Under the pieces are notes generated by a model that ran no database searches, was not told the origin of the DNA, and saw nothing but the letters and a program-made list of their open reading frames with translations. The translations under genes and the position numbers were made by a program. This document shows positions 1-64,000 of a DNA stretch of 64,000 nucleotides, piece after piece; the first letter of the stretch is position 1, and every line of letters starts with the position of its first letter. The stretch comes from Falsigemmobacter intermedius (GTDB lineage Bacteria > Pseudomonadota > Alphaproteobacteria > Rhodobacterales > Rhodobacteraceae), in NCBI RefSeq assembly GCF_004054105.1, contig NZ_SBLC01000017.1, positions 1 to 64,000 of the forward strand, written 5' to 3'.

Positions 1-366
1 CAACGAAGCAGCTCGGTGACTGAAGACAAACTGCTATGAGCCCGCAAACAGCGGACAATCCCGCTTGCCAAAAACTGCTTGACGAAGACGGTCCCGTTAC
101 CGAAGTCCTGACCCTAGTGAAAGCAGGGTCAAAAGTGCGGTGATCCGCAGGGCGGATCGCATAACTTTCGCTGAGGGTCGCCTCAAAACCTGGTCTCCGG
201 CGCGGCCATGGCCCGACATACTTCGCGCGAGTCTCTATCATCTGAATGGGTGCTCAGCCAGACGAAAGGCGGCCTGCCGGGGCAGGCGCGTGGTTTCGCC
301 GCAACGCAGTCCGCGCAGGCCGGGGAGGTCTTCTTTAACAGCGGGGCTTTCACCGGATCCGGCGGA
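1..366. other. Unassigned left edge, no convincing gene
   Basis: I find no open reading frame here that resembles a known protein. The short frames on either strand lack family motifs. The first 150 bases look less GC-rich than the rest of the window. A perfect 7-bp inverted repeat (TGACCCT at 109-115, AGGGTCA at 125-131) with a 9-base loop is the only clear structure. The region lies next to a flippase gene that looks truncated at both ends, so it may be a rearrangement scar or the remnant of a lost element. No transposase fragment could be recognised. Confidence 0.35.
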
Positions 367-1536
367 TCAGATCTGCAACTCCCTCCGGGTGGCCTGAACG
401 TCTGAGAAGATCCGCCCCGAGCGACGCAGCTGCTCTCCCGCGGAAAGGCCGATCTCTGTGCCGCCCAGTCTGAGAATGACGACGATCATGACCAAAGCGG
501 CCAGGCTTCGCGCAGCTGCCGCCCCCGTCAACCCCAGAAAGAGTGCGGCCAGAAGCGTGGCTGGAAGGCGCAGCGCGAGGGAGAGGTTTTCGCGAAAGAC
601 CAGGGATTTTGGCTTTCCAAGCGCCATCAGAAGCGCCTGGGCGGGCAGCGTGACGGCCTGAAGCGCGATGACCGGGGCCAGCCACCAGATCAGCGGCACC
701 ATGGCCGACCAGCCCGCGCCCAGCACCAGCGGCACCAGATCGGCTGCAAAGACGGCGAAGAGAAGGCCGGTCGGCGTGATCAGGCAAAGCAGAATCTGCT
801 GGGCACGAAGATAACTTTCCCGCAGACGGGCGGGGGCATCGCGCAGGGGGAGTGCGGCAAAGCCTGCAAAAAGCGGCTGTGCCGCCGGTGCCGCCAGGCT
901 GTGGGTGGCCAGAGAGGCCAGATCGCCCGCCATGGTGTAAAGACCAAGCTGTGGCCGGCCGAGGATCGCGCCGATGAAGAAGCGGTCGCTTTGCTGGTTC
1001 AGGGTGAAGATCATCCGCGACAGGCTCACCCAGCCCGCGAAGTGAAAAAGCCCCGCCGCGCCGCGCAGCGACAGCCGGAGGCGCCAGGGGGCGAGCAGAT
1101 GGGTGCTCAGCGCGGTGACAAGCGGCCCGGCCACCAGACCCGCGACCAAGGCCCCGACGCCGCCCTCTGCGAATGCGACGCTGAGCATGATCCCGCAGGC
1201 TGCAAGCTTGCCACAAAGCTGGCTGCAGGCGAGGGCCCGGTAGTCCAGCGCGCGCAGGGCGTGCACCATGGCCGGGCTGGCGCAGCCCTGGGCCAGCGGT
1301 ATCAGCGCGAAGGTGGTGAGAACCGCCGCCAGGTGCGGCTCTCCGAACAGCCGGGCCAGGGGGGCGGCGAGAGCGGTCAGAAGCGTGGCGACCAGGAGGC
1401 CGCGCAGAAGCGACAGGGTGAAGGCGGCGCTTTGGGCGATCCCACCCGGCTTCATACTGCGCCGCACCGGGCCTGCGGGCGCGGGCGGGCTGCGGCGGGG
1501 CCGTTCGGCACCCCTTTCAGCAGGGGCATGGGCCAT
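367..1536 (-). CDS. Oligosaccharide flippase (MOP/Wzx type), probably truncated
   Basis: The protein resembles the polysaccharide-exporter branch of the MOP superfamily (Wzx-like), which flips undecaprenyl-linked oligosaccharides across the inner membrane. About ten hydrophobic segments are visible from residue 35 to residue 365, including a family-like stretch around FHFAGWVSLSRMI and NQQSDRFFIG. Family members are usually about 450-500 residues and begin with two membrane helices. Here residues 1-28 are rich in Arg, Pro and Ala and have no helix, so roughly 60-70 N-terminal residues appear to be missing. I translated the other upstream frames and did not find them. The last dozen residues (after SGRIF) also look unlike the family. 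An alternative start is Met28 at 1455. The gene is probably non-functional or a fragment; a divergent short form cannot be excluded. Confidence 0.6.
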   Translation of the reverse strand: MAHAPAERGAERPRRSPPAPAGPVRRSMKPGGIAQSAAFTLSLLRGLLVATLLTALAAPLARLFGEPHLAAVLTTFALIPLAQGCASPAMVHALRALDYRALACSQLCGKLAACGIMLSVAFAEGGVGALVAGLVAGPLVTALSTHLLAPWRLRLSLRGAAGLFHFAGWVSLSRMIFTLNQQSDRFFIGAILGRPQLGLYTMAGDLASLATHSLAAPAAQPLFAGFAALPLRDAPARLRESYLRAQQILLCLITPTGLLFAVFAADLVPLVLGAGWSAMVPLIWWLAPVIALQAVTLPAQALLMALGKPKSLVFRENLSLALRLPATLLAALFLGLTGAAAARSLAALVMIVVILRLGGTEIGLSAGEQLRRSGRIFSDVQATRRELQI

Positions 1537-1726
1537 GACAGGATCGGCATCGCGGGCACCTTCAGAGGCAGGTCACGCCTGCAGGTGATCCGGTGCTGAC
1601 ATGGCAAAAACGGTCAGACAATCTGCGGAATTGTGACAGTCCGGGTGCTGATCTGAAGGGGGGGGCCGTAAGGCCCTGGTCCGCCCCCGGCCGCAGGGGC
1701 GGCGCGGGGGCGGGGGAGAGGGCGGA

Positions 1727-2545
1727 TCAGCGGAAGCCGAGGCCCAGATTTTCCAGAACATTGCGCAGCACATGGCGACCGCTCAGACCGCGCAGCGAGC
1801 CCAGACGGCCCTTCAGCAGATCGGTCCAGGGCTGCGGCGAAAGACCCTGCGACGCGCGGAACGCGAGAGTGGCCTCATTATGGCGGGCGATGGCCGCGCC
1901 TTGATCGCTGTTGTAGCGCTCATGGTGCAGAACCGCCTCCTGAGGCAGGCGCGGTTTGACGGCGGTGGCCACCTCGGGGTCGGGATGGCCGACCACAAGG
2001 CCCGCGACCACATAGGCGCGTTTGGGCAGGCCGACCAGTTCGGCCAGCTCTGCCGGGTGATTGCGCAGACCGCCGATATAGACCGTCCCGAGCCCGAGAG
2101 ATTCCGCCGCCACGAGGGCGTTTTGTGCCGCCAGCATGGCATCGACGGTGGCCAGAACGAAGGCCTCGGTGTGGTCGAGGGCCTCGGTCCCGCTGCCCTC
2201 CGCCTGCAGAATGCTCTCAGCGCGCGCCAGATCAGCGACCCAGAGGAAGCAAAGCGGGGCCTGAGCGATGTGCTTCTGCCCGCCTGCGAGGTCCGCAAGC
2301 TTTGCCCGGGTGGCCGCATCCTGGACGGCGACCACGCTCCAGACCTGAAGGTTCGAGGAGGTGGGCGCGGACGAGGCGGCTGCGACCAGAAGTTCAATCG
2401 TGCCTGCCGCAAGCGGCTGCGGCAGGAAATTCCGCACGGTGCGATGCGACAGAAGGCTGTCGATCACCGGGTTGCGCGCGGCGGTCCCGGGCAGAGCTTC
2501 GCCATAGCGGGTGGCGATCGGGCAGGGGGTTTGGGTCACAGTCAT
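1727..2545 (-). CDS. NADPH-dependent nitroreductase/FMN oxidoreductase (NfsA-like)
   Basis: This 272-residue protein belongs to the FMN-binding nitroreductase family and is closest in layout to the NfsA/FRP group, which reduces nitroaromatics, quinones or flavins with NADPH. Visible motifs are the FMN-phosphate-contacting SHRTVRNF near residues 33-40, SSAPTSSNLQ near residues 58-67 and GLGTVYIGGLRN near residue 150. The NfsA-like segment PRLPQEAVLHHERY follows near residue 200. The start at 2545 lies 5 bases after the stop of the upstream aldo/keto reductase gene, so the two form an operon. The physiological substrate is unknown; a joint role in detoxifying carbonyl or nitro compounds is inference. 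Confidence 0.88.
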   Translation of the reverse strand: MTVTQTPCPIATRYGEALPGTAARNPVIDSLLSHRTVRNFLPQPLAAGTIELLVAAASSAPTSSNLQVWSVVAVQDAATRAKLADLAGGQKHIAQAPLCFLWVADLARAESILQAEGSGTEALDHTEAFVLATVDAMLAAQNALVAAESLGLGTVYIGGLRNHPAELAELVGLPKRAYVVAGLVVGHPDPEVATAVKPRLPQEAVLHHERYNSDQGAAIARHNEATLAFRASQGLSPQPWTDLLKGRLGSLRGLSGRHVLRNVLENLGLGFR

Positions 2546-2550
2546 CGTCC

Positions 2551-3495
2551 TTAAAGTCCTTTAAGATCAAGCAGGCTCAGCTCTTCGGCTGAGAGGGTCA
2601 GCCGCACCCCCCCGAGCAGGGTGGTCAATTGCGCGACCGAGGTCACCGAGGCCAGCGGTGCCAGAACGCCGGGCTGATGCAACAGCCAGGCCATGGCGAG
2701 GGCGGCATGGCTGACGCCCCGTTCGGCGGTCACCTGGTCCATGGCCGCCAGCACGCGCAGACCGTCGTCGTTCAGATAGCGGCTGACGCTGTTGCCGCGC
2801 GGGCTTTGGCCAAGATCGGCTTCGGTGCGGTATTTCCCGGTCAGAAAACCGGCCGAGAGCGAGTAGAAGGGGATCAGGCTCAGCCCCTGGGAGAGCATCA
2901 GATCCTGAAGATCGCCCTCATATTTATGCCGGGTGCGCAGGTTGTATTCGTTCTGCACGGTCTCATAGCGCGGCAGGCCTTCGGCCCCGCTGAGGCTCAG
3001 GGCTTCGCCGAGCTGAGTGGCGTCAAAGTTAGAGCAGCCGATGGCACGCACTTTTCCGGCCCGGATCAGCCGGTCATAGGCCGTCAGAGTTTCCTGCTGC
3101 GGCACGGCGGCATCAAAGAGATGGCTTTGATAAAGATCGATATAATCCGTCTGCAGCCGCGTCAGCGAGGCTTCGACCGCGCGCTCAATATGCGCGGCAG
3201 ACAGGCCCTTGCCGTCTTCGCCCAGATCCATGCCGACCTTGGTGAAGATCTGCACCCGGTCGCGGTTGCCGCGGGCCTTCATCCAGCGGCCAAGAATGCG
3301 CTCGCTTTCGCTGTCATTGCCGGGGACCCAGCGGGAATAGACATCCGCCGTGTCAAATGCGCCAAAGCCCTGATCGGTAAAGGCGTCGAAAATATCGAAG
3401 GAGGTCGCCTGATCTGCGGTCCAGCCTGCGGTATTGGTCCCGAGGATGAAGGGCGCAATGGTGAGCGCGCTGCGGCCGACGGAGCGTTGGTCCAT
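2551..3495 (-). CDS. Aldo/keto reductase
   Basis: A 314-residue NAD(P)H-dependent aldo/keto reductase with the (beta/alpha)8-barrel family signature. The catalytic tetrad can be read directly: Asp48 and Tyr53 in FDTADVYS, Lys86 in IFTKVG and His125 in LYQSHLFD. It resembles the YajO/Tas-like branch (SNFDATQL and FYSLSAGFLTGKY motifs) acting on aldehydes or ketones. The reading frame extends upstream to 3564, but those 23 residues show no family similarity. I chose the ATG at 3495, which is preceded by AGGGAC. It is the first gene of a two-gene unit with the nitroreductase. The substrate is not predictable. Confidence 0.88.
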   Translation of the reverse strand: MDQRSVGRSALTIAPFILGTNTAGWTADQATSFDIFDAFTDQGFGAFDTADVYSRWVPGNDSESERILGRWMKARGNRDRVQIFTKVGMDLGEDGKGLSAAHIERAVEASLTRLQTDYIDLYQSHLFDAAVPQQETLTAYDRLIRAGKVRAIGCSNFDATQLGEALSLSGAEGLPRYETVQNEYNLRTRHKYEGDLQDLMLSQGLSLIPFYSLSAGFLTGKYRTEADLGQSPRGNSVSRYLNDDGLRVLAAMDQVTAERGVSHAALAMAWLLHQPGVLAPLASVTSVAQLTTLLGGVRLTLSAEELSLLDLKGL

Positions 3496-3654
3496 AGTGT
3501 GAAAGTCCCTGCTGTTGTCTGCTCTGAGGTATAACCGCTGAGGCGCAGGGGACCAGCCCTGCAAAGGGTGCAGAGCTGTGCGGCGGGCCGTGTGGCGGCT
3601 CCGGCCCCCCGCAATTGCCGGCGGTGCTGAGAAATGAGGCGCAAAGCGCCCCCG

Positions 3655-4695
3655 TCAGCCCAGAAGCGCCGTCCAGACGCGGTATCGCCCGCGCCCCGTC
3701 AGCTCGCGGATCAGGCCGCGCTGCGTGAAGAGATCAAGGTTGCGCTGAACGGCAGCGCGGGAGGCGCCGGTCTCCTGCTCTGCCATGGGGGCTGAGACGC
3801 TGGGCCAGTCTTTCAGCAGCCCAAGCAGGCGCGGCGGTGTGCGCCCGGAGAGATCAAAGATGGTCTCTTCAGCCCGCGCCGTCCAGGCTGCGAGGCGGTC
3901 GAGATGCATCAGGGCTGCGAGCACCGCCTGATGCGCGCCGAGAATCCAGCCCTGCAGACGCGCGGCGGCGCTGCCCTGGGCTACCAGCCCCGGAAAGCCC
4001 GCCAGCGACAGCGGCAAAAACCCCTGACCCGAGGCCGGAGCGCCGCCAAGCCTTGCAGCGAGAACCGCCGCCTCAAGATCGCGGGCGGGTGAGGGGTCGG
4101 TCATGCGCCAGAGATGGAACAGCACCGCCGATTGCACGATCGGATGCAGCGAAGACAGGCTGTCGAGCACGTCGCAGGCATCTGTGACCCGCGCCGAGGG
4201 GGGCGTGCCCGGCGCATGGCCCAGAAGCTGGCTCATCGCATCAGCGCGATCCTGCCCCACGGGGGCCGGACCATTGGTCAGACGGCGCACCGCCCAGGCT
4301 CCGCGCGCCAGCGCCTGCGCGTCGGTCCCGGTTGCGCCGATCTGCAGCGAGATCCACAGCACCAGACGATCCGCGGGCAACCGGTCACCCGACCACCAGC
4401 CAAGACTGGCCACCTCCTGCAGCGCAAGGCGGCGGCGTGCCCCCTCGCCATGCAGGCGCAGCCGCTCTTCCAGGCGGCCGAAATCGAAGCTCAGCGCCGC
4501 GAGATCAAGAGCATAGTCCGCCTCTGCCGCCCGCCATTCCTGGAAGGGAAACAGCCGGCTCTCAACCCCGGCAGAAACCTCTGAGGCATCAAGATTGTCC
4601 TCAGGGTCAGGGGGAAGGAACCACAGATCGCCGTCACCGTCTTCGGTGTCGTCGCTATAGGGATCAAACGGGGGGTCATCGGTAAATCGGGCCAT
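3655..4695 (-). CDS. DUF1612/RHE_PE00001-like protein with C-terminal winged helix
   Basis: The protein (about 346 residues) has an acidic N-terminus (Asp/Glu-rich, residues 1-35). A central all-alpha region follows, with motifs like those I associate with DUF1612/RHE_PE00001 proteins (FPFQEWRAAEADYAL, SLGWWSGDRLPADRL, LARGAWAVRRL). A C-terminal winged-helix-like segment closes it (PSVSAPMAEQETGASRAAVQRNLD followed by RGLIRELTGRGRYRVW). Such proteins are often found on plasmids of Rhizobiales and Rhodobacterales, but their function is unknown; DNA binding is inferred from the helix-turn-helix. The frame opens at 4731 and also has Met codons at 4704 and 4695; none has a good ribosome site, so the start is uncertain. 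It is transcribed divergently from the DnaA_N-type gene at 5062. Family assignment is from memory and moderately sure. Confidence 0.6.
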   Translation of the reverse strand: MARFTDDPPFDPYSDDTEDGDGDLWFLPPDPEDNLDASEVSAGVESRLFPFQEWRAAEADYALDLAALSFDFGRLEERLRLHGEGARRRLALQEVASLGWWSGDRLPADRLVLWISLQIGATGTDAQALARGAWAVRRLTNGPAPVGQDRADAMSQLLGHAPGTPPSARVTDACDVLDSLSSLHPIVQSAVLFHLWRMTDPSPARDLEAAVLAARLGGAPASGQGFLPLSLAGFPGLVAQGSAAARLQGWILGAHQAVLAALMHLDRLAAWTARAEETIFDLSGRTPPRLLGLLKDWPSVSAPMAEQETGASRAAVQRNLDLFTQRGLIRELTGRGRYRVWTALLG

Positions 4696-5061
4696 GCTGC
4701 GCATTATGTCTGCAGAGCGCCTGGCCAGCAAGCGCGTGTTGGGGGACAGCGCTGTGAAGGAGCAGTTTGTTCCGGCCCTTCTAGGGAGGAGTCTGAAAGG
4801 GATCGCGGCGCGTAACTCGCTGGCAGAAAACGGGGATTTCTTGAGGCAGTCCGGTCTGTGTGGCAGGGGCGGAAGGCGCCGGCTCCTGCCCGCTGCATGA
4901 GGGCGCAGAGGTCACTGGAGATACCCCTGCCCCCCGCCCGGACCCGAGCAAGGCTCTCAGGAGGGCTCAATTGACAAAAATTCCGCAGCCGCCATGGTGA
5001 AGTGCCCCGGGGATCAGTAAGACTGCCCCGGTCCGCCCAACAGACAGTGAGAGCAGAGACG
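4696..5061. promoter_or_regulatory. Divergent intergenic region between DUF1612 and DnaA_N-type genes
   Basis: These 366 bases carry no convincing gene. TTGACA at 4971-4976 is a good -35 match for the rightward gene, but no clear -10 follows at 16-18 bases. The octamer TGCCCCGG occurs twice (near 5003 and 5026), too short and too few to call iterons. If the flanking gene is a replication initiator, this is where its binding sites would be expected; I see no long direct repeats or strongly AT-rich tract. Confidence 0.3.
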
Positions 5062-5754
5062 ATGCAGCAGCCGCGCCTGACGGGTCCCGGAGCGGGGTCT
5101 GACAGATATGATGTCCTGACCGCGCTTTCGGTTGCCGCGCTCGGGGCGGGCGGTCATCAGCAGGTTTTATTGCTGCGTCTGATGGCGCTGATCACGGCGC
5201 GCTACAACTGGGCGCAGGATGAGCTGTCGCTGGGCCAGAAAGATATGGCGCTGATGTGGTCGGTGGATGAGCGCACGGTGAAGCGCGAGATCCGCAGGCT
5301 TCTTGATGCGCATCTGCTGATCCTGCTGCGGCCGGGTGTGAAGGGTCGGGTGGCTGTCTATCGGCTGAACCTGCGCAAAGTTGCCGAGCTGACGGAAGCC
5401 TGGTGGCCGCGCGTCGGCCCCGATTTTGAAGCCCGGATGGCCGGGCGTTACGCGCCCGAGGGGGCCTCTGAGGATCGGGTGGTGCGGCTTGATTTCACGC
5501 CGCGTGACCAGCCGGACCTGAGCAGCCCCTGGCAGCGTGTACTGACCCGTCTGCGGGAGGCCGATCCCGCCCGCGCCGGTGCCTGGTTTGACCCTCTGGT
5601 GGTGCTGAGCGAGACCGCGCCGGAGATCTCGCTGCAGGCGCCTTCGCGGTTTGCCCTGCGCTATATCGAGACACATCTTTTGTCGCAGATGAAGATCGCG
5701 ATGCGCCAGGAGCTTGGCCCGGGCTGGCGGCTGACCCTGACGGGGAGGCAATAA
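5062..5754 (+). CDS. Winged-helix protein with C-terminal DnaA N-domain-like region (possible replication initiator)
   Basis: A 230-residue protein in two parts. Residues about 10-115 form a helix-turn-helix/winged-helix region (MALITARYNWAQDELSLGQ, MWSVDERTVKREIRRL, then a wing with RPGVKGRVAVYRLN). Residues about 150-228 match the pattern of the DnaA N-terminal domain: SPWQRVLTRL, AWFDPLVVL, a short beta segment, APSRFALRYIETHLL. There is no AAA+ ATPase domain. Similar proteins in Rhodobacteraceae are labelled DnaA N-terminal domain proteins, and DnaA-like plasmid replicases are known in this family, so a replication role is possible but not shown. The ATG at 5062 was preferred over the frame opening at 5002 because the extra residues are not conserved-looking. 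It faces away from the DUF1612 gene and lies 158 bases upstream of opgG. Confidence 0.7.
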   Translation: MQQPRLTGPGAGSDRYDVLTALSVAALGAGGHQQVLLLRLMALITARYNWAQDELSLGQKDMALMWSVDERTVKREIRRLLDAHLLILLRPGVKGRVAVYRLNLRKVAELTEAWWPRVGPDFEARMAGRYAPEGASEDRVVRLDFTPRDQPDLSSPWQRVLTRLREADPARAGAWFDPLVVLSETAPEISLQAPSRFALRYIETHLLSQMKIAMRQELGPGWRLTLTGRQ

Positions 5755-5830
5755 TCCGCCTTCTGCAGCTGCAAAAACCGGCAGGAAACCCGCCTTCTGT
5801 TACATTCCTTCAACTGCTTTTGAACGCCGC

Positions 5831-5860
5831 TTGCGTGGCACATGGCCGCAATCGTATATG
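5831..5860 (+). promoter_or_regulatory. Candidate sigma70 promoter for the opg operon
   Basis: TTGCGT (5831-5836) and TATATG (5855-5860) are separated by 18 bases and lie about 50 bases upstream of the opgG start, in the only gap before the operon. The -10 match is good and the -35 moderate. This is inference from consensus only. Confidence 0.35.
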
Positions 5861-5912
5861 AGGGGATGAGTCCGGACCCAGTCCCCGAGCAAGCATAGGG
5901 TTTTCCTAACGA

Positions 5913-7490
5913 ATGTCGTACGACATTATTTCTGACGTCAGCGTTTCGCGTCGAAGCCTTCTGATCTCGGGTTCAGCCTTTGCGCTGGCATCAACCGGTG
6001 CGGTTCCGACGCTGGCGGGCAATGCCGCGGTGCAGCAATTCTCATGGGATCTGCTCTGCGCTGAAATGCAGGCTCTGGCCGCGCAGCCCCATCAGCAGCC
6101 CGCCGGGGTGAGCGGTTTTCTGGCCGATCTGAATTATGATGACTACCGCCTGATCCGCTTTCGCCCGGATCGTCTGCGCTGGTCTGCGCCGACAAGTCCT
6201 TATCGGCTTGCGGCTTTTCCGCCGGGCTGGCTCTTTAAAGAGCCGGTGGTTCTCTTTGAGGTCAATGGCGGTGAGGCGCGTGAGATGCGCTTCAGCACCT
6301 CGGATTTCGAATATCTCAACGATCTGGCCGACCGCGTTCCGGCGCTCGAAGAGCTGCCCGGTGTGGCAGGCTTCCGGCTGCACAGCTATCTCAACCGCCC
6401 CGATGTGCTGGATGAGCTGGTAGCCTTTGTCGGCGCGAGCTATTTCCGCGCGCTTGGCCGCAATTCTGCCTATGGCCTTTCGGCCCGTGGTCTGGCGCTG
6501 AATACGGCCACCGCCAGCGGAGAGGAATTCCCGCGCTTCAGCCGGTTTTACATCGACCGCAGCGGCGCACCGTCTGAGATCACGGTTTTTGCGGCCCTCG
6601 AAAGCCCCTCGGTCACCGGGGCCTACCGCTTTGTCATCCGTCCGGGTGCTGCGACGACCATGGATGTGACCTGCCGTCTGTGGTTCCGCAACGATATTGA
6701 AGAACTGGGCATCGCGCCGCTGACGTCGATGTATCTTTTCTCGGAAAAAAGCCGGGCGCAGTTTGACGATTTCCGGCCCAAGGTCCACGACAGTGACGGG
6801 CTGCAGATCACCCGCGCCGATGGCGAGCGGATCTGGCGTCCGCTGTCGAACCCGCCGCGTCTGTCGGGCAGCTATTTTGCTGAGACATCGCCGCGCCGCT
6901 TCGGCCTGCATCAGCGTGACCGCCGCTTTGAGAGTTTTCAGGACCTTGAGGCGAATTACCACCGCCGCCCCTCGCTCGACGTGGAACCCCTGGGCGACTG
7001 GGGGCCGGGTCATGTGCGGCTGGTCGAGATCCCCTCGGATTCTGAGGCCAATGACAATATCGTCGCCTATTGGGTGCCCGCGGGTGCCGTGAAGGCCGGT
7101 GAGAGCCGCGAATTTGCCTATCGGCTGCACTGGGGCGACCTGCCGCTTGATCTGAGCGGACCCCTTGCCCATGTAGATGAGACAAGGGCCGGCCATGGGG
7201 GCGTGGCCGCAGGTGGTGTGCGCAGCGGTGAGCGGAAGTTCGTCATCGATTTTCGGGGCGGTCAGCTCGATGTCATGGGGTCTGAGGCGCAGATTGAGGC
7301 GAAGGTCTCTGTCTCCAATGCCGAAGTGCTGTCCCAGGTCGTGCAGCGCGTCCCGCAGACCGGGGCCTGGCGGCTCTTTCTGGACATCGCGGCGCAGCCG
7401 GACGCGGTGGTTGAACTTTCTGCACATCTGGCCGGATACGGCCGTAAGCTTTCTGAGAACTGGCTTTACCAGTGGATCAACAGCAAATGA
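5913..7490 (+). CDS. opgG: Periplasmic glucan biosynthesis protein OpgG/MdoG
   Basis: A 525-residue member of the OpgG/OpgD (MdoG) family, which is needed for building or branching osmoregulated periplasmic glucans. Residues 12-17 (SRRSLL) followed by a hydrophobic stretch ending near TLAGN form a twin-arginine-type signal, as in E. coli OpgD, so export by Tat is likely. The mature part carries the family beta-sandwich features: FSWDLLCAEMQALA, RFRPDRLRW, a central GASYFRALG and HVDETRAGHGG, and a C-terminal Ig-like part. The length is normal for the family. Its stop codon overlaps the ATG of a 54-codon ORF (ATGA at 7487-7490), and opgH follows. The order matches the opgGIH arrangement reported in Rhodobacter sphaeroides. 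The ribosome site before the ATG is weak. Confidence 0.92.
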   Translation: MSYDIISDVSVSRRSLLISGSAFALASTGAVPTLAGNAAVQQFSWDLLCAEMQALAAQPHQQPAGVSGFLADLNYDDYRLIRFRPDRLRWSAPTSPYRLAAFPPGWLFKEPVVLFEVNGGEAREMRFSTSDFEYLNDLADRVPALEELPGVAGFRLHSYLNRPDVLDELVAFVGASYFRALGRNSAYGLSARGLALNTATASGEEFPRFSRFYIDRSGAPSEITVFAALESPSVTGAYRFVIRPGAATTMDVTCRLWFRNDIEELGIAPLTSMYLFSEKSRAQFDDFRPKVHDSDGLQITRADGERIWRPLSNPPRLSGSYFAETSPRRFGLHQRDRRFESFQDLEANYHRRPSLDVEPLGDWGPGHVRLVEIPSDSEANDNIVAYWVPAGAVKAGESREFAYRLHWGDLPLDLSGPLAHVDETRAGHGGVAAGGVRSGERKFVIDFRGGQLDVMGSEAQIEAKVSVSNAEVLSQVVQRVPQTGAWRLFLDIAAQPDAVVELSAHLAGYGRKLSENWLYQWINSK

Positions 7491-7651
7491 ACGATACCCA
7501 GGACGATATTCTTTCACCGGCACGGCCGGCTGTTATTGAGCGCGGCGCTTTGCCTGATGCGCCGCTGGCCATGCCGACGCAGCGCCTGGAGGCGCAGCCG
7601 CGGGGCCGCTTTGGCTGGCTTTCACTGCGCCCTACAGCCCGCGGAGCGTGA
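7487..7651 (+). CDS. Small protein between opgG and opgH (opgI-like)
   Basis: A 54-codon ORF starts in an ATGA overlap with the opgG stop and ends 3 bases before the opgH start, so it is translationally coupled on both sides. The peptide begins MNDTQDDILS and includes ALPDAPLAMPTQRLEAQPRG, with no signal or membrane segment, so it should be cytosolic. The Pro/Ala-rich ALP...MPTQ motif resembles the cytosolic N-terminal tail of longer OpgH proteins. The ORF may therefore be a split-off N-terminal piece of OpgH or the small gene called opgI in R. sphaeroides. I cannot confirm identity with opgI without a database comparison. The unbroken coupling makes a chance ORF unlikely. Confidence 0.6.
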   Translation: MNDTQDDILSPARPAVIERGALPDAPLAMPTQRLEAQPRGRFGWLSLRPTARGA

Positions 7652-7654
7652 TGT

Positions 7655-9397
7655 ATGCACTCTCCCGCCGCTAAGGTCCGGGTCTGGCTGATCCGGACCC
7701 TTTTGCTGTCTGTCAGCCTGCTGGCGGGGATCGGGGGCTTCACCCTCTTTTTGCGCTACGGCATGGCAGACGGCTGGGATGCCATGGATGTCGTGCGCGC
7801 CACGCTGATACTGATCTCGACCTTCTGGCTGACCTGGGGGGCCGTTCAGGCCCTGGCCGGGCTGACCACGCGCCCGCCGAAGGTTCCGCGCGCGACCGGT
7901 GATCTGACCGGCCGCACGGTGGTGCTGGTCCCGGTCTATAACGAAGATCCGACCATCACCTTCGCCCGCATCGCCGCCATGCTGGAATCGGTGGATGCCA
8001 CCGGGCAGGGCGCGCTTTTTGATTTTGCGATCCTCTCGGACACCCGCGATGCCGCGGTCGCCGCGCAGGAGCGGCTGTGGTTTGAAAAGCTCCTGGATGA
8101 CACGGGCGCGGAGGGGCGCATCTTTTACCGCATCCGTGAGAGCAATCGCGGCCGTAAAGCGGGCAATATCGAGGATTTCTTCACCCGCTCGGGCGCGCGT
8201 TATGAGTTTGCGGTGATCCTTGACGCCGACAGCCTGATGGAGGGGGATACCCTCGTTGAGATGGTGCGCCGCATGGAGGCAGCCCCCGATCTCGGGCTTT
8301 TGCAGACCCTGCCGGTGGTGGTCAATGCGCGCTCGTCTTTCAGCCGTATCCAGCAGTTCTCGGCGGCGTTTTATTCGCCGATCTTCTGTCGGGGCCTTGC
8401 GATGATGCAGGGCCGCACCGGTCCCTTCTGGGGCCATAACGCCATCGTGCGGGTGCGGGCCTTTGCCGAAAGCGCGGGCCTGCCCGAACTCTCCGGAAAG
8501 CCGCCCTTCGGCGGTCATATCCTGAGCCATGATTACGTCGAGGCAGCGCTTCTGGCGCGGGCCGGCTGGACGGTGCGGGTCGATGATGATCTGGGCGGAT
8601 CTTATGAGGAAGGCCCGGAGAATATGGTCCTTCATGCCAAGCGCGACCGGCGCTGGTGTCAGGGCAACCTGCAGCACTCGCGGCTTTTGCTGGCACCGGG
8701 GCTGAAACTCTGGAGCCGCTTTGTCTTTGTGCAGGGTATCCTGTCGTACCTTTCCCCGGTGCTCTGGCTGATGTTTCTGCTGGCCTCGATTGCGGCCCCG
8801 CTCTTTGTGCCGCCGGTCAATTACTTCCCGATTGAGGGCTGGTCTTTCCCGGTGATCCCGGTCTCAGAGGCCTCACGCGCCATTGCGCTGGCGATCGGGG
8901 TGTTCAGCCTGCTCTTTCTGCCCAAGCTTCTGATCCTGATCGATGCGATCCTGCGGGGCCGGGCGAAGGGCTATGGCGGGGCCTTCCGGGCCTCGGCCTC
9001 GGTGCTGACGGAGTTGTTGTTTTCGGCCATCGCGGCCCCGGTCTTTTTGATGTTTAACACCCGCTCGGTCCTTCAGGTGCTGGGCGGGCGGGACGGCGGC
9101 TGGCCTGCGCAGTCGCGCGGGGACGGCTCGCTGACGCTGAGCGAGGCCTGGGCCTCGGGCTGGTGGATTGTCACCTCGGGCGGGGTGGGCCTTGGCCTTG
9201 CGCTCTGGTTTGCGCCCGGTCTTGTTCCCTGGCTCAGCCCGGTGCTGCTGCCGATGCTCTTTGCGCCGCTGATTCTTTGGGCTTCTTCGCAAAAAGGCAG
9301 CCTGCGCCGGTTCCTGACGCCCTCTGAGACCAGCCGTCCTGAGATCCTGCGCCGCCATGAGGCCTGGATCGCCCGCTGGAGCGGCACCGGGGCCTGA
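7655..9397 (+). CDS. opgH: Glucans biosynthesis glucosyltransferase OpgH/MdoH
   Basis: An inner-membrane family-2 glycosyltransferase (580 residues) that polymerises the glucan backbone from UDP-glucose and passes it to the periplasm. Membrane helices lie near residues 13-35 and 48-70. The catalytic domain follows with VPVYNEDP (near 93-100), the DAD metal site at 190-192 in FAVILDADS, HDYVEAALLARAGW and the product-channel motif RRWCQGN at 332-338. Several C-terminal helices follow. E. coli OpgH is about 850 residues; this protein lacks the long cytosolic N-terminus and the C-terminal tail, as is usual in Rhodobacteraceae. It is the third gene of the opg operon. No opgC-type succinyltransferase follows. 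Confidence 0.93.
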   Translation: MHSPAAKVRVWLIRTLLLSVSLLAGIGGFTLFLRYGMADGWDAMDVVRATLILISTFWLTWGAVQALAGLTTRPPKVPRATGDLTGRTVVLVPVYNEDPTITFARIAAMLESVDATGQGALFDFAILSDTRDAAVAAQERLWFEKLLDDTGAEGRIFYRIRESNRGRKAGNIEDFFTRSGARYEFAVILDADSLMEGDTLVEMVRRMEAAPDLGLLQTLPVVVNARSSFSRIQQFSAAFYSPIFCRGLAMMQGRTGPFWGHNAIVRVRAFAESAGLPELSGKPPFGGHILSHDYVEAALLARAGWTVRVDDDLGGSYEEGPENMVLHAKRDRRWCQGNLQHSRLLLAPGLKLWSRFVFVQGILSYLSPVLWLMFLLASIAAPLFVPPVNYFPIEGWSFPVIPVSEASRAIALAIGVFSLLFLPKLLILIDAILRGRAKGYGGAFRASASVLTELLFSAIAAPVFLMFNTRSVLQVLGGRDGGWPAQSRGDGSLTLSEAWASGWWIVTSGGVGLGLALWFAPGLVPWLSPVLLPMLFAPLILWASSQKGSLRRFLTPSETSRPEILRRHEAWIARWSGTGA

Positions 9398-9443
9398 TCT
9401 CAGGCGGCGCTTGAAGCAGGGCCATCGCCGCGCTATATCGGCA

Positions 9444-9471
9444 GTCACGCGCCATGTCTTCGGCGCGTGAC
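9444..9471 (+). promoter_or_regulatory. Perfect 10-bp hairpin between opgH and the DUF475 gene
   Basis: GTCACGCGCC (9444-9453) and GGCGCGTGAC (9462-9471) pair perfectly around an 8-base loop. No T-tract follows, so it is not a classical intrinsic terminator. A second smaller hairpin (CGAAAG at 9499-9504 with CTTTCG at 9513-9518) lies between it and the next start codon. The element could end opgH transcription with Rho or be a structured leader of the TerC-like gene. Confidence 0.5.
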
Positions 9472-9562
9472 ACCTGTTCGATGACCGGGCCCCTCTGGCG
9501 AAAGTGGCGGCGCTTTCGTGATGTCGGCATCGCAACATTCATTGCCGCCGGACTTCATCATC

Positions 9563-10663
9563 ATGTCCCATAAGACATCGCTTCAGGCAGGCTCGGACAA
9601 ACCGCTGCTTTCCTACCTGAAATGGGCCCTCATCACGACCGTTCTCGGACTCGCGCTTGGCGCCTGGCTGGGCTGGGAGACCACCGGCACCGTCAGCGGT
9701 ATGCTCACGGTCTTCTTCATCTGCGCTGTGCTTGCTGTGCTGGAGATCTCACTGTCCTTCGACAACGCTATCGTGAACGCCAACAAACTCAAAGACATGA
9801 CCCCGGAATGGCAGCACCGCTTCCTGACCTGGGGGCTTTTGATCGCCGTCTTCGGCATGCGGATCGTCTTCCCGCTGCTGATCGTGGTGATCGCGGCCAA
9901 TGTCGGCCCCTGGACCGCGCTGGTCATGGCCGCCACCGATCCCGATCAATACTCGCAGATCATGATGGACGCCCATCTGCCGATCGCAGCCTTCGGGGGC
10001 ACCTTCCTGATGATGGTGGCGCTGTCGTTCTTCTTTAACCACGAGAAAGACATCCACTGGGTCCGCTGGCTCGAAGAGAAGGCGGCCTCCTATTCGTCGG
10101 TGAAGGGCATTGAGATCGCGGTCGTTCTGATCATCATGATGATCTTCTCGAAGATCATCGCGGGTTCGGATGATCCCAAACTCGGCCCGGTTGCGGCCAA
10201 TACCTTCTTCTATTCGGCGATCTGGGGTCTGCTGACCTTCCTGTTGGTCGAAGTTCTGGGTGGCATTCTTGACCGCAGCCAGCAGATGCTGGAGGGCGCG
10301 GCCAAGGGCGGTCTGGGGGCTTTCCTCTATCTGGAAGTTCTCGACGCCAGCTTCTCCTTTGACGGTGTGATCGGGGCCTTCGCGCTGACCTCGAACCTCT
10401 TTGTCATCGCCATCGGCCTTGGCATCGGGGCGATGTATGTCCGCTCGATGACCATCATGCTGGTCGAGAAAGGCACCCTGACCGAGTACCGCTTCCTTGA
10501 GCATGGTGCGTTCTATGCCATCCTGATCCTCTCGGTGATCATGTATGTCCAGTCGCTGGTCCATATTCCGGAAGTCATCACCGGCATGGGCGGTGCGGCG
10601 CTGATCGGCGTCGCGCTCTGGTCCTCGATCCGCTGGAACCGCGTCCACGGCAGCGACGAATAA
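9563..10663 (+). CDS. DUF475/TerC-family integral membrane protein
   Basis: A polytopic inner-membrane protein (about 366 residues, 9-10 hydrophobic helices) of the DUF475 branch of the TerC superfamily. The hallmark acidic motifs are present: EISLSFDNAIVNAN near residue 60 and LEVLDASFSFDGVIGAFA near residue 265, where Asp and Asn within membrane helices are thought to bind a cation. TerC relatives such as Alx and MeeF/MeeY export manganese or supply it to exported proteins; the ion for DUF475 is not known. The frame opens earlier (GTG 9518, ATG 9521); I prefer ATG 9563 (MSHKTSLQ) because the first membrane helix follows at a family-like distance, but neither start has a clear ribosome site. 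The gene ends at strong terminators. Confidence 0.8.
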   Translation: MSHKTSLQAGSDKPLLSYLKWALITTVLGLALGAWLGWETTGTVSGMLTVFFICAVLAVLEISLSFDNAIVNANKLKDMTPEWQHRFLTWGLLIAVFGMRIVFPLLIVVIAANVGPWTALVMAATDPDQYSQIMMDAHLPIAAFGGTFLMMVALSFFFNHEKDIHWVRWLEEKAASYSSVKGIEIAVVLIIMMIFSKIIAGSDDPKLGPVAANTFFYSAIWGLLTFLLVEVLGGILDRSQQMLEGAAKGGLGAFLYLEVLDASFSFDGVIGAFALTSNLFVIAIGLGIGAMYVRSMTIMLVEKGTLTEYRFLEHGAFYAILILSVIMYVQSLVHIPEVITGMGGAALIGVALWSSIRWNRVHGSDE

Positions 10664-10684
10664 TCATCGCCACAGGCATCCTCA

Positions 10685-10713
10685 GAAGGCCCCGCGCCCC
10701 GCGCGGGGCCTTC
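10685..10713 (+). terminator. 12-bp GC hairpin downstream of the DUF475 gene
   Basis: GAAGGCCCCGCG (10685-10696) pairs perfectly with 10702-10713 around a 5-base loop. It begins 22 bases after the DUF475 stop codon. The following bases (TGTATGT) are only mildly T-rich, so it is a terminator with a weak tail. Confidence 0.7.
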
Positions 10714-10756
10714 TGTATGTCCCCCCCCCCCTTGCCACTTTCCGCCCGAGGGCAAC

Positions 10757-10786
10757 AAAAAAGCCCCGCAGACCGCGGGGCTTTTT
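10757..10786. terminator. Bidirectional intrinsic terminator
   Basis: GCCCCGC (10763-10769) and GCGGGGC (10775-10781) form a hairpin flanked by six A on the left and five T on the right. It can therefore stop transcription from both the plus-strand DUF475 gene and the converging RND pump operon, whose last gene ends at 10810. Confidence 0.88.
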
Positions 10787-10809
10787 CAGACTGTGGCGCA
10801 CGCAGGGGG

Positions 10810-13800
10810 TCAGCCCCGGCGCGTGACCCGCATGACCAGGACGTAAAGCGCGGGGACCATGAAGATCGCGATGACAGTGGTAAAGACCATCCCGCCGAGC
10901 ACCCCGATCCCGATCGCATGTTGCGAGGCTGCGCCGGCGCCGGTGGCGATGGCCAGCGGCAGCACGCCAAGCGCGAAGGCAAGCGAGGTCATCAGGATCG
11001 GGCGCAGACGCAAAGTCGCGGCTTTCAGCGCGGCCTCGCGCAGCGCCATGCCCTCCTTGCGCAGGCTTTCGGCAAATTCCACGATCAGAATGGCGTTCCG
11101 CGAGGCCAGGCCGATCGTCGTCAGCAGACCCACTTTGAAATAAACGTCATTTGACTGTCCGAACCACCAGGCCGCCACCAGTGCGCCAAGGATCCCCACC
11201 GGCGCTGCCAGCAGGACCGAAAACGGCACCGACCAGCTTTCATAAAGCGCAGCAAGGCACAGAAACACGACCAGAGCCGAGAGCGCAAAGAGCATCGGCG
11301 CCTGGTTTCCGGCCTCTTTCTCCTGATAGGAAAGCCCGATCCAGCCCACGCCATAGCCGCCCGGAAGCTCCGCCACCAAGCGCTCAATCGTGGCCATGGC
11401 CTCACCGGTTGAGACGCCCGGCGTCGGCGATGCGTTGATCGAGATCGCCCGCGTGCCGCCAAAGCGGTTCAGGCTCGGCGAGTTCTCGGTCCAGACCTGA
11501 TTGATGAAGCTGGAGAAGGGCACCATTTCGCCTGCGCGGTTGCGGGCATGCCACATCTCAATCTCACCGGGCTGCATCCGCCATTCGGCCGCGCCCTGCA
11601 CCACCACCGGGCGCAGTTCGGCACCCAGCTGGAAGTCATTGACCTCGCGGCCCGAGAAGATGACCGAGAGCATATTGTTGACGTCACTGACGGTCAGCCC
11701 CATGGCGCGGGCCTTGCGTTGGTCGATCTCGAGCTTCAGCGCGGGGCGCTGGCTCGGCTCATGGCCGCGGAAGCCGGTGATCTGTCCCGTGGCCTCGGCC
11801 TGACGGGCGATCTCCTGAGCGGCGGCCTCAAGCGCGGCCTGACCGTTCCCGGCCTGGTCGATCATATAGTAAGAGATCCCCGCGCCCGAGCCGAGACCCT
11901 GGATCGCCGGGGGCTGCATGAAGATGATATTGCCCGCCCGATGCCCGGCGAAGCGCTTTTGCCCCTCGGCCTGGATCATCGCGGCAGAGATGCCGGGGCG
12001 CTCATCAAAAGGTTTCAGCTTCACATAAAGCAGCGCCCGGTTTTGCCCCGCGTTGCCGCCGAAGGCAAAGCCAAGCGCGGTCATCACCGAGTCCACCGCT
12101 TCCGAGTTCTCCTCCAGCAGCCAGTCCTGCACCTCATTTGAGATGGCCTGGGTCTGTGCGCTGGTCGAGCCTTCGGCAAGGTTCAGGATGATCATCAAAA
12201 CACCCTGATCTTCCTGCGGCACGAAGGAGGAGGGCAGCTCCTGGAACATCCGAAAGGCCCCGCCGCTGATCCCCAGCAGAACCATCAGCACAAGGAAGGG
12301 CACCCGCATCACACTCCAGGTCATGCGGCCATAGCCATTGGTCAGACGATCAAAGTTGCGGTTGAAGAGCCGCGAGAACATATTGCCGCCGCCGGGCTTA
12401 TGCGGGCGCAGCAGCACCGCACACATCGCAGGCGTCAGGATCAGCGCCACGCCCAGTGAAAGCACCATGGCGGTGATAATGGTCACCGAGAACTGCCGGT
12501 AAATCACCCCCGTTGAGCCCGACATAAAGGCCATGGGCAAAAACACCGCCGAGAGCACCATGACGATGCCCACCAGCGCCGAGGAGATCTCGGTCATGGA
12601 TTTGCGCGTCGCCTCAACGGGGCCGATATGCTCTTCGGCCATGACGCGTTCGACGTTTTCCACCACCACGATGGCGTCGTCGACCAGAAGGCCGATGGCC
12701 AGCACCATGGCAAACATGGTCAGCGTGTTGATCGAATAGCCCAAAGTCAGCAGCACCCCGAAGGTGCCCAGGAGCACCACCGGAATGGCGATCACCGGAA
12801 TGATCGTCGCGCGCCAGGACTGCAGGAAGATCAGGATGACCAGGAAAACCAGGATCACGGCCTCGATCAGGGTTTTATAAACCGTGCCGATCGACTGCTC
12901 GATGAAGGGGGAGGTGTCATAGGGATAGGCCACCTCAACGCCATCGGGCAGGGCCGGCTCAATCGTTGAGAGAAGCTCCCGCACCCTGCGGGCGGTCTCC
13001 ACCGCATTGGCCCCCGTCGCGAGGGTCACCGAGAAACCGGCCGCATTCATCCCGTTCATAAAGGAGGTGCTGCCGTAGCTTTCCTGGCCGATCTCAACCT
13101 CAGCCACGTCTGACAGCACCACCTCAGAGCCATCGGCTTCGACGCGCAGCAGAATATGGGCGAACTGATCCACCCCGGTCATCTGGGTCTGCGCCGACAA
13201 GGGCACCGTCAGCTGCTGCCCCGGGACCACAGGCTGCCCCCCCAGAGAGCCCACCGAGACGGTGGAGTTCTGCTCAGCAATCGCCGAGGTCACATCCTGA
13301 GCGGTGATCTGAAACTCCGCCATCCGCACCGGGTCAAGCCAGACCCGCATGGCGTAGCCGGGGGTAAAGACGTCGATGCCGCCCACCCCCTCAACCCGCT
13401 GAACCGAGTCCTCCACCAGCTGCGCGGCCAGATCGCCCAGCTCGACCGAGCTGTAGCGCCCGTCGCGGCTGACCAGAGCGCCGACCAGCAGCGAGCTGTC
13501 CCCGGTGCGGCGCACCTGAACGCCGCGCTGGCGGACCACTTCGGGCAGGGCCGCTTCGACCCGCGCCACGCGGTTCTGGACCTGGATCTGCGCCATATCG
13601 CGGTCGATGCTGTCATCGAAGGTCAGCGAAATGGTGGCGCGACCGGTGGCCGAAGAGGTCGCGTTCATGAATAAAAGGCCATCCAGCCCGGTCATGGCGT
13701 CTTCCACCACCGAAGTGACCGAGTTCTCGGTCACCTCAGCGGAAGCACCCGGATAGGTGGCGATGACATCGACCCGTGTTGGCGCGATATCGGGATATTG

Positions 13801-13899
13801 CTCGATCGGCAGGCGCAGCATGGAGAAGGCGCCGAAGAGCATGACAACAATCGCCAGCACCCAGGCAAAAACGGGCCGCGTGATAAAGAACTGTGCCAT
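10810..13899 (-). CDS. RND multidrug efflux permease (AcrB/MexB/MexF type, HAE1)
   Basis: A proton-driven inner-membrane drug exporter of the hydrophobe/amphiphile efflux-1 family, 1029 residues, the normal length. It starts with the canonical MAQFFITRPVFAWVLAI. Also visible are the TM4 proton-relay aspartates in GLLVDDAIVVVENVERV (about residues 406-407), the periplasmic porter and funnel domains and the late GLLTTIGLASRNAILIVEFA motif. The frame opens at 13956, but the ATG at 13899 gives the family N-terminus and lies 4 bases after the adaptor stop. It forms an operon with the adaptor at 13904-15061. No outer-membrane channel gene or dedicated regulator is adjacent, so a TolC-type partner must be encoded elsewhere. 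Confidence 0.95.
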   Translation of the reverse strand: MAQFFITRPVFAWVLAIVVMLFGAFSMLRLPIEQYPDIAPTRVDVIATYPGASAEVTENSVTSVVEDAMTGLDGLLFMNATSSATGRATISLTFDDSIDRDMAQIQVQNRVARVEAALPEVVRQRGVQVRRTGDSSLLVGALVSRDGRYSSVELGDLAAQLVEDSVQRVEGVGGIDVFTPGYAMRVWLDPVRMAEFQITAQDVTSAIAEQNSTVSVGSLGGQPVVPGQQLTVPLSAQTQMTGVDQFAHILLRVEADGSEVVLSDVAEVEIGQESYGSTSFMNGMNAAGFSVTLATGANAVETARRVRELLSTIEPALPDGVEVAYPYDTSPFIEQSIGTVYKTLIEAVILVFLVILIFLQSWRATIIPVIAIPVVLLGTFGVLLTLGYSINTLTMFAMVLAIGLLVDDAIVVVENVERVMAEEHIGPVEATRKSMTEISSALVGIVMVLSAVFLPMAFMSGSTGVIYRQFSVTIITAMVLSLGVALILTPAMCAVLLRPHKPGGGNMFSRLFNRNFDRLTNGYGRMTWSVMRVPFLVLMVLLGISGGAFRMFQELPSSFVPQEDQGVLMIILNLAEGSTSAQTQAISNEVQDWLLEENSEAVDSVMTALGFAFGGNAGQNRALLYVKLKPFDERPGISAAMIQAEGQKRFAGHRAGNIIFMQPPAIQGLGSGAGISYYMIDQAGNGQAALEAAAQEIARQAEATGQITGFRGHEPSQRPALKLEIDQRKARAMGLTVSDVNNMLSVIFSGREVNDFQLGAELRPVVVQGAAEWRMQPGEIEMWHARNRAGEMVPFSSFINQVWTENSPSLNRFGGTRAISINASPTPGVSTGEAMATIERLVAELPGGYGVGWIGLSYQEKEAGNQAPMLFALSALVVFLCLAALYESWSVPFSVLLAAPVGILGALVAAWWFGQSNDVYFKVGLLTTIGLASRNAILIVEFAESLRKEGMALREAALKAATLRLRPILMTSLAFALGVLPLAIATGAGAASQHAIGIGVLGGMVFTTVIAIFMVPALYVLVMRVTRRG

Positions 13900-13903
13900 G
13901 GCC

Positions 13904-15061
13904 TCAGTTCCCGACCTGCGCCGGATCGCTGTCGCGTACCACGCCGTCGGCATCAATCGCCGCGGGGGTCAGCTCCACGGGCTGGCCGTCGCGGATCTGC
14001 GCGATGCCATCAACCAGAAGCCACTCTCCGGCCTCAAGACCATCGGTGACGACCCAATGGTTCTTCCAGGTGCCGTTCTCTTCGATCGGACGCCGGGTGG
14101 CCTTGCCATCCATGGCGATCCAGGCGGTCAGGCTGCCGTCGCGCTGGCGCACGGCGGCGCGCTGCGGCACGAGAATGGCCTCGGTCCGGCCCAGGGTCAT
14201 CTCTCCCTGGACAAACATGCCCGGCGAGACGCGGCCTGAGGGGTTCTCCATCTCAAAGCGCAGACGGCGCGTGCCGGTGGTGGCCGAGACCGTCGCCCCG
14301 GTGCTGACAAGCTTTGCCTTGCCCTCAATGCGGCTACCGTCGTTCAGAACCAGCGTCAGGGCCGGGTCCTGCAGGGTGATGCGCCCCTCTGCGGCGGCGC
14401 TCTCAAGGCGCAGGCGGGTCGGATAGGGTTCGGTCAGATCCACGAGGATGGGATCGGTCTGGACGATTTCCGTCAGCGCGGTCTGTGAGGCCGAGACGAG
14501 ATCGCCCACCGCCACCGTGGCAATCCCCGCCACGCCCGAGGCCGGGGCGCGGATCACCGTCCACTCCAGTTCGGCTTTCGCAAGCGCAAGGCGCGCTTCG
14601 CTTTCCGAGAGCGAGGCGCGGGCCTTCAGCAGCGTGGTTTCGACGGTTTCAAAGGTGGCGCGGCTGGTGGCCTGCTGGCCCTGAAGCTTCTCGGCGCGTT
14701 CAAAGGCGGATTGCGCGGTTGAAAGATCGGCCTTCGCCCGCTCCAGATTGGCCTCGGCGACGCGCAGGGCGATCTCATAGGTCAGCGGATCAATGGCAAA
14801 GAGCGGCGTTCCCGCTTCGACATAGCTGCCCGGCGTATAGAGGATCTCGCGGATCATACCGCTGACACGGGGGCGGATCTGGGCGGTGTTCACCGCAACG
14901 GCCCGTCCCGTCAAATTCATGATGACCGGCACTTCGGCCTGTTCCAGCGTCATATATCCGGCTTTGGCGGGCGGACGCTCGGGGGTCTGCGCAAAAGCGG
15001 CTCCCGCCATCAGCGGAAAGGCGAGCAGCAGGCTCAGCAGGGGGCGGCCAGGCTTGGTCAT
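13904..15061 (-). CDS. RND efflux periplasmic adaptor (MexE/AcrA-like)
   Basis: A 385-residue membrane-fusion protein that links the RND permease to an outer-membrane channel. Residues 1-24 form a signal peptide ending at GAAFAQ, with no lipobox cysteine in the usual place. Then follow a biotinyl-lipoyl half (IRPRVSGMIREILYTPGSYVEAG), an alpha-hairpin rich in Ala, Glu and Lys (about residues 95-165), the second lipoyl half (ELEWTVIRAPASGVAGI), the beta-barrel and the membrane-proximal domain (VVTDGLEAGEWLLVDGI). It is the first gene of the two-gene pump operon. Confidence 0.92.
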   Translation of the reverse strand: MTKPGRPLLSLLLAFPLMAGAAFAQTPERPPAKAGYMTLEQAEVPVIMNLTGRAVAVNTAQIRPRVSGMIREILYTPGSYVEAGTPLFAIDPLTYEIALRVAEANLERAKADLSTAQSAFERAEKLQGQQATSRATFETVETTLLKARASLSESEARLALAKAELEWTVIRAPASGVAGIATVAVGDLVSASQTALTEIVQTDPILVDLTEPYPTRLRLESAAAEGRITLQDPALTLVLNDGSRIEGKAKLVSTGATVSATTGTRRLRFEMENPSGRVSPGMFVQGEMTLGRTEAILVPQRAAVRQRDGSLTAWIAMDGKATRRPIEENGTWKNHWVVTDGLEAGEWLLVDGIAQIRDGQPVELTPAAIDADGVVRDSDPAQVGN

Positions 15062-15163
15062 GGAGTTCCAGTCGTCGGTTCGGCGTTCCGTTTCTGACAG
15101 GCCGGGCCTGCCGGGGCTTACTCATACCTCTTACGCCCGGGGGCGCAACTTCCGTCGCAGATT

Positions 15164-15550
15164 TTACGGCTGTGAGGAAAACAGCAAGGCATCCCCCGGC
15201 GCAAGCAGCATCAGCGCCGCTCCGGTGCAGATAATGCGCCCGTTTTGCCCGATACAGAGGCACTCAAGGTCCGCAAGCTGCTTCTCTGCCCGGATTTTGC
15301 TGAGCGTCACGCGCGCGACCAGCGGCTCATTCACGCGCGCTTTCGCGTGAAAGTGAAGGCGCTGGCGCAACCAGCCGGTGCCAGGACCGGGCAGACGCGT
15401 CCCCAAGAGGCAGGAAAACAGCGCCCCGATCAGCGGCTCGGGGATCAGATCCTGCGGGCAGCCCTCACCGCTCAGCGCGGCAAAAGCCGCGAGATCCGCC
15501 GGGCTGAAGCTGCGGTGAAGCTCGGCAAAGGGGGTCTCCGGCTCTGTCAT
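15164..15550 (-). CDS. MaoC-like hot-dog protein, second of a pair
   Basis: A 128-residue protein resembling MaoC-type or FAS1-hydratase-type hot-dog domains (FAELHRSFSPADLAAFAALSGEG, then LHFHAKARVNEPLVARVTLSKI). It lacks the complete Asp...His hydratase motif seen in its neighbour. It may therefore be the substrate-side half of a two-subunit (R)-specific enoyl-CoA hydratase or act in lipid exchange. The start at 15550 overlaps the preceding gene's stop (ATGA), which decides it over the frame start at 15562. It is the last gene of a long minus-strand unit that carries an acyl-CoA ligase and an ABC importer. Confidence 0.65.
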   Translation of the reverse strand: MTEPETPFAELHRSFSPADLAAFAALSGEGCPQDLIPEPLIGALFSCLLGTRLPGPGTGWLRQRLHFHAKARVNEPLVARVTLSKIRAEKQLADLECLCIGQNGRIICTGAALMLLAPGDALLFSSQP

Positions 15551-15897
15551 GGCCCTCCCCAAAATATTTCGCAGACCAGCGTGCCATCGGCCCGGGCGGC
15601 GCGGGCGGTAAGGATCCCTTCTTCCTCAGTCACACGCAGATCCAGCCGTTCCCCGGCATAGGCCGGTGCGGGAAAGCGCAGGGTGACATCGGCTGTAAGG
15701 CTGATCCCTGCCGCGTGCGCGAGTGACTGAAGCCGGGCCCAGATCAGCATGCCATGGGCGACAGGCGCGCCAAAGGGATGCTGCGCGGCATAGTCGGGGT
15801 TGGTGTGGATCGGATTGTCGTCACCGGAGAGCGCTGCAAAAGCGTCGAACCCGCTTTGGCAGGGCGTCCAGCTGGTCTGCGCGAGGATCCGGCTCAT
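15547..15897 (-). CDS. MaoC-like (R)-specific enoyl-CoA hydratase-type protein
   Basis: A 116-residue hot-dog protein with the hydratase-2 signature FAALSGDDNPIHTNPDYA near residues 20-37, where the Asp and His of the GDDNPIH motif are the expected catalytic pair hydrating enoyl-CoA. GAPVAHGMLIWARL is the following family helix. The length is that of a single hot-dog domain. Starts and stops overlap on both sides (ATGA at 15894-15897 with the ligase, at 15547-15550 with the next MaoC gene). The coupling with a ligase suggests action on the acyl-CoA that the ligase makes; the acyl group is unknown. Confidence 0.8.
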   Translation of the reverse strand: MSRILAQTSWTPCQSGFDAFAALSGDDNPIHTNPDYAAQHPFGAPVAHGMLIWARLQSLAHAAGISLTADVTLRFPAPAYAGERLDLRVTEEEGILTARAARADGTLVCEIFWGGP

Positions 15898-17339
15898 AAG
15901 GCGCTGAGCGCGGATTTGCGGATCTTGCCCGAGGGACTGCGCGGCAGATCAGCGGCAAAGCGAAAGCTGCGCGGCACTTTGAAAGGCGAAAGCCGCTCGC
16001 GGCAAAAGCGGATCAGATCCGAGACCTCAGGCTCCGGGCCCGAGGGGATCACAAAGGCCAGACCCGCCTCGCCCCAGCGGGGATCGGGAACACCGATGAC
16101 CGCCGCCTCGCGCACGGCAGGATGAGCCTGCAAAACGGCCTCCACCTCGGCGGGCCAGATGTTTTCGCCACCGGAAATATACATCTCTTTCACGCGCCCG
16201 ATGATGCGGTAGCAGCCCCGGGCGTCCTGCTCTGCCAGATCGCCGGTCTTCAGCCAGCCATCGGGGGTAAAACTCTCAGCCGTGGCCTGCGGGTTGCGGT
16301 AATAGCCCGGCGTGATCGTGGCCCCCTGCATCTGCAACTCGCCCGGGTTTCCGCCCGCGAGACGGGCGCGGGTGTAAAACTGCGGCCGCCCGACGGAGAC
16401 CGGATCGCGCAGCGCCGTGGTGCGGTCCGCGAGAAAGCCGGTCGGCCCGCTTTCCGTCATGCCATAGCCGTTTTGCACCACCACACCCGCGGCCTGCAGC
16501 GCGCGGGCGAGATTTTCGGGAAACGGCGCCCCGCCTGAGGCACAGCCGCGAAGCCGCGCAAGTGCGGTCCGGGTGGCCTCTCCCTGATCGTGCAGATCCT
16601 GCCAGACTGTCGGCACGGCAAAAAGCTGGCTCAGCGCGCCCTCGTGCAACAGCCTGCTCAGCGCCCCGGCGTCATATTTCGGCAGGATATGGCTTTGCCC
16701 GCCCCATAAAAACAACGGCAGCGAGAAGAGGTTGATCCCCCCGGTGTGGCAGAGCGGCAGATAGCAGACCGAGCGGTCCTCTGCCGAAAGTCCCATCCCT
16801 TGGGCGATATTGACCGCGACAGCCTGGGCCATGGCGGCGGTCTGAATAACCGCACGCGGCGTGCCGCTGCTGCCGGAGGTAAAAAGAAGCGCGAGCGGGT
16901 CTCCGGCCGCGGCGGGGGCGGCAGTGAAATCCGGGGTCGGCGCAAGACCGTCAAACCCGCCCCCCGCCGACATCACCCGGATCTCTGCGCAAAGCACGCG
17001 CGCCCGGGGGGCATGGGCCTCATCACAAAGGACGACGGAAGGGGTGGTCAGGCGAAACTGCCCCTCCAGTTCCCCGGCCGGGGAACGCCAGTTCAGGGGG
17101 ACGAAAATCTGCCCCGCCTTCTGCGCGGCAAACAGCGCAATGAAGCTCTCGGCTCTGTTGAAGGCGAGATGCGCAATACGCGCGCCGCGCCCGAAGCGGC
17201 TGAGTTCGGCCGCCAGAGCCTCTGCGGCGGCATTGATCTGATGAAAGCTCCAGGACCGTCCGCTGCTGTGATCCTGAAAGGCGATCGCCTCGCCGGACAA
17301 AGCGGCGCGCAGAGCGGCAAAATCGGCGGGATCTCTCAT
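15894..17339 (-). CDS. AMP-forming acyl-CoA ligase (ANL superfamily)
   Basis: A 481-residue adenylating enzyme that should activate a carboxylic acid to its CoA thioester. The P-loop LLFTSGSSGTPRAV (near residue 155), NGYGMTES (A5), TGDLAEQD (A7), GRVKEMYISGGENIWPAEVE (A8) and the catalytic lysine in PSGKIRKSAL at the C-terminus are all present, so the fold looks complete. The frame extends to 17396, but I chose the ATG at 17339 (MRDPADF) because the longer form would overlap the upstream TetR gene. Partners in the unit are two MaoC hydratases and a HAAT-type ABC importer, so the substrate probably enters through that transporter. Pocket residues do not identify the acid. Confidence 0.88.
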   Translation of the reverse strand: MRDPADFAALRAALSGEAIAFQDHSSGRSWSFHQINAAAEALAAELSRFGRGARIAHLAFNRAESFIALFAAQKAGQIFVPLNWRSPAGELEGQFRLTTPSVVLCDEAHAPRARVLCAEIRVMSAGGGFDGLAPTPDFTAAPAAAGDPLALLFTSGSSGTPRAVIQTAAMAQAVAVNIAQGMGLSAEDRSVCYLPLCHTGGINLFSLPLFLWGGQSHILPKYDAGALSRLLHEGALSQLFAVPTVWQDLHDQGEATRTALARLRGCASGGAPFPENLARALQAAGVVVQNGYGMTESGPTGFLADRTTALRDPVSVGRPQFYTRARLAGGNPGELQMQGATITPGYYRNPQATAESFTPDGWLKTGDLAEQDARGCYRIIGRVKEMYISGGENIWPAEVEAVLQAHPAVREAAVIGVPDPRWGEAGLAFVIPSGPEPEVSDLIRFCRERLSPFKVPRSFRFAADLPRSPSGKIRKSALSAL

Positions 17340-17364
17340 CTCGTCGGTCCGTGGGTCGGCGCCG

Positions 17365-17952
17365 TCAGGGGCGAAGACCCCGTTCCAGCATATCAAAGAC
17401 CTCAGAGACGACGCGGTCGCGATCCGCCTCCGGGTTGCGCTGACCGTAGCGCTCGCCCAGCGTTACGGCCAGCCCCATCAGCGCCCAGGCGCGGATTTCT
17501 GCATCGCCCGCGCGGATCGTGCCGTCACGGGCCGCCGCCTCAAGGTTGCGGCTGTAGGCGCGGGCAAAGCCGGTGAAATAAGCGTCATAGGCCTCAGGCG
17601 CGACAAAGCGGGCTTCTTCGACGATATTGTAAAGCAAAGGCCGGGTGGCGGCGATTTCCAGAAAGGCGCGCAGGCCCAGCCGTTCAGCCTCGAGCCGGTC
17701 TTTTGCCCCGGCCGTCGCCTCGGAGAGCGAGCGGCGGGTAAAGCGGCCCATCTCTTCCACGAGGGTGCGAAAGACCGCCTCTTTGCTGTCGAAGTAGATG
17801 TAAAAGGTGCCCTGGGCGATTCCGGCGGCGCGGGTGATATCGACAATGGCCGCGCCGTTGAAGCCGCGCGCGCCGATCACCTCTTCGGCGGCGCGCAGAA
17901 TGGCGTCACGGGTGCGGCGTCCGCGGGGCGTGAGGGTGGCAGGATCGGTCAT
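17365..17952 (-). CDS. TetR/AcrR-family transcriptional regulator
   Basis: A 195-residue repressor-type regulator. The N-terminal helix-turn-helix spans about residues 12-58 (RDAILRAAEEVIGARGFNG, then AGIAQGTFYIYFDSKEAVF). The C-terminal ligand domain is all helical with no recognised family. It lies inside the operon between the hydrolase (ATGA overlap at 17949-17952) and the acyl-CoA ligase, so it most likely senses an acyl-CoA or acid of this pathway and controls its own unit. No operator could be identified. Confidence 0.9.
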   Translation of the reverse strand: MTDPATLTPRGRRTRDAILRAAEEVIGARGFNGAAIVDITRAAGIAQGTFYIYFDSKEAVFRTLVEEMGRFTRRSLSEATAGAKDRLEAERLGLRAFLEIAATRPLLYNIVEEARFVAPEAYDAYFTGFARAYSRNLEAAARDGTIRAGDAEIRAWALMGLAVTLGERYGQRNPEADRDRVVSEVFDMLERGLRP

Positions 17953-18698
17953 AGCGGCGACAGGGCCTCCAGGGCGGTCAGAAGGGCGCGGGCGGTGGCC
18001 CGGGGGGCCTCAATATGCGGGGCATGGCCGGTGCCGGGCAGGATAACCCCTTGCCCTGACATAGCTTTCTGCGCAAGCCAGTTTGCGCAGCCGGGCGGGC
18101 AGACCTGGCTTTGCGCGCCATGAATGAAGAGTTGCGGCTGGGGAATGCGAGAGATTTCATCGCGCAGATCCTGGGCCAGGATCTCCTCCCAAAGTGCGGC
18201 CATCACCGCCCCGTCATGACGACGGATGACCGGCAGCAGGGTCTCAGCCAGGGCCTCACGTTCCGGCGCAAAGATGCCCCGGGCGATGGCGGGTGCGGTC
18301 TCCTGCCAGTGACTGCGGTAGCGTGCGGCGCGGCGCAGAAGGGGGGCGGCCTGCGGGCCCATGGCGAAGTCCCATCCCGGCGCGGGCAGCGGGCGCGGGC
18401 TCATGTCCAGGCTGACCATAGCCGTGACCGGGGCCTCTGGCTGCGCGGCCAGCCAGCGCCAGGCGATCAGCGCACCCATGGACCAGCCAATCAGGACCCT
18501 GGGCCGGCCATCTGACAGCAGATCGCGCAGCATGGCCTCAGCCCCCGCGAAGGTGGCGGGATACCCATCTGCTGCATGGCCGGGCAGATCGGGACACTCG
18601 ACCACGGCCCCTTCGGCGGCAAGCTCTGCCGCCAGCGGGGCCATGGTGGCCCCGCCCATCGACCAGCCATGCAGCAGAAGGCAGCGCCGGGGCGTCAT
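17949..18698 (-). CDS. Alpha/beta-fold hydrolase
   Basis: A 249-residue esterase-type protein. The oxyanion segment LLLHGWSMGG (about residues 7-16), the nucleophile elbow GWSMGA (about 73-78), and the C-terminal PGTGHAPHIEAP with the catalytic His are clear. The overall look is BioH-like (pimeloyl-ACP methyl ester esterase) but the context is not biotin synthesis. The frame opens at 18908; the ATG at 18698 overlaps the livM-type stop (ATGA), which fixes the start. Within the operon it could hydrolyse an ester or thioester of the imported compound. Confidence 0.82.
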   Translation of the reverse strand: MTPRRCLLLHGWSMGGATMAPLAAELAAEGAVVECPDLPGHAADGYPATFAGAEAMLRDLLSDGRPRVLIGWSMGALIAWRWLAAQPEAPVTAMVSLDMSPRPLPAPGWDFAMGPQAAPLLRRAARYRSHWQETAPAIARGIFAPEREALAETLLPVIRRHDGAVMAALWEEILAQDLRDEISRIPQPQLFIHGAQSQVCPPGCANWLAQKAMSGQGVILPGTGHAPHIEAPRATARALLTALEALSPL

Positions 18699-19750
18699 TT
18701 TGCGGCCTTCAGCCGACCCACGATTCCGGTGGGAAAGAAATAGACCGAGAGAATGAACAAAATGCCCATCCACAAAAGCCAGCGGTCGGGGTTCAGCAGA
18801 TCGGGCAGCAGCGGCAGCGCGGCCGTGGCCCCGGCGGCCTGCTCCATCAGCACCTGCAGATAGCTCTGCGCCAGGACGAAAATGGCCGCCCCCAGCACCG
18901 CGCCCCAAAGCGTACCCATGCCGCCGATGACCACCATCAGCAGAATGTCGATCATGAGTTCCGCCGACAGCGTGGTATCCGGCCCGACATAGCGCAGCCA
19001 GACCGCAAAAAGCGCGCCGGCGAGCGCCGCAATCGCGGCCGAAAGGCAGGTGGCCACGGTGCGGTAAACCACCACGCGGTAGCCGATGGCCTCTGCCCGG
19101 AAGGGGTTTTCCCGGATCGCCTGCAGCACGCGGCCAAAGGGGGAAGAGACCACCCGCAGCATCAGCAGAAACAGCGCGAAGGCAGAGAAGAAGACCAGAT
19201 AGTAGTTCAGCACCCGCCCGGTGATTTTGGTGCCGAAGATCTCAAGATCGGTGCGGAAGGCCGGGGTCAGCTCGCGGGGGATTTTGATGTTCATCCCGTC
19301 CTCTCCCCCCGTCAGCCAGGACAGCTGCGAGACCAGAACCGCAATGGCCGAGGCCACGGCCATGGTGATCATGGCAAAGAAGATCGCCCGGACCCGCAGC
19401 GAAAACATCGCCACCCCGAAGGCCAGCACAACCGAAAGGATCACGCCCCCAAGGGTGCCAAGCGCCAGTGCATCCCAGCCGCTGCCCAACCTCTGCGTGG
19501 CCAGCGCAACGCCATAAGCGCCAAAGCCGAAAAAGACCGTATGGGCGAAACTGACGATGCCGGTATAGCCCAGGAGCAGGTCATAGCTTGCCACCAGGAC
19601 GATGAAGATGGCGATCTTTGCTGCGGTCTCCATCGCGCGGGTGCCGGAAAACACAAAAGGCGTCAGCGCAAGGCCAAGGAACACGATGAGTGCCAGCGCG
19701 ATCAGCAGCTTTGACCCCGGTCCGCTGCCGGAAAAGAGCGATTTCAGCAT
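18695..19750 (-). CDS. HAAT-type ABC transporter permease (LivM-like)
   Basis: A 351-residue inner-membrane permease of the branched-chain amino acid (HAAT) family. The LivM signature is visible in LLLGYTGIVSFAHTVFFGFGAY and in the cytoplasmic coupling region VSSPFGRVLQAIRENPFRAEAIGY, followed by GGMGTLWGAVLGAAIFV. About nine hydrophobic helices are present. The ATG at 19750 lies 2 bases after the livH-like stop and was preferred over the frame opening at 19792. It pairs with the LivH-like protein to form the channel. Confidence 0.92.
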   Translation of the reverse strand: MLKSLFSGSGPGSKLLIALALIVFLGLALTPFVFSGTRAMETAAKIAIFIVLVASYDLLLGYTGIVSFAHTVFFGFGAYGVALATQRLGSGWDALALGTLGGVILSVVLAFGVAMFSLRVRAIFFAMITMAVASAIAVLVSQLSWLTGGEDGMNIKIPRELTPAFRTDLEIFGTKITGRVLNYYLVFFSAFALFLLMLRVVSSPFGRVLQAIRENPFRAEAIGYRVVVYRTVATCLSAAIAALAGALFAVWLRYVGPDTTLSAELMIDILLMVVIGGMGTLWGAVLGAAIFVLAQSYLQVLMEQAAGATAALPLLPDLLNPDRWLLWMGILFILSVYFFPTGIVGRLKAAK

Positions 19751-19752
19751 GG

Positions 19753-20781
19753 TTACACCCTGATGACCGGAGACATGCCCTGGGGACGCCACATCAGGAT
19801 GGCAACCATCAGGCCGATATTGGAGATGAGCGCGGCTTTCGGCTCAAGGAAGGCCACGTAGTTTTGCAAAAGCCCCACCATCAGCGCGCCGATAAACGCG
19901 CCCTCGACCGAGCCAAGGCCGCCGATGATGACGACGATGAACACCAGCACCATAATTTCATTGCCCATATGGGCGGTGATCATCTCCTGATAAAGCGCCC
20001 ACATCACCCCGCCGAGACCCGCCAGCGCAGAGCCTGCGATGAAAACGGCGATGAAAACACGGTTGATGCGGTAGCCCATGGCCTGGACCATTTCGCGGTT
20101 CTCGACGCCTGCGCGCACGATCAGACCGATCCGCGTGCCGCGCAGCACGGCGCGCATGGCCAGAAAGACCACGAGTCCGGTGGCTACGGCGACGAGGCGG
20201 TATTTTTCCAGCGTGGCGCCCATGAAGGTGACGGCGCCTTTCAGCATCTCAGGGCGCGCGATATGGATTTCGCGCGGGCCCCAGATCACCTGGATCAGCT
20301 GTTCCGCCACGATCAGCCCGCCCATGGTGACGAGGATCTGTTTGAGGTGTGAGCCATAGACCGGGCGGATAATCACCCGCTCAAAGCCCCAGCCGAGCGC
20401 GCCGGTGAAGGCCATGGCAGCCAGAACCGCCGCCAGCAGTGCCAGCAGGTTCAGCGCCAGCGAGGGGGCTCCGGTCAGCGACGAGAGCCAGATCAGCACC
20501 GAGACGCCCGCAAAGGCCCCGAAAGAGATAAAGGCGCCATGGCCGAAGTTGATGATATCCATCAACCCGAAAATCAGCGTCATCCCTGAGGCGATGACAA
20601 AGATCATCATCCCCATGGCCAGCCCCGAGAGTGTCAGAGTGAGCCAGCTTGAGGCATTGGGAATGGCCAGCCATCCTGCAAAGGCCAGGAGCGGCAGCAG
20701 GAGAACCGGGATCCATGGCTCCAGCCGCAGGGCCAGCGGCGGGCGGGTCATGACGGGGGTATGATCGGGGGCGGCGCTCAT
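19753..20781 (-). CDS. HAAT-type ABC transporter permease (LivH-like)
   Basis: A 342-residue permease with the LivH signature ASGMTLIFGLMDIINFGHGAF near residue 65 and the coupling motif GTRIGLIVRAGVENREMVQAMGYRI split across the middle of the protein, then GGLGSVEGAFIGALMVG. It has about eight helices. The start overlaps the LivF-like stop (ATGA at 20778-20781). HAAT transporters import amino acids, urea, short-chain amides or aromatic and aliphatic acids. Confidence 0.92.
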   Translation of the reverse strand: MSAAPDHTPVMTRPPLALRLEPWIPVLLLPLLAFAGWLAIPNASSWLTLTLSGLAMGMMIFVIASGMTLIFGLMDIINFGHGAFISFGAFAGVSVLIWLSSLTGAPSLALNLLALLAAVLAAMAFTGALGWGFERVIIRPVYGSHLKQILVTMGGLIVAEQLIQVIWGPREIHIARPEMLKGAVTFMGATLEKYRLVAVATGLVVFLAMRAVLRGTRIGLIVRAGVENREMVQAMGYRINRVFIAVFIAGSALAGLGGVMWALYQEMITAHMGNEIMVLVFIVVIIGGLGSVEGAFIGALMVGLLQNYVAFLEPKAALISNIGLMVAILMWRPQGMSPVIRV

Positions 20782-21503
20782 GCGTGATCCTCAAGGCTCA
20801 GGCCCATCAGGCGCGATTGTAATTCAGGGTCGGCGGCAAGGGTGGCCATGGGGCCTGCCCAGATTACCCGGCCGTTGTCCATGACTGCCGCGTGATCGCC
20901 GAGCGCTTTGGCAAGGCGGAAGTTCTGCTCGACCATCAGGATGGTGGCGCCTGCGGCTTTCAACTCGCGCAAAGCTTTGGCGAGGGTGGAGACGATGGCC
21001 GGGGCGAGGCCCTTGGAGGGCTCATCAATCAGATAAAGCCGGCGCTCGGTGATCATGGCGCGGGCCACCGAGAGCATCTGTTTCTGCCCGCCCGAGAGCG
21101 TGCCTGCGCGGCCCTTCCAGAAGGTGCGCAGCGCGGGGAAGGCGGTGAAGATCCGCTCCAGCCGGTCGCGGTCCGGCGGGCCGTTGAGAGAGGCAAGAAT
21201 GATATTTTCCTCAACCGTCAGATTGGCGAAAATGCCCATGTCTTCGGGCACCAGCGCCACGCCCTGCCGCGCGATCAGCGCGGAGTTGAGGGCGGTCACG
21301 GGCGCACCGTCAAGGGTGATCTCCCCCCGGTGCGGCGGCAGGATGCCCATGATCGTGCGCAGCGTGGTGGTTTTCCCCGCGCCGTTGCGGCCCAGCAGCA
21401 TGGTGACCTGGCCCCTTGGTACCTCCAGGTCGACGCCGTGCAGGATGTGATATTGCCCGATGTCGGTATGGATATCGCGCAGGCTCAGAAGGATGTCAGA
21501 CAT
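20778..21503 (-). CDS. HAAT-type ABC transporter ATPase (LivF-like)
   Basis: A 241-residue ATPase subunit. Walker A is GRNGAGKTT (about residues 36-44), the signature is LSGGQKQM, Walker B is YLIDEPSKGL and the H-loop follows in LMVEQNF. It has the short LivF form ending soon after the Walker B region. The frame opens at 21647, but the ATG at 21503 (MSDILLSL) overlaps the LivG stop by 8 bases and gives the family N-terminus. Confidence 0.92.
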   Translation of the reverse strand: MSDILLSLRDIHTDIGQYHILHGVDLEVPRGQVTMLLGRNGAGKTTTLRTIMGILPPHRGEITLDGAPVTALNSALIARQGVALVPEDMGIFANLTVEENIILASLNGPPDRDRLERIFTAFPALRTFWKGRAGTLSGGQKQMLSVARAMITERRLYLIDEPSKGLAPAIVSTLAKALRELKAAGATILMVEQNFRLAKALGDHAAVMDNGRVIWAGPMATLAADPELQSRLMGLSLEDHA

Positions 21504-22257
21504 CTTCGATCTCCCGGCCCATATAGGCCTCGCGCACCACATCGCTGGCCATGACCGGGCCCGGGGGACCATCGGCCACAAGGGTGCCGTTGTGCAGCAC
21601 CACGATGCGGTCGGCGAGCGCGCGGATGACATCCATCTTATGCTCAACGAGCAGCACGGTGGCGGCGGGGTCTTTGCGGATATCGGCGATGAGCGAGAGG
21701 ATCACCGGAGCCTCATCCATGCTCATCCCCGCCGTCGGCTCATCAAACATGAAGATTTTGGGCCGGAGCGCGAGGAGAAGCGCCACTTCGACCTTGCGCT
21801 GATCGCCGTGGGGCAGGGTGCGCACTTCGGCGCGGGCCTGAGCGGTGAGGCGGGTGCGGGTGAGGATCTCTTCGGTCTCGCGGATCAGGTCTTTGCGGCT
21901 GTCGGCCATGCGAAAGAGACTGAGCCCGGCTTTGCGGCGCGACTGGACCGTCAGGCGGATGTTTTCAAAGACGCTGAGCGCCGGGAACAGATTGGTCAGC
22001 TGAAAGGCGCGGCCGAGACCGGCATGGGCGCGGGCCGAGGGGCTGAGGCTGCTGATATCACGGCCCTCAAGGCGCACCTGGCCGGAGGTGGCGCGGATCT
22101 GCCCGGAGATCAGATTGAACCAGGTGGTTTTTCCGGCGCCATTGGGGCCGACGATGGCGGTGAGCTGGCCGGGGTGAAAGGCGCAGCTGACGGCATTGAC
22201 GGCGATATGGCCGCCGAAACGGACCGTGAGGTCGCGGGTCTCAAGCGATGGGGTCAT
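21496..22257 (-). CDS. HAAT-type ABC transporter ATPase (LivG-like)
   Basis: A 253-residue ATPase subunit with Walker A GPNGAGKTT (about residues 36-44), the LivG-type signature LPHGDQRKVEVALLLA, Walker B IFMFDEPTAGMS and VEHKMDVIRAL. The lengthened C-terminus (DVVREAYMG) is typical of LivG. It is the first gene after an 80-base gap that contains a terminator-like hairpin downstream of the binding-protein gene, so its expression is probably lower than that of the binding protein. Confidence 0.92.
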   Translation of the reverse strand: MTPSLETRDLTVRFGGHIAVNAVSCAFHPGQLTAIVGPNGAGKTTWFNLISGQIRATSGQVRLEGRDISSLSPSARAHAGLGRAFQLTNLFPALSVFENIRLTVQSRRKAGLSLFRMADSRKDLIRETEEILTRTRLTAQARAEVRTLPHGDQRKVEVALLLALRPKIFMFDEPTAGMSMDEAPVILSLIADIRKDPAATVLLVEHKMDVIRALADRIVVLHNGTLVADGPPGPVMASDVVREAYMGREIEDV

Positions 22258-22285
22258 GGGAGAGGCCGTGCTGTCTGGCCGGAAG

Positions 22286-22336
22286 CCGGGGGGCGCTGCC
22301 CCCCGGACCCCCCGGAGTATTTTGAAAAAGCCAAAG
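22286..22336 (-). terminator. GC hairpin plus conserved tail, copy 1 (inside the HAAT operon)
   Basis: CCGGGGGGC (22286-22294) pairs with 22298-22306. A second C-run arm (22308-22315) could pair with the same G-run. It is followed by a 23-base tail (22314-22336) identical to that at 29036-29058. On the minus strand the tail lies between the binding-protein stop and the hairpin, so it reads as a partial terminator or stem that stabilises the 3' end of the binding-protein message. Confidence 0.7.
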
Positions 22337-22337
22337 A

Positions 22338-23516
22338 TCAGCGGGTGTTGCGCAGCGGGATTTTCATCTCCTCAGCCGGGATCACCCGGACGAGTTCGGG
22401 GATGCCCCATTCGACAGCCGGATCGACCTTGATCTTGAAGTGATACATTTCCTGCATCGCCTGGTGATCTTCGGGGCGGAAGGTCATGGTGCCTTTCGGG
22501 GTCTCGAAAGACATGCCCTCCATGGCGGTGATCAGGGCCTCGGTCTCGGTGGAGCCGGCCTTTTTGATCGCCTCGACGGCCGCGATGCCGGCGGACATGC
22601 CGCCTGCGGTGAAGAAATCCGGCGGCGTGTTGTAGCGCGCCATATGTTCTTTGACGAACCACTGGTTCACCGGGTTCTGCGGGATTTCGTAGTAGTAATA
22701 GGCCGAGCCTTCGAGGCCGGGGAATTCCTTATAGGCTTTGAGCGCTTCGAGGATATTGCCGCCGGTGGCGAGTTCAATGCCGTAGCGGCCCGGGTCCATG
22801 GCCTGGAGTTTCGACATCGGGTTATTGGCGCCGGCCCAGATGATGAAAATGCGCTTTTCGCCGTCCTGGTCTTTCAGGGCGTTGAACATCCGCTCGGCAT
22901 AGGCGGTGAAATCGGTGGTGTCGGTGGGCGCATATTCTTCGGCCACGAGTTCGGCTTTGGTATCGGCGAGGGCCTCTTTGAAGGCGGCAATGCCGTCGCG
23001 GCCGAAAGCATAGTCCTGGGCGAAGGTGACGATCTTCACGCCTTCGCGGCCAAGGGCCACGGCATTGGAAATGGCGTCCTGCGAGGAATTGCGCCCGGTG
23101 CGGAAGATGTAGCGGTTCCAGGCCTCGCCGGTGATGGTATCGGCCACCGCGGGTTCGACGATCAGGATTTTTTCAAACTCTTCGGCCACGGGCAGCATGG
23201 CGAGGGCCACGCCCGATCCGGTGCCGCCCACGGCGAGATCCGCCTCATCATCGCCGAAGGCTTCGGCCAGCATGGCGCGGCCGACATCGGGTTTGAGCTG
23301 GCTGTCTTTTTCGATCACGGTGATCTTCTCGCCGTTGATCTCCATGGTGCCGCCGGTGGCATATTCCAGACCCATCATCAGGCCGATCTGGCTTTGGCGG
23401 GCATAGGCTTCAAGGCCGCCGGATTTGTCATAGACATGGGCGATTTTGATGTCGGCGGCGGCGGGAAGTGCCCAGCCGCAAAGCGCCGTCAGCGCGACGG
23501 TCAGTCTGGTCTTCAT
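22338..23516 (-). CDS. HAAT-type ABC transporter periplasmic binding protein
   Basis: A 392-residue periplasmic binding protein of the Leu/Ile/Val-binding (Peripla_BP_6) family. Residues 1-22 are a signal peptide ending at PAAADIK. The mature domain carries SGGLEAYARQSQIGLMMGLEY, the hinge-region VGGTGSGVALAMLPVAEE, the inter-domain TFAQDYAFGRDG and a late GGMSAGIAAVEAIKKAG. It is the promoter-proximal gene of the unit that continues with two ATPases, two permeases, hydrolase, TetR, ligase and MaoC genes. The ligand is unknown; the ligase downstream argues for a carboxylic acid rather than an amino acid. Confidence 0.92.
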   Translation of the reverse strand: MKTRLTVALTALCGWALPAAADIKIAHVYDKSGGLEAYARQSQIGLMMGLEYATGGTMEINGEKITVIEKDSQLKPDVGRAMLAEAFGDDEADLAVGGTGSGVALAMLPVAEEFEKILIVEPAVADTITGEAWNRYIFRTGRNSSQDAISNAVALGREGVKIVTFAQDYAFGRDGIAAFKEALADTKAELVAEEYAPTDTTDFTAYAERMFNALKDQDGEKRIFIIWAGANNPMSKLQAMDPGRYGIELATGGNILEALKAYKEFPGLEGSAYYYYEIPQNPVNQWFVKEHMARYNTPPDFFTAGGMSAGIAAVEAIKKAGSTETEALITAMEGMSFETPKGTMTFRPEDHQAMQEMYHFKIKVDPAVEWGIPELVRVIPAEEMKIPLRNTR

Positions 23517-23694
23517 ACTATCCTCCCTCGGAACATGACGTATGATTCATGTCTCACTCCAAGAGCTAGCCCGCGGATTTTTGCCGGTCAATCTTTATCT
23601 GCCAGGATCGGGGAGGGGGCCCGCGCGGGCGCAGGGTGCTTTTGTGGCGGAGCCGCGTTAGTGTGGCGCAAAGCCGGATCGGAAGGACCATGGC

Positions 23695-24312
23695 ATGACC
23701 ACAGTTTACTATTCTCCGGGCGCCTGCTCGCTGGCCGTTCATATTGTGCTGGAGTGGATCGGTGCGCCCTATGAGGCGGTGAAATCGAAGATTGGCTCAG
23801 AGGAGCTGAAAGCCGTGAACCCCAATGGCTCAGTGCCCGCGCTGAAGGAAGACGACGGTTGGGTGCTGACCCAGGCGGGGGCGATCCTGGACTATCTGGC
23901 CCATAAACATCCCGAGGCGGGTCTGACCGGGGGCGACTCTTTGCGCGCGAAGGCAGAGGCGCATCGCTGGTCGTCGTTTTTCACCTCTGACATGCATGCG
24001 GCTTTCTGGCCGGTCTTCATGCCGTTTCGCTATACCACGGATGAAAGCGCAGAGGCGCGGGCGAAGGTGAAGGCGGCGGGTCAGGAGATCGCCCGGAAGC
24101 AGTTTGCCGCGCTGAATGCCCATCTTGCGGGGCGGGAGTGGATTTTGGACGGGCGCTCGGTGATTGATGCCTATGCCTTCCCGATGATCCGCTGGGGGCA
24201 GGCGATGCTGCCGGGGGGCCTTGCGGATTTCCCGGAGGTGCAGCGCCTTCATGATAAACTGGCCGCTGATCCGGCAGTGCAGAAAGTTCTTGCCCGTGAG
24301 GGTGGAAAGTAA
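23695..24312 (+). CDS. Glutathione S-transferase
   Basis: A 205-residue soluble GST. The thioredoxin-fold domain has YYSPGACSLAVHI, the cis-proline motif NPNGSVPAL (about residues 42-50) and the gamma-glutamyl-binding TQAGAILDYLA. The all-alpha domain carries the helix-6 N-capping SVIDAYAFPMIRW. The SPGACS segment suggests the beta class, with Cys as the glutathione-contacting residue. A GGAAGGA element precedes the ATG. It lies 9 bases upstream of the dioxygenase/esterase fusion, so both probably act on electrophiles such as quinones. Confidence 0.9.
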   Translation: MTTVYYSPGACSLAVHIVLEWIGAPYEAVKSKIGSEELKAVNPNGSVPALKEDDGWVLTQAGAILDYLAHKHPEAGLTGGDSLRAKAEAHRWSSFFTSDMHAAFWPVFMPFRYTTDESAEARAKVKAAGQEIARKQFAALNAHLAGREWILDGRSVIDAYAFPMIRWGQAMLPGGLADFPEVQRLHDKLAADPAVQKVLAREGGK

Positions 24313-24321
24313 GGAGCAGCC

Positions 24322-25845
24322 ATGACGAGCGGCATCCATCACGTCACCTCGATTACGGCCAATGTCCAGGCCAATGTCGATTTTTATGCGGGCTTTCTGG
24401 GTCTGCGCCTGGTCAAGCAGACCGGCGGCTATGAGGATGCCGAGCAGCTGCATCTTTTCTATGGCGATGGCGCGGGCAATCCCGGGACGCTCCTGAGCTT
24501 TCTCGTGTGGGAAGCGGCGGGGCGCGGGCGCACGGGCCTTGGTCAGGTCTCAGAGGTGGGTCTGTCTGTGCCGCCCGAAGAGATCGGCAACTGGCTCACG
24601 AGGGCCATGCAGGCGGGTATTCCGGCGGAAGGTCCGAGCCAGGAGTTCGGCGAGCCGGTTTTGCGCCTGAAAGATCCTGACGGGATGATCGTGAAGCTGG
24701 TCGGTCATGACGATGTGACGGCAGACCCGATCTCCGGCGCGCCGATCCGCATTCGCGGCGTCACGCTTCTGACCGATCAGGCGGAAGAGACGGCCGAGTT
24801 CATCACCCGTTTTGGCTATGCCCGGGGGGAGAAGTCGGGCGCGGTGGAGCGGATGGTCTCGGACACCGATGTGGTCGATATCCGCGCGGTGGGGGGCTTT
24901 GTGCCCTCGATCTCCGGGGCGGGTGTGCCCGATCACGTGGCCTTCCGCGCCGTGGATGTGGATGCGGTTCGCCGGATGCGTCTGTCGCTGCGCGGTTTTG
25001 GCGATACGCCGGTGCATGACCGGAAGTATTTCCTGTCGCTTTATGTGCGCGAGCCGGGCGGCACGCTGATCGAATATGCGACCGATGCGCCGGGGATGTC
25101 GGTGGATGAGGCACCCGATCAGCTGGGCCGCACCCTGATGATCCCGCCCTCTGATACGGCGCGGGCGGAAGACCTGCGCCTGATGCTGCCGCAGTTTGTG
25201 ATGCCGGGGGAAGAGCGCTTCCCGCCCCGCGATCTGCCCTTCATCCACCGCTTTCACCGGCCTGCGCAGGAAGATGGCTCAACCCTGATCCTGCTGCATG
25301 GCTCGGGCGGAAATGAAGCAGATCTGATGCCGATTGCGCACCGCATTGCGCCCCAGGCGGCTTTGCTGGGGGTCAGAGGGCGCTCGGCGGAGGAAGGGGT
25401 GAACCGCTGGTTCCGCCGGTTTGATGCCAACCGCTTTGACCAGGGCGATATCCGCTCTGAGGCAGAGGCCTTTGTGGCCTTTGTCGAAGGGGCGATCCGG
25501 GGATACGGGCTGGATGCCGCGAAGATCACTTTCGTTGGGTTTTCCAACGGGGCCAACCTTCTGGGCGCGGTGATGCAGCTTTATCCCGGTGTGGTGTCCC
25601 GGGCGATCCTGCTGCGGGCCGTGCAGGTGCTGGATGAGCCGCCGCAGGCTGATCTGAGCGGCGCGTCGGTTCTGGTGATAGAGGGCGAAAAAGACCCCTG
25701 GGCGCTGCGTGCGCCGGAGCTGCTGAGGGCTCTGCGCGAGGCGGGGGCCGATCTGCGGGCCGAGACCCTTGTGGGTGAGGGGCATGAGCTGGGCCAGCAG
25801 GATCTGCAGCTTGCCCGCGACTGGTATCAGGGGGCTGTTGCATAA
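24322..25845 (+). CDS. Fused VOC ring-cleaving dioxygenase and esterase (MhqO-MhqD-like)
   Basis: A 507-residue fusion of two enzymes that are separate in Bacillus. Residues about 1-290 form a four-module VOC (extradiol dioxygenase-like) part of the MhqO/MhqA type, with the metal-ligand candidates His in GIHHVTS, His in PDHVAFR and Glu in LIEYATDAPG. Residues about 310-507 form an alpha/beta hydrolase like MhqD, with ILLHGSGGNEADL, the nucleophile Ser408 in VGFSNGA, Asp in EGEKDPW and His in GEGHELGQQD. A strong AAGGAG precedes the ATG. In Bacillus subtilis such proteins protect from methylhydroquinone and catechols. The GST upstream fits a quinone or catechol detoxification pair; this role is inference. 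Confidence 0.85.
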   Translation: MTSGIHHVTSITANVQANVDFYAGFLGLRLVKQTGGYEDAEQLHLFYGDGAGNPGTLLSFLVWEAAGRGRTGLGQVSEVGLSVPPEEIGNWLTRAMQAGIPAEGPSQEFGEPVLRLKDPDGMIVKLVGHDDVTADPISGAPIRIRGVTLLTDQAEETAEFITRFGYARGEKSGAVERMVSDTDVVDIRAVGGFVPSISGAGVPDHVAFRAVDVDAVRRMRLSLRGFGDTPVHDRKYFLSLYVREPGGTLIEYATDAPGMSVDEAPDQLGRTLMIPPSDTARAEDLRLMLPQFVMPGEERFPPRDLPFIHRFHRPAQEDGSTLILLHGSGGNEADLMPIAHRIAPQAALLGVRGRSAEEGVNRWFRRFDANRFDQGDIRSEAEAFVAFVEGAIRGYGLDAAKITFVGFSNGANLLGAVMQLYPGVVSRAILLRAVQVLDEPPQADLSGASVLVIEGEKDPWALRAPELLRALREAGADLRAETLVGEGHELGQQDLQLARDWYQGAVA

Positions 25846-25864
25846 TTCGCGCAGTCGACCCTCA

Positions 25865-25886
25865 GGGGGGCGGATTTCCGCCCCCC
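25865..25886 (+). terminator. Hairpin after the dioxygenase/esterase gene
   Basis: GGGGGGCGG (25865-25873) pairs with CCGCCCCCC (25878-25886) around a 4-base loop, 20 bases after the stop codon. The following bases are pyrimidine-rich but not a pure T-run. Confidence 0.65.
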
Positions 25887-25984
25887 TCTCCCAATTAACG
25901 CTTTGTCGAAGCCGCTCAGGGCTGTTTGCTGACAATGAGCCGGTCGGAGGAGCGGCAGTTTCCTGTGTGTTTGGGAGGACGAGG

Positions 25985-26959
25985 ATGCGTTTTAAAACAT
26001 TGATCGCGGCCATTGGCGCGGCGACGGCACTCTCTTCAGCGGCTTATGCCCAGGGCTATCCGGAGCGGCAGATCACCATGGTGGTGCCGTTTTCTGCCGG
26101 GGGCCCGACCGATACCGTGGCCCGTCTGGTGGCCGAGCGGATGTCGGCAGACCTTGGCCAGCAGATCATCGTGGAAAATGTCGGCGGGGCGGGGGGCACC
26201 CTGGGCGCGGGCCAGGTCGCCAAGGCCGATCCTGATGGCTATACGATCCTTCTTCATCACATCGGCATGGCCACGGCGGCGACGCTTTATCGCCAGCTGG
26301 CTTATGACACGCTGAATGCCTTTGAATATGTGGGCCTCGTGACGGAAGTGCCGATGGTCATGGTAGCGCGGAAAGACTTTGAAGCCACGGATTTCAAAGA
26401 CTTTATCGAGAAGGTGAAGGCGCAGAAAGACACCATCAATATGGCCAATGCCGGGATCGGGGCTGCCTCGCATCTTTGCGGGATGCTGTTTCAGTCCTCC
26501 ATCGACACGCAGTTCACCACCGTGCCCTATAAGGGGACCGGACCGGCGATGACCGATCTTCTGGGCGGGCAGGTCGATTTCATGTGCGATCAGACCACCA
26601 ATACCACCCAGCAGATCAAGGGCGGCACGATCAAAGCCTATGCCGCCACCTCGCCTGAGCGGCTGGCGATTTTCCCCGATCTTGAAACGGTCACGGAAGG
26701 CGGTCTGCCGCAAATGACCGTGGGGATCTGGCACGGGGTTTATGCCCCGAAGGGCACGCCCGCTGAGGCGACGGAGCGGCTGTCGAAGGCGCTGCAGGTG
26801 GCGCTGGCGGATGAAAAGATTGCGACCGCTTTCGGGGATCTGGGGACCACGCCCTCTTCGGCTGAGGAAGCCACTCCGGCAGCATTGAAAGAGAAGCTGG
26901 AGAGCGAGATTGCCCGCTGGAAGCCGGTGATCGAGGCCGCAGGCGTCTACGCCGATTGA
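25985..26959 (+). CDS. tctC: Tripartite tricarboxylate transporter binding protein (TctC family)
   Basis: A 324-residue periplasmic binding protein. Residues 1-23 are a signal peptide ending SSAAYAQ. The family motifs follow: YPERQITMVVPFSAGGPTDT, GQQIIVENVGGAGGT and the ADPDGYT carboxylate-binding loop. The frame opens at 25769, but the ATG at 25985 is preceded by GGGAGGACGAGG and starts the signal peptide. The family binds citrate, tartrate, aromatic or dicarboxylic acids; the ligand is unknown. It is the first gene of a complete tctCBA unit. Confidence 0.93.
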   Translation: MRFKTLIAAIGAATALSSAAYAQGYPERQITMVVPFSAGGPTDTVARLVAERMSADLGQQIIVENVGGAGGTLGAGQVAKADPDGYTILLHHIGMATAATLYRQLAYDTLNAFEYVGLVTEVPMVMVARKDFEATDFKDFIEKVKAQKDTINMANAGIGAASHLCGMLFQSSIDTQFTTVPYKGTGPAMTDLLGGQVDFMCDQTTNTTQQIKGGTIKAYAATSPERLAIFPDLETVTEGGLPQMTVGIWHGVYAPKGTPAEATERLSKALQVALADEKIATAFGDLGTTPSSAEEATPAALKEKLESEIARWKPVIEAAGVYAD

Positions 26960-26965
26960 ATGATG

Positions 26966-26992
26966 CGGGGCGGCTGAGACCGCCCCGTTTTT
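26966..26992 (+). terminator. Intrinsic terminator/attenuator between tctC and tctB
   Basis: CGGGGCGG (26966-26973) pairs with CCGCCCCG (26980-26987) and five T follow directly. It sits 6 bases after the tctC stop and only 14 bases before the tctB start. It should let most transcripts end after the binding-protein gene, keeping the membrane subunits low. Confidence 0.85.
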
Positions 26993-27006
26993 CTTGAGGC
27001 ATGCAG

Positions 27007-27468
27007 ATGACGGATAAAAACCGAACCGATGTTCTTTGCGGTCTCGCGCTTCTGGCGGTGGCTGCGCTCTTTGGCTGGCAGGTGACGGGTCTGCCGATCG
27101 GCACGGCGGTGCGGATGGGGCCGGGGTATTTCCCCATGGTGCTCTCGGGCCTTCTGGCGGTGCTGGGGGCGATCATTCTGATCAAAGCCCTGCGTAGTCC
27201 TGAGCCTGAGGAGGAGAAAGGCCCCATCGCCTGGCGCGGCATGGCCTTCATTCTGCCCGCGCCGGTGTTTTTCGGGCTGACGGTGCGGGGGCTTGGCTTT
27301 GTGCCCGCGCTTTTCGTGACGGCGCTGATCGCCTCCTTTGCCTCTCGCCGGATGAAGGTCTGGCAGGCCTTTGTGCTGGCGGGCCTAGTGACGGCATTTT
27401 CCACCCTTGTTTTCAGTTATGCTCTGGGGCTGCCCTTCCGGCGCTTTGGCCCCTGGTGGCCGTTTTAA
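27007..27468 (+). CDS. tctB: Tripartite tricarboxylate transporter small membrane protein (TctB family)
   Basis: A 153-residue protein with four hydrophobic helices and the TctB opening pattern (DVLCGLALLAVAALFGW, then GPGYFPMVLSGLLAVLG). It is the small membrane partner of TctA. Two in-frame ATGs exist at 27001 and 27007; GAGG at 26996-26999 is correctly spaced only for 27007. It is 9 bases from tctA. Confidence 0.9.
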   Translation: MTDKNRTDVLCGLALLAVAALFGWQVTGLPIGTAVRMGPGYFPMVLSGLLAVLGAIILIKALRSPEPEEEKGPIAWRGMAFILPAPVFFGLTVRGLGFVPALFVTALIASFASRRMKVWQAFVLAGLVTAFSTLVFSYALGLPFRRFGPWWPF

Positions 27469-27477
27469 GAGGCGCGC

Positions 27478-28986
27478 ATGGATCTTCTTAGTAATCTTGC
27501 GCTTGGCTTTTCGGTCGCCACCTCGCTGGAGAACCTTGGCTTTTGTCTGATCGGGGTGCTTTTGGGCACACTGATCGGAGTTTTGCCGGGGATCGGGGCC
27601 ACGGCGACCATTGCGATGCTTTTGCCGATCACCTTTCAGCTGGAGCCGGTGTCGTCGCTCATCATGCTGGCGGGAATTTACTATGGCGCGCAATATGGCG
27701 GCTCGACCACCGCGATCCTGATCAATATGCCCGGCGAGAGCTCTTCGGCGGTCACCGCGATCGATGGCTATCAGATGGCGCGCAAGGGCCAGGCGGGCGC
27801 GGCGCTGGCCATTGCAGCCCTGGGGTCGTTTTTTGCGGGCACGGTCTCAACCTTTCTGGTGGCGGTTTTTGCGCCGCCGCTGACGGTTGTGGCGCTGAAA
27901 TTCGGGGCGGCGGAGTATTTTTCGCTGATGGTTCTGGGCCTCGTAATGTCGATTGCGCTCGCGCATGGATCGGTCATCAAGGCATTGGCCATGGTGGTTC
28001 TGGGGCTGCTTCTGGGCATGGTGGGGACGGATGTTTATACCGGCACGCCGCGCTTTACCTTCGGGATCCCCAATTACGCGGACGGGCTGAACTTTGTGGC
28101 CCTGGCGGTGGGGGTTTTTGGCATCGCTGAGATCCTGCGCAATCTGGAAAATGAGGGCGACCGTGAGGTGCTGACCAAAAAGGTCGGCCGGCTCTGGCCC
28201 TCGCGGGCGCAGATGCGCGAGGCTTTTGGGCCGGTGCTGCGTGGCACGGGGATCGGCTCGGTTTTAGGGATTTTGCCGGGCGGCGGCGCTGTTCTGGCGG
28301 CTTTTGCTTCTTATACGGTGGAAAAGCGGGTCTCAAAGACCCCGCGGGAGTTCGGGCAGGGCGCGATTGCCGGGGTGGCGGGGCCGGAGAGTGCCAATAA
28401 CGCGGGGGCTCAGACGTCGTTTATTCCGCTGCTGACTTTGGGGATTCCGGCCAATCCGGTCATGGCTTTGATGATCGGGGCGATGATCATTCAGGGCATC
28501 GTGCCGGGACCGGATGTGGCGGTGGAGCAGCCGCGGCTGTTCTGGGGCATCATTGCCTCGATGTGGATCGGCAATCTGATGCTGGTGGTGCTGAACCTGC
28601 CGCTGATCGGGCTTTGGGTGCGGCTGTTGCAGGTGCCTTATTTCGTGCTCTTTCCCATCATCATGGCGATGTGCGCGGTGGGGGTTTATTCCGTCGCCTC
28701 GAATACCTTTGATCTCTATGCGGTCGCTGGTTTCGGGCTTCTGGGTTATCTGATGTCGCGGCTGCGGCTGGAGCCGGCGCCGCTGCTGCTGGGCTTTGTG
28801 CTGGGGCCGCTGATGGAGGAAAACCTGCGCCGGGCGATGATTCTGGCGCGGGGCGATGCGACGACCTTTGTGACGCGGCCCATCTCGGCGACGCTTCTGG
28901 TGCTGACGGTGATTGTGCTGGTGGTGGTGCTTTTGCCCGCCGTGCGGCGCGGGCGGGATGAGGTTTTCACCGAGAGCGACGGCTGA
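27478..28986 (+). CDS. tctA: Tripartite tricarboxylate transporter large membrane protein (TctA family)
   Basis: A 502-residue inner-membrane carrier with 11-12 helices and TctA hallmarks: [37 protein letters not shown] near residue 65 and, in the second half, [20 protein letters not shown] with [27 protein letters not shown]. Length is normal. Together with tctC and tctB it makes a complete secondary transporter for a carboxylate driven by an ion gradient. No tctDE two-component system is adjacent. Confidence 0.95.
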
Positions 28987-28998
28987 GAGTTGAGAACG

Positions 28999-29058
28999 CC
29001 GGGGAGGGCTGCCTGCCCTCCCCGGACCCCTCCCGGGAGTATTTTGAAAAAGCCAAAG
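28999..29058. terminator. GC hairpin plus conserved tail, copy 2 (convergent gap)
   Basis: CCGGGGAGGGC (28999-29009) pairs perfectly with 29015-29025 around a 5-base loop. The tail at 29036-29058 is identical over 23 bases to that of copy 1 at 22314-22336, while the stem differs but stays paired. It lies between the converging tctA and FAD-oxidase genes and can serve both. Confidence 0.75.
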
Positions 29059-29061
29059 TCT

Positions 29062-30468
29062 TCAGAGTTGCAGGACCTTGCCGGGGTTCATGATGTTTTG
29101 CGGATCAAGCGCGCGTTTGAGGGTGGCGCAGAGCTGCAGGGCCACCGGGTCTTTGTAGCGCGGCAGTTCATCGCGTTTGGCAATGCCGATGCCGTGTTCG
29201 GCAGAGATCGAGCCGTTCATTTCGGCGGTGAGATCATGGACCCTCTGGTTGAACTGTGGATAGAGCGCGAGGAAGGCCGCGTCGCTCATGTCTTTGGGGC
29301 GGGTCAGGTTGAAATGCAGATTGCCGTCGCCGAAATGGCCGAAGGGGCAGGGGCGCAGGCCCGGGAGCAGGGCTTCGCAGAGCGCTTTGCCGCGGGTGAT
29401 AAACTCGGCAACCCGCGAGACCGGCACGGAAATGTCGTGTTTGATCGAGGCGCCTTCGTGCTTTTGCATCTCAGACATGTTTTCACGCAGGGACCAGAGG
29501 GCTGTGCGCTGGCTCTCGGAACTGGCGAGGACCGCGTCATCGACGAGGCCTTCTTCCATGGCTTCCCCCAGGGCCTCTTCGAGGCGTGCGTCGAGATCAG
29601 CCTCGGGGTCGGCGCTGGTCAGCTCAATGAGCGCATAGGCGGGATGGGGCTCAGAGAGCGGGTCGCGGGCTCCGGGGAGATGGGTGGTGACGATCTCAAT
29701 GCCGAAGCGCTCGAGATATTCAAAGGCCACGAGGTGTTCGCCCGCGCGGCGGCGCAGGATGTCGAAGGTGGCGAGCGCGGCTTCGGGGGTTTTGAGCCCG
29801 GCAAAAGCGGTGGCGCGGCTGAGGGGGGCGGGGAAGAGTTTGACCACGCAGGCGGTGATGATGCCAAGCGTGCCTTCGGCCCCGATCAGCAGGTCTTTAA
29901 GCGCATAGCCGGTATTGTCTTTCCGAAGCGCGGAGAGCGCATTGAGGATCTGGCCGTCGGGCAGGACGGCTTCGATCCCGAGGGTGAGTTCGCGGGTATT
30001 GCCGTAGCGCAGCACGGCAGTGCCGCCTGCATTTGTGGAGAGATTGCCGCCGATGGTGCAGCTGCCCTCTGAGGCGAGCGAGAGCGGGAAGAGGCGGCCG
30101 GCCTCTGCTGCGGCGGTCTGGACTTCGGCGAGGGTGCAGCCGGCTTCCACCGTCAGGGTGCTGTTGAGCGGGTCGATCTCGCGGATGCGGTTGAGGCGCG
30201 CGAGCGAGAGCACCACGCCGCCGAAGGGCACGCCACCGCCCACGAGGCCGGTGTTGCCGCCTTGGGGGGTGATGGCCACGCCATGGGCGGCGCAGATTTT
30301 GACGCAGGCGGCGACCTCTTCGGTCGAGCCAGGGCGCAGGAGGGCCAGGGCTTCGCCCTGCCAGCGGCCGCGGCTTTCCCGGGTGACCGCGAGGAGGCGC
30401 TCGGGGTCAGTGATCACATGGGCGCTGCCAAGGGCGGCACGAAGGTCAGAAAGAAATGTATCGGTCAT
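29062..30468 (-). CDS. FAD-linked D-2-hydroxyacid oxidase/dehydrogenase (GlcD/D2HGDH-like)
   Basis: A 468-residue flavoprotein of the VAO/PCMH family that oxidises D-2-hydroxyacids such as D-lactate, glycolate or D-2-hydroxyglutarate to 2-oxoacids. The FAD-binding motifs PQGGNTGLVGGG (about residues 68-79) and GSCTIGGNLSTNAGG (about 134-148) are clear. The C-terminal FAD-oxidase domain has PFGHFGDGNLHFN and SAEHGIG, containing the metal-binding His and Glu residues of D2HGDH-type enzymes. Its start overlaps the stop of the upstream ThDP-enzyme gene (ATGA at 30465-30468), so the two are coupled. D-2-hydroxyglutarate dehydrogenase is the likeliest subfamily; the exact substrate is open. Confidence 0.87.
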   Translation of the reverse strand: MTDTFLSDLRAALGSAHVITDPERLLAVTRESRGRWQGEALALLRPGSTEEVAACVKICAAHGVAITPQGGNTGLVGGGVPFGGVVLSLARLNRIREIDPLNSTLTVEAGCTLAEVQTAAAEAGRLFPLSLASEGSCTIGGNLSTNAGGTAVLRYGNTRELTLGIEAVLPDGQILNALSALRKDNTGYALKDLLIGAEGTLGIITACVVKLFPAPLSRATAFAGLKTPEAALATFDILRRRAGEHLVAFEYLERFGIEIVTTHLPGARDPLSEPHPAYALIELTSADPEADLDARLEEALGEAMEEGLVDDAVLASSESQRTALWSLRENMSEMQKHEGASIKHDISVPVSRVAEFITRGKALCEALLPGLRPCPFGHFGDGNLHFNLTRPKDMSDAAFLALYPQFNQRVHDLTAEMNGSISAEHGIGIAKRDELPRYKDPVALQLCATLKRALDPQNIMNPGKVLQL

Positions 30469-32159
30469 CGGGCTTTGGCATTGGCGCGCAGGCGCGTGAT
30501 GGTGGTTCGTGACGAGATCTGCTCCGGATCTGTCACGAGTTCAAGGAGGGCTGCGCGCCCTGAGGCACGGGCGCGGGCGAGAGCGCCTGCAAATTCAGCG
30601 GTCGTGGTGACTCTTTCGGCGTAGCAGCCGTAGCCCTCGGCCATTTTCACGAAGTCATGGCCGGCAAGGCGGGTGCCGGAGACGCGCTCGGGGTGTTCGC
30701 GTTCCTGGTGCATGCGGATGGTGCCGTAGATGCCGTTGTTGAAGAGAAGCACAACGGGTGTGGCGCCATATTGTGTGGCGGTGGCCAGTTCCTGGCCCGA
30801 CATCATGAAGCCGCCGTCGCCGACCATGGCCAGGGTCAGGCGTTCGGGGTGCGTGAGCGATGCGGCCACGGCGGCGGGGACAGAATAGCCCATGGCCCCG
30901 CAGGTGGAGCCGATTTCGCGCCCCGGTCTGCCGAAGCGCAGGAAGCGCTGCGCCCAGCCGGTGTGGTTCCCGGCATCGAGGGTGACGATCACATCTTCGG
31001 GCAGGGCGTCGCGGAGGGCGCAGAGGGCCTGCCCCATATCCAGCGCCCAGCCGCCGTCGGCGGGGCTTTCGGTGTCTTTCAGCCACTCCTGGCGCAGGCC
31101 GCCGGCCCAGTCGCCCCAGATGTTCTGCCGCCCGAGATCAAGGGGGGCGAGGGCGGCGGCAGCCTCGGGGGCGGTGGCGGCGAAGCCGATGTCGGGGCCA
31201 TAGACGCGGCCGATCTCATCAGGGTCGGGGTGGATATGGATGAGTTTCTGGCGTAGCTCCGGCGGGACCAGGTTTTCATAGCCATTTGTGGTCATTTCGC
31301 CCAGGCGCGCGCCGATGACCAGCAGAAGGTCAGCTTCCGTCAGGCGCTGTCGCAGCAGCGGGGCCGTGGCGGTGCCGAATTCGCCGACATAGGCATCTGA
31401 GCGGTTGGAGATGCTGTCCTGGCGGCGGAAAGAGGTCGTGACCGGCAGGCGGTTCGTCTCAGCGAAGCGCTGAATATCGGCGGCGGCCTCATCGGTCCAG
31501 CCGGAGCCGCCGAGCAGCAGGAGTGGCTTTTGCGCGGTCGAGAGGAGATCGGCCACGCGGGCGATCTCATCGGCGCCAAGGCGGGCCTTGGTGGCGAAAT
31601 AGGGACGGGCGTCTGCCACTTCGACCAGGCTGGTCAGCATGTCTTCGGGCAGGGCCAGCACCACCGGTCCGGGGCGGCCCGAGGTGGCCATGCGGAAGGC
31701 GCGGGCGATATATTCCGGCACCCGCTCCGGGCAGTCGATCTGCGCCACCCATTTGGCGAGGCCGCCGAACATCTGGCGGTAATCCACCTCCTGAAAGGCC
31801 TCGCGGTCGGTCATATTGCGGCCGATCTGCCCCACGAGCAGGATCATCGGCGTGCTGTCCTGCTGTGCGATATGCACGCCGATGGCAGCATGGCAGGCGC
31901 CGGGGCCGCGGGTGACCATGCAGATGCCGGGTTTGCCGGTCAGTTTGCCATAGGCTTCGGCCATATTGGCCGCCCCCGCTTCATGGCGGGCGTTGATCAG
32001 GGTGAAGCGGTCCTGCACGTCATGGAGCGCATCCAGCACCTCAAGATAGCTCTCGCCGGGGACGCAGAAGGCGCGGTCGGCCCCGTGGATCAACAGCTGG
32101 TCGACCAGAACCTGACCGGCGGTGCGGGGGGGCGGGCGGGGCGTCTCAAACGGCGTCAT
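30465..32159 (-). CDS. Thiamine-diphosphate-dependent enzyme (acetolactate synthase-like)
   Basis: A 564-residue ThDP enzyme of the acetolactate synthase/benzoylformate decarboxylase superfamily. The Pyr domain has the catalytic-type Glu in ARHEAGAANMAEAYGKLTG (about residues 58-76). The central domain follows. The PP domain has the ThDP-Mg motif VGDGGFMMSGQE...LFNNGIYG (about residues 445-482). It is clearly not assigned to ilvB by context, because no small subunit follows. The only partner is the D-2-hydroxyacid oxidase, coupled by ATGA, suggesting that one enzyme makes or consumes the 2-oxoacid of the other. The substrate is unknown. Confidence 0.87.
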   Translation of the reverse strand: MTPFETPRPPPRTAGQVLVDQLLIHGADRAFCVPGESYLEVLDALHDVQDRFTLINARHEAGAANMAEAYGKLTGKPGICMVTRGPGACHAAIGVHIAQQDSTPMILLVGQIGRNMTDREAFQEVDYRQMFGGLAKWVAQIDCPERVPEYIARAFRMATSGRPGPVVLALPEDMLTSLVEVADARPYFATKARLGADEIARVADLLSTAQKPLLLLGGSGWTDEAAADIQRFAETNRLPVTTSFRRQDSISNRSDAYVGEFGTATAPLLRQRLTEADLLLVIGARLGEMTTNGYENLVPPELRQKLIHIHPDPDEIGRVYGPDIGFAATAPEAAAALAPLDLGRQNIWGDWAGGLRQEWLKDTESPADGGWALDMGQALCALRDALPEDVIVTLDAGNHTGWAQRFLRFGRPGREIGSTCGAMGYSVPAAVAASLTHPERLTLAMVGDGGFMMSGQELATATQYGATPVVLLFNNGIYGTIRMHQEREHPERVSGTRLAGHDFVKMAEGYGCYAERVTTTAEFAGALARARASGRAALLELVTDPEQISSRTTITRLRANAKAR

Positions 32160-32283
32160 CAGAACTCTCCTCCGGGGTTCGGGAAACTGTTGCCGCCGCT
32201 TTTGTCGCTGTCAACCGAAGCTGACACGGCGAAATGCCTTCTTTTCCTGCGAAATTATCCGGGCTCTGCCCGCACGGAACCGG

Positions 32284-32311
32284 ATGACAAAAAGAATGGT
32301 TGTTCTATATA
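32284..32311 (+). promoter_or_regulatory. Candidate promoter of the TetR-RND operon
   Basis: ATGACA (32284-32289) and TATATA (32306-32311) are 16 bases apart and lie about 30 bases upstream of the TetR start. The region also separates the operon from the divergent ThDP-enzyme gene. No clear palindromic operator is visible around the -10. This is a consensus-based inference. Confidence 0.4.
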
Positions 32312-32339
32312 AGACAGAAACTCTCCGACCGGTGATTCC

Positions 32340-32912
32340 ATGCCGCGACTGACAGAAGACCGCCGCCTCAGGCAGCGCCAGCGCGTGCTGGACGCTGCGC
32401 GCTTGTGTTTTGCCCGCCAGGGATTTCAGGCCACCACCATGGCCGATATCATCCGCGAGGCGCAGATGTCTGCCGGGGCGGTTTACGGATATTTCGCGTC
32501 AAAACATGACCTTGGGCTGACGGCCATGGATCAGGAGATGGCGCGGCTGACCCGGGCGCTGGAGCCTGTCTTTGCCGCGCCGCCGCCGGGCGGGCTGCGG
32601 GCTGCGGTTCAGGCGATCCTTGATGGCGTGGATGCGCTGTCGGATGGCAGTGAGACCGATTTTTGCCGCATGGCGATCAATGCCATTGCCGAGGCGCGGC
32701 GCGATGCGGTGATGGAGGCGGCACTGCTTGCGCATCTGAAGCCCCTGATTGCAGGGCTCGAAGGTCTGATCCGTCACTATTGCGACAGGCCGCAGGCGGC
32801 TCAGGCGGCGGAAAGCCTTTTTGCACTGATTATCGGGCAGATTGTGCGACACTCTCTTCTGGGCAGCCCCCTGCGGCTGTCCGCCCCCGATCTGACGGAG
32901 CTTGCCCTATGA
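32340..32912 (+). CDS. TetR/AcrR-family regulator of the adjacent RND pump
   Basis: A 190-residue regulator with the TetR helix-turn-helix at about residues 10-55 (RQRVLDAARLCFARQGFQATT, then AQMSAGAVYGYFASKHDL) and a helical ligand domain. It is the first gene of a four-gene unit with two adaptors and an RND permease. Its stop overlaps the adaptor start (ATGA at 32909-32912), so it probably represses its own operon and is released by a pump substrate. Confidence 0.9.
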   Translation: MPRLTEDRRLRQRQRVLDAARLCFARQGFQATTMADIIREAQMSAGAVYGYFASKHDLGLTAMDQEMARLTRALEPVFAAPPPGGLRAAVQAILDGVDALSDGSETDFCRMAINAIAEARRDAVMEAALLAHLKPLIAGLEGLIRHYCDRPQAAQAAESLFALIIGQIVRHSLLGSPLRLSAPDLTELAL

Positions 32913-33976
32913 GCGAATGTCGTCTGTTTTCTGCCATGGCGCTTTGTGCGGCAGCCCTTTTGCCCGCTCCGCTGCAGGCCGGGGCGCCTTTGAGCGTGAC
33001 CACGGCTGAGGTGCGCTATGATGAGACCGGCATCACCCTGGAGCTGACCGGACTGATCACCGCCCGCGATCTGGTCAGCGCGGGCTTTGCCAATCCCGGC
33101 CAGGTGCTGGCGGTCTATCCGGAGGCGGGGGCAAGCGTGGCGGCGGGGGATCTGCTGGCTGAGCAGGACCCCACCCAGGCGAGAGAGGCTCTGCGCGCGG
33201 CAAAGGCGGCGCTGGTTGCGGCTGACGCGGCGCTGTTGCGTGAGGAGCGTGAGGTGTCGCGCGACCGCGAGCTGTCGCGCCAGGGCTATGTCTCTCAGGC
33301 GCAGCTGGACGCCGCCGAAGAAGCGCTGACCACGGCGCGGGCCAGCGCACGCCAGGCCGCTGCTCGTGTGGATGCGGCCGCGAAGGCGCTGGAAGAGACG
33401 CGGCTGACCGCCCGGGTGGCTGCTGTCGTCCTCAGCCGTGAGGCCGAGGCGGGGCAGGTGGTGGGCGCGGCGCAGCCGGTTCTGGAACTGGCGGGGCTAG
33501 AGGGGCGCGATGCGGTCTTTGTTGCGCCTGCGGATTACAATCTGACCGCGCTTCCGGGCACAAGGATAGAGCTGACAACCATTGAGCCGCCGAACCGCAG
33601 CTTCACCGCCGAGGTGCATCAGGTCGCGCCGATGATCGACAGCAATACCGGCGGGATCCGCGTTACCCTGCGCCTGTCCGAAGAGGCCGCGGGTCAGGTG
33701 ATGCTCAACGAGCCGGTTGAGGGGCATCTGCCGGTGGGCATCGGTCGCGCGGCCGGGCTTCCGGCCGGGGCTCTGGTGCGCGGGCAGGGCGGCCCGGCGG
33801 TCTGGGTTCTGGGCGACGACGGCTTCGCCAGCCTGACCCCGGTGCGGGTCGCGCATTACACCTCTGAGCGGGTTTTTCTGGCGGAGGGTCTGCCCGAGGG
33901 GGCCCGCGTGGTCGTCAGGGGCGCGGCTCAGCTTTTCCCCGGTCGCGCCTTGCGGGTGCAGGATGCTCAGGAGTAA
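32909..33976 (+). CDS. RND efflux periplasmic adaptor, first of two
   Basis: A 355-residue membrane-fusion protein. A signal peptide covers about residues 1-25 (ending PLQAGAP). A lipoyl half (GQVLAVYPEAGASVAAGD), an alpha-hairpin with DRELSRQGYVSQAQLDAAEEAL, the second lipoyl half (ARVAAVVLSREAEAGQVV) and the beta-barrel follow. The long frame opening at 32663 runs inside the TetR gene; the ATG at 32909 in the ATGA overlap is the real start. Two consecutive adaptors before one permease recall TriAB-TriC of Pseudomonas, where both are required. Confidence 0.88.
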   Translation: MSECRLFSAMALCAAALLPAPLQAGAPLSVTTAEVRYDETGITLELTGLITARDLVSAGFANPGQVLAVYPEAGASVAAGDLLAEQDPTQAREALRAAKAALVAADAALLREEREVSRDRELSRQGYVSQAQLDAAEEALTTARASARQAAARVDAAAKALEETRLTARVAAVVLSREAEAGQVVGAAQPVLELAGLEGRDAVFVAPADYNLTALPGTRIELTTIEPPNRSFTAEVHQVAPMIDSNTGGIRVTLRLSEEAAGQVMLNEPVEGHLPVGIGRAAGLPAGALVRGQGGPAVWVLGDDGFASLTPVRVAHYTSERVFLAEGLPEGARVVVRGAAQLFPGRALRVQDAQE

Positions 33977-33983
33977 GCCCGTC

Positions 33984-35105
33984 ATGAAGCTGCCATTCGG
34001 ACCCGCTTTCTTTGCTCTGATCGCCCTGAGCGCGCCGCTTTTTGCCCAAACGCCGCTCCTGCGTCCTGTCGTCAGCGAAATTACCGCCCCGGAGGCTTCC
34101 CACGCCGGGCGGTTCATCGGCACGGTTGAGGCGACCACGACGGTGGGCGTGGCCTTTGAGCTGCTGGGCCGTCTGATCTCGCGCAGTGCCGATGAGGGCG
34201 AGAGCGTCACCCGCGGTCAGGAACTGGCCCGCATCGACAGCCGGGCCCTGACGGAGGATCGTGACGCTGCCCGCGCCTCTGTGGAAAGCCTGGAGGTGAC
34301 CTTCGCCACCCTGCAGCGGGCCCGACAGCGGGCCATTGAACTTGCCGGGCGCGGCGTGGCCGCCGCTGCCGCTCTTGAGACCGCTGAACGCAATGAGGCG
34401 GTGGCCCGCGCCAATCTGGAGCAGGCCCGCGCCACCCTTGCGCGTGCCGAAGATGCACTTGACCGCGCGGTTCTGCGCGCGCCCTTTGATGGCATCGTGA
34501 TCCAGACCCGCCATGAGCCTGGCAGCACCATCGCTGCGGGCGATCCGGTTCTGATCCTCGCAGGTCCGGGCGGGCGCAATGTCGTGCTGACCCTGCCGGT
34601 CACGCTTTTGCAAAACGCTGAGGTCGGGCAAAGCCGGTTTCGCATTTACGCCCCGAAGCTGCCGCCTGAGGGGCTGAAGGGGGTGTTGTTGCGGGTTGAT
34701 CCGGCCTCGGTATCGCAGACCCGCATGCGCCGCGCCTGGATCGGGCTTGGCCCGGAAGCCGCGGTTCTGGCCATCGGAGAGCTGGTCAGCGTCGCCCCGG
34801 AAGAGAGCGGGGATGAGGCGCGTGTCACCCTGCCGGAAGCCGCCCTGCTGAAGGGCGATCCGCCTTTCGTGTGGCAGGTTGTCGAAGAGGCAGGGGCGCG
34901 CATTCTGCGCAAACGCCCCGTCACGCCCGAAGGGCCGCCCCGGGCCGGGCGCATTGCCGTGACAGATCTGCCTGCGGGCAGCGAGATTGTCGTTCGTGGC
35001 ACCCGCTCGCTGCAGGACGGACAGCCTGTCGGCCCCGGCATCCGTCCGCCAGACGGACCCGGTGCGCCCATGGCCCCCCTGCCCCTGATCTTCGGAGAGA
35101 ACTGA
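33984..35105 (+). CDS. RND efflux periplasmic adaptor, second of two
   Basis: A 373-residue membrane-fusion protein with a signal peptide ending at LFAQTP, a lipoyl half (VAFELLGRLISRSADEGESVTRGQ), a long Ala/Glu/Arg-rich hairpin (about residues 90-160), the second lipoyl half (DRAVLRAPFDGIVIQTRHEPGSTI) and a beta-barrel. It is distinct in sequence from the first adaptor. The ATG at 33984 is preceded by AGGAG at 33969-33973, which decides it over the upstream ATG at 33963. It is 1 base from the permease start at 35107. Confidence 0.88.
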   Translation: MKLPFGPAFFALIALSAPLFAQTPLLRPVVSEITAPEASHAGRFIGTVEATTTVGVAFELLGRLISRSADEGESVTRGQELARIDSRALTEDRDAARASVESLEVTFATLQRARQRAIELAGRGVAAAAALETAERNEAVARANLEQARATLARAEDALDRAVLRAPFDGIVIQTRHEPGSTIAAGDPVLILAGPGGRNVVLTLPVTLLQNAEVGQSRFRIYAPKLPPEGLKGVLLRVDPASVSQTRMRRAWIGLGPEAAVLAIGELVSVAPEESGDEARVTLPEAALLKGDPPFVWQVVEEAGARILRKRPVTPEGPPRAGRIAVTDLPAGSEIVVRGTRSLQDGQPVGPGIRPPDGPGAPMAPLPLIFGEN

Positions 35106-35106
35106 G

Positions 35107-38100
35107 ATGCGCTTTAACCTCTCAGACTGGGCGCTGAAGCACCGCTCGCTGGTGTGGTATCTTCTCCTGGTCTCGCTCCTGGCGGGGGCCTTTTCCTACA
35201 CCCGACTCGGGCGTGAAGAAGATCCGGCCTTTACCATCCGCACCATGGTGATCCAGGGCGTGCTGCCCGGGGCCACCACCAGCGAAACCGCAGCCCAGGT
35301 CACGGACCGGATTGAGAAAAAGCTCCAGGAGCTTGGCTCAAAACTGCACACCCGATCGGTGACGCAGCCGGGGCTGTCGATTGTCTATCTCGATCTCTTT
35401 GACGAGACCCCGGCGGAGAAGGTTCAGGAAACCTGGCTGCGGGTGCGTGCCATGATGGCCGATCTTCAGCCCCAGATGCCCGCCGAGTTTCGCGGTTTTG
35501 GCTTTGAAGACAGTTTCGGCGATGTCTATGGCTCGGTCTATGCGCTGACCTCGGATGGCTTCACCCCGCGCGAGATGCGCGATACCGCCGAAGAGATCCG
35601 CTCGGAGATCCTGTCGATCCGCCAGGCAGGGAAGGTCAATCTGATCGGAGCCCGCGATCCGGCGATCTATATTGAGTTTTCGGCGCGCCGCCTCGCGGCC
35701 AATGGCATCGACAAAGCGGCGGTTCTGGATGAACTCGCCGCGCAGAACACCATCGTGCCCGCGGGCGTCATCGACACCGGCGAAGAGCGCATTCTGGTGC
35801 GCAACGACAGCCATTTCACCTCTGCGGCAGAGATTGCCGCTGTGCCGCTGCGGTCCGGCGATGTGTGGTTTCGGCTGAGCGATGTGGCGACGGTGCGCGA
35901 AGGCTATGTGACGCCGCCGGAAAAGCTGTTCCGCTTCAACGGTCAGGAGGCCATTGGGCTGGCTGTGGGCATGCGAGAGGGCGAGAACGTTCAGGATTTC
36001 GGCGCCGCCCTTGATGCGGCCATGACGCGGGTCGCTGCCGGTCTGCCCCATGGGCTGGAGCTGCACCGCGTGGCCGATCAGCCCCATGTGGTCACGGAGG
36101 CGGTGGGCCATTTCATCCAGGCGCTGGTCGAGGCTGTGGTCATCGTCCTGGCGGTCAGCTTTGTGTCGCTGGGTCTGCGGGCCGGGCTTGTGGTGACGCT
36201 TTCGATCCCGCTGGTTCTGGCGCTGACATTCGTGGTGATGGATATCTGGGGGCTCACCCTGCAGCGGGTGTCGCTGGGGGCGCTGATCATCGCGCTCGGG
36301 CTTCTGGTTGATGATGCGATGATCGCGATTGAGACCATGATTTCGCGGCTCGAAGCGGGCGATAAGATCGAAAAAGCCGCCTCTTTTGCCTGGACCTCGA
36401 TTGCCTTTCCAATGCTGACCGGCACCCTTGTTACCGTGGCGGGTTTCATTCCGATCGGGCTGAACAGTTCCAAGGCGGGGGAATTTACCTTCTCGCTTTT
36501 CGTGGTGATCGCGGTCTCGCTGATGCTGTCCTGGGTGGTGGCGGTCTTTTTTGCGCCGCTGCTGGGAGCGGCCTTTCTGCCCAAAACCATGGCGCATCAG
36601 AGTGTTGAGCCGGGGCGGATGCGGCGTGGCTTTGACCGCGCGCTGGACTGGTCGATGCGCCATCCGCTCGCGATTGTGGCGGTGACGCTGCTGGCCACCG
36701 CGCTGTCGGTTGGCGGGATGCGCTTTGTGGAGCAGCAGTTTTTCCCGCCCTCAGACCGGACGGAACTGATCGTGGATGTGGCGCTGCCCGCCAATGCCTC
36801 GATCGATGCCACCGACCACGCGCTGAAACTGCTGGAGGCCGAGCTTTCCACCCGCGATGAAGTGCGGTTCTGGTCCACCCATGTCGGTGAGACCGCGCCG
36901 CGCTTTATCCTGTCTTACGATGTCCAGGCACCGGGGCGGAACATCGGGCAGATTGTCATTCAGACCCATGATCTGGACGCCCGTGATGCCCTGCGTGCCC
37001 ATCTTGAGGGCTTTGTCCGTGAGGCGCTGCCCGGCACCGATGTGCTGATCAAACTGCTGGAGATCGGCCCGCCGGTGGGCAAGCCGGTGCAATATCGCGT
37101 CTCGGGGCCGGATGCGGATCTGCTGCATGAAAAGGCGATGGATCTGGCGTCGCTTCTCAACCGTGATCCGCGGCTGACGAATATCTCGCTCGACTGGGGT
37201 GTTCCCGCGCGGATGGTGGAACTGAAGATCGACCACAGCCGCTTGCGCCGCCTTGGGCTGACGCAAAAGGACATCTCCTCGGCGCTGCAGGTGCTTTTTG
37301 CCGGGGCGGAAATCACGGCGCTGCGCGATGACACCTATCTGGTGCCGGTAATCGCGCGCGGCGATGACCGCGACCGGCGCAGCCTCTCCAGCCTTGCGGC
37401 GCTGCAGATTGCCACGCCCTCAGGCGATGCCATTCCGCTTTTGAGTTTTGCGACCCTCGACTGGTCCTCGGAGCAGCCCCTGATGATGACCCGCGACCGG
37501 GCGCTGACGATCACCGTCAAAGCCTCGATCGCCGATCGCACGCAGCCCGCCACCATCGCGAAAGATCTTGCTAAACAGATCAAAGCAATGCGTGAGGCGC
37601 TGCCCCATGGCTATGAGCTGGCGCTCGGCGGCTCCGAGGAATCGAGTGCCGAGAGTAAGGCGCCGATCATCGCGGTGGTGCCGGTCATGCTGCTGATCCT
37701 GGTGACGCTTGTGATGGTTCAGATGCAGAGTTTCCGGCTGACCTTCATTGTGATGATGGCGGCCCCTCCGGGTCTGATCGGGGTGGTGGCGGCGCTTTTG
37801 CTGTCGGGCAAACCCCTGGGCTTTGTGGCGATTCTGGGCGTTCTGGCATTGATGGGGATTCTGATCCGCAACTCGGTCATTCTGGTGCATGAAATCTCCG
37901 TGCAGCGCGAGGCGGGCGTTCCCGCCTGGGAGGCGGTGCGCCATGCCTCACAAAGCCGGGCGCGGCCGATCCTGCTGACGGCGGCTGCGGCAAGTTTTGC
38001 GCTGATCCCGATTGCGCGGCAGGTGTTCTGGGGGCCGATGGCCTATGGCATGATGGGCGGCATTATCGTCGGCACCCTGGTGACGCTGCTGTTCATCCCG

Positions 38101-38154
38101 GCGCTTTACTGCCTTGTGATGCGGGTCCGGCCGGAGGCGGCACCTGCCGCTTAA
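35107..38154 (+). CDS. RND efflux permease (TriC/VexF-like)
   Basis: A 1015-residue inner-membrane RND transporter. The N-terminus (MRFNLSDWALKHRSLVWYLLL, then RLGREEDPAFTIRTMVI) is typical of the branch that works with two adaptors rather than of AcrB. The proton-relay pair lies in GLLVDDAMIAIETMISRLE (about residue 403). The late motif GVLALMGILIRNSVILVHEI is also present. It should export hydrophobic or amphiphilic compounds together with both adaptors and an outer-membrane channel encoded elsewhere. The stop codon overlaps that of the converging modC gene in TTAA at 38151-38154. Confidence 0.93.
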   Translation: MRFNLSDWALKHRSLVWYLLLVSLLAGAFSYTRLGREEDPAFTIRTMVIQGVLPGATTSETAAQVTDRIEKKLQELGSKLHTRSVTQPGLSIVYLDLFDETPAEKVQETWLRVRAMMADLQPQMPAEFRGFGFEDSFGDVYGSVYALTSDGFTPREMRDTAEEIRSEILSIRQAGKVNLIGARDPAIYIEFSARRLAANGIDKAAVLDELAAQNTIVPAGVIDTGEERILVRNDSHFTSAAEIAAVPLRSGDVWFRLSDVATVREGYVTPPEKLFRFNGQEAIGLAVGMREGENVQDFGAALDAAMTRVAAGLPHGLELHRVADQPHVVTEAVGHFIQALVEAVVIVLAVSFVSLGLRAGLVVTLSIPLVLALTFVVMDIWGLTLQRVSLGALIIALGLLVDDAMIAIETMISRLEAGDKIEKAASFAWTSIAFPMLTGTLVTVAGFIPIGLNSSKAGEFTFSLFVVIAVSLMLSWVVAVFFAPLLGAAFLPKTMAHQSVEPGRMRRGFDRALDWSMRHPLAIVAVTLLATALSVGGMRFVEQQFFPPSDRTELIVDVALPANASIDATDHALKLLEAELSTRDEVRFWSTHVGETAPRFILSYDVQAPGRNIGQIVIQTHDLDARDALRAHLEGFVREALPGTDVLIKLLEIGPPVGKPVQYRVSGPDADLLHEKAMDLASLLNRDPRLTNISLDWGVPARMVELKIDHSRLRRLGLTQKDISSALQVLFAGAEITALRDDTYLVPVIARGDDRDRRSLSSLAALQIATPSGDAIPLLSFATLDWSSEQPLMMTRDRALTITVKASIADRTQPATIAKDLAKQIKAMREALPHGYELALGGSEESSAESKAPIIAVVPVMLLILVTLVMVQMQSFRLTFIVMMAAPPGLIGVVAALLLSGKPLGFVAILGVLALMGILIRNSVILVHEISVQREAGVPAWEAVRHASQSRARPILLTAAAASFALIPIARQVFWGPMAYGMMGGIIVGTLVTLLFIPALYCLVMRVRPEAAPAA

Positions 38155-39212
38155 TCGCCGCTGAGAAGCGAGGCGGCTTTCACAATGGCAAAGACCTGCC
38201 CGCCGGGGCGCAGATCCAGGGCTGCGGCAGAGCGGGCGGTGATCCGGGCCGGGATCACCCCGCCCCCGGTCGCCATCCGCACCATGACCTCTGCCTCTGA
38301 GATCGGGGTGAGGTTCAGGATGCGGGCCGGCAGCACATTGAGTGCGGATATCCCCTGCGGCAGCTCGCGGGCGATCATCACATCGCGGGCGGGGATCTGA
38401 AGGCGCATCTGCCGACCCTCGGCCAGCGGCGCGCCCGGCAGCCAGAGCGGCGTGCCCTCCGCGAGGCGGAGTTTATTGAGACCATCCGCGCTGCGCCCCG
38501 TGACCTGCACCTGCAGCACCGCCGCCGCGCGGTCGAGCGACAGGCCCGGGGAGGCACCCGACAGCACCTCCCCGAGCGGTCCCGCGCCGGTCACTTTGCC
38601 CTCCTTCATCAGCACAAGGGTGGTGGCCAGCCGGGCCACTTCCTCCAGCGAGTGGCTGATATAAAGGATCGGCAGACCGGCCTCGTCGCGCAGCCGCTCG
38701 AGCCAGGGCAGAATCTCACCGCGCCGCGCCGCATCAAGCGCCGAGAGCGGCTCATCCATCAGCAGAAAATCCGGCTGCGACAGCAGCGCCCGCCCGATGG
38801 CGACCCGCTGCTGCTCTCCGCCTGAAAGCGCGCCAGGACGGCGGCTCAGAAGGTGGGTGATCCCCAGCATGTCGCAGACCCGCTCTGCCTCAGCTGCCGG
38901 GGCGCGTCCCGCGCCATAGCGCAGGTTCTGCGCCACGCTGAGATGCGGAAACAGGCGCGGCTCCTGGAAGACGCAGCCCATGCGGCGGTGACGCGGTGCG
39001 ATATGGACCCCGGCGGATCGGTCAAAAAGCGCCTTACCCGCCAGGCGGATATGCCCAGCATCGGGTTGCAGAAGGCCCGCAATTGCCTGAAATATCGTGC
39101 TTTTTCCTGAGCCTGATGGCCCGAAAAGCGCCGTGACCCCGGCAGGGGCGCTGAAAGCCGCCTCAAGGTGAAAGGCCCCGAAGCTGTGGCGGATATCGAC
39201 CTCCAGCGTCAT
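38151..39212 (-). CDS. modC: Molybdate ABC transporter ATP-binding protein ModC
   Basis: A 353-residue ATPase. Walker A GPSGSGKST (about residues 31-39), signature LSGGEQQRVAIGRALL, Walker B FLLMDEPLSALD and the H-loop YISHSLEE are present. After about residue 285 comes a TOBE/Mop domain (ISALNVLPARILNLTPI, then RSAAALDLRPGGQVFAIVKA), which binds oxyanions in ModC proteins. The start overlaps the modB stop (ATGA at 39209-39212). Tungstate transport is an alternative. No ModE regulator or modA gene is adjacent. Confidence 0.92.
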   Translation of the reverse strand: MTLEVDIRHSFGAFHLEAAFSAPAGVTALFGPSGSGKSTIFQAIAGLLQPDAGHIRLAGKALFDRSAGVHIAPRHRRMGCVFQEPRLFPHLSVAQNLRYGAGRAPAAEAERVCDMLGITHLLSRRPGALSGGEQQRVAIGRALLSQPDFLLMDEPLSALDAARRGEILPWLERLRDEAGLPILYISHSLEEVARLATTLVLMKEGKVTGAGPLGEVLSGASPGLSLDRAAAVLQVQVTGRSADGLNKLRLAEGTPLWLPGAPLAEGRQMRLQIPARDVMIARELPQGISALNVLPARILNLTPISEAEVMVRMATGGGVIPARITARSAAALDLRPGGQVFAIVKAASLLSGD

Positions 39213-39907
39213 TGCCCCGAGATCCTTTTGTGCATCCGCCGCGCCAGCACTTCTGACATCAGCAGCGCCACCATGGCCAGCGCCACTGAGATCATCACCA
39301 GCCGCGCCGCTGCGCCATCACTGCCGGGAACCTGCAGCAGGCTGTAGATCGCCGAGGGCAGCGTCTGGGTCTGACCGGGGATATTGGAGACAAAGGTGAT
39401 CGTGGCCCCAAATTCCCCAAGCGCCTTGGCGAAGGCCAGGATGGCCCCGGCCAGAATCCCCGGCGCGGCAAGGGGCAGGGTGATGGTGAGAAAAATCCGC
39501 ACAGGCCCTGCGCCTAAGGTGGCGGCAGCGGCCTCAAGCTTCGGATCCGCCGCCTCCAGGCTGAGGCGGATGGCGCGGACCAGCAGCGGAAAGGCCATGA
39601 CGGCCGCCGCAAGGGCCGCACCGGTCCATTGAAAGGCAAAGGTAAATCCCGTCAGCTCGTAAAGCGGCGCGCCGATCAGGCCCCGGCGGCCAAAGGCCAT
39701 CAGCAGCAGCCAGCCCGTCACCACCGGCGGCAGGATCAGCGGCAGATGGACCAGCCCGTTCAGAAGCTGCCGCCCCGGAAACTCGCAGCGTGCCAGCACG
39801 AAGGCCACCGCAATCCCCGGCGGCAGGCTGCAGAGCATGGCCCAGAAGGCCACCTTCAGGCTGAGCCAGACCGCTGCGGCCTGATCGGGCGTCAGCCAGT
39901 CGCTCAT
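39209..39907 (-). CDS. modB: Molybdate ABC transporter permease ModB
   Basis: A 232-residue inner-membrane permease with five to six helices. The ModB family motifs are LPLILPPVVTGWLLL, the EAA-type loop AAATLGAGPVRIFLTITLPLAAPGILAG and the C-terminal ALGEFGATITFVSNIPGQTQ. The frame opens at 40072, but the added residues are hydrophilic and non-conserved; the ATG at 39907 starts the family N-terminus. Normally modA precedes modB; here a 192-base gap and then the divergent TauE/SafE gene occupy that place. Confidence 0.92.
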   Translation of the reverse strand: MSDWLTPDQAAAVWLSLKVAFWAMLCSLPPGIAVAFVLARCEFPGRQLLNGLVHLPLILPPVVTGWLLLMAFGRRGLIGAPLYELTGFTFAFQWTGAALAAAVMAFPLLVRAIRLSLEAADPKLEAAAATLGAGPVRIFLTITLPLAAPGILAGAILAFAKALGEFGATITFVSNIPGQTQTLPSAIYSLLQVPGSDGAAARLVMISVALAMVALLMSEVLARRMHKRISGQ

Positions 39908-40099
39908 GCGCGGCGCTCGGGCGTGGGGAGGGGGATGGTCAAAGGCGGCTCCGGCAGTCTGTCGCGCCCCGCGGGGGGCGTCTGCCGCGACTTTCCGCGA
40001 GGCGGGCTGCGGGCGCAAGTCTCTGCGCTGTCGCAAGTGCCGGGCTCTGGCCTTTTCCGCAGGCGGCTGCAACAGAGAGGCGGTAAAAAGGAGACCGCA

Positions 40100-40864
40100 G
40101 TGTTTGAAGTCAGCCTTGAGATTGTCGCGCTGCTGCTCCTTGCGTCAGTGCTGAGCGGCTTTATCGATTCCATCGCCGGGGGCGGGGGCCTTGTCACCAT
40201 GCCCGCGCTGATGCTGGCCGGGGCCTCTCCGGTTGAGGCGCTGGCCACCAATAAGCTGCAGGGCAGTTTCGGCACGGCCACGTCTGCGGTATCTTATGCG
40301 CGGGCGGGGCATGTGAACCCGCGAGAGCAGCTGGGGCTCGCGCTGATTGCGGCGCTTTCCAGCGGGGTCGGGGTGCTGGTGGTGAGCCTGGTGCCGGTGA
40401 TCTGGCTGTCGCGGCTGATGCCGCTGGTTCTGATTGCGGTGGCGCTGTTTTTCGCGCTGCGCCGGGGGCTTGGCGATGAAAGCCGCCCGGCTAGGGTGGG
40501 TCCTGCGGTCATTGCGGGGCTGATGGTGCCGGTGATCGGCTTTTACGACGGCTTTTTCGGCCCCGGGACGGGCAGCTTTTTCATGCTCGGCTTTGTGATG
40601 CTGGCGGGCTACGGAATGCTGAAAGCCACGGCGCATACGAAATTTCTGAATTTCGCCTCGAGTTTTGCCGCCCTGCTGGCCTTTATTCCTTTGGGTGGCA
40701 TCTGGTGGGGGACGGGGCTGGTCATGGCCTGCGGGCAGATCCTTGGGGCACGGCTCGGCTCGCGCCTTGCGATGAAGCGCGGGGCCAGGCTGATCCGGCC
40801 GCTGCTGGTCGTGACCTCAGGCGGAATGGCGCTGCGGCTTTTGTGGCAGGCCTACGGCGGTTAA
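40100..40864 (+). CDS. TauE/SafE-family sulfite/organosulfonate exporter-like protein
   Basis: A 254-residue TSUP-family membrane protein with about eight helices. The repeated family motif is seen as GFIDSIAGGGGLVTMPALMLAG near residue 20 and GFYDGFFGPGTGSFFMLGFVML near residue 150. Members move sulfite, sulfoacetate or related anions. I chose the GTG at 40100 because AAGGAG at 40088-40093 is well placed and the N-terminus (MFEVSLEIVALLLLAS) matches the family; the frame upstream of it is not conserved. It is divergent from modB and converges on the TIM-barrel gene, sharing TTAA at 40861-40864. Confidence 0.87.
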   Translation: MFEVSLEIVALLLLASVLSGFIDSIAGGGGLVTMPALMLAGASPVEALATNKLQGSFGTATSAVSYARAGHVNPREQLGLALIAALSSGVGVLVVSLVPVIWLSRLMPLVLIAVALFFALRRGLGDESRPARVGPAVIAGLMVPVIGFYDGFFGPGTGSFFMLGFVMLAGYGMLKATAHTKFLNFASSFAALLAFIPLGGIWWGTGLVMACGQILGARLGSRLAMKRGARLIRPLLVVTSGGMALRLLWQAYGG

Positions 40865-41685
40865 CGCGCAAGGCCCTTTGCGCTCAGCCAGCCGATGGCC
40901 CTGGGGATGTCGCGCTTGTCGTTCAGCTCAAGGATCAGGCGCGGAATCCGGTCCAGTTCATTCAGGGCCCTGAAAACCGCAGGCCAGTTGATCCGCCCTT
41001 CGCCGGGCGGCCAGTGGCGGTCGGCATAGCCGTCGCTGTCCTGCAGATGCACGTGGCAAAGCTGCGCCCCTGCGCGGCGGACATAATAATCAACCGGCGG
41101 TGCACCAAAGCTGCCATGGGCAAATTCGGCGTGGCCGGTGTCGAGGGAGACCTGCACCGCTTCGCTTTCAAAAGCCCGGGCCAGGGTGGCGCGGATGTCG
41201 GGGTCTTTGTCCTGGACGTTTTCAATGACGATCTGAACGCCAAGTTCTTCCGCGCGGCGCACCACCGGATCCATTGAGGCGCGGCAGTTTGCGATCAGCC
41301 AGTCATAGGCAGAGCGGAAGGCAAAGTGATCAAGCGTGTGGTAATCCCAGGGGGTATAGGGGGAATGCACCACCATCTGATCGGCAGTCAGATCGGCGCA
41401 GACATCGAGCGCCTGCATCATCCGCTTTGTCACGATGGCCCGCACCTCCGGGTCGGGGGTCGACATATCGATGCCCCAGAATGGCCCGTGGATCCCCAGT
41501 CGCCCGCGCCAGCCGGAGAGAAGCTGCCTGATGCGCTGCGCCTGCGGCCGCCAGTCGCCGTTCAGCACCTCTGCCATGAAGAAATCCTGCAACTCGATGT
41601 CGCGGTGCTCTGTCACAATGAGATCGCCGAGCCTTTCCAGGTCATCGGCCTGAAGCGCGGCACCAAGAAGCGGCAGATCGGTCAT
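40861..41685 (-). CDS. Sugar phosphate isomerase/epimerase-like TIM barrel
   Basis: A 274-residue xylose-isomerase-like (AP endonuclease 2 superfamily) TIM barrel. Metal-ligand-type residues occur in VIENVQDKD (Glu), SLDTGHAEFAHG (Asp and His), LCHVHLQDSDG (His) and LILELND (Glu). The HGPFWGIDMSTPDPEVR segment near residue 66 is also family-like. It could be a sugar or inositol epimerase; no neighbouring sugar genes help. A terminator upstream (41756-41782) isolates it from cytochrome b561. Confidence 0.82.
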   Translation of the reverse strand: MTDLPLLGAALQADDLERLGDLIVTEHRDIELQDFFMAEVLNGDWRPQAQRIRQLLSGWRGRLGIHGPFWGIDMSTPDPEVRAIVTKRMMQALDVCADLTADQMVVHSPYTPWDYHTLDHFAFRSAYDWLIANCRASMDPVVRRAEELGVQIVIENVQDKDPDIRATLARAFESEAVQVSLDTGHAEFAHGSFGAPPVDYYVRRAGAQLCHVHLQDSDGYADRHWPPGEGRINWPAVFRALNELDRIPRLILELNDKRDIPRAIGWLSAKGLAR

Positions 41686-41755
41686 GACGGGCTCCTGTCA
41701 CAGTCAGGCTTCTCTCTGGCCTGCGGAAGGCCACCGGACAAGAGTGCAGGGGGCG

Positions 41756-41782
41756 AAAAAGGCCTCTCTTTGCAGAGAGGCC
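41756..41782 (-). terminator. Intrinsic terminator after cytochrome b561
   Basis: GGCCTCTCT (41761-41769) pairs perfectly with AGAGAGGCC (41774-41782) around a 4-base loop. On the minus strand the stem is followed by five T (the A-run at 41756-41760). It closes the cytochrome b561 transcript. Confidence 0.88.
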
Positions 41783-41817
41783 CCGGGAGTTTTTGATCCG
41801 TCAGGCGGGGCCGGGGT

Positions 41818-42378
41818 TCAGCGACCGGCCATTTTGCGCAAGGTGCCGTCACGCCAGGCCAGATCATGCACAGCCACCATGGCGATATGACCAAGGATCA
41901 GGACCAGCATCAGCCAGCCCATCTCGCCGTGCCATTCGGCCACAGCCACGGCCCATTCCACCGGCGGCTCCTGGGCGGGGAAAATCTCAAAGCCGAAAGG
42001 CGCGAAGGCGCGTTGGTTGCCCCAGGCGCGGACCAGTGCGGTAAAGGGGATCAGCACCATCAGCGCGTAAAGCGCGACATGCCCCGCCCGCGCGGCGAGA
42101 CCCTGCAGCCCCTCACCATGCGCCGGACGATTGCCGCGGTTGATCAGCGCCCAGAGGACGCGCAGCACCACCAGGACAAAAATCACCAGGCCCACCGGCT
42201 GGTGGCTGCCCACAATGGCGCTGACGGTGGGGCTTTTCTCCATGGTGACCTTCACCACCATGCCAAAGAGCTGCCACAGGATCAAAGCCGCCAGCCCCCA
42301 GTGCAGAAGGCGGGTTACTTTTCCATAGCGCAGCGCGGTGTCGCGCATGGGCAGGGGGGCATCAGTGGCCTGGGTCAC
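41818..42378 (-). CDS. Cytochrome b561
   Basis: A 186-residue di-heme inner-membrane cytochrome of the bacterial b561 family that passes electrons between quinol and periplasmic acceptors. Heme-ligand histidines are candidates in TRLLHWGLAAL (helix 1), VGSHQPVGLVIF (helix 2), AGHVALYALM (helix 3) and LGHIAMVAVHDL (helix 4). The NQRAFAPFGFEIFP periplasmic loop is typical. It stands alone, divergent from the siderophore operon. A role in periplasmic ferric reduction is conceivable but only from position. Confidence 0.88.
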   Translation of the reverse strand: MTQATDAPLPMRDTALRYGKVTRLLHWGLAALILWQLFGMVVKVTMEKSPTVSAIVGSHQPVGLVIFVLVVLRVLWALINRGNRPAHGEGLQGLAARAGHVALYALMVLIPFTALVRAWGNQRAFAPFGFEIFPAQEPPVEWAVAVAEWHGEMGWLMLVLILGHIAMVAVHDLAWRDGTLRKMAGR

Positions 42379-42455
42379 GGGGGAGGCTCCTTCACTCAGT
42401 CTGTTTCAGTCGCCCCCTAGCAAATTCCGCCGCGTCGGAAAACCGCCCCGCGAAA

Positions 42456-42486
42456 AGTTGACAATTTTGCTACGGTTGCTTAACCG
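42456..42486 (+). promoter_or_regulatory. Candidate promoter/iron-control site of the siderophore synthetase operon
   Basis: TTGACA (42458-42463) is followed 17 bases later by TAACCG (42481-42486), a weak -10, about 36 bases upstream of the first gene. The decamer AGTTGACAAT (42456-42465) recurs at 49130-49139 upstream of the uptake half of the locus. Control by an iron-responsive regulator is inferred. Confidence 0.35.
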
Positions 42487-42522
42487 GGGCTCCAAGGTCA
42501 CGCCGCCGTTGAGAAAGTTTCC

Positions 42523-44154
42523 ATGTCCGATCCAGCCCAAAGCCTGCCCCGTCAGATCTGGCCTGAGGAATTTGCGGCCCGCTACCGCGCAGAAGGCTAT
42601 TGGAAGGGCGAAACCTTCGGCAGCTTCCTGCGCGCACGTGCCGCAGCCCATCCTGAGCGGCTGGCGGTCAGTGATGGTGTGAACCGCTGGAGCTATGCTG
42701 AGGTACTGGCGCGGTCAGAGGCGGCGGCGGGGGGCTATATGGCCCTGGGGCTGAAGCCGGGCGATCGGGTGCTGGTGCAGCTTCCGAATGTGGCGACCTT
42801 CCTTCCGGCGGTTTTCGGGCTGTTTCTGGCCGGGCTGATCCCGGTCTATGTGCTGCCCGCCCACCGCAGGACCGAGCTTGAGCATTTTGCCCGCCGCTCA
42901 GGCGCGAAGGCGGTTGTCACGCTCGATCAGTTCGATGGCTTTGCCTATCCCGCCATGGCGGCAGAGGTGCGCGATCTGGTGCCGGATCTGCAACATATCA
43001 TCGTCGCGGGTGAGGCCGGCGGGCATATCTCTTTCGACAGCTTCGGGCAAAAACCTGAGGCTTTCCCGGAGATCGATCCGTCCTCAGTGGCGTTTTTGCA
43101 GATTTCGGGCGGCTCGACGGGGTTGTCGAAGCTGATCCCGAGGACGCATGATGATTACATCTACAGCTTTGCCGCCTCCGGCCCGATCTGCGGGCTGAGC
43201 GAACACTCGGTCTATCTCTGCGCGCTGCCTGCGGCGCATAACTTCCCGATGTCTTCGCCGGGGATTTTCGGCACGCTTTATGCCGGTGGCCGGGTGGTCA
43301 TGGCCCCCAATCCGGCGGCAGAGACCTGTTTTAAGCTGATTGAGGCAGAGCGGGTCACGATCACCGGGCTCGTTCCTCCGCTGGCACTGCTGTGGATGGA
43401 GGCTGCCCCGAAGACCCGTCACGATATCTCCAGCCTTGAGGTGCTGCAGGTCGGCGGGGCGAAATTCGTGGCCGAAGCAGCGGCCCGCGTGCGCCCGGTT
43501 CTGGGCTGCACGCTCCAGCAGGTCTTTGGCATGGCTGAGGGCCTGGTGAATTACACCCGCCTTGAGGATCCCGAAGAGATCATCGTGCAGACCCAGGGGC
43601 GCCCGATCAGCCCCGCCGATGAGGTGCTGATCCTGGATGATGAGGGCAATCCTGTCGAGGACGGCACCCCCGGTCACCTGCTGACCCGTGGCCCCTATAC
43701 CATCCGCGCCTATCACAATGAGCCGGCCGCCAATGCCCGCAGCTTTACCCCGGACGGGTTTTACCGCACCGGCGATATCGTGAAGCGGCTGGAGGGCGGT
43801 TATCTCTCGGTCCAGGGTCGCGCAGGCGACCACATCAACCGCGCGGGCGAAAAGATCTCGGCCGAAGAGGTCGAGGAGCATCTTCTGGCCCATCCGGCGG
43901 TCTTTGACGCGGCTGTGGTCTCAATCCCGGATGAATTCCTGGGCGAGCGGATCTGCGCTTTCATCGTGCCGCGCGGCGAGAAGCCGAAGGGCGCTGAGGT
44001 CAAAGCCTTCATGCGCAAACGGGGTCTGGCTGAATTTAAAGTCCCCGATCAGGTCGTCTTTGTGCCCGAGTTTGAGACCACCGCCGTGGGCAAGGTCTCG
44101 CGCAAGGTGCTACGCGCGCGGCTGCGCGAAGAGTTTATGAAGAAGGAGGCCTGA
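42523..44154 (+). CDS. Aryl-acid AMP ligase, 2,3-dihydroxybenzoate type (EntE/DhbE-like)
   Basis: A 543-residue ANL-family enzyme that should adenylate an aryl acid and load it on the carrier protein encoded next. The P-loop SGGSTGLSKLIPRTH (195-209), GRPISPADEV, the TGD motif in YRTGDIVKR, GRAGDHINRAGEKISAEEVEE and the catalytic Lys in AVGKVSRKVL near the end are intact. The diagnostic pocket stretch HNFPMSSPG lies at 239-247. Asn240 and Ser245 correspond to the DhbE residues that read the 2- and 3-hydroxyl groups; salicylate enzymes carry Cys at the Ser position. It is the first gene of a three-gene operon and is followed by the carrier gene after 2 bases. No genes for making dihydroxybenzoate are nearby. 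Confidence 0.92.
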   Translation: MSDPAQSLPRQIWPEEFAARYRAEGYWKGETFGSFLRARAAAHPERLAVSDGVNRWSYAEVLARSEAAAGGYMALGLKPGDRVLVQLPNVATFLPAVFGLFLAGLIPVYVLPAHRRTELEHFARRSGAKAVVTLDQFDGFAYPAMAAEVRDLVPDLQHIIVAGEAGGHISFDSFGQKPEAFPEIDPSSVAFLQISGGSTGLSKLIPRTHDDYIYSFAASGPICGLSEHSVYLCALPAAHNFPMSSPGIFGTLYAGGRVVMAPNPAAETCFKLIEAERVTITGLVPPLALLWMEAAPKTRHDISSLEVLQVGGAKFVAEAAARVRPVLGCTLQQVFGMAEGLVNYTRLEDPEEIIVQTQGRPISPADEVLILDDEGNPVEDGTPGHLLTRGPYTIRAYHNEPAANARSFTPDGFYRTGDIVKRLEGGYLSVQGRAGDHINRAGEKISAEEVEEHLLAHPAVFDAAVVSIPDEFLGERICAFIVPRGEKPKGAEVKAFMRKRGLAEFKVPDQVVFVPEFETTAVGKVSRKVLRARLREEFMKKEA

Positions 44155-44156
44155 GA

Positions 44157-44393
44157 ATGGCACTCACGCTTGAGCAGATGCGCGCCGATATCGCGCGGAT
44201 GATCCACCTCGATCCTGATGAGATCGGCGATGACGACAGCCTGCCGGATCTGGGTCTCGACAGCCTGCGGCTGATGCGGCTTGCGGTGATCTGGGAAGAA
44301 GCCGGGCTGCGCGCTGATTTTTCGATGTTTGCCGAAAGCACCACTCTGGGTGAGTGGTGGGCGGAAATCGAAGCACGGGGCCTTGTGAACTGA
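44157..44393 (+). CDS. Stand-alone aryl carrier protein
   Basis: A 78-residue phosphopantetheine carrier. The attachment site is Ser36 in DLGLDSLRLMRL. In EntB and VibB the aryl carrier is fused to an isochorismatase domain; here only the carrier half exists, so the dihydroxybenzoate-making function is absent. It lies 2 bases after the aryl-AMP ligase and 1 base before the synthetase, and should hand the aryl group to the condensation domain. It needs a phosphopantetheinyl transferase from elsewhere. Confidence 0.9.
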   Translation: MALTLEQMRADIARMIHLDPDEIGDDDSLPDLGLDSLRLMRLAVIWEEAGLRADFSMFAESTTLGEWWAEIEARGLVN

Positions 44394-44394
44394 A

Positions 44395-47300
44395 ATGACC
44401 ACGACGGACGGCCCGGGCGCTGCAGCTTTTCCACTGACCGAAGCACAGGAAGGTCTGTGGTATTTTCAGGCGCTTGATGCGGAGAACCCGATTTTAAACA
44501 CCGGGCAGTATCTGGAATTCAAAGGCCGTCCCGATCTGAACGCATTGCGCGAGGCCATGTCGCGCATGATCGCCGAAACGGAAGCCCTGCGGCTGCGCTT
44601 TGGCCGGGGTCCGCAGGGACCGGTGCAATGGCTCTCAGACAGCGCGCCGGTGATGACGGAAGCCGATCTGACGCAAAGCCCCGACCCGGAGGGTGAGGCA
44701 CTGCGGTTGATGCGGGCCGATACGGCGCGGGCGCTGGATCTCTCGCGCGATCAGATTGCCGCTTTCACGCTTTATCATCTGAGCGCAGAGCGGTTCTTCC
44801 TTTATCAGCGCATCCATCACCTGGGCATTGACGGCTACGGCTTTGTGCTGCTGACCAACCGGATTGCGGAGCATTATAACCATCTGACCGCCGGCGGTCC
44901 CGAGCCGCTGCCCTTCCGCCCGATTGAGATCGCCTCACTTGAGGATCAGGCCTATCGGACCTCACCAAAGCGCAGCGAAGATGCCGCCTGGTGGCGGGCT
45001 GCCATGGAGGGGCTGCCTGAGGTTCAGGGACCCTCCCCCGGCCGCGCTGTCTCGGGCAGTCAGTTTCTGCGTCATTCGGTCTGGATGCCGCAGGATCTGC
45101 TGGCGGCTTTGTCGCAGTTCTCGGATGCCCATGATCTGAACTGGACCGATGTGCTGACCGGCCTCAGCGGGGCCTATCTCGCCCGCTGGACCGGGGGGGA
45201 AGTGGTTGCGGGCCTGCCCTTCATGGCGCGGATGGGGCGCAAAGTGGCGCGTCTGCCCTCTATGGTGATGAATGTGCTGCCGCAGCGCATCCGCCCGGAT
45301 GAGGCGGCGCCGCTTTCAGACTGGCTGCGCGGCTTTACCCGCGAGATGCGCGAGGCCCGCAAACACGGGCTCTACCGCTCCGAGCAGCTGCGCCGGGATC
45401 TGGGTCTCGTCGGCGGGGCGCGGCGGCTTTACGGGCCTTTGATTAATATCCAACCCTTCGATCGCCCGCCGGTTTTTTCCGGTGTGGATGTGGCGCTGCA
45501 TATCCTGGGCGCGGGCGCGGTGGATGATCTGACGCTGACCTTCCGGGGTGATCCCGAGGCAGGCATGCTCTTTGAGGTGGATGCCAACCCGGGCCTCTAT
45601 GATGCGGCGGCAATCGCGGGCCATTCGGCGCGGCTGATCGCCTTTATCCGCGCGGCGCTGGACGCCGGGCGGCTCGCACCGGTGCCGACCGCCTCACCCG
45701 AAGAGGTGGCGCTGATCGATGCGCGCAACGCAGCTACCCGACATCCGATCCCTGAGACCACGCTGATCGCGCTGATCGAAGCGCAGATGGTGGCCACCCC
45801 CGACGCTCCGGCGCTGTCTTTCCGGGGTGAGGTGCTGAGCTACGCCGAGCTCGACGCCCGTTCGGCGGCTTTGGCGGCTCAACTGCAGTCTTTGGGTGCG
45901 AAACCCGGCGCAATCGTGGCCGTGGCGCTGGACCGCTCGCTGGAGTTGTCGATTGCGCTTCTGGCCATTCAACGCGCAGGCGCGGCCTATCTGCCGCTTG
46001 ATCCCGACCACCCGGCTGACCGCATTGCCACCATCCTGCGCCGTGCCGCGCCGGTGGTGGTGATCTCTTCTGCCGGGCTGACGGGGCTTTTCGGGGCCGA
46101 TGTGCCGCTTTTGCTGACCGATGATTTCGCCACGACGGGCACGCCCGCTCCCTCAGGGGCGACCCCGGATGATATGGCCTATATCATCTTCACCTCCGGC
46201 TCGACCGGGGAGCCGAAGGGCGTGGTGATTGAGCATCGCGCCATCGTTAACCGCCTGCTCTGGATGCGCGATTTCTACGGCTTCCACCCGGGCGACCGCA
46301 TTTTGCAAAAGACGCCTGCGACCTTTGATGTCTCGGTCTGGGAGCTGTTTTTGCCCTATCTGACCGGGGCGACCCTGGTCATGGCGGAACCTGGTGTGCA
46401 CCGCGATCCGGTGGCACTGGCGCGGGTGATCCGTGACGAAGCCATCACCACGCTGCATTTCGTGCCGTCGATGCTCTCGGCCTTCCTGGCCGCTCCGGCA
46501 AGCCAGGGGCTTGAGATTGCGCGCACCTTCTGCTCGGGCGAAGAGCTGACGGCCGATCACCGCGACCGCTTCCACGCCCGCATCAAAGGCGAGCTGCACA
46601 ACCTTTACGGCCCGACAGAGGCGGCGGTGGATGTCAGCTACTGGCCCGCAACGCCCGAGGACCGCTCAAACCCGCTGCCGATCGGCTTTCCGGTCTGGAA
46701 CACCCGGCTTGAGGTGCTGGATGATCTGATGCGGCCCCTGCCGCCGGGTCTGCCGGGGCATCTTTATCTGGGCGGCGTGCAGCTGGCTCGGGGCTATCTG
46801 GGCCGCCCCGACCTGACGGCAGAGCGCTTCATCGCGGACCCGCGACAGCCCGGTGCGCGGCTTTATCAGGCAGGCGACCTGGCGCGGCTGCGCGAGGATG
46901 GGGCAGTGGTCTATCTGGGCCGCTCGGATCACCAGGTAAAAATCCGTGGCCTGCGCATTGAACTCGGTGAGATCGAATCCGCGATCATGGCCACGGGCCT
47001 GGCCCGTGAAGCGGTGGTCATCGCCCGCGAGGATCGCGCCGGTGAAAAGCGCCTCGTGAGCTATGTGGTGCCGGTCGGCACCCATCAGCCCGGGGCCATT
47101 GCAGCGGCGATCGCAAAATCCCTGCCCGCCTATATGCTGCCCTCAGCCGAAGTGCCGCTGGCGGCGCTGCCGGTGACCTCAAACGGCAAGCTGGACCGTA
47201 AGGCCCTGCCTGCGCCGGAATTCTCCGCAAGCGGCCGTCCGGCTTCAACTCCGACCGAGGTGATGCTGGCGGGCCTTTACGCCGAGATCCTGCATCTGCC

Positions 47301-48261
47301 CGCGCCGCCGCCCGCCGAGGCTGATTTCTTCGCCCTTGGCGGTGACAGCCTCTCTGCGGTGACCCTGGCTTTGCGGATTGAGCAAAGCACCGGCCGCGAT
47401 CCCGGGATCGGTGCGATTTTCGAGCAGCCGGTGCTGGCGGGTCTGGCCCGCATCATCGGCGGTGAGGCGGAAAGCGAAAACGGGCTTGGCACCCTTCTGC
47501 TGCTGGCCGAGGGCGATGCCACAGCGGCGCCCCTGGTGCTTTTGCATCCGGCGGGGGGGCTTGGCTGGGGCTACCGCAGTCTCGCGCGGGCCATCGCGCC
47601 GCAGCGGCGGGTCTATGCTCTACAGCACCCCTGCCTTGATCTCTCAGAGAGGCTGCCGCTGAGCCTTGGCGATCTGGCGGGCCGCTATCTGCGGGTGCTG
47701 GAGGCGGCGGGTCTGACCGGGCAGCTCCATCTGGCGGGCTGGTCGGTGGGCGGTCTGATCGCTCAGGAAATGGCGGTTCAGGCGGGCGGGCGCATTGGCA
47801 TGGTGGCGCTGCTCGACAGCTATCCGGCGGATGTCTGGCGCGAAGAGCCTGACCCCGATCCCGTGGCGGCGCTGCGCGCGCTGCTGGCGATTGCGGGGCA
47901 TGATCCTGACGGGCACCAGGACCTCGACACCCGCGCCAAAGTCGTGGCCTTCCTGCGCGAAGGCGACAGCGCGCTTGGGGCTCTGCCCGAAGAGGTGCTG
48001 GACGCCGTGGTGCGGTTGGTGACGGATACCAACCGCCTTGTGCGCAGCCAGTATCACCGTGCCATGGCGGGGGATCTTCTGCATATCCGCGCCGGGCGCG
48101 ATCATGCGGGTCGCAATCTGACGGCGGATCTGTGGCAGCCCTTCGCGGGGCGGGTCATCGCCGAAGAGGTGCCTTTCGTGCATGCGCAGATGATCTCTCC
48201 CGAAGCGGTGGTTGAGATCGCGCCGCTGCTGGCTGCGGGTATGGCGGGGAAGGGGGCCTGA
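44395..48261 (+). CDS. Nonribosomal peptide synthetase, C-A(Ser)-T-TE, EntF type
   Basis: A 1288-residue single-module synthetase. The condensation domain (about 10-430) has HHLGIDG at 141-147. The adenylation domain (about 450-950) has IIFTSGSTGEPKG, FDVSVWEL, HNLYGPTEAAVD and LYQAGDLARL. Reading the specificity residues from FDVSVW, TLHFVPSM, TFCSGEE and LYGPTEAAVD gives D-V-W-H-F-S-L-V-D, the EntF serine code. The carrier Ser985 is in LGGDSL. The thioesterase (about 1035-1288) has Ser1117 in GWSVGG, Asp1141 in LLDSY and His1263 in FVHAQ, a complete triad. The expected product is an aryl-Ser oligomer or macrolactone such as an enterobactin-like trimer. No MbtH-type gene is adjacent. Domain borders are estimates. 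Confidence 0.95.
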   Translation: MTTTDGPGAAAFPLTEAQEGLWYFQALDAENPILNTGQYLEFKGRPDLNALREAMSRMIAETEALRLRFGRGPQGPVQWLSDSAPVMTEADLTQSPDPEGEALRLMRADTARALDLSRDQIAAFTLYHLSAERFFLYQRIHHLGIDGYGFVLLTNRIAEHYNHLTAGGPEPLPFRPIEIASLEDQAYRTSPKRSEDAAWWRAAMEGLPEVQGPSPGRAVSGSQFLRHSVWMPQDLLAALSQFSDAHDLNWTDVLTGLSGAYLARWTGGEVVAGLPFMARMGRKVARLPSMVMNVLPQRIRPDEAAPLSDWLRGFTREMREARKHGLYRSEQLRRDLGLVGGARRLYGPLINIQPFDRPPVFSGVDVALHILGAGAVDDLTLTFRGDPEAGMLFEVDANPGLYDAAAIAGHSARLIAFIRAALDAGRLAPVPTASPEEVALIDARNAATRHPIPETTLIALIEAQMVATPDAPALSFRGEVLSYAELDARSAALAAQLQSLGAKPGAIVAVALDRSLELSIALLAIQRAGAAYLPLDPDHPADRIATILRRAAPVVVISSAGLTGLFGADVPLLLTDDFATTGTPAPSGATPDDMAYIIFTSGSTGEPKGVVIEHRAIVNRLLWMRDFYGFHPGDRILQKTPATFDVSVWELFLPYLTGATLVMAEPGVHRDPVALARVIRDEAITTLHFVPSMLSAFLAAPASQGLEIARTFCSGEELTADHRDRFHARIKGELHNLYGPTEAAVDVSYWPATPEDRSNPLPIGFPVWNTRLEVLDDLMRPLPPGLPGHLYLGGVQLARGYLGRPDLTAERFIADPRQPGARLYQAGDLARLREDGAVVYLGRSDHQVKIRGLRIELGEIESAIMATGLAREAVVIAREDRAGEKRLVSYVVPVGTHQPGAIAAAIAKSLPAYMLPSAEVPLAALPVTSNGKLDRKALPAPEFSASGRPASTPTEVMLAGLYAEILHLPAPPPAEADFFALGGDSLSAVTLALRIEQSTGRDPGIGAIFEQPVLAGLARIIGGEAESENGLGTLLLLAEGDATAAPLVLLHPAGGLGWGYRSLARAIAPQRRVYALQHPCLDLSERLPLSLGDLAGRYLRVLEAAGLTGQLHLAGWSVGGLIAQEMAVQAGGRIGMVALLDSYPADVWREEPDPDPVAALRALLAIAGHDPDGHQDLDTRAKVVAFLREGDSALGALPEEVLDAVVRLVTDTNRLVRSQYHRAMAGDLLHIRAGRDHAGRNLTADLWQPFAGRVIAEEVPFVHAQMISPEAVVEIAPLLAAGMAGKGA

Positions 48262-48270
48262 GCCCCCTTT
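48250..48270 (+). terminator. Hairpin over the synthetase stop codon
   Basis: AAGGGGGC (48250-48257) and GCCCCCTT (48262-48269) pair around a 4-base loop that contains the TGA stop, and T residues follow. It may end the operon and also serve the convergent esterase gene, which stops at 48278. Confidence 0.55.
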
Positions 48271-48277
48271 CTGCCGC

Positions 48278-49114
48278 TCAGCGGGCTGCGAACGGCAGTG
48301 CCAGAGGATAAGATCCGGCAAGGGTTTGAATATGCACGTGATCTTTCAGCACATGCAGATCGACCTGCAGCCCCGGATGGGCGGTGATCAGCTCGACAAA
48401 GCTCAGCGTTGCCGGGGCCGGACCCTCCGGCGGCGGCCCGTCTGAGCCTGAGCGCTTCTCTTTATCGCCAAGCGCAAGCAGCACCTCCGGCCGGGGGTCC
48501 GGCACCCGTGCCTCAGCCGCGATGCGCCGGATCAGTGCCTCATCCCACCAGATCGAGGGGCTGATCGGCGCGAAACGCGCAAAGCTCTCAGGATGGGCGA
48601 GGAGCGCATAAAGCACAAAGAGCCCGCCGAAGCTGTGCCCCCAGAGCGTGCGGCGCCCCCCGTCCACCGGCAGCCCGGTCTCCGCGGCTTCGCGGATCTC
48701 ATGGGTCAACAGATGGTGAAAGATCTCAGCGCCCCCAGCCAGACGCCCCTCATGGACGTGATCGGGCCGCAGCCCGGCCCCGGGTGTCAGGGGCGCGGTG
48801 AAGTCTTTGGTGCGCAACTCCCGCGCGAACTGCCGGTCGGTGTCATAGCCAACGGCGGCGATGATCAGCCCCGGAACCTGCGACAGATGGTCCGCCGTCA
48901 GGTAATCAAAAGCGGCATTCCCGTCGAGCATATAGAGGATCGGCCAGCCGCCTTCCGGAGCAGCCCCTTTGGGCACCGCCAGAAAAATTCGATAGCCCGG
49001 ACCGGCAGATAGGGTCTTCTGCGTCAGATCGTGGCTGGCGCATCCGGTCTCAAACAGACGCAGTTCAGCCGGACGGCGGGCGTGATCGGGGCCAACCTTT
49101 CCTGTCGCGGGCAT
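48278..49114 (-). CDS. Siderophore-esterase-like alpha/beta hydrolase (IroE/Fes family)
   Basis: A 278-residue esterase of the putative-esterase (esterase D/IroE) family. YRIFLAVPKG, the oxyanion-side YMLDGNAAFDYL, the nucleophile in LWGHSFGGLFVLYAL (about residue 138) and a C-terminal His in LKDHVHIQTL are visible. IroE and Fes hydrolyse the trilactone of catecholate siderophores to release iron or linearise them. The protein has no obvious signal peptide, so a cytosolic Fes-like role is likelier. The frame opens at 49138; the ATG at 49114 is the likelier start. It is divergent from the uptake genes and sits between them and the synthetase. Confidence 0.82.
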   Translation of the reverse strand: MPATGKVGPDHARRPAELRLFETGCASHDLTQKTLSAGPGYRIFLAVPKGAAPEGGWPILYMLDGNAAFDYLTADHLSQVPGLIIAAVGYDTDRQFARELRTKDFTAPLTPGAGLRPDHVHEGRLAGGAEIFHHLLTHEIREAAETGLPVDGGRRTLWGHSFGGLFVLYALLAHPESFARFAPISPSIWWDEALIRRIAAEARVPDPRPEVLLALGDKEKRSGSDGPPPEGPAPATLSFVELITAHPGLQVDLHVLKDHVHIQTLAGSYPLALPFAAR

Positions 49115-49129
49115 CAGGCAGTTCCTTAT

Positions 49130-49157
49130 AGTTGACAATCCCGATCAGGATTATACT
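49130..49157. promoter_or_regulatory. Candidate iron-control site/promoter between esterase and uptake genes
   Basis: AGTTGACAAT (49130-49139) repeats the decamer found upstream of the synthetase operon. Within it TGA-N9-TCA (49133-49147) fits the general form of the RirA IRO-box half-sites. TATACT at 49152-49157 could be a -10 element, but it is only 14 bases from TTGACA, so the exact promoter is unclear. It lies in the divergent gap and may control both directions. Confidence 0.4.
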
Positions 49158-49218
49158 GATGCGGCAGGATCTGCCAGCCCGGACCTCGGGCGCGGCATCA
49201 GATGTGGAGCCAGTTTTG

Positions 49219-50631
49219 ATGATTTACCCGCCCCGGAGCCGGAGTTTGCGGCGCTGGCTTGGAGCCTCGGCCCTGCTGGTGCTTTGTGCGGCTGCCCCTG
49301 CCACTGCGCAGACGGCTTTCACCCCTGCCGCCACAGAGTTTCAGGGCACGATCACCGCAGCCGCGACTGAGCGGGGGCGGCCGATTCTGCCCGGTGGCGC
49401 GGCAGAAATCCGGGGTCAGGGTCTGGTGGCGGGGCAGAAGATCACCCTGATGCGTGGCCCGCATGTCCTGAATGACACGCCGATCATTGCGGATGCCGAA
49501 GGGGCGTTTACCTTCGGGCTGACGGTGGACGAAGAGGCAGCGGTGGGGCTTCACCCCATTGTGGTCATTGCTGAAAATCCGGCGGCGGCGCGGGTGATTG
49601 ATCTGAAAATCTCGCCCGATCTGCCGCCTCACGGGGCTGAGAATTTCACCATCGAAAGCTCCAGGGTCGGTCCGGGCCTTTACCAGGTGGCCTTTGGCGA
49701 AGCGGCGGGCGCGGTCTTTGTCACCGCCGCCGTTGGGCGTCCGCCGGTCAAAGAAAGCGCGCTTTACCGGCTTGACCCGCAAAGCCTTGAGGTCATTGCC
49801 CGCGGGGCCGTGGGCGAGGCGCCTGCGGGCGCGGGGGGGCGCGATCCGGGTGTCTTCGCCGTCTATGGTCTGGGCCTCGATGAGGCCAATGCCACGATCT
49901 GGACCACCAACACCCGGCAGAACACCGTCGCGATCTATCGCCAGAACGATCTGTCGCTTCTGAAACAGTTTGAGCCCGGCGTGGTCGATCATGGCCGCGA
50001 TGTGGTGATCGACCCCGGCCGGGGCCGCGCCTATATCAGCACCTCCGTCGAGCCGCGCATTGAAGTGTTCACCACCGGCCCCAATCAGAAAACCGACACG
50101 ATCACCATTCAAAGCGCAGAGCGTGGCGGCAAATTCGCCGTGATGAGCCTGGCTTTGGATGCCGCAGCGGGGCGGCTTTATACCGTGTCCATGAGCACCA
50201 ATGAATATGCCGCGGTCGATCTTTTCGATCACAGCGTAACCGTGTTTCCGCTGAAAGGCGCGAAGGGCGCGTCGGGTGTGGCCTATGACCCGCAGGAGGG
50301 GCTTTTGTTCGTGGCCTCCCAGCAAAGCGACAACCTGTTGATCGTAAAGGCGGAAGATGGCACCGTTTTGCATGATGTGCCGGTGGGCGCGGGTGCGCTG
50401 AACGTGGCCTTTGAGCCGAAATCCCGCCAGGCTTTCGTCGCCAACCGCGGCGCAGGCACCATCATCGTGGTCAACACCAGGGGTGAGGTGAAGGCCGTGC
50501 TCGATGCGGGCAGCTTTCCCAATCATCTCCAGGCCGATGGTCTGGGCAATGTCTGGGCGGTGAATAAATCGCGCGGTGCCGATGATGATGCGGGTGACCG
50601 TCTGTGGCGCATCACGCCGAAAGCAGAGTGA
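49219..50631 (+). CDS. Exported YncE-like beta-propeller protein with N-terminal Ig-like domain
   Basis: A 470-residue exported protein. Residues 1-31 form a signal peptide (RRWLGASALLVLCAAAPATAQ). Residues about 35-135 look like an Ig-like beta-sandwich (AAEIRGQGLVAGQKITLMRG, then ADAEGAFTFGLTVDEE). Residues about 145-465 are a seven-bladed-type YncE/YVTN propeller with repeats such as IDPGRGRAYISTS, YDPQEGLLFVASQQSDN and FEPKSRQAFVANRGAGT. E. coli YncE is an iron-repressed periplasmic protein of unclear role, which fits the context. Upstream starts at 49132 (TTG) and 49159 exist; 49219 was chosen because it starts the signal peptide and lies downstream of the promoter-like elements. Confidence 0.82.
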   Translation: MIYPPRSRSLRRWLGASALLVLCAAAPATAQTAFTPAATEFQGTITAAATERGRPILPGGAAEIRGQGLVAGQKITLMRGPHVLNDTPIIADAEGAFTFGLTVDEEAAVGLHPIVVIAENPAAARVIDLKISPDLPPHGAENFTIESSRVGPGLYQVAFGEAAGAVFVTAAVGRPPVKESALYRLDPQSLEVIARGAVGEAPAGAGGRDPGVFAVYGLGLDEANATIWTTNTRQNTVAIYRQNDLSLLKQFEPGVVDHGRDVVIDPGRGRAYISTSVEPRIEVFTTGPNQKTDTITIQSAERGGKFAVMSLALDAAAGRLYTVSMSTNEYAAVDLFDHSVTVFPLKGAKGASGVAYDPQEGLLFVASQQSDNLLIVKAEDGTVLHDVPVGAGALNVAFEPKSRQAFVANRGAGTIIVVNTRGEVKAVLDAGSFPNHLQADGLGNVWAVNKSRGADDDAGDRLWRITPKAE

Positions 50632-50695
50632 ATTGAGACCGCGGCGGGGGCGCTGAGCCCGCGCCGCAAGAAGAAGAAAGAGGCCGGCCTTGGCT

Positions 50696-51802
50696 ATGAT
50701 GATGACCTGGGCGCGCAGGGGGCTCCTTGCGCTTGCAGCCACCCTCGGGGCGGCGGCGCCGCTGGCGGCAGAAGTGCGCGCGCTGGATATTCTGGGGCGT
50801 GAGGTGGTGCTGGAGGCGCCTGCATCGCGCATCGTGCTGGGGGAGGGGCGCCATATGGCGGTCCTTGGGCTCATGCATGAAGATCCGGTCTCAAAGGTCG
50901 TGGGCTGGCGTCTGGACAAGGCGCTCGACCCGCCGACCCTTTCGGCCTATCGCACGAAATTCCCGCAGATTGACGCCATTAAGCCGGTGGGCTCGGGCAA
51001 TCGCGATCTCTCGGTTGAAGCGGTGATCGCGCTGGACCCGGATCTTCTGGTTCTCTCGCTGATGGATGCCAAAGACCCCGGCATGGAGCAGGCGCGCACC
51101 CAGGTTGAGGCGGCGGGCATCCCGGTTGTCTATGTCGATTTCTTCTCGCACCCGCAGCAGAACTCGCTGCCGTCGCTGAAAATTCTCGGCGCTCTGACGG
51201 GTGGAGATGCGAAGGCGGATGAATTTGCAACCTTCTACACCGAGCGGCTGGAGCGGATCACCTCTCGTCTGGCCGATCCGGCGCTGAAGCGCCCGGATGT
51301 GTTTTTCCACGTTCATGCGGCACCGACGAATTGCTGCGCGACCGTGGGGCAGGGGGTGTTTCACGATTTCATCACCACCGCCGGCGGCAATAACATCGGC
51401 AATACCGCCGTGGGCGGCGTTTTGGGCAATGTGAGCCTTGAGTTTCTGATCGGTGCCGATCCGGACATCTATGTCGCCACCGGCGGGGCACATATGGGCC
51501 CGCGCGGCGGGCTGGTGCTTGGCTCGGGCATCAAACCGGGAGAGGCGGAGCTGAGCTTTGATGCCCTGCTCACGGCCCCGGGCTTTTCAGCGCTGACCGC
51601 GATTGAGGAAGGCCGCGCCGCCGGGGTCTGGCATCTGTTTAACGACAGCCCCGTGCATATCGCGCTGATCGAATATCTGGCAAAGCTCTTCCATCCTGAG
51701 GTTTTTGCCGACATTGACCCCGATGCAACGCTGCGCGAGATCGAGACCCGCTTCTCGCCGGTGAGCGTCTTCGGAACCTGGTGGGTCCGCGCCAATGACT
51801 GA
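50696..51802 (+). CDS. Iron-siderophore ABC transporter periplasmic binding protein (FecB/BtuF type)
   Basis: A 368-residue class III binding protein. A signal peptide covers about residues 1-23 (RRGLLALAATLGAAAPLAAE). The family pattern follows: VRALDILGREVVLEAPASRIVL, VIALDPDLLVLSLMDA and GADPDIYVATGG. Three consecutive ATGs lie at 50696-50704; the first is 12 bases after the GAGG at 50680-50683. The stop overlaps the permease start by 8 bases. With the permease and ATPase that follow it should import a ferric siderophore across the inner membrane. Confidence 0.88.
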   Translation: MMMTWARRGLLALAATLGAAAPLAAEVRALDILGREVVLEAPASRIVLGEGRHMAVLGLMHEDPVSKVVGWRLDKALDPPTLSAYRTKFPQIDAIKPVGSGNRDLSVEAVIALDPDLLVLSLMDAKDPGMEQARTQVEAAGIPVVYVDFFSHPQQNSLPSLKILGALTGGDAKADEFATFYTERLERITSRLADPALKRPDVFFHVHAAPTNCCATVGQGVFHDFITTAGGNNIGNTAVGGVLGNVSLEFLIGADPDIYVATGGAHMGPRGGLVLGSGIKPGEAELSFDALLTAPGFSALTAIEEGRAAGVWHLFNDSPVHIALIEYLAKLFHPEVFADIDPDATLREIETRFSPVSVFGTWWVRAND

Positions 51803-52835
51803 GGCCGTTCTTGCCGCCTATCACCGCCGCAACCGCAGGCGCGCGGCTCTCGTCGGCGTCATGGCGCTGGCGGCGCTGCTGGCGCTGATCACCGATCTGA
51901 TGACCGGACCTTCGGGTCTGCCCTTTAGCCAAGTCTGGGGGGCCCTGACCGGGGCGGAAGACATCTCGCGCGGCACGCGGGTCATCGTCTGGGACGTGCG
52001 TTTGCCGGTGGCGGTCATGGCGCTGCTGGTCGGTGCGGCACTCGCCATGGCGGGCGCAGAGATGCAGACCGTTCTGGAAAACCCCTTGGCTGAGCCCTTC
52101 ACCCTTGGCGTTTCCGCTGCTGCGGCGCTTGGTGCGGCGACGGCCATTGTTCTGGGCATCACGCTGCCCTTTATGCCGCCGGTCTGGTCGGTCTCGGTCA
52201 ATGCTTTCCTCTTTGCGCTTGGGGCGCTGGCGCTTTTGCAGCTGCTGGGGCGGTTGCGCGGGGGCGGGACGGAAGTGCTGATCCTTTTCGGCATCGCGCT
52301 GAACTTTGCGGCCGGGGCGTTTTTGTCGCTTCTGCAGTTTGTTGCCTCGGCTGATGCTTTGCAGCAGCTGGTGTTCTGGACGATGGGTAGCCTTGCTTCG
52401 GCCAACTGGGCCTCGGCGGCGATCCTGGCGCTGGTTCTGGCCTGTACCATTCCCTTCGCCTTCCGCGCCTCCTGGCAGCTGACGGCGCTGCGGATGGGGG
52501 AAGATCAGGCGCGCTCTTACGGCGTTGATGTCACCGCTCTGCGCCGCTGGGCGCTTTTGCGCGTGAGCCTTCTGGCGGCGACGGCCGTCTCCATGGTGGG
52601 CATCATTGGTTTTGTGGGGCTGGCAGGGCCGCATATCGCGCGGATGCTGGTGGGCGAAGATCACCGCTTTTTGCTGCCCGCATCGGTGCTGACCGGGGCG
52701 CTGGTGATGTCGCTGGCCTCGGTGCTGGCGAAGCTGGTGGTGCCCGGCGTGCTGCTGCCGGTGGGGCTGGTGACCTCTCTGATTGGTCTGCCGATTTTCT
52801 TTGCGCTGATCCTGCGCGGACGGGGGCGGGCATGA
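51795..52835 (+). CDS. Iron-siderophore ABC transporter permease (FecCD family)
   Basis: A 346-residue FecCD-family permease with about ten helices. Motifs are VRLPVAVMALLVGAALAMAGAEMQTVLENPLAEPF, a variant of the family GxxQxxxxNPLAxP signature, then MGSLASANW and the coupling region GEDQARSYGVDVTALRR with GFVGLAGPHIARMLVGEDHR. Only one permease gene is present, so it should form a homodimer. It overlaps fecB-like and fecE-like genes on either side. Confidence 0.92.
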   Translation: MTEAVLAAYHRRNRRRAALVGVMALAALLALITDLMTGPSGLPFSQVWGALTGAEDISRGTRVIVWDVRLPVAVMALLVGAALAMAGAEMQTVLENPLAEPFTLGVSAAAALGAATAIVLGITLPFMPPVWSVSVNAFLFALGALALLQLLGRLRGGGTEVLILFGIALNFAAGAFLSLLQFVASADALQQLVFWTMGSLASANWASAAILALVLACTIPFAFRASWQLTALRMGEDQARSYGVDVTALRRWALLRVSLLAATAVSMVGIIGFVGLAGPHIARMLVGEDHRFLLPASVLTGALVMSLASVLAKLVVPGVLLPVGLVTSLIGLPIFFALILRGRGRA

Positions 52836-53611
52836 GCGAAGGTCTGATTCTGAAAGACGCCGCCGTACGCTTTGGCGGGCGAGAGGTGCTGAAGGGCTTT
52901 ACCCTTGCGCCCTTGAAGCCCGGCGAAGTGACGGTTCTGGCCGGGCCCAATGGCGCCGGAAAATCCACCCTTCTTAAGGGCATCGCCCGCCTTGCCCCGG
53001 TTGCGGGTGAGATGGTGCTCGACGGAGAGGCGCTCTCGTCGATGTCCGCGCCGCAGCGGGCGCGCAAAATCGGCTTCATGCCGCAGAGCCTGCCCTCAGC
53101 CGCCTCGCTTTCGGTTCTGGAATGCGTGATTGCGGCGCTTCGGGCCGGGGGAGCGCACCACGGGCCGGATGCGGCAGAAAAGGCCATGGCGGTTCTGACG
53201 CGGCTGGGGATTTCCCATCTGGCGCTTGAGGCGCTGGAGAAGCTCTCGGGCGGTCAGCGCCAGATGGTCAGCCTCGCCCAGGCCACGGTGCGTGATCCGC
53301 GGCTTCTGCTGCTCGATGAGCCGACCTCGGCGCTGGATCTGGCGCGCCAGGTGCGGCTGCTTTCCGAAGTGCGCCGCATTGCGTCTGAGGGGCGCATCGT
53401 TCTGGCGGTGCTGCATGATCTGGCGCTGGCGGCCCGCTGGGCGGACCGGATTGCGGTGCTGCACCAGGGCCGGCTTTACGCCGAAGGCCCCCCGGCAGAG
53501 GTCGTCACGCCTGCCATGCTGGCTGAGGTTTACGGCGTCGAGGCCCGGGTTGAGCGCTGCTCAAAAGGCGCTCTGACGGTGCTGATTGACCGCGAGCTGG
53601 AGCCGGCGTGA
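52832..53611 (+). CDS. Iron-siderophore ABC transporter ATPase (FecE/FepC type)
   Basis: A 259-residue ATPase with Walker A GPNGAGKST (about residues 37-45), signature LSGGQRQMVSLAQA, Walker B LLLLDEPTSALD and VLHDLALAARWADRI. It starts in an ATGA overlap with the permease and its own stop overlaps the next gene (TGATG at 53609-53613), where a TRAP transporter begins. That direct coupling to a different transporter class is unusual. Confidence 0.93.
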   Translation: MSEGLILKDAAVRFGGREVLKGFTLAPLKPGEVTVLAGPNGAGKSTLLKGIARLAPVAGEMVLDGEALSSMSAPQRARKIGFMPQSLPSAASLSVLECVIAALRAGGAHHGPDAAEKAMAVLTRLGISHLALEALEKLSGGQRQMVSLAQATVRDPRLLLLDEPTSALDLARQVRLLSEVRRIASEGRIVLAVLHDLALAARWADRIAVLHQGRLYAEGPPAEVVTPAMLAEVYGVEARVERCSKGALTVLIDRELEPA

Positions 53612-54135
53612 TGCAGCGGCTGAGCGCGGTGGTCCTACGGCTTGAAAAGGCCCTGGCAGGGGCTTTGACCTTTGCGATCCTTCTGCTGGTGGGGCTTGGA
53701 TCTGTCGCGCGCGGCCTGGGTGCGCCCCAGGTCTGGACGGATGAGCTGGCGGTGCATCTGATGGTGATGCTGGCCTTTATCGCCGCCTCTATGGGGGTGG
53801 CGTTGCAAAATCACATGGCCATGGGGCTGATGCCGGAAAGCCTTGGCCCGCGCGGGCGGCGCGTTCTGGCGCGGGTGAACCAGGGGCTGATCCTTGGGTT
53901 TATGGCGCTGATGGCGCTGCTGACCTGGGTGTGGCTCGACATTCCCGGACTGATCGCTGCCGGAAGCGGCGAGGCCCTGGCCGAGAGCAGTTTCAACTTC
54001 GCCTGGACCGACCCGACCCTGACGCTTGGTCTGCGCAAGATCTGGTTCTGGCTGGTGATCCCGGCCTCGGTGCTCTCGGGCATGCTGCATGTGCTGGCGC
54101 AGATCTTCGCGCCGCTGCCGGAGACTGCGGTATGA
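53611..54135 (+). CDS. TRAP transporter small permease (DctQ family)
   Basis: A 174-residue protein with four hydrophobic helices and the DctQ pattern (LEKALAGALTFAILLLVGLGSVAR, VWTDELAVHLMVMLAFIAASMGVAL with the conserved WxxE-like WTDE). The ATG at 53611 overlaps the ATPase stop; a GTG at 53608 is an alternative start. It is the small membrane partner of the DctM subunit that follows in an ATGA overlap. Confidence 0.88.
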   Translation: MQRLSAVVLRLEKALAGALTFAILLLVGLGSVARGLGAPQVWTDELAVHLMVMLAFIAASMGVALQNHMAMGLMPESLGPRGRRVLARVNQGLILGFMALMALLTWVWLDIPGLIAAGSGEALAESSFNFAWTDPTLTLGLRKIWFWLVIPASVLSGMLHVLAQIFAPLPETAV

Positions 54136-55388
54136 TTGCTTCGCTGGGCTTTCTGATCCTGATGGCGCTTGGCGCGCCGCTGGCCTTCGTGCTGATCGCG
54201 GTGGCGGTGATCCTGGTGCTTGAGGGCGGCAATACCGCGCTTCTTTCCGCCTTTCCGCAGCAGCTTTTTGCGGGGATGGAAAGCCCGGCCATGCTGACGC
54301 TGCCGCTGTTCATTCTGCTGGGCGAGCTGATGGGCGCGGGCGGCATCGGGCGCAGGCTTTTTGCTTTTGCCGCAGCCCTGCTGCCGCCGCTGCGGGCAGG
54401 GATGGCGCAGGTGAACCTGCTGACCAATCTGATGATGGCTTCGGTCTTAGGCTCAACCGTGGCGCAGCTGACGGTGATGTCGCGCCTTGCCGTGCCCGAG
54501 ATGGAGCGCGCGGGCTATCCGCGCGACGTCTCAGCCACGGTGACGGCGGCGGGGGGGCTTCTGGCACCGCTGCTGCCGCCCTCGATGAATCTGATCGTCT
54601 TTGCCGCCGTGGCACAGCTTCCGGTGGGCGATCTTTTTGCGGCGTCGATCCTGCCGGGGCTTGCGATGGCTTTTGCCTTTATGCTGGTGATCGCCTTCCT
54701 GGGCTGGCGCGCGCAACTCCCGGTCTCGGGCGGGCTGCCGCTGGCGGCGCGGGGGCGTGATCTCCTGATGGGGCTTCCGGCGCTGGCTGTGCCGCTGGCG
54801 GCGGTGGGCAGTATCCTCAGCGGGATTGCCACGCCCACGGAATCGGCGGCCATGGCCTCTCTCGCGGCGCTGCTGGTGGGCGGTCTGATCTACCGCGAGC
54901 TGACCTGGGCTGCGCTGCCGGGGATCTTTGTGCGCAGTGGCATCACGGCGGGGATTGTGCTTTATCTGGTCGGCGCGGCACAGATTATGGGCTGGGTGAT
55001 GACCTTTGCCAATGTGCCGGCCATGGCGGCCGAATTCATTCAGGAGATGGCGGGATCGCCGCTGATGTTCCTGATTTTGCTCAATATCCTGCTTTTGCTG
55101 CTGGGAACGGTGCTGGAGCCGGTGCCGGCCATCATCCTGACCGCGCCGGTGCTTTTGCCGGTGGCGGTCAGCGGCTTCGGTATCGATCCGGTGCAGTTCG
55201 GGCTGATCCTTTGCGCCAATCTGGCGCTTGGCCTGCTGACCCCGCCGGTGGGGGCGGGGCTTTATACGGCTGCGCTGATGACCGGGGTCTCAGCGGGTCG
55301 TCTGTCACGACTTTTGCTGCCGTTCTTCGGCGCGATGCTTGCGGTGATCGCAGGCATGACCATTCACGCCGCGCTGAACGCGGGATGA
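54132..55388 (+). CDS. TRAP transporter large permease (DctM family)
   Basis: A 418-residue inner-membrane carrier with about 12 helices. The DctM motifs are TLPLFILLGELMGAGGIGRRLF, ASVLGSTVAQLTVMSRLAVPEM, LLAPLLPPSMNLIVFA, GIATPTESAAMASLAALLVG and the C-terminal GLILCANLALGLLTPPVGAGLY. It drives sodium-coupled uptake of the solute delivered by the DctP-type protein. The frame opens earlier, but the ATG at 54132 overlaps the dctQ-type stop. Confidence 0.93.
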   Translation: MIASLGFLILMALGAPLAFVLIAVAVILVLEGGNTALLSAFPQQLFAGMESPAMLTLPLFILLGELMGAGGIGRRLFAFAAALLPPLRAGMAQVNLLTNLMMASVLGSTVAQLTVMSRLAVPEMERAGYPRDVSATVTAAGGLLAPLLPPSMNLIVFAAVAQLPVGDLFAASILPGLAMAFAFMLVIAFLGWRAQLPVSGGLPLAARGRDLLMGLPALAVPLAAVGSILSGIATPTESAAMASLAALLVGGLIYRELTWAALPGIFVRSGITAGIVLYLVGAAQIMGWVMTFANVPAMAAEFIQEMAGSPLMFLILLNILLLLLGTVLEPVPAIILTAPVLLPVAVSGFGIDPVQFGLILCANLALGLLTPPVGAGLYTAALMTGVSAGRLSRLLLPFFGAMLAVIAGMTIHAALNAG

Positions 55389-55399
55389 GGAGAGAGGCC

Positions 55400-56380
55400 A
55401 TGAGCTTTCTGAAAAAGATCACCACGGCGGCCGTTCTGGCCTTTGGCGTCACGGCTGCGCCGGCATCGGCGCAGGAGCTGAAGATCGGTCTGATCACCCC
55501 GCCGCCGCACCAGTGGACCCGCTCTGCCGGACATCTGGCTGAGCGGCTGGCGGCGGAAAGCGAAGGCCGCCTGAAGCTTTCGGTGTTTCCGGCGGGGCAG
55601 CTCGGCTCTGAGGCGCAGATGCTGCAGCAACTGCAATCGGGCGCTTTGGATCTGGCCTTTATGACGGTGGGCGAATTTGCCAACCGCGATGAGGAATTTA
55701 ACATCCTGGTGGCCCCCTATCTCGTTGAAACGGCAGAGCAGGCGGCAAAACTTCTTGAAGGGCCGACGGCGGCTGCGCTGCAGGGGAAACTTGGTAAGCT
55801 GGGGCTGAAGGGCCTGGGCTTTGGGATGGCGGGGATGCGGATCGTGCTGCTGTCGCAGCCGCTGGGCGAAGAGGGCACTGTGAAGGGCCGCAAGATCCGC
55901 ACCGTGCCGCTGGCCTCAGAGCTGGATTTCTGGTCGATGGCGGGGGCTGCGCCCACGCCGCTGCCGCTGCCGGATCTGTTTGATTCCTATGCCAACGGTC
56001 AGATCGATGGCATGCAGCTTGACCTGGAGGGGACGTTCAACACCCGCTATTATGATTACTCAAAGGCCGTGCTGAACAGCCGCCACATGATTTTCCCGAT
56101 GGTCGCCGTGGCCTCGGGGCGCAAATGGCAAAGCCTGTCTGAGGCAGATCGCGCGCTGATTGAGCGGCTGGTGGCCGAGGAAACAGCGGCGATCCGTGCG
56201 GCCTATCCGAAGATCGATGCGGATTACGCGGCGAAACTGGCCGGGGCCGGTGTGCAGGTGGAAGAGGCCGGACCGGAGATTTTCGGCAGCGCCGTTGCGA
56301 GCTGGTATGAAACCTGGCGGGCAAAGACCCCGCGCCTGACTGAGCTTGAGGCTGAAGCCAAAGCCCTGCGCGGGAACTGA
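55400..56380 (+). CDS. TRAP transporter periplasmic binding protein (DctP family)
   Basis: A 326-residue binding protein with a signal peptide ending PASAQE and the DctP layout (TPPPHQWTRSAGHLAERL, FPAGQLGSEAQMLQQLQSGALDLAF). Arginines in GMRIV and KIRTV are placed where the family holds a carboxylate-contacting Arg, so an organic acid is the likely ligand. The ATG at 55400 has GAGGAGAGAGG before it; the ATG at 55385 in the dctM overlap is less likely. It closes the unit that started with the YncE-like gene and FecBDE-type importer. Confidence 0.9.
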   Translation: MSFLKKITTAAVLAFGVTAAPASAQELKIGLITPPPHQWTRSAGHLAERLAAESEGRLKLSVFPAGQLGSEAQMLQQLQSGALDLAFMTVGEFANRDEEFNILVAPYLVETAEQAAKLLEGPTAAALQGKLGKLGLKGLGFGMAGMRIVLLSQPLGEEGTVKGRKIRTVPLASELDFWSMAGAAPTPLPLPDLFDSYANGQIDGMQLDLEGTFNTRYYDYSKAVLNSRHMIFPMVAVASGRKWQSLSEADRALIERLVAEETAAIRAAYPKIDADYAAKLAGAGVQVEEAGPEIFGSAVASWYETWRAKTPRLTELEAEAKALRGN

Positions 56381-56404
56381 GACCCGAGCGAAAAAGAAAC
56401 GTGG

Positions 56405-56435
56405 CCGGGGGGCCTTTGCCCCCCGGACCCCCCGG
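56405..56435. terminator. GC hairpin, copy 3, convergent gap after the TRAP genes
   Basis: CCGGGGGGC (56405-56413) pairs with GCCCCCCGG (56418-56426), followed by a second C-run arm (56427-56435) as in copy 1. The 23-base tail of copies 1 and 2 is missing. It lies between the converging dctP-type and luciferase-like genes. Confidence 0.65.
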
Positions 56436-56450
56436 CGCTTTACGGCCCCG

Positions 56451-57470
56451 TCAGCGCCAGCCCATTGCGGGCGCGATATGCGTCATGATGGCTTCCATGA
56501 CATGGGCGTTATAGTCGACCCCGAGGGTATTCGGGATCGTCAGGAGCAGGGTATCAGCCTCGGCGATGGCCTCATCCTGTTTCAGCTCTTCGATGAGCTT
56601 TTCAGGTTCATTGGCATAGCCGCGGCCAAAGACGGCGCGCAGGTTCTGCTCAATATAGCCGACCTGATCGCGTTCGGGGCGACCGCCGAAATAGGCACGG
56701 TCCTGGTCATTGACGATCGCAAAGATCGAGCGACTGACTGAGGTGCGCGGGGCGTGACTGTGACCGGCCTCTTTCCAGGCTTCCTTAAAGACGCGGATCT
56801 GACGGGCCTGCTGAACGTGGAAGGGCTCGCCGGTTTCGTCTTCCTTCAGGGTCGAGCTTTGCAGATGCATGCCCATTTTCGCCGCCCAGACCGCCGTGGC
56901 GTCAGAGACCGAGCCCCACCAGATCCTGTTGCGCAGCCCTTCGGAATGCGGCTCAAGGCGCAGAAGGCCCGGGGGATTGGGGAACATCGGGCGGGGGTTC
57001 GGCTTTGCAAACCCTTTGCCGTCCAGAAGCTTCAGAAAGGTCTCGGCATGGCGGCGGGCCATATCGCCGTCGGTCTCCCCCTCTTCCGGGATGTGACCAA
57101 AGTGGCGGAAGCCATCGATCACCTGCTCCGGCGAGCCGCGCGAGATCCCGAGCTGCAGACGACCCTGTGAGATCAGATCTGCCGCGCCGGCATCTTCGGC
57201 CATGTAATAGGGGTTCTCATAGCGCATATCGATGACGCCGGTGCCAAGCTCAATCCGTTTGGTCCGCGCACCGGCAGCGGCGAGCAGCGGGAAGGGCGAG
57301 GCCAGCTGGCGGGCGAAGTGGTGCACGCGGAAATAGGCGCCATCGAGGCCGAGATCTTCGGCGGCTTCTGCCAGTTCAATCGATTGCAGCAGCACATCAG
57401 AGGCGGAGCGGACATTGGAATGCGGCGTGTTCTGCCAGTGGCCGAACGAAAGAAATCCGATCTTTTTCAT
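56451..57470 (-). CDS. LLM-class flavin-dependent oxidoreductase
   Basis: A 339-residue bacterial-luciferase-like monooxygenase (TIM barrel using reduced FMN or F420). MKKIGFLSFGHW at the N-terminus, the AEDLGLDGAYFRVHHFARQLASPFPLLAAAG region and the RLQLGISRGSPEQVIDGF flavin-phosphate loop are family features. It stands alone on the minus strand. The substrate is unknown; no sulfonate transporter is adjacent. Confidence 0.85.
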   Translation of the reverse strand: MKKIGFLSFGHWQNTPHSNVRSASDVLLQSIELAEAAEDLGLDGAYFRVHHFARQLASPFPLLAAAGARTKRIELGTGVIDMRYENPYYMAEDAGAADLISQGRLQLGISRGSPEQVIDGFRHFGHIPEEGETDGDMARRHAETFLKLLDGKGFAKPNPRPMFPNPPGLLRLEPHSEGLRNRIWWGSVSDATAVWAAKMGMHLQSSTLKEDETGEPFHVQQARQIRVFKEAWKEAGHSHAPRTSVSRSIFAIVNDQDRAYFGGRPERDQVGYIEQNLRAVFGRGYANEPEKLIEELKQDEAIAEADTLLLTIPNTLGVDYNAHVMEAIMTHIAPAMGWR

Positions 57471-57590
57471 ATCAGTGGTTCCCAGGCGCTTTTGCGTTAT
57501 GCGGCGCGTTGGCCCCTATGTAGGGGGGGATGGCGCACAGACCAAGGGGTGGCTCTGTGCATTGATGCACCGTGATCTGTGCGGGCCCAA

Positions 57591-59228
57591 TCACCGGAAG
57601 GGGCCCAGCGGGATCTCTTTGGGCTGGAAGGTTGTGGCACTGGCGCGGTTCCAGCGGGACCGCCATTCCTTAAGCTCCGGTTCATCGCCGGGGGTGAGCA
57701 GAAATCCTTCGGGCAGATAGGGGAAGGCCTGATTGCCGTCATCAAAGCCGGAATCATTCAGGCGGAACATGAAGTGATAGGGCATGAAGTCCGAGGGATC
57801 GCTCAGCCCGGCAGCCCCGGTGATTTCGGCCAGCGATTTGAGGGTGTTGCGATGAAAACGCGCAACCCTTTGATATTTATCATCAACATCCAGCGCCCTC
57901 ATGCGCAGACGATCCTGGGTGGCAATCCCCACCGGGCAGCGGTTGGTGTGACAGGACTGCGCCTGAATACAGCCGAGCGCAAACATGAAGCCCCGCGCCG
58001 AGTTGCACCAATCCGCCCCAAGGGCGAGGGCGCGGGCGATGTCAAAGGCAGAGATGACCTTTCCGGCGGCACCAACTTTGATGCGGTCGCGCAGGCCGGC
58101 CCCGCGCAGGGTGTTGTGAACGAAGTGCAGCCCCTCAAGCATGGGCATGCCGACACGGTTCACAAATTCCAGCGGTGCGGCCCCGGTGCCGCCTTCGGTG
58201 CCATCCACCACGATGAAATCCGGGGTGATGCCGGTCTCCAGCATGGCTTTGACAACGCACATGAATTCACGGCGGTGCCCGATACAGAGCTTGAAGCCCA
58301 CCGGCTTGCCACCGGAAAGCTCCCGCAGCTGTCGGATGAATTCAAGCATCTCCATCGGGGTGGAAAAGCTGGAGTGGCGTGCGGGCGAAATGCAGTCGCG
58401 CCCCATGGGAATGCCCCGCGCCTCCGCGATCTCCGGGGTGATTTTTGCAGCCGGCAGCATGCCGCCCTGGCCGGGTTTGGCCCCCTGGCTGATCTTGAGT
58501 TCGATCATTTTGATCTGCGGATCAGCCGCCTGGGCGGCAAAGGCCTCGGGGCTGAAACTGCCATCATCCCTGCGGCAGCCGAAATAGCCGGAGGCCACCT
58601 GATAAATCAGATCGCCCCCCCCCTCGCGGTGAAAGCGCGAGATCCCGCCCTCGCCGGTGTCATGGGCAAATTTACCAAGCGCGGCCCCGCGGTTGAGCGC
58701 CGAGATGGCATTGGCCGAGAGCGCACCGAAACTCATGGCTGAGATGTTATAGATCGACGCGCTGTAGGGCTGGCGACAGTCCGGCCCGCCGATGGTGACG
58801 CGAAAATCGCTGTTGCTCAGCGTGACGGGGGCCATGGAATGGGTGAGCCAAGTGTAGCCTGCGGAATAGACCTTCTCCATGGTGCCGAAGGGGCGTTTGT
58901 CCTCAACCCCTTTTGCGCGCTGATAAACCAGGCTGCGGGCTTCGCGGGTGAAGGGGGTCTCGTCCTGATCGCTTTCGAAAAAATACTGGCGCATTTCCGG
59001 CCGGATGTTTTCCAGCATGAAGCGCAGATGGCCAAAGAGCGGGTAATTGCGCAAAATGGCGTGGTGGGTCTGCGTTACATCGCGGATGCCGACAGCCGCG
59101 AGCGCCGTGCAGATCAGGGCCGGAAGCACCGCCCATTCGGTGCCATTCACCACCTGCCAGACCGAAAAGATCGCCAGAAGCACAGCAAGCCCGAGGCCTG
59201 AGTAGCGAAAAAGGGACAGATGCATCAT
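57591..59228 (-). CDS. Membrane-anchored FMN-binding glutamate-synthase-domain protein
   Basis: A 545-residue protein of the FMN-binding glutamate synthase family. Two hydrophobic helices near residues 8-25 and 30-48 anchor it. The rest matches the GltB central/FMN domain: MSFGALSANAISALNRGA, HDTGEGGISRFHREGGGDLIYQVASGYFG, SQGAKPGQGGMLPAAKIT, VDGTEGGTGAAPLEF and the Cys-rich CIQAQSCHTNRCPVG that in GltB ligates an Fe-S cluster. The glutamine amidotransferase and C-terminal domains of GltB are missing, as is normal for this stand-alone family. Its reaction is not established. An alternative start lies one codon later at 59225. Confidence 0.9.
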   Translation of the reverse strand: MMHLSLFRYSGLGLAVLLAIFSVWQVVNGTEWAVLPALICTALAAVGIRDVTQTHHAILRNYPLFGHLRFMLENIRPEMRQYFFESDQDETPFTREARSLVYQRAKGVEDKRPFGTMEKVYSAGYTWLTHSMAPVTLSNSDFRVTIGGPDCRQPYSASIYNISAMSFGALSANAISALNRGAALGKFAHDTGEGGISRFHREGGGDLIYQVASGYFGCRRDDGSFSPEAFAAQAADPQIKMIELKISQGAKPGQGGMLPAAKITPEIAEARGIPMGRDCISPARHSSFSTPMEMLEFIRQLRELSGGKPVGFKLCIGHRREFMCVVKAMLETGITPDFIVVDGTEGGTGAAPLEFVNRVGMPMLEGLHFVHNTLRGAGLRDRIKVGAAGKVISAFDIARALALGADWCNSARGFMFALGCIQAQSCHTNRCPVGIATQDRLRMRALDVDDKYQRVARFHRNTLKSLAEITGAAGLSDPSDFMPYHFMFRLNDSGFDDGNQAFPYLPEGFLLTPGDEPELKEWRSRWNRASATTFQPKEIPLGPFR

Positions 59229-59342
59229 CGTAAGCTTTCAGCTCAGACCACCGGGTCTGCCGGTGATCTGCAAAATAATTACCTGAATGAACCATAGCCC
59301 CCTTAAGGAAGCCTTGCACCTGTCCTGCGCAAAGCTCGCGCC

Positions 59343-60305
59343 TCAGTGATCGCGGATCACATGGGCCGGGCGCTGCCCCTGAAGCAGGAGCCGCAGGTTG
59401 GCGACCACATGGGCGGCCAGTTTCGCGCCTGCACGGTCACTGCCACCGGCCACATGCGGCGAGATCAGCACATTGGGCGCCGACCACAGCGGGTGATTGT
59501 CGGGCAGCGGCTCAGGCGCGGTCACATCAAGGCAGGCCCCGCCGAGATGACCGCTTTCCAGCGCTTTCTGCAGCGCCTCTGAGCAGATGAGATCGCCGCG
59601 TCCGACATTGACCACCACCGCGCCCGGCTTCAGCCAGGACAGTGTGGTCTCATTGAGGATGCGGAAGGTCTCATCCGTGAGAGGAGCCGCAAGAAAGAGC
59701 ACATCGGTCTGCGCGAAAGCGCTTTGCATCTCGTCATAGCTGTAGACGACATCCGCCTCCGGATCGCTGCCCCCGGTGCGGCGCAGCGCGGCGATCTGCA
59801 TGTCAAAAGCCCGGGCACGCTTTGCCGCAGCCCGCCCGATTGAGCCGAAGCCAAGGATGGTCATCCGCCGGTCCTCAAGCGTCAGGATCGGGGGGATCTC
59901 TTTACGGCCCCAGGTTTTTTTCTGCTGCGACAGCACCGCGAAATCGAGGCGGCGCATCAGCGTCAGCAACATGGCCATACCGTGTTCAGCAACCGGTGCC
60001 CCCAGCACACCGCCATTGCCATAAACGGCGATGCCCGGCAGGTCATAAAGATCGATGCCGTCATATCCGGCGGTCATATTCTGAATGAAGCGCAGCCCCG
60101 ATGCCTCTACGGCCCGGGCGAAGTCTGCCGTCCAAAGGTCTTTTGCGCCCGCCACCACGATACCATCGCAGCCCGCAAGGCCGCCCGCGATGGCCTCCTC
60201 AACGCTCAGGACCACGGTTTCGATATTCTCCATCCCCTGGAGCGCGGGGATCAGCTCCGCATCGGCGAAGCGGCGGATATAGGCGATGCGAAGGGGCGGG
60301 GTCAT
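59343..60305 (-). CDS. D-isomer-specific 2-hydroxyacid dehydrogenase
   Basis: A 320-residue NAD(P)-dependent dehydrogenase of the D-2-hydroxyacid (SerA/GhrA-like) family. The nucleotide-binding TILGFGSIGRAAAKRA (about residues 149-164), the catalytic Arg in VVNVGRGDLI, Glu in DVTAPEPLPDNHPLW and His in LISPHVAGG are all present. The frame opens at 60488, but the ATG at 60305 gives the family start. It could reduce glyoxylate, hydroxypyruvate or similar acids. No operon partner. Confidence 0.9.
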   Translation of the reverse strand: MTPPLRIAYIRRFADAELIPALQGMENIETVVLSVEEAIAGGLAGCDGIVVAGAKDLWTADFARAVEASGLRFIQNMTAGYDGIDLYDLPGIAVYGNGGVLGAPVAEHGMAMLLTLMRRLDFAVLSQQKKTWGRKEIPPILTLEDRRMTILGFGSIGRAAAKRARAFDMQIAALRRTGGSDPEADVVYSYDEMQSAFAQTDVLFLAAPLTDETFRILNETTLSWLKPGAVVVNVGRGDLICSEALQKALESGHLGGACLDVTAPEPLPDNHPLWSAPNVLISPHVAGGSDRAGAKLAAHVVANLRLLLQGQRPAHVIRDH

Positions 60306-60720
60306 CTGAGGAGCCTTCCTGTCGTCTGGTCCCGGGCTTCGTTGCCGGACCATATGCTGAGCTTTGGCCGCAGTCTGGCGCGGAAGTTTTCCGGGACAAG
60401 CGTAAAGTGTAAGGCTTTGCCGCATTTGCCGGATTTTGCTCAGCTGCGCATCACTGCGGCCACAGACGCGGCGATCTGCGACTTTCACGGGCAGGAAATG
60501 TGGCTGCGACTCAAGCCCCGGACGAGCGGGGGGAAGATTTCCCTCTCCCGGGGGGATGCGCAGAGAAGAGTGTTCTTCGGGGGAATTTCCTGCCGCAGAA
60601 GGCGCGGGGGCGAAGAAGAAACCCTCTGCGCGGGGGTGAAAATCGACCGCTCCCGTTCATTTACGCAATGCCCGGTCGCAGGTCACACTGGCCTCAGTCA
60701 GATCCAGCCGGAGCGCCGTC
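60306..60720. promoter_or_regulatory. Divergent non-coding region with inverted repeats
   Basis: These 415 bases carry no convincing gene. Two symmetries stand out: GCGCAGAG (60558-60565) with CTCTGCGC (60624-60631), and GAAGA (60565-60569) with TCTTC (60574-60578). They lie in the likely leader of the luciferase-like gene at 60721 and could fold as a long-range stem enclosing a smaller hairpin. I recognise no riboswitch class. Confidence 0.35.
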
Positions 60721-61704
60721 ATGTTCTATCGCCTGAGCCTTTTAGACAAATCGCCCGTGGCCGGGGGGATGAGCGGTGCTGAGGCGTTGCGCACGACGCT
60801 TGAGGCGGCGCAACTGGCGGACCGGCTGGGCTATCACCGTTACTGGCTGGCCGAGCATCACGGGCTTCCGGGTCTGGCTTCTGCGGCGCCTGAGGTTCTG
60901 ATCGCGCAGATCCTGGCGCGGACGCGCAGCATCCGGGTGGGGTCGGGCGGCATTTTGCTGCAGAATTATGGGGCCTGGAAAGTCGCTGAGATTTTCTCGG
61001 TTCTGGCGGCCCTGCATCCCGGGCGGGTTGATCTGGGGATCGGGAAATCTCCGGGCGGTCTGCCCCAGGTGACCCGCGCCCTACAACGCGAGCTGCGCGA
61101 GGGATCGGCCGCAGAGGTCGGTCGCAAACTCACCGAGCTTGCGGCCTGGCTGAAAGACCCCGCAGAAGGGGCCGAGATCCTGCCGCGCCCGGAAAGCGGC
61201 CCGCAGCCCTTCCTGCTTGGCGGCTCGCTCGCCAGTGCCGAACAGGCGCTGAGCCTTGGCTGGTCTTACGTGCACGCCGGGCATCAGGACGGAAATCCCG
61301 AACTGACCGCGAAAGTTTCGGCGCTGTTTCACCATGCCCGCGGCGAGGGCCCGGTTCTCGCCGTGGCCGCCTTTGCCGCCCCCACGCGGGAGGAGGCCGA
61401 GACCCGGATCGGCGGTCTGACCTTCGTGAAAGTCACCTTTGAAGATGGCCACAGCGTCAATCTGACCTCTGAGGAAGGCGCGCGGGAATATGCCCGCCAA
61501 TACGGTCCCGTCGATTATGACATCTCAAAGCGCACGCCGGTGATCGTGGCGGGCACGGCGGAAGATGTGCACGACCACCTGTCCACCCTCAGCCAGCGCT
61601 ACGGCATCCATGAATTCGTGCTCGATCAGCCCGTGGCCGAAGCGGCGGCGCGGCTCAATTCCATTTCCCTCATCGCGCGGCCCGTGGCCCGCGCGGTCGC
61701 CTGA
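60721..61704 (+). CDS. LLM-class flavin-dependent oxidoreductase (MsnO8-like)
   Basis: A 327-residue luciferase-like monooxygenase. The opening FYRLSLLDKSPV, LADRLGYHRYWLAEHHGLPGLASAAPEVL, RVGSGGILLQNYGAWKVAEIF and HPGRVDLGIGKSPGG fit the MsnO8-like subgroup named for a mitomycin/menisporopsin-type monooxygenase in databases; the subgroup name is from memory. Its physiological substrate is unknown. It is followed 20 bases later by a second luciferase-like gene of a different branch, so the two are likely co-transcribed. Confidence 0.85.
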   Translation: MFYRLSLLDKSPVAGGMSGAEALRTTLEAAQLADRLGYHRYWLAEHHGLPGLASAAPEVLIAQILARTRSIRVGSGGILLQNYGAWKVAEIFSVLAALHPGRVDLGIGKSPGGLPQVTRALQRELREGSAAEVGRKLTELAAWLKDPAEGAEILPRPESGPQPFLLGGSLASAEQALSLGWSYVHAGHQDGNPELTAKVSALFHHARGEGPVLAVAAFAAPTREEAETRIGGLTFVKVTFEDGHSVNLTSEEGAREYARQYGPVDYDISKRTPVIVAGTAEDVHDHLSTLSQRYGIHEFVLDQPVAEAAARLNSISLIARPVARAVA

Positions 61705-61724
61705 CCCTTTGCAGGAGTAGTCCG

Positions 61725-63059
61725 ATGACAGGCTCACCCATTCGTTTTGGTCTTATGCTGCATGGTGCCGGCGGGCATATGAATTCCTGGAAGCACCCCT
61801 CGGGTCCGGCCGATGCCTCTGTGAACCTTGAGTTCTACATCAGCAAGACCCGCAAGGCGGAAGCGGCAGGCATTGCCTTTGTCTTTGTGGCGGACGGGCT
61901 TTACATCAACGAAAAGTCGATCCCGCATTTCCTCAATCGCTTTGAGCCGATGACGATCCTTTCGGCGCTCGCGACCCAGACCCAAAAAATCGGCCTCGCC
62001 GGGACGATTTCGACCTCCTATTCCGATCCTTTCACCGTGGCGCGGCAACTGGCCTCGCTCGATCTGATCTCGGGCGGTCGGGCGGCCTGGAATGTGGTGA
62101 CCACGCCGCTTGAAGGGACTGCGCTCAATTACTCGCGCCCGCACCCCGAACATGCGCTGCGCTATGAAATCGCGGATGAATATCTGGAAGTGACCCAGGG
62201 GCTCTGGGACAGCTGGGATGAAGATGCCGTGGTGCGCAACCGCGAGACGGGGCAGTTCTTTGACCCCTCGAAGCTGCATACGCTGAACCACAAGGGCCGC
62301 TTCTTCCAGGTGGCGGGGCCCCTCAATGCGCCGCGCTCGGCTCAGGGGCAGCCGGTGATCTTCCAGGCGGGCTCGTCGGATGCGGGGATTGATCTGGCGG
62401 GTAAATATGCCGACGGCGTCTTTATGAACCCGATGTCGCGCGAAGAGACGGCGAAATTCTCGGCCCGCATCAAAGATGCGGCGGAAGCCCATGGCCGCGC
62501 GCGCTCAGACGTGAAAACCTTCCCCGGCTTCTCGCCCATCGTCGGGCGCAGCCGCGAAGAGGCTGAGGCGAAATATGAAGCGATCCGCGCGCTGATCACG
62601 CTGCCCGAAGCGCTGGCCTATCTGGGGCGCTATTTCGACCATCACGACTTCACGCAATATGACCCCGATGCGCCCTTCCCGGATCTGGGCGAGATCGGGC
62701 GCAACTCCTTCCGCTCGACCACCGACCGCATCAAGGCGGAAGCCGCAGCCCAGGGGCTGACCCTGCGTCAGGTGGCCCTGGCCGCAGCCACCCCCAAGCC
62801 CGCCTTCATCGGCACCGGCGCGGAGATTGCCGAAAAGATCATCGACTGGGTCGACAGCGGCGCCTCGGATGGCTTCATCCTCAGCTTCCCGGTTTCGGCA
62901 GAGGGGCTTGAGGATTTCGTGACCCTGGTGATCCCCGAGCTTGAAGCCCGGGGCCGCTACAGCCGCGATCTGCCGGGGCAGACTTTGCGCGACCACCTGG
63001 GGCTGCCCTATAAGGAGAGCCGCTATAAAACCGCGCGGCTGGATCTGGCAGCGGAGTGA
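61725..63059 (+). CDS. LLM monooxygenase of the NtaA/SnaA/DszA family
   Basis: A 444-residue flavin-dependent monooxygenase. RFGLMLHGAGGHMNSWKHP, ARQLASLDLISGGRAAWNVVTTPLEGTALNY, HKGRFFQVAGPLNAPRSAQGQPVIFQAGSSDAGIDLAGKYADGVF and the C-terminal LPGQTLRDHLGLPY are characteristic of the NtaA/SnaA/DszA group, which oxidises nitrilotriacetate, sulfones or similar compounds with FMNH2 from a separate reductase. No flavin reductase is adjacent. AGGAG precedes the ATG. It forms a pair with the upstream luciferase-like gene. Confidence 0.9.
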   Translation: MTGSPIRFGLMLHGAGGHMNSWKHPSGPADASVNLEFYISKTRKAEAAGIAFVFVADGLYINEKSIPHFLNRFEPMTILSALATQTQKIGLAGTISTSYSDPFTVARQLASLDLISGGRAAWNVVTTPLEGTALNYSRPHPEHALRYEIADEYLEVTQGLWDSWDEDAVVRNRETGQFFDPSKLHTLNHKGRFFQVAGPLNAPRSAQGQPVIFQAGSSDAGIDLAGKYADGVFMNPMSREETAKFSARIKDAAEAHGRARSDVKTFPGFSPIVGRSREEAEAKYEAIRALITLPEALAYLGRYFDHHDFTQYDPDAPFPDLGEIGRNSFRSTTDRIKAEAAAQGLTLRQVALAAATPKPAFIGTGAEIAEKIIDWVDSGASDGFILSFPVSAEGLEDFVTLVIPELEARGRYSRDLPGQTLRDHLGLPYKESRYKTARLDLAAE

Positions 63060-63065
63060 AAAAAT

Positions 63066-63083
63066 GGGGGCCCTGCGGCCCCC
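63066..63083. terminator. Bidirectional hairpin between the LLM pair and thiM
   Basis: GGGGGCC (63066-63072) pairs with GGCCCCC (63077-63083) around CTGC. An A-run lies on the left and TTTGGTT on the right, so it can end both converging transcripts. Confidence 0.8.
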
Positions 63084-63088
63084 TTTGG

Positions 63089-63874
63089 TTATTCGGCGGG
63101 ATCGATGAGCGACAGCTCATCAAGGAAGCGGATGGCAAAGCTGCCGGTGCCGCGCGCGCCTGCGGCCCGCTCTGCCGCACGGGCATAGACGGCATGGGCG
63201 GCGGCCACGGCGCTCAGGCGGTTCTCCGCGCCGGCCAGCATCCCCGAGATCAGCGCGCCAAGGGAGCAGCCCGCCCCGGTCACCTGGGTCAGCCGCGCAT
63301 CCCCGCCGGGCACGGCGAGCACCTCACGGCCGTCGGTGATGTAATCGACCGGGCCGGAGACCGCCGCGATGGTGCCCAGATCTGCCGCGACTTTCTGCAG
63401 GAAGGCCAGCGCTTTATCCGACGAGAGCGTGGTATCCACCCCCTGAGCGCCGCCTTCGCCCCCCGCCAGCGCCACCAGCTCTGACGCATTGCCGCGAATG
63501 GCGGTCGGGCGGAACTCAAGCAGGCTTTTGATCACGGCGTCATATTCCGCCGCACCCGCGCCCACGGCGACCGGATCGAGCACCCATGGCACACCCGCCT
63601 CATGGGCGGCGCGGGCGGCGGTGCGAAGCTGCTCAGGCGTCACCGCGCTCATCAGCGCCGCGCCATTTATCCAGACCGCCGAGGCGTGACGCGCAAAAAC
63701 CTGCGGCCAGTCCATCGCGGCCCCAATCGCCGGACCCGCACCCACGGCCAGCAGAACATTGGCCGAAAGATTGGCGGCGACAAAATTGGTCATCCCGTAG
63801 CAAAAGGGCTTCAGGCGCTTCAGACGTGCAAGCTCGGCGCGGGGGGCTTCGCTGTCCCAGGTGAGGGTTTTCAT
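63089..63874 (-). CDS. thiM: Hydroxyethylthiazole kinase ThiM
   Basis: A 261-residue ribokinase-fold enzyme that phosphorylates 4-methyl-5-(2-hydroxyethyl)thiazole for thiamine salvage. The substrate-binding NFVAANLSANVLLAVGAGPAIG near residue 30, VPWVLDPVAVGAG, TAIRGNASELVALAG and the catalytic-site VTGAGCSLGALISGML are all conserved. The frame opens upstream, but GGAG lies 6 bases before the ATG at 63874 and directly abuts the ATG at 63880, so 63874 is the start. It follows a RidA-family gene by 10 bases on the same strand. No thiamine riboswitch is visible because the operon start is outside the window. Confidence 0.93.
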   Translation of the reverse strand: MKTLTWDSEAPRAELARLKRLKPFCYGMTNFVAANLSANVLLAVGAGPAIGAAMDWPQVFARHASAVWINGAALMSAVTPEQLRTAARAAHEAGVPWVLDPVAVGAGAAEYDAVIKSLLEFRPTAIRGNASELVALAGGEGGAQGVDTTLSSDKALAFLQKVAADLGTIAAVSGPVDYITDGREVLAVPGGDARLTQVTGAGCSLGALISGMLAGAENRLSAVAAAHAVYARAAERAAGARGTGSFAIRFLDELSLIDPAE

Positions 63875-63884
63875 GCTCATCTCC

Positions 63885-64000
63885 TTATGCGCCCGCCACA
63901 ACGGCGGTGACTTCCAGCTCAATCTTCATGCGCGGGTCGATCAGGCGCACGACCTGCACCATGGTGGCGGCCGGATAAATCCCGCCAAATGCCTTACCAT
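63885..64000 (-). CDS. RidA/YjgF-family protein, 3' end only
   Basis: The last 38 codons of a gene that runs out of the window on the right. The translated end (FGGIYPAATMVQVVRLIDPR, then KIELEVTAVVAGA) matches the C-terminus of RidA-family enamine/imine deaminases, including the Arg-containing loop and final beta-strand with Glu. It is 10 bases upstream of thiM and probably co-transcribed. RidA proteins clear reactive 2-aminoacrylate-type imines; the subfamily cannot be told from this piece. Confidence 0.78.
   Translation of the reverse strand, partial: GKAFGGIYPAATMVQVVRLIDPRMKIELEVTAVVAGA

Follow-up and report, generated by a model that had tools for sequence, protein, structure and literature searches.

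The window analysed here is a stretch of 64,000 nucleotides from Falsigemmobacter intermedius (contig NZ_SBLC01000017.1, positions 1–64,000; assembly GCF_004054105.1, listed with 100% completeness) and carries a predicted siderophore cluster that runs directly into a TRAP transporter. Beside a cytochrome b561-like gene on the reverse strand (41818–42378; PF01292 98.1 bits), a neighbour retained in many copies of the locus, the forward strand encodes an entE-type 2,3-dihydroxybenzoate-AMP ligase (42523–44154; TIGR02275 701.4 bits, 22 bits under the cut-off of 723.55), a free-standing 78-residue protein with an LDSL phosphopantetheine site and a probable aryl-carrier role (44157–44393), and an entF-type NRPS with the Pfam domain order C-A-T-TE (44395–48261). 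A Fes/IroE-like esterase lies on the reverse strand (48278–49138; PF00756 47.9 bits, top enterochelin esterase model 22.8 bits), followed on the forward strand by genes for a YncE-like beta-propeller protein (49219–50631; NF052280 85.1 bits, cut-off 400), a FecB-type ferric-siderophore binding protein (Peripla_BP_2) of uncertain start codon (50690–51802; PF01497 53.5 bits), a FecCD-type permease (51795–52835; PF01032 279.9 bits) and a FecE-type ATPase (ABC_tran, 52832–53611; PF00005 102.4 bits; NF008409 FecE 177.3 bits, cut-off 375). The run ends, on the same strand, with a complete DctPQM-type TRAP system, comprising the small permease dctQ (53611–54135; PF04290 61.9 bits), the large permease dctM (54132–55388; TIGR00786 329.6 bits, above cut-off) and the substrate-binding protein dctP (55400–56380; PF03480 157.5 bits), the N-terminus of which resembles a signal peptide. 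For nine cluster genes, dN/dS between the window and a congener (L029) amounted to 0.035–0.18, so the cluster is under purifying selection in both species, though both are without entC.

At the junctions, the fecE stop (TGA, 53609–53611) and the dctQ start (ATG, 53611–53613) share one base within TGATG (53609–53613), the dctM start (ATG, 54132–54134) and the dctQ stop (54133–54135) overlap in a four-base ATGA, and 11 bases separate the dctM stop, ending at 55388, from the dctP ATG at 55400. The earlier note had described these junctions exactly, but its wording of a TRAP transporter translationally fused to the ABC importer is too strong for what are overlapping genes rather than a fused protein; translational coupling along fecE-dctQMP is possible. 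Gene overlaps are frequent in genomes of this kind. With 21 DctM-family matches in the genome, the mere presence of a TRAP system is unremarkable. The adjacency of fecE and dctQ is found in 12 compared loci, window included, and thus extends beyond the strain, which in the genomes seen excludes the strain-unique junction that the earlier note had named as an objection. An overlap of 1 or 4 bases is available in 10 of these loci, the remaining two having 8 and 11 bases; the lengths depend in part on our procedure, because the in-frame start closest to the fecE stop was taken. The independent RefSeq annotation of the Haematobacter massiliensis plasmid pOT1-1 has 4-base overlaps at both fecE/dctQ and dctQ/dctM. 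Upstream of the yncE-fecBDE-dctQMP run lies a TGA-N9-TCA site (49133–49147, forward strand), a motif which we take to be tied to iron regulation, overlapping a TTGACA at 49132–49137. It is present in 7 of 11 upstream regions as a raw count without shuffle control, and as a putative iron box it is only suggestive. The entE promoter of the window has no TGA-N9-TCA, and an iron box was accordingly rejected for it.

The assembly genes point to a catechol siderophore. The closest solved chain to EntE is DhbE (1md9, 695.6 bits), with which it shares the segments SSPG and GLVNYT, the corresponding stretches of the salicylate ligase 5wm2 being CPG and GLLNYT; judged by these segments, EntE retains the DHB-type residues of DhbE. 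An orthologue of the aryl carrier is annotated in RefSeq as a phosphopantetheine-binding protein. EntF aligns with E. coli EntF (5ja1) and has the segments FDVSVWE, HFVPSML, FCSGE and LHNLYGPTEAAVDVS in common with it, and its specificity is presumably for serine, given the code positions. The window is hence predicted to encode an enterobactin-type synthetase set, with a DHB-specific EntE, an aryl carrier and a serine-specific EntF with TE domain. EntE, carrier protein, C-A-T-TE EntF, esterase and FecBDE-type importer are shared with the enterobactin and bacillibactin systems (EntCBAEF, Fes, FepBDGC), from which the locus differs in the free-standing carrier, in the TRAP genes within the gene run and in the lack of entC and entA from the whole genome.

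This lack bears out the earlier note, which had spoken of missing DHB genes. Across the genome, isochorismate synthase (TIGR00543) gave a single match, whose 165.8 bits fall short of the 224.75 cut-off, and DHB dehydrogenase (TIGR04316) gave none at 1e-50. Four unassigned isochorismatase-family matches lie on other contigs. By these profiles the genome appears to lack an EntC/EntB/EntA route to DHB. In a family sample of 13 genomes with EntE of at least 60% identity, for which five candidates were scored per genome, entC was above cut-off in none of the 5 with the TRAP clade and in all 8 without it, while none lacked both; the chance of this split would be 1 in 1287 were the genomes independent, which they are not. 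A genome with EntE of 39% identity (G126) has neither, and in G299, a fragmentary draft contaminated to 5%, the clade member sits in a catabolic operon outside the siderophore locus. The 13 genomes suggested that entC is never found where the TRAP system is present; this strict rule is refuted by 7 of 26 TRAP-plus-siderophore genomes, in which an entC-entB-entA operon persists at some distance from the siderophore genes. An entA-like gene is retained in 4 of the 19 others, together with entB in one, and completed entCBA loss is doubtful there, because finished loss would leave no such genes. In the genome that carries locus L256 the isochorismate synthase match of 210.4 bits falls just under 224.75, with neither entB nor entA in the stretch around it, and in draft genomes absence of entC may be an assembly gap. 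A TRAP system in every EntEF-FecBDE cluster was likewise rejected, since six genomes (G394, G070, G095, G338, G299, G300) have core and FecBDE with no adjoining TRAP.

The genomic contexts of the DctP clade fall into two kinds. Among the 76 loci fetched, labelled by self-chosen identity thresholds within flanks of up to 10 kb, 26 carry the entE-ArCP-entF siderophore core and 42 carry meta-cleavage genes, 8 have neither and none has both. Two Paracoccus strains carry a copy of their own for each context (L196 and L228; L208 and L252). In a DctP tree of 73 rows, which left out L268, L269, L270 and also L237, whose match contains a stop, the siderophore rows form two groups (20 and 6 rows) amid catabolic rows; the tree forces 2 context changes, a number as low in 0 of 500 shuffles, and therefore needs at least two moves of the clade into siderophore loci. 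The single siderophore group of an 18-row tree was weakly supported (61/88) and gave way to two in the larger tree. The link between TRAP and siderophore genes on which the earlier note had built is therefore real, being conserved beyond the strain (26/76 loci) and having at least two origins by the 73-row tree.

The DctP protein itself was modelled with a pLDDT of 91. Its top structure match is SPO1773 of Ruegeria pomeroyi (4paf; Z 42.7, rmsd 1.6 over 302 residues, 40% identity), well ahead of the runner-up (Z 37.1), and SPO1773 is the nearest solved binding protein by sequence also (242.5 bits). By these comparisons the nearest solved homologue lies outside the C4-dicarboxylate proteins. Its ligands are benzoate, 3-hydroxybenzoate and 3,4-dihydroxybenzoate (4PAF, 4PAI, 4PBH). 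SPO1773 and the window's DctP agree in fold and subfamily, while by identity SPO1773 falls outside the clade, with no tie to siderophores observed. DctP proteins bind their ligand through a conserved arginine, and two candidates for it, R147 and R167, are invariant across 26 aligned rows.

The catabolic sister operon comprises an extradiol dioxygenase, a class II aldolase and a 2-hydroxymuconic semialdehyde (HMS) dehydrogenase, which occur together in 34 of the 42 meta-cleavage loci, as well as a 3HCDH-like gene and enzymes resembling HpaH and HpaI. The HMS dehydrogenase scores 819 bits, above its cut-off of 693.25; dioxygenase and decarboxylase are placed by superfamily alone, below all NCBIfam cut-offs, and comparison of the dioxygenase with solved structures and annotated plasmids returned only general extradiol or VOC names. 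In Pseudomonas reinekei, the class II aldolase DhbB decarboxylates the DHB cleavage product, as described in the available part of PMC6362003. This gene content is consistent with 3,4-cleavage of DHB, although protocatechuate or some other catechol acid could be the substrate instead. With the P. reinekei dhb and Pseudomonas PTH10 opa genes the operon shares an HMS dehydrogenase, an extradiol dioxygenase and a putative decarboxylase, whereas its HpaH/HpaI-type enzymes set it apart from the DHB pathways in the published text available to us. PTH10 carries a TAXI-type TRAP, thought to be a phthalate carrier, in contrast to DctPQM here, and the strain does not grow on DHB, for which its authors blame missing uptake (same part of PMC6362003).

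We therefore propose a model, which is probably correct in our judgement, in which DctPQM serves as a TRAP importer of aryl acids, taking up external 2,3-dihydroxybenzoate (DHB) or a near analogue and feeding it to EntE, thereby rendering DHB synthesis dispensable. EntE would activate DHB and load it onto the small carrier protein, and EntF would couple it to serine, yielding an enterobactin-like siderophore. The ferric siderophore would return through TonB-dependent uptake and FecBDE and be opened by a cytoplasmic esterase. A strong TonB receptor was not found in this genome by homology to the receptor adjoining the TRAP genes of locus L203, which gave only 33–38% matches (contigs C24, C75, C79); in other loci a TonB-dependent receptor lies inside the cluster. 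Evolutionarily, a DHB importer from catechol-acid catabolism would have entered siderophore loci on at least two occasions, making entCBA dispensable, and the latter would have been lost in the window's lineage. We infer ligand, direction of use and importer function from gene context and the entC pattern, which also support the outline of the earlier suggestion that the TRAP system brings in the aryl acid or a siderophore fragment; the fragment half of that suggestion is less favoured than precursor supply.

According to the fragment reading, which we consider unlikely, the TRAP system would recover DHB or DHB-serine from spent siderophores, own or a neighbour's, in the periplasm for reuse, rather than DHB made elsewhere. 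It draws on the second siderophore group (L112, L114 and relatives), in which an esterase with signal peptide directly follows dctP and FecBDE is missing from the flank, so that fragments would arise in the periplasm. It agrees less with the window, where the esterase, which may really begin with the ATG at 49114 and for which no signal peptide is seen, is sited with FecBDE and hydrolysis is thus probably cytoplasmic. Our home-made signal-peptide score was intermediate for two FecBDE clusters (1.34 and 1.94 for L136 and L139), with none for L251. Since the TRAP system is found with both layouts, FecBDE plus an esterase without signal peptide as well as an exported esterase with no FecBDE in the flank, it is independent of the hydrolysis site. 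Moreover, recycling alone would bring entC-less genomes no net gain of DHB, and no gene freeing DHB from DHB-serine was seen in the mapped clusters. Slightly less likely still is that the carrier serves an unrelated organic acid and is linked to the siderophore genes by chance or shared regulation. The abundance of TRAP systems in this genome and the common nature of gene overlaps would allow this, but one DctP clade would then have entered 26 of 76 loci in two separate groups, and the entC pattern argues against it, as does the fact that the nearest solved homologue is not among the dicarboxylate proteins. Import of DHB or another catechol acid for catabolism or detoxification, with siderophore DHB from an unrecognised synthesis route, is very improbable despite the mostly catabolic context of the clade (42/76), as meta-cleavage genes flank 0 of the 26 siderophore-linked loci and the two Paracoccus strains keep a separate copy per context.

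Precursor supply of the kind proposed here resembles equibactin of Streptococcus equi, for which salicylate had to be added in defined medium and the synthetase product depends on a supplied aryl acid, while differing in the Gram-positive host, in the use of salicylate and in that no dedicated aryl-acid importer is seen in the available part of PMC3672683. DctPQM systems for aromatic acids are also cited in PMC6362003 for Comamonas DJ-12, Aromatoleum EbN1 and R. palustris, all catabolic and none linked to siderophore assembly in the part available. A 2026 survey of metallophore clusters counted ten without a chelator pathway genome-wide and, in the accessible text (PMC12971057), left open whether these are fragments, draw on outside precursors or rely on unknown syntheses. 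No paper joining a TRAP system to siderophore assembly was found among titles and abstract openings, a search mostly outside subscription journals.

For one group of such chelator-less clusters, we thus propose a specific importer. If correct, these clusters would be working, importer-fed systems and not wrecks, genome-mining tools should seek the TRAP clade where entCBA is missing, and a DHB uptake system would be named, which a DHB-degrading strain seems to be without as far as the available part of PMC6362003 tells. On balance, though with less confidence than in the importer as such, we lean towards a Paracoccaceae lineage that has become an auxotroph for that half of its siderophore which binds iron. 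In it, an importer dedicated to DHB, drawn on at least two occasions from the breakdown of catechols, would replace chelator synthesis, and siderophores would be built from catechols released by algae, plants or neighbours.

In this analysis, we consider the whole siderophore locus as the unit to be explained, of which an earlier note had covered the TRAP genes alone (53611–56380). On the forward strand, entE (42523–44154), the gene of a free carrier protein of 78 aa (44157–44393) and entF (44395–48261) are followed by an esterase gene on the reverse strand (48278–49138) and a forward-strand YncE-like propeller gene (49219–50631, ATG at 49219), with fecB, fecD, fecE, dctQ, dctM and dctP located 3′ of it in the same orientation and ending at 56380. 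In E. coli, the aryl carrier domain is part of EntB; here, the free-standing carrier is retained in syntenic copies of the locus. RefSeq copies of the propeller gene call its product an ATP-binding protein, a label to which family matches give no support. The overlaps reported earlier (TGATG, ATGA) and the 11-base gap proved exact on reading the sequence. The description "translationally fused" goes too far for what is an overlap of genes with no fusion protein; translation of the overlapping genes may be coupled. Past the window on the same contig (stretch L118, 9680–11793), around 13 kb after the TRAP genes and near the contig end, lie a TniB-like ATPase and a Mu-type transposase domain.

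The best solved-structure match of EntE is DhbE (695.6 bits), whose SSPG and GLVNYT are present in the window's protein, while CPG and GLLNYT stand at these places in a salicylate ligase. The window's EntF can be aligned with that of E. coli, and the two have the segments around the adenylation pocket in common, which we take to indicate serine specificity. Since EntE is DhbE-like and EntF matches its E. coli counterpart, the locus product is probably a siderophore of the enterobactin kind, composed of 2,3-dihydroxybenzoate (DHB) and serine. That DHB genes are missing was borne out by searches of the own genome, in which no isochorismate synthase (entC) exceeded the cut-off (one match, 165.8 against 224.75) and no DHB dehydrogenase was found at 1e-50; four isochorismatase-family genes all reside on other contigs. 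Between the window and the same-genus copy of Falsigemmobacter faecalis (L029, on the same contig as L195), dN/dS ranges from 0.035 to 0.18 for entE, carrier, entF, esterase, fecD, fecE, dctQ, dctM and dctP. These values argue for a cluster that is maintained rather than decaying, despite the absence of entC over cut-off from both genomes.

Conservation of the fecE–dctQ junction in related genomes, proposed earlier as a check, was found in 12 compared loci, where dctQ directly follows fecE; with the start chosen by script as the one closest to the stop, the two genes can overlap by 1 or 4 bases at 10 loci, the other two giving 8 and 11 bases. According to RefSeq annotation, a Haematobacter massiliensis plasmid carries the same run as the window with 4-base overlaps, in the order yncE-like gene, SBP, permease, ATPase, TRAP small permease, large permease, SBP, cytochrome b, AMP-binding protein, carrier and NRPS. 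Some other loci hold TRAP within the siderophore cluster at another place; pDY25-A of Pacificitalea manganoxidans displays dctQ, dctM, dctP, esterase, propeller, entE, carrier, NRPS and a FepA-type receptor, without FecBDE. In the window, a putative regulatory site, TGA-N9-TCA, resembling the iron boxes of this bacterial group, overlaps TTGACA 5′ of the yncE-fecBDE-dctQMP run. By raw count, 7 of 11 such regions contain the site, that of the window among them.

An alignment of 11 DctP proteins, run against a single genome for each species, yielded 76 loci of the clade comprising the window's DctP and its relatives, labelled by author-set identity thresholds within flanks of up to 10 kb. A siderophore context (entE, carrier or entF adjoining TRAP) was observed at 26 loci and a catabolic context (extradiol dioxygenase and/or class II aldolase) at 42; none showed both and eight neither (two Paenalcaligenes, Arenibacterium, Paracoccus salipaludis, two Ramlibacter at ~40% identity, one remnant and one clostridial at 26%). 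Paracoccus sp. IB05 (L196, L228) and P. haematequi (L208, L252) each possess one TRAP copy per context. In the DctP tree (73 rows, midpoint root next to Ramlibacter, four of the 76 loci left out), siderophore-linked proteins form two well-supported groups inside catabolic relatives, one of 20 rows with the window and one of six (Mangrovicoccus, Salipiger, Citreicella, Oceanicola, Pseudooceanicola). The tree forces two context changes, a number as low in 0 of 500 shuffles.

Dioxygenase, aldolase and 2-hydroxymuconic semialdehyde (HMS) dehydrogenase occur together at 34 of the 42 catabolic loci, where HMS dehydrogenase exceeds a curated cut-off and the dioxygenases and aldolase match superfamilies only. 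The best-kept order is GntR regulator, dctQ, dctM, 3HCDH-like, dctP, two extradiol-type genes, class II aldolase, HMS dehydrogenase, HpaH-like and HpaI-like. PMC6362003 describes decarboxylation of the ring-cleavage product by a class II aldolase in the DHB pathway of P. reinekei; from this and the operon content, the substrate is likely a DHB-like catechol acid, with protocatechuate as the alternative. In many of these operons (L103, L109, L110, L111 and relatives), dctM and dctP flank a 3-hydroxyacyl-CoA dehydrogenase-like gene, and HpaH- and HpaI-like enzymes stand in the lower pathway in place of DmpE/DmpG-type ones; the operons possibly represent an unusual route from 2-hydroxymuconate. 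The window's DctP model (pLDDT 91) best matches 4PAF (SPO1773 of Ruegeria pomeroyi; Z 42.7, 40% identity; next structure 37.1), a protein whose three entries reportedly hold benzoate, 3-hydroxybenzoate and 3,4-dihydroxybenzoate.

Searching 394 genomes of the family irrespective of TRAP, we found EntE at ≥60% identity in 13, with more distant EntE in two more. The DctP clade, scored at ≥50% identity, is present in five of the 13 (the window's genome G000, G177, G254, G299, G324), none with entC over cut-off, while entC is present in each of the remaining eight, which are without the clade; none of the 13 misses both. G299 is a fragmented draft whose TRAP sits in a catabolic operon elsewhere. 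DHB dehydrogenase was detected at 1e-50 in six of the eight clade-free entC genomes (absent in G099 and G300), and with distant EntE, G155 has entC without TRAP and G126 has neither. Among 26 named genomes selected for TRAP and siderophore genes, entC over cut-off is absent in 19 and present in seven, in every case within an entC-entB-entA operon that lies apart from the siderophore cluster. Strict exclusion of DHB synthesis by TRAP is ruled out by these seven; TRAP therefore goes with loss of DHB synthesis and is compatible with its presence. Four of the 19 retain an entA-like gene (L280 2028–3473, L281 7016–7783, L282 380–1147, L187 3305–4072), one still beside entB, either as remains of the lost pathway or for other use. 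In the entCBA keeper Paracoccus sp. IB05 (L196 8088–9850), dctQ and dctM are each split into two frames, by decay or sequencing error. G006, in which a search at 1e-100 gave no EntE, retains a remnant of the siderophore-type TRAP (L119 9549–10302): a TonB receptor precedes a dctQ start joined to a dctP end, with dctM gone, and the esterase comes next.

The main rival to import of outside DHB for EntE is that TRAP recovers siderophore fragments for reuse. In the window's group, FecBDE is present and the esterase lacks a signal peptide (layout including L137, L138, L140), as judged by an ad hoc, self-made score; in the second group, FecBDE is absent from the flank and most esterases carry one (L248, L249, L253, L256, L261, L114; no call for L251). 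The presence of TRAP in both indicates recruitment into both catecholate-use layouts within one family, whereas reuse would call for it in the second only and by itself can yield no net DHB in genomes missing entC. For these reasons, we favour precursor supply as the predicted role.

There is precedent for aromatic TRAP systems, for DHB catabolism and for enterobactin assembly individually. PMC3672683 reports that equibactin requires an outside aryl acid, and a 2026 survey (PMC12971057), which gives three possibilities for clusters that lack chelator genes, lists external precursors among them. The new element here would be a dedicated importer within the siderophore cluster.
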